Origin: Idiomarina sp. UBA6142
GTDB taxonomy: Bacteria; Pseudomonadota; Gammaproteobacteria; Enterobacterales; Alteromonadaceae
DNA length: 6,032 bases
Reading direction: 5' to 3'
Assembly: GCA_002423905.1 (NCBI GenBank)
Contig: DIVC01000008.1
Coordinates: 2,960 to 8,991, forward strand
The notes under the pieces were generated by a model. That model worked only from the letters and a program-made list of their open reading frames with translations. It was not told the DNA's origin and did no database searches. Positions 1-6,032 of this stretch are shown in pieces. Numbering within the stretch: position 1 is the first letter of the stretch; each line of letters begins with the position of its first letter. A program made the position numbers and the translations under genes.

Positions 1-4
1 GGGT

Positions 5-33
5 GGAACCTTTAGGTGAATCAGGTATCCTAA
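5..33 (+). promoter_or_regulatory. Putative sigma-E-type promoter of bepA
   Basis: The sequence GGAACCT at 5-11 matches six of seven bases of the sigma-E -35 consensus GGAACTT. After a 17-base spacer, CCTAA at 29-33 matches four of five bases of the -10 form TCTAA. Transcription would start near position 40, giving a leader of about 20 nt before the ATG at 60. In E. coli, bepA (yfgC) belongs to the sigma-E envelope-stress regulon, so this promoter type fits the gene. The match was made by eye and no rival promoter was scored. Confidence 0.55.
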
Positions 34-59
34 TTATAGCGCTTCAACGAGTTGGAATT

Positions 60-1502
60 ATGCGGTTATCCAAACTTTTACCATCCTTCATAATCACTAC
101 CCTGCTACTCTGTGCCACTGCGAGTGTCGCTCAGCAAAGTCGGCTGCCCGATATTGGTACTGCTGGTGCGAGCGTTATGTCGGTCGAGCGCGAGCGCACA
201 TTTGGTGATTTGTACATGCGACAAATTCGCTCACAGGCGCCCATTGTTGGCGATCCTGTGCTCAACGAATACTTAAAAGATATGGGTACCCGGCTGGTAC
301 GTGAAGCCGATGATGTGCGTTTTCCCTTTACCTTTTTCTGGATCAACCAGAACGAAATTAACGCCTTTGCCTTTTTTGGCGGCTACGTTGGGTTTTATAC
401 CGGCTTAATTGCCGAAACTCAGAGTGAATCAGAGCTGGCGTCGGTAATGGCGCACGAAGTGGCGCACGTATCGCAACGTCATATTGTGCGCAATATGGAA
501 CGCATGCAAAACGCCACGCCAAGCACCCTAGTGGCGATGATTGGCGCGGTTTTATTAGGCATGGTGAGCCCAGACTTAGGCATGGCAGCGCTGAGTACTA
601 CCTTAGCCGGTGCGCAACAAATGCAAATAAACTATACCCGCCAATTTGAACAAGAAGCTGACCGCATTGGCCTTGGCATGCTGGTACGAGCCGGCTACGA
701 CCCAATGGGCGCCCCAGCCTTTTTCGGTCGGCTCGCAGAAAAACACCGTTACGCCGCCAAAGTACCGCAAATATTACTCACTCACCCCGTCTCTGAGGCG
801 CGTATAACCGACACCCGGCTGCGCGCAGAAGCGCTGCCACGACCAGCAAATCGCGACGAGTCGCGCTATCTTCTGGCTAAAGCACGGGTCCAGGCGCGCC
901 ATGTTAAAACCGCTAATGAGCAAAGCTTGCGGCCGCTGCTAAGCGAACGCCTCAGCCCGGTGGACAATGCCAACCGCTACGCGCTGGCGATCCTTTTGCT
1001 GGACCAACGACGCGCCGCTGAGGCGGAGCAAGTTTTAGCCCCGCTGCTCGCCAGTGACCCCATGAACGGCTTCTATATTGACGTGCAAACCGATATTTTA
1101 TTGGCCCTTGGCCGCCAGCAAGAGGCCTTGCAGATGCTTGAGCGGGCCTATCAACGGGAGCCGCGTGAACAAGTCATTACACTCAACTTCGCCAACGCCG
1201 CCCTAGCAGCAAAACAAGCCGATTTGGCAGTCGCCTTATTGCGTGATTATCTATTGCGTGATGAAAGTAACGTATTGGCACTTGATCTGCTCGTGCAAGC
1301 CTATCAGCAGCAAGGCAATAGCCCTGCTATGCATGAAACACGGGCGGAGTTATTTGCCTTGCATGGTGCCTTTGACCAAGCCATCAACAATTTGCATTTA
1401 GCCCACAAAGGCAACCAAAGTGAATTGGAGCGGCGCCGTTTACAGGCCCGTATCGAACAACTGATGGCACAAAAACGGCAGCTGCAAGATTTATTCGGCT
1501 AA
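60..1502 (+). CDS. bepA: BepA-like periplasmic M48 metalloprotease with TPR domain
   Basis: This is a 480-residue exported zinc metalloprotease of the BepA (YfgC) type, which in E. coli degrades stalled outer-membrane proteins such as LptD and works with the BAM complex. Residues 1-24 form a signal peptide (basic start, hydrophobic core, cleavage likely after SVA-24). The M48 motif HEVAH gives ligands H132 and H136 with catalytic E133. E197 in EQEAD is the expected third ligand, and H242 in LLTHP matches the regulatory histidine H246 of E. coli BepA. The family motif NEINAFAFFGG lies just before the active site. From about residue 290 the protein is alpha-helical and TPR-like. Length is close to the E. 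coli protein (487). ATG at 60 was chosen over an in-frame GTG at 3 because only it starts the signal peptide cleanly and it lies downstream of the sigma-E-like promoter. The ribosome-binding site is weak. The gene overlaps the convergent thioredoxin-like gene by 12 bases. Confidence 0.94.
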   Translation: MRLSKLLPSFIITTLLLCATASVAQQSRLPDIGTAGASVMSVERERTFGDLYMRQIRSQAPIVGDPVLNEYLKDMGTRLVREADDVRFPFTFFWINQNEINAFAFFGGYVGFYTGLIAETQSESELASVMAHEVAHVSQRHIVRNMERMQNATPSTLVAMIGAVLLGMVSPDLGMAALSTTLAGAQQMQINYTRQFEQEADRIGLGMLVRAGYDPMGAPAFFGRLAEKHRYAAKVPQILLTHPVSEARITDTRLRAEALPRPANRDESRYLLAKARVQARHVKTANEQSLRPLLSERLSPVDNANRYALAILLLDQRRAAEAEQVLAPLLASDPMNGFYIDVQTDILLALGRQQEALQMLERAYQREPREQVITLNFANAALAAKQADLAVALLRDYLLRDESNVLALDLLVQAYQQQGNSPAMHETRAELFALHGAFDQAINNLHLAHKGNQSELERRRLQARIEQLMAQKRQLQDLFG

Positions 1503-1958
1503 GCCACTGGCTTTGCGCAGACTGTGCAGGTTTTGCTCGCCCAGTAACGGCCCACTGACGTTGCCCTGCGGATCAATAATATAGGTTGCCGGCAACATTT
1601 TCGGCATGGCAAAGGGTAATTGCGGCGCTGGTTGCCATTGAATCAGCGGGAACTCAATCTGATAACGCTCGCGCAACTGCTGTAATTGCTGGTTATCAAG
1701 CAAGTCAAAGCTAACCCCAAGCAGGGTCACTTGATCAGCATGTTGCTGATGAAAAGCATTGAGTTCAGGCAGCTCTTTCAAGCACGGGGCACACCATTCA
1801 GCAAAATAGTTGACCACCACGTAACGCCCGTGCAGATCATCCCAGCGCATACTACCGCTACTGTCGGTATGAAAATCTGCCGCCGGCGTGCATGCAGCCA
1901 GCAATCCGGCAGTTACCACTGCCAACAGCGTACGAGCGGTTAAAAATCGACATTGCAT
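1491..1958 (-). CDS. TlpA/ResA-like thioredoxin-fold lipoprotein
   Basis: This 155-residue protein is a membrane-anchored thiol-disulfide oxidoreductase of the TlpA/ResA/AhpC-TSA group. Residues 1-22 form a lipoprotein signal ending in the lipobox LAAC, with lipidated C23. The residue after C23 is Thr, not Asp, so by the +2 rule the outer membrane is the likelier destination. The active site is WCAPC (C56 and C59), typical of reductants, followed by KELPELN. The cis-proline loop is LPATYIIDPQG with P123. AAGG lies 8 nt before the ATG at 1958, which supports this start. The gene is transcribed against bepA and divergently from the arsC-family gene. It may reduce periplasmic disulfides or deliver electrons to a specific partner, but the partner is not visible here. 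No dsbD or cytochrome c maturation gene is nearby. A convincing promoter was not found; it would have to overlap the start of the arsC-family gene. Confidence 0.88.
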   Translation of the reverse strand: MQCRFLTARTLLAVVTAGLLAACTPAADFHTDSSGSMRWDDLHGRYVVVNYFAEWCAPCLKELPELNAFHQQHADQVTLLGVSFDLLDNQQLQQLRERYQIEFPLIQWQPAPQLPFAMPKMLPATYIIDPQGNVSGPLLGEQNLHSLRKASGLAE

Positions 1959-1968
1959 GCGCTATACC
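1940..1968 (+). promoter_or_regulatory. Possible sigma-70 promoter of the arsC-wrbA-DUF2069 operon
   Basis: TTAAAA (1940-1945) and TATACC (1963-1968) each match four of six bases of the -35 and -10 consensus and are spaced by exactly 17 bases. Transcription would start near 1975, about 29 nt before the ATG at 2004. The site lies across the start of the divergent thioredoxin-like gene, so the two transcription units may interfere with each other. The match is modest. Confidence 0.33.
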
Positions 1969-2003
1969 TTAAGCTATCAAACAGAAAATCAAGAGGTTCT
2001 AGC

Positions 2004-2357
2004 ATGTCTGAAGTCACCATTTATCACAACCCCCGTTGTTCTAAAAGTCGGCAAACCCTTTATTTACTCGAACAACAGGGAATACAGCCACAGGTGCACC
2101 TTTATCTGCGTGATGCGCTGTCAGCAGCAACCATTAAGCAATTGTTACGACAACTTGGGTTTGCCTCGGCGCGCGAATTAGTGCGCTCCAAAGAAGCATT
2201 ATTTAGTGAGCTGGGGCTTGGTGCCGATAGTAGTGAACAGCAGCTTATTGCGGCTATGGTCGCCCATCCACAATTGATTGAACGCCCGATTGTGGTGGTC
2301 GGGCAACGCGCGAAACTCGGGCGCCCGCCCGAAGCCGTGCTGGAGTTATTGTCATGA
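2004..2357 (+). CDS. arsC: ArsC-family (YfgD-type) arsenate reductase-like protein
   Basis: This 117-residue protein has the thioredoxin-like ArsC fold of the glutaredoxin-coupled arsenate reductase family. YHNPRCSKSR holds the catalytic C12. The arginine triad is present: R61, R94 (in ERPIVVV) and R107 (in LGRPPE), equivalent to R60, R94 and R107 of plasmid R773 ArsC. The protein closely resembles E. coli YfgD, which also sits beside bepA and hda. Arsenate reduction is therefore chemically possible, but no arsR, arsB or other arsenic gene is present, so a housekeeping redox role is equally plausible. The ATG at 2004 was chosen over an in-frame TTG at 1953 because AGAGG lies about 8 nt upstream and the protein then starts like the family (MSEVTIYHNPRC). 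Its last four bases overlap wrbA as ATGA, so the two are probably translationally coupled. Confidence 0.92.
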   Translation: MSEVTIYHNPRCSKSRQTLYLLEQQGIQPQVHLYLRDALSAATIKQLLRQLGFASARELVRSKEALFSELGLGADSSEQQLIAAMVAHPQLIERPIVVVGQRAKLGRPPEAVLELLS

Positions 2358-2926
2358 CTGCGCGCGTGGTGGTGCTTTACTACAGCCGTAACGGCGCAAC
2401 CTTACAGCTCGCTGATGCCATTGCCGAAGGGCTTGCCAGTGTTGGCGCTGAAGCGGTTATGCGGACGGTTGCGAGTGCTGGTGAGCCGGCCAGCCAGCGT
2501 GATATGACCATATCACTGCAGGATTTAGAACAATGTGATGGCTTAATTATGGGTAGCCCAACTCGCTTTGGCCACATGGCCAGTGCCTTGCAACAATTTT
2601 GGGAAACCTCCTCGAGTAGCTGGCTCCGCGGCGTGTTGGTGGATAAACCAGCAGCAGTATTTACCTCATCAAGTTCCATGCACGGCGGCCAAGAAAGTAC
2701 CTTGCTATCGATGATGGTGCCGCTGCTGCATCACGGCATGTTAGTGCTGGGTATTCCTTACACCGTGCCCGCTATTCAAACTACAGCCGCCGGCGGAACC
2801 CCTTACGGTGCCAGCCATGTTGAGCATGCCGCAGGCAAACAGCTAAGCCAGGATGAACGCAGCGCCGCCAAAGCACTTGGTGCGCGGGTTGGCCAATTAG
2901 CACTTAGCTTACAATCAAGGAGTTAA
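2354..2926 (+). CDS. wrbA: WrbA-family FMN-dependent NAD(P)H:quinone oxidoreductase
   Basis: This 190-residue cytosolic flavodoxin-fold enzyme belongs to the WrbA family, which reduces quinones by two electrons using NAD(P)H and FMN. The FMN-phosphate loop is YYSRNGATLQLA (residues 9-20). GSPTRFGHM (67-75), FTSSSSMHGGQES (103-115), LLHHGM (124-129) and GGTPYGASH (147-155) are the family's flavin-contact motifs and align well with E. coli WrbA (198 residues). The start overlaps the end of the arsC-family gene (ATGA), and no separate promoter is needed. The last codons carry AAGGAG (2917-2922), which serves as the ribosome-binding site of the next gene. The operon context suggests a shared redox or electrophile-defence role with the ArsC-family protein, but that is inference. 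Confidence 0.92.
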   Translation: MTARVVVLYYSRNGATLQLADAIAEGLASVGAEAVMRTVASAGEPASQRDMTISLQDLEQCDGLIMGSPTRFGHMASALQQFWETSSSSWLRGVLVDKPAAVFTSSSSMHGGQESTLLSMMVPLLHHGMLVLGIPYTVPAIQTTAAGGTPYGASHVEHAAGKQLSQDERSAAKALGARVGQLALSLQSRS

Positions 2927-2930
2927 ATTC

Positions 2931-3323
2931 ATGTCGTCGGCGCAAACCATCCGTCAGTTTCGCGTACTAGCACTCGCCAGTTACCTCGGCCTGTTAGCCC
3001 TGATGCTTATTTGGCAGCTCACCTGCAACTGCGCCAGTAGCTTAAGCCTTAGTTTTCGCCTGAGCTTTTGGGTGGTGCCGCTGCTGTTTCCGCTGTACGG
3101 CATTATCCGTGGCCATGCCTATACCCATGCTTGGGCCAACTTTGTGCTGATGTGGTACTTCTTACACAGCCTGACCATGCTATATGTGGACCCACTGCAA
3201 CGTGACTGGGCTATCGCTGAGTTGATTCTAACCAGCATGGCCTTTGTTGGCTGTACGGGCTACGCACGCAGCCAAGGGCGTGCGCTTGGGTTGGGTTTAA
3301 AACCACTGAAACAGCAGGATTAA
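2931..3323 (+). CDS. DUF2069 family small inner-membrane protein
   Basis: This 130-residue polytopic membrane protein has no known function. Four hydrophobic segments are visible at about residues 11-29, 45-60, 67-86 and 94-112, with a basic C-terminal tail (KPLKQQD region). Tryptophan and aromatic residues sit at the segment ends (FWVVP, WANFVLMWYFLHS). Size, four-helix topology and position between wrbA and hda fit the DUF2069 family. No catalytic motif is apparent. The ATG at 2931 has a strong AAGGAG 8 nt upstream that overlaps the wrbA stop region, so it is translated from the same transcript as arsC and wrbA. Its stop codon overlaps that of the convergent hda by 4 bases. The family name rests on recall of the family and its context, without a profile search. 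Confidence 0.83.
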   Translation: MSSAQTIRQFRVLALASYLGLLALMLIWQLTCNCASSLSLSFRLSFWVVPLLFPLYGIIRGHAYTHAWANFVLMWYFLHSLTMLYVDPLQRDWAIAELILTSMAFVGCTGYARSQGRALGLGLKPLKQQD

Positions 3324-3342
3324 AGCGCGAGAATAGCTTTAA
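3320..3342. repeat. Inverted repeat at the convergent DUF2069/hda junction
   Basis: TTAAAGC (3320-3326) and GCTTTAA (3336-3342) form a perfect 7-base-pair stem around a 9-base loop. It covers the overlapping stop codons of both convergent genes and the last codons of hda. There is no T-run of useful length after either arm, so it is not a textbook intrinsic terminator. It is the only candidate structure for ending or insulating transcription where there is no intergenic space. Confidence 0.3.
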
Positions 3343-3997
3343 CAAAGGGTGTGGTTAAGCGCCGCTTGGCAGCAATAGATGCCTTATCGAGGCGCTCAAG
3401 CGCGGCAATTAAATTCGGCAAGTCGCGCTGCAAGCGCTGCACCATAAATTGCGCAGTGTCATAACTTAAGCTTAAGCCTAACGCGTTAGCGCGCAGCTGT
3501 ATCGCCTGAATTTTTTGCTCATCATTCAGTGGCTGTAGCTGTAACGCTAACCCCCACTGCAGCCGAGAGCGTAAATCGGCCAGTTGCACCGATAATTGGC
3601 TGGGTGATTGGTGCGCAGTAACGACTAATTTACCCTGCGCCAAGTCATGCACCCGGTTAAACAGAGCAAACAGCTCTTCACACCAAAGCGGATCCTGCAC
3701 CACCGCATCTAGGTCATCCAAGCAAATCCACTGATAGTGTTCGAGCCCACGCAAACATTGCGCATCGACCTGCCCCACCAGTTCGGCTAACGGTAAGTAC
3801 ACCAGCTGCGGATAATGCGCACATAAGGCATGCAGCAAATGACTTTTACCGACCCCGCTCGCACCCCACAGGTAAACCAGCGGTTGCGCACTGTGTTGCA
3901 GCATCTCCACTGCGTTGGCATTATCACCACTCACCCAGGTGTCAAACGTCTCGGTCACCGGCAACGAAATAGCCAGCGGTAACTGCTGTGCGCTCAT
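3320..3997 (-). CDS. hda: Hda, DnaA regulatory inactivator (AAA+ ATPase)
   Basis: This 225-residue cytosolic AAA+ protein is homologous to the ATPase domain of DnaA. Hda with the DNA-loaded sliding clamp stimulates hydrolysis of DnaA-bound ATP (RIDA), which prevents re-initiation of replication. The N-terminal QLPLAISLP (residues 5-13) aligns with the clamp-binding segment QLSLPLYLP of E. coli Hda. Walker A is GASGVGKS (45-52), and Walker B is ICLDDLD (91-97). The box VII sequence DLRSRLQWG (141-149) carries R145 at the arginine-finger position. The C-terminal LDKASIAAKRRLTTPFVK (203-220) is the conserved end of the family. The ATG at 3997 was chosen over an in-frame TTG at 4012. It has GGTGAG six bases upstream and forms TGATG with the DUF2066 stop codon, a sign of translational coupling. 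Its Walker A is more DnaA-like than the E. coli one. Confidence 0.95.
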   Translation of the reverse strand: MSAQQLPLAISLPVTETFDTWVSGDNANAVEMLQHSAQPLVYLWGASGVGKSHLLHALCAHYPQLVYLPLAELVGQVDAQCLRGLEHYQWICLDDLDAVVQDPLWCEELFALFNRVHDLAQGKLVVTAHQSPSQLSVQLADLRSRLQWGLALQLQPLNDEQKIQAIQLRANALGLSLSYDTAQFMVQRLQRDLPNLIAALERLDKASIAAKRRLTTPFVKAILAL

Positions 3998-5055
3998 CAA
4001 TTGCTCACCCAACGATAATGCCCTGGTTCTGGCAAAGGCCGTAACTGCCTGCTCAAATCGAGCGCTTGGACGATACTATTGGGATCAACTTGCAGCCTCA
4101 ACTGAAATACTGCGGTGGCATTGCCGAAGCCCACCAATTGCACCTGCGACACCGACGGCAAGCTGGCGAGTAATAATTCAGCGCCAATAACTTGGGTGAG
4201 ATCAGCCAGATCATGCACTGTCATTTGCCATTCGTTGGTTTGTTCTAGGGTGCCACTGATGCGGTAACGTTGCGCCAGTTCGCGGCTCACCTGGGCCATA
4301 ACTAATGCCCCTAATTCATCCTGATCGCTACTCGCAACCTCGCCGCGCCAGCGAATATCACCCAAATGTAAGGTCCAATCAGCCACCCAACTGCCTGGGG
4401 TCAGGGTTGGGTCAGCTTGGTATATACGGCTCACCACCACCCCATCATGGGGATAGCGCGCCGAGGCAAAATCCAGCGCATCTTCAAAGCGGCCCCACAC
4501 ATCGAGCGCACTAATCGCCATGCTATCGTTGAGATCTAATAATGGTAACTTAACCGGCAGCCCGCGTTTTTGCGCGGTTGCCCGTAACTGCAGCACTAAT
4601 TCTGAGGCTTCATCAAAACCAACTAAGCGACGTTGGAGATTTTCGTCTTCGCGTACCATCCACAACAACAGTTCCGGCCGCAAATTACTCCAAATACCAG
4701 ATTCCGCGCGTTGAATCAGTTGATTGACCTTTTCTTGATCAAACTGGATCCAGAGTTGCAACTGGTCTGGTTGCTGTTGATACCCATATTGGGTGACAAA
4801 ATCAGCGACATTACGCAGCGCCCGCTGCACTTCACCATGTTGCAACAACTGGTCATCACCAGAAATGCGCAACAACGCATCAGCCAAGCCTTGGCGCAAC
4901 GCCCGTGTGCGCTCGGCATTGGCTTGTGACTCAACCGCCACGCTAACTTGATACAACTGTTTAATTTCGACCGCCGCCCAAGCCGGCACGGTGAATACAC
5001 TCAGCAGCATCACCACACTCATTAAGCGCATCACACTAGACTGCAGATACTGCAT
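3997..5055 (-). CDS. DUF2066 family exported protein
   Basis: This 352-residue protein of unknown function carries an N-terminal signal peptide (hydrophobic residues about 9-27, probable cleavage at AWA-27/A28), so it should act in the envelope. Recognisable family-type stretches are the N-terminal helical segment RALRQGLADALLRISGD (51-67), LLLWMVREDEN (129-139), and LPLLDLNDSMAISALDVWGRF (170-190) followed by ASARYPHDGVVVSR (197-210). No catalytic motif is evident and no further membrane segments are seen. Its stop shares a base with the hda start (TGATG), so both are read from one message, an order also known from Pseudomonas and Vibrio. The start at 5055 is preceded by a GGGG ribosome-binding site at short spacing. 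An in-frame ATG at 5031 would also give a signal peptide but has no visible binding site. A DnaA box lies 67 nt upstream of the start. Confidence 0.88.
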   Translation of the reverse strand: MQYLQSSVMRLMSVVMLLSVFTVPAWAAVEIKQLYQVSVAVESQANAERTRALRQGLADALLRISGDDQLLQHGEVQRALRNVADFVTQYGYQQQPDQLQLWIQFDQEKVNQLIQRAESGIWSNLRPELLLWMVREDENLQRRLVGFDEASELVLQLRATAQKRGLPVKLPLLDLNDSMAISALDVWGRFEDALDFASARYPHDGVVVSRIYQADPTLTPGSWVADWTLHLGDIRWRGEVASSDQDELGALVMAQVSRELAQRYRISGTLEQTNEWQMTVHDLADLTQVIGAELLLASLPSVSQVQLVGFGNATAVFQLRLQVDPNSIVQALDLSRQLRPLPEPGHYRWVSN

Positions 5056-5084
5056 AATTGCCCCAAAAAATCGGATATGCTCCC

Positions 5085-5113
5085 ATAATAATCAGCCAAC
5101 GCCTGTCGAGCAA
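5085..5113 (-). promoter_or_regulatory. Possible promoter of the DUF2066-hda operon
   Basis: On the minus strand TATTAT (5090-5085) matches five of six -10 bases. TTGCTC (5113-5108), 17 bases upstream, matches three of six -35 bases. Transcription would start near 5078, giving a leader of about 23 nt. The -35 element is weak, which would be compatible with control by a regulator bound just upstream, where the DnaA box lies. Confidence 0.42.
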
Positions 5114-5122
5114 GTAACAAGC

Positions 5123-5131
5123 TGTGGATAA
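5123..5131 (-). promoter_or_regulatory. Consensus DnaA box upstream of DUF2066-hda
   Basis: The minus strand reads TTATCCACA, a perfect match to the DnaA-box consensus TTATNCACA and identical to the strongest class of E. coli boxes. It lies about 9 bases upstream of the putative -35 of the DUF2066-hda operon and 67 nt before the first start codon. This is a position from which DnaA could activate or repress. It is also in the upstream region of the divergent MFS gene. With equal base use, an exact 9-mer is expected about 0.001 times in this intergenic region on both strands, or about 0.05 times in the whole window. Confidence 0.6.
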
Positions 5132-5162
5132 CTCATTGTTCATACACCCTTTGCGTTTGCTG

Positions 5163-5171
5163 TGCTACACT
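5163..5171 (+). promoter_or_regulatory. Possible extended -10 promoter of the MFS gene
   Basis: TGCTACACT combines the extended TGn element with TACACT, which matches four of six -10 bases. The -35 position 17 bases upstream (TACACC, 5143-5148) is poor, as expected when an extended -10 is used. Transcription would start near 5178, leaving a leader of about 58 nt before the ATG at 5236. Confidence 0.35.
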
Positions 5172-5235
5172 TTTACCCATTCTTAGCAGCTCTCCGTGCC
5201 CCACAGTCGCGCGCGGTAACCAGGATCAACCACGC

Positions 5236-6032
5236 ATGTTGAAGCAACAATTGCGAGCCATCAGTTCACTGCTTACCAGTGTGACCTTTATTGGTATTTG
5301 CGTGGGCATGACCAGCACCTTGTTATCATTACGTGCCACCATGGAAGACTTTGGCACCCTCACCACCGGCATGATCATGTCGGCTTACTTTATCGGCTTT
5401 TTATTTGGTACCACGCGAGCTCCCAAAGATATCCGTCGAGTCGGCTATATTCGCGCCTTTGGCGGCTTAGCCGCACTGGGCGCAGCATCGGTATTGATTC
5501 AAGCGGTGTGGATTGACCCGCTGGTCTGGTTTGTCATGCGCTTTCTGACCGGCTTCGCCATGTCAGCAATTTTTGTCATTGTTGAAAGCTGGCTTAACAC
5601 CATGGCCGATAACCGTAATCGTGGCACGGTGTTATCGGTTTACTTGGTACTGATTTACGGCGGTTTGGTCATTGGTCAGTTACTGCTCGGCATTGCTGAC
5701 CCCAGCGGCTTTGTCGCCTTCGCGCTGGTGGCACTGCTGATGAACCTGTCAATTATTCCGATCTTAATCAGCGTTACCGTTGAACCGACCGGCCATGAAC
5801 CGCGCGCCGTGCCACTAGGCCAACTGTTTAAAATAGTACCGCTGGGGCTGGTCAACGCCTTCATTATGCAGGCATGTTTTGCCATGTTTTACGGTATTGG
5901 CCCCATGTATGCGCTGTATATCGGCTTAACCGTTGAGCAAGTATCGCTATTTATGGCGGCATTTATTCTCGGCGGTTTGCTCGCCCAAGCACCGATTGGC
6001 TATTTATCAGACCGCATCGATAGGCGCTGGAT
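5236..6032 (+). CDS. MFS transporter, YcaD-like, 3' end outside the window
   Basis: This open frame runs from ATG at 5236 to the window edge without a stop, giving 265 residues of an expected 380-420. It is a major facilitator superfamily inner-membrane transporter. Hydrophobic segments appear at about residues 10-32, 44-59, 72-92, 96-118, 130-150, 157-180, 204-226 and 233-255. The loop after the second segment (TTRAPKDIRRVGYIR) fits the MFS loop 2-3 position. IVESWLNTMADNRNRGTVLSVY (114-135) resembles the VVES...RNRG...Y stretch of E. coli YcaD, and GYLSDRIDRRW near the edge is the loop 8-9 motif. The substrate cannot be told. AGGA lies about 10 nt before the start, a usable but not ideal spacing. 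The gene is divergent from the DUF2066-hda operon, at a place where purM often lies in relatives. Confidence 0.87.
   Translation, partial: MLKQQLRAISSLLTSVTFIGICVGMTSTLLSLRATMEDFGTLTTGMIMSAYFIGFLFGTTRAPKDIRRVGYIRAFGGLAALGAASVLIQAVWIDPLVWFVMRFLTGFAMSAIFVIVESWLNTMADNRNRGTVLSVYLVLIYGGLVIGQLLLGIADPSGFVAFALVALLMNLSIIPILISVTVEPTGHEPRAVPLGQLFKIVPLGLVNAFIMQACFAMFYGIGPMYALYIGLTVEQVSLFMAAFILGGLLAQAPIGYLSDRIDRRW

Follow-up and report, generated by a model that had tools for sequence, protein, structure and literature searches.

The original paper on the hdaA promoter of Caulobacter crescentus is reportedly that of Collier and Shapiro in 2009. According to the available part of PMC3193534, DnaA activates this promoter, which has up to six DnaA boxes. 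For Escherichia coli, the picture in the literature consulted is made up of dnaA autoregulation, inactivation by Hda, datA, and DARS. As reported in the accessible portion of PMC11317965, E. coli has 32 perfect boxes, 13 of which are bound by DnaA, and pairs of boxes 2–3 bp apart are preferred. The same portion lists nrdA as positively regulated by DnaA, and Table 1 of this ChIP-seq study, which gives 16 DnaA-bound regions, does not include hda. The nrdAB genes are activated or repressed, depending on the nucleotide and the level of DnaA (PMC8203912). In proteomics of slow-growing E. coli, the DnaA regulon responded little to the DnaA switch or to titration, as far as the available part of PMC12371093 goes. 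How DnaA-ATP is kept within bounds is a long-standing question. In the literature searched, no report was found of a DnaA box at hda, or of DnaA control of hda, outside Caulobacter.

The DNA analysed here, called the window, is a stretch of 6,032 nucleotides from Idiomarina sp. UBA6142, whose genome assembly is 77.5% complete and consists of 129 contigs. The hda gene for the DnaA inactivator lies on the minus strand at 3320..3997 (TIGR03420, 241.2 bits against a cut-off of 194.8). It is preceded on the same strand by a DUF2066 gene (3997..5055; PF09839, 220.7 bits), the first gene of a predicted operon. Both genes are what the initial annotation had named them. The mechanically called ORF for hda begins at a TTG at 4012, and the ATG is at 3995-3997. 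As read from the sequence, this ATG overlaps the stop codon of DUF2066 by one base (window position 3997), and the two genes are therefore predicted to form an operon. Given the one-base overlap, their translation is likely to be coupled. DUF2066 was present in 146 of 147 genomes of the family, and in 145 of these 146 it is followed by hda in the same orientation, the sole miss being a short contig. On the other side of the intergenic region, an MFS transporter gene (PF07690) runs divergently on the plus strand from 5236 to 6032, where the window end cuts it; it is an alternative target of the box described below. Genes for BepA, a thioredoxin-like protein, an ArsC-family protein, a WrbA-like protein, and DUF2069 are also found within the window.

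A DnaA box, TTATCCACA, was found on the minus strand at 5123..5131. It matches the consensus perfectly and is the sole perfect TTATNCACA in the window. Along the minus strand, the box is followed by 9 bp, a predicted -35 element TTGCTC (5108..5113; TTGCNN in relatives), 17 bp, a predicted -10 element TATTAT (5085..5090; TANNAT in relatives), and then DUF2066-hda. The predicted transcription start on this strand is an A at 5078, 7 bases past the -10 element, and an A stands there in 28 of 34 de-duplicated sites. Counted from this start, the centre of the box is near -49. Thus, the earlier claim of a perfect box directly upstream of a likely DUF2066-hda promoter was borne out. A generic sigma-70 consensus scan did not list the DUF2066-hda promoter, whose -35 element matches the consensus at only 3 of 6 positions; since the scan omits it, the promoter was assigned from conservation. 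A second conserved element, TTGTTACTTGC (general form TTGTNACTTGC; 5110..5120, minus strand), begins 2 bp past the box and extends into the -35 element. With up to one mismatch allowed, TTATNCACA occurs five times in the window, the perfect one included, against 5.34 expected, which is the chance level. In the whole genome of the window, TTATNCACA is enriched (65 occurrences versus 23 of the pattern read backwards) and TTATCCACA is over-represented (31 versus 10 of the word read backwards). A single perfect 9-mer at one promoter could be due to chance, but the conservation of this putative site indicates that it is not.

I compared 62 genomes, namely 26 of Pseudidiomarina, 19 of Idiomarina, and 17 of Aliidiomarina, with none dropped. 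Of these, 56, with all three genera represented, preserve the composite TTATCCACA-NN-TTGTNACTTGC-N19-TANNAT in full and without any change in spacing. The spacing and distance measurements cover these 56 intact sites: TANNAT begins 41 bp past the start of the box in 56 of 56, and the 500 bp upstream contain one perfect box in each. Thus, a consensus box stands at the promoter in a fixed register with the -35 and -10 elements, as at a DnaA-regulated promoter, and the question posed by the initial annotation, whether relatives keep the box at the same distance, is answered positively in three genera. In the remaining six genomes, the box is decayed in four and lost in two. Four Aliidiomarina loci (L010, L206, L210, and L211) have a box with 1–2 mismatches to TTATNCACA and keep at least 8 of the 10 defined bases of the neighbouring element. 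Two Pseudidiomarina loci (L168 and L184) have no recognisable box and keep TTGCTC, the 17-bp spacer, and the -10 element. In an alignment of 34 de-duplicated sites, the mean information per column is 1.67 bits for the box, 1.82 bits for the defined columns of the neighbour, and 0.18 bits for the spacer columns 24–33. Each locus in this alignment is anchored at its best composite match, so these values lean towards the composite; L184 is misplaced in it and was described from a separate reading of the locus. With a spacer this close to random beside a box that hardly varies, common descent by itself is not enough to account for the box. The weak -35 element is itself conserved, with TTGC at a fixed spacing in the aligned sites. 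This much of the earlier remark on the weak -35 element beside the box held, and it fits a regulated promoter; the activating sign suggested with it is discussed below as a reading of the layout. On these comparisons, the consensus box is fixed in the predicted DUF2066-hda promoter across Idiomarina, Pseudidiomarina, and Aliidiomarina.

The same word is found at other loci where DnaA would act. The likely oriC of the window's genome, on contig C62 (L280, 1428-1616), has three copies of TTATCCACA and one of TTATTCACA in 189 bp, and the ORFs flanking it are presumably a flavodoxin-like gene and mnmG. One copy of TTATCCACA lies upstream of dnaA. A piece of DnaA domain IV was found in this genome with RPRQ and DHTTV, which I take to be meaningful motifs of the domain. 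The dnaA gene itself (G000:C126:7457-8727) was matched as two pieces in different frames, perhaps owing to an assembly error. In the complete genome of Idiomarina loihiensis (G197), TTATCCACA occurs 51 times versus 10 for the word read backwards; the number reported for E. coli is 32 (PMC11317965). An inverted pair of TTATCCACA 61 bp apart was observed on contig C89 of the window's own genome (26935/26996; L293) and also in I. loihiensis (G197:C1:1299095/1299156). These pairs may mark a conserved locus for DnaA binding, similar to datA or DARS. A datA/DARS-type assignment was rejected for the hda site, which has one perfect box only, locked to a promoter.

What may the box do? I lean towards the reading that DnaA binds the box and activates the predicted DUF2066-hda operon, which would result in negative feedback on DnaA-ATP. 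Binding of DnaA to the conserved box upstream of the weak predicted -35 element is suggested because the likely oriC of this genome is built from this word. Bound DnaA would then activate DUF2066-hda from near -49, beside the -35 and -10 elements; activation is preferred to repression because the box lies beside these elements and not over them. Caulobacter hdaA, which DnaA activates, and the similar layout of E. coli nrdA speak for this reading. If hda is co-transcribed with DUF2066, more DnaA would give more Hda and, in turn, lower DnaA-ATP. It is likely, judging from the sequence, that DnaA governs how much Hda, the protein that switches it off, is made. Of the feedback loop proposed by the initial annotation, the box fixed in the predicted promoter of DUF2066-hda has stood; the binding, the sign, and the effect on the Hda level would follow as described here. 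It speaks against the feedback model that the loci L168 and L184 keep the weak -35 and -10 elements without a box, so that two Pseudidiomarina live boxless. The four decayed boxes weigh on the same side, as do the 13 of 32 perfect E. coli boxes bound by DnaA and the preference for pairs there, the conserved neighbour that the model does not account for, the small response of the regulon in slow-growing E. coli, and the failure of the consensus scan to list the promoter; the two-way control of nrdAB bears on the sign.

Repression by the bound DnaA is the best of the other readings, although I regard it as improbable. High DnaA would then give less Hda, a sharper initiation, and a positive loop on DnaA-ATP. 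High DnaA-ATP is known to repress nrdAB (PMC8203912), the layout of which is close to that of the hda promoter, and most E. coli targets listed in the available part of PMC11317965 are repressed. However, the box is clear of the -35 element, which it precedes by 9 bp, and of the -10 element and the start; the weak -35 element is itself conserved; and the Caulobacter hdaA circuit, the one studied relative, is activated according to the available part of PMC3193534.

It is quite unlikely that the box acts on the divergent MFS gene, whether alone or together with DUF2066-hda. This reading draws on the co-occurrence of the box with the MFS neighbour. Twelve of the 146 family loci carry the divergent MFS gene, and a perfect box was found in 11 of these 12 versus only 4 of the 134 Alteromonadaceae loci without it (L073, L075, L105, and L164; -400 to +30). 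Moreover, a pattern search of the aligned sites revealed a predicted extended -10 element for the MFS gene, TGCTACACT, at 5163..5171 on the plus strand, and in 23 of the 24 intact Pseudidiomarina sites this element is 39–41 bp from the box. Its distance to the box differs by genus, however: it is 42–43 or 54 bp in 13 Aliidiomarina sites, and the pattern was not found in 17 of the 19 Idiomarina sites. Across the 56 intact sites, the MFS gene starts anywhere from 67 to 127 bp from the box, with 26 different distances. As this distance varies and the spacing on the DUF2066 side does not change by a single base, the box is assigned to the DUF2066-hda promoter. An added effect of the box on the MFS gene may exist, at least in Pseudidiomarina. 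Idiomarina loci (L006, L016, L196, and others) were seen to have a second TGTGG on the MFS side after TGTGGATAA, as in TGTGGATAAGCTTGTGGGAAT; this degenerate TGTGG repeat beside the box is found in most of the Idiomarina sites printed.

The neighbouring element deserves its own account. TTGTNACTTGC is conserved as strongly as the box and overlaps the -35 element. It starts 2 bp past the box, at the spacing of the E. coli pairs, and in this it resembles the double DnaA box of E. coli (Stringer 2024; available part of PMC11317965). It differs from the double box in that the neighbouring element is no better than chance against the consensus: the best partner matches at 4 of 9 positions, a score reached by 53% of random positions. 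No consensus partner beats chance, and a double DnaA box is at most a possibility here. The whole block could instead be the site of another regulator or an unusual contact of RNA polymerase, with its likeness to a DnaA box being incidental; this view gains from the neighbour being conserved like the box yet not box-like, and largely intact in L206, L210, L211, and L168 despite their decayed or absent box, but I hold it to be highly doubtful, since conservation of the block sets in with the first letter of the DnaA consensus word, this word is also that of the likely oriC of this genome, and the neighbour alone is not enriched in the 26 Pseudidiomarina genomes (156 occurrences versus 181 for the reversed pattern, summed). 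By the same count, a wider regulon of TTGTNACTTGC was rejected. A degenerate second site, TCATACACC (5140-5148), had been put forward as a helper of binding. Its two mismatches were confirmed; the close relative L002 already shows three, none of the other relatives read has kept the site, and it was dropped as not conserved.

Is the box at hda common in other groups? The 22-bp core gave 50 matches in a scan of a species-genome collection that may omit records very near the window's genome. By record name, 48 are Idiomarina, Pseudidiomarina, or Aliidiomarina, one is an Idiomarinaceae bacterium, and one is a Gammaproteobacteria bacterium. A divergent MFS gene lies upstream of the core in all 50 matches, and DUF2066 lies downstream in all 45 loci that are long enough, the other five ending 46–328 bp past the start of the element. 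The hda gene itself is within reach in 35 of the 50. Any generality of the box at hda could not be upheld, as there is no enrichment outside the three genera in either of the two sets searched. In the 134 family loci without the MFS gene, boxes with one mismatch number 51, the same as for the reversed pattern, and the best composites score like shuffled sequences; an ancestral box of the family was thus rejected. In 103 kb upstream of 70 other gammaproteobacterial hda genes, TTATNCACA was found once and the reversed pattern once, and a class-wide box was rejected on this equality. These 70 loci were drawn from the 79 best-scoring of 181 matching genomes, with nine passed over, and are not a random draw; the 1.5 kb taken upstream of each hda gene need not reach every operon promoter.

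I also searched for the box at nrdA, within 350 bp upstream of the reading frame or in its first 60 bp. The count covers 30 of 31 genomes (L406-L435), G026 having no locus. Among 12 genomes from other families in the order, 9 have a perfect TTATNCACA there; among the 18 Pseudidiomarina genomes, which are of one genus and stand for one event at most, none has. In I. loihiensis, all 51 TTATCCACA sites fall within 48 loci, none of which matches the first 400 residues of NrdA. Likewise, no such match was found in the loci of 30 of the 31 TTATCCACA sites of the window's genome, and the same search does find this genome's own nrdA locus. A rewiring of the DnaA regulon in the Idiomarina group is conceivable but rather unlikely: control would have been lost from nrdA and installed on hda in a layout close to that of nrdAB, and DnaA-ATP would be metered by making the off-switch in proportion to DnaA. 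Should the loss at nrdA and the gain at hda be linked, they would illustrate how a replication initiator's regulon changes over evolution. With its conserved box on hda, this gammaproteobacterial group offers a variant made by nature: altering nine bases would be enough to test feedback through the inactivator, with the boxless natural promoters of L168 and L184 as ready controls.

How does this locus compare with the known systems? As in the window, bepA and an arsC-like gene (yfgD) are found in the vicinity of E. coli hda; unlike in the window, hda follows upp-uraA there. No perfect TTATNCACA was found in 8 kb of the E. coli hda region. The E. coli nrdA promoter has TTATCCACA, 11 bp, TTGCAA, 17 bp, and TATCTT, the -35 and -10 elements being my own reading. 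Thus, it resembles the hda promoter of the Idiomarina group in its weak TTGC -35 element, its 17-bp spacer, and the position of TTATCCACA shortly before the -35 element. The box is 11 bp from the -35 element in E. coli nrdAB versus 9 bp here, and the start of the box is 43 bp versus 41 bp from the -10 element. E. coli nrdAB, a different gene, carries an obvious second box, TTATGCACT, 3 bp from the first, unlike the sites described here. A likeness to E. coli nrdA in the stretch from the box to the -35 element was rejected, as random 9-mers equal it in 0.3 to 36% of trials, and the fraction is 0.36 for the Pseudidiomarina stretch itself. In its proposed function, the locus resembles C. crescentus hdaA, a gene for a DnaA inactivator that likewise has DnaA boxes at its promoter; here, too, the predicted operon downstream of the box encodes this inactivator by its TIGR03420 match, as in an hdaA-type feedback. 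This likeness is one of description and not of sequence comparison: Caulobacter is an alphaproteobacterium with up to six boxes at the promoter, and the sites of the Idiomarina group have one perfect box each. The conserved hda box of the Idiomarina group may best be regarded as a variant on the DnaA-activated hdaA already known from Caulobacter.
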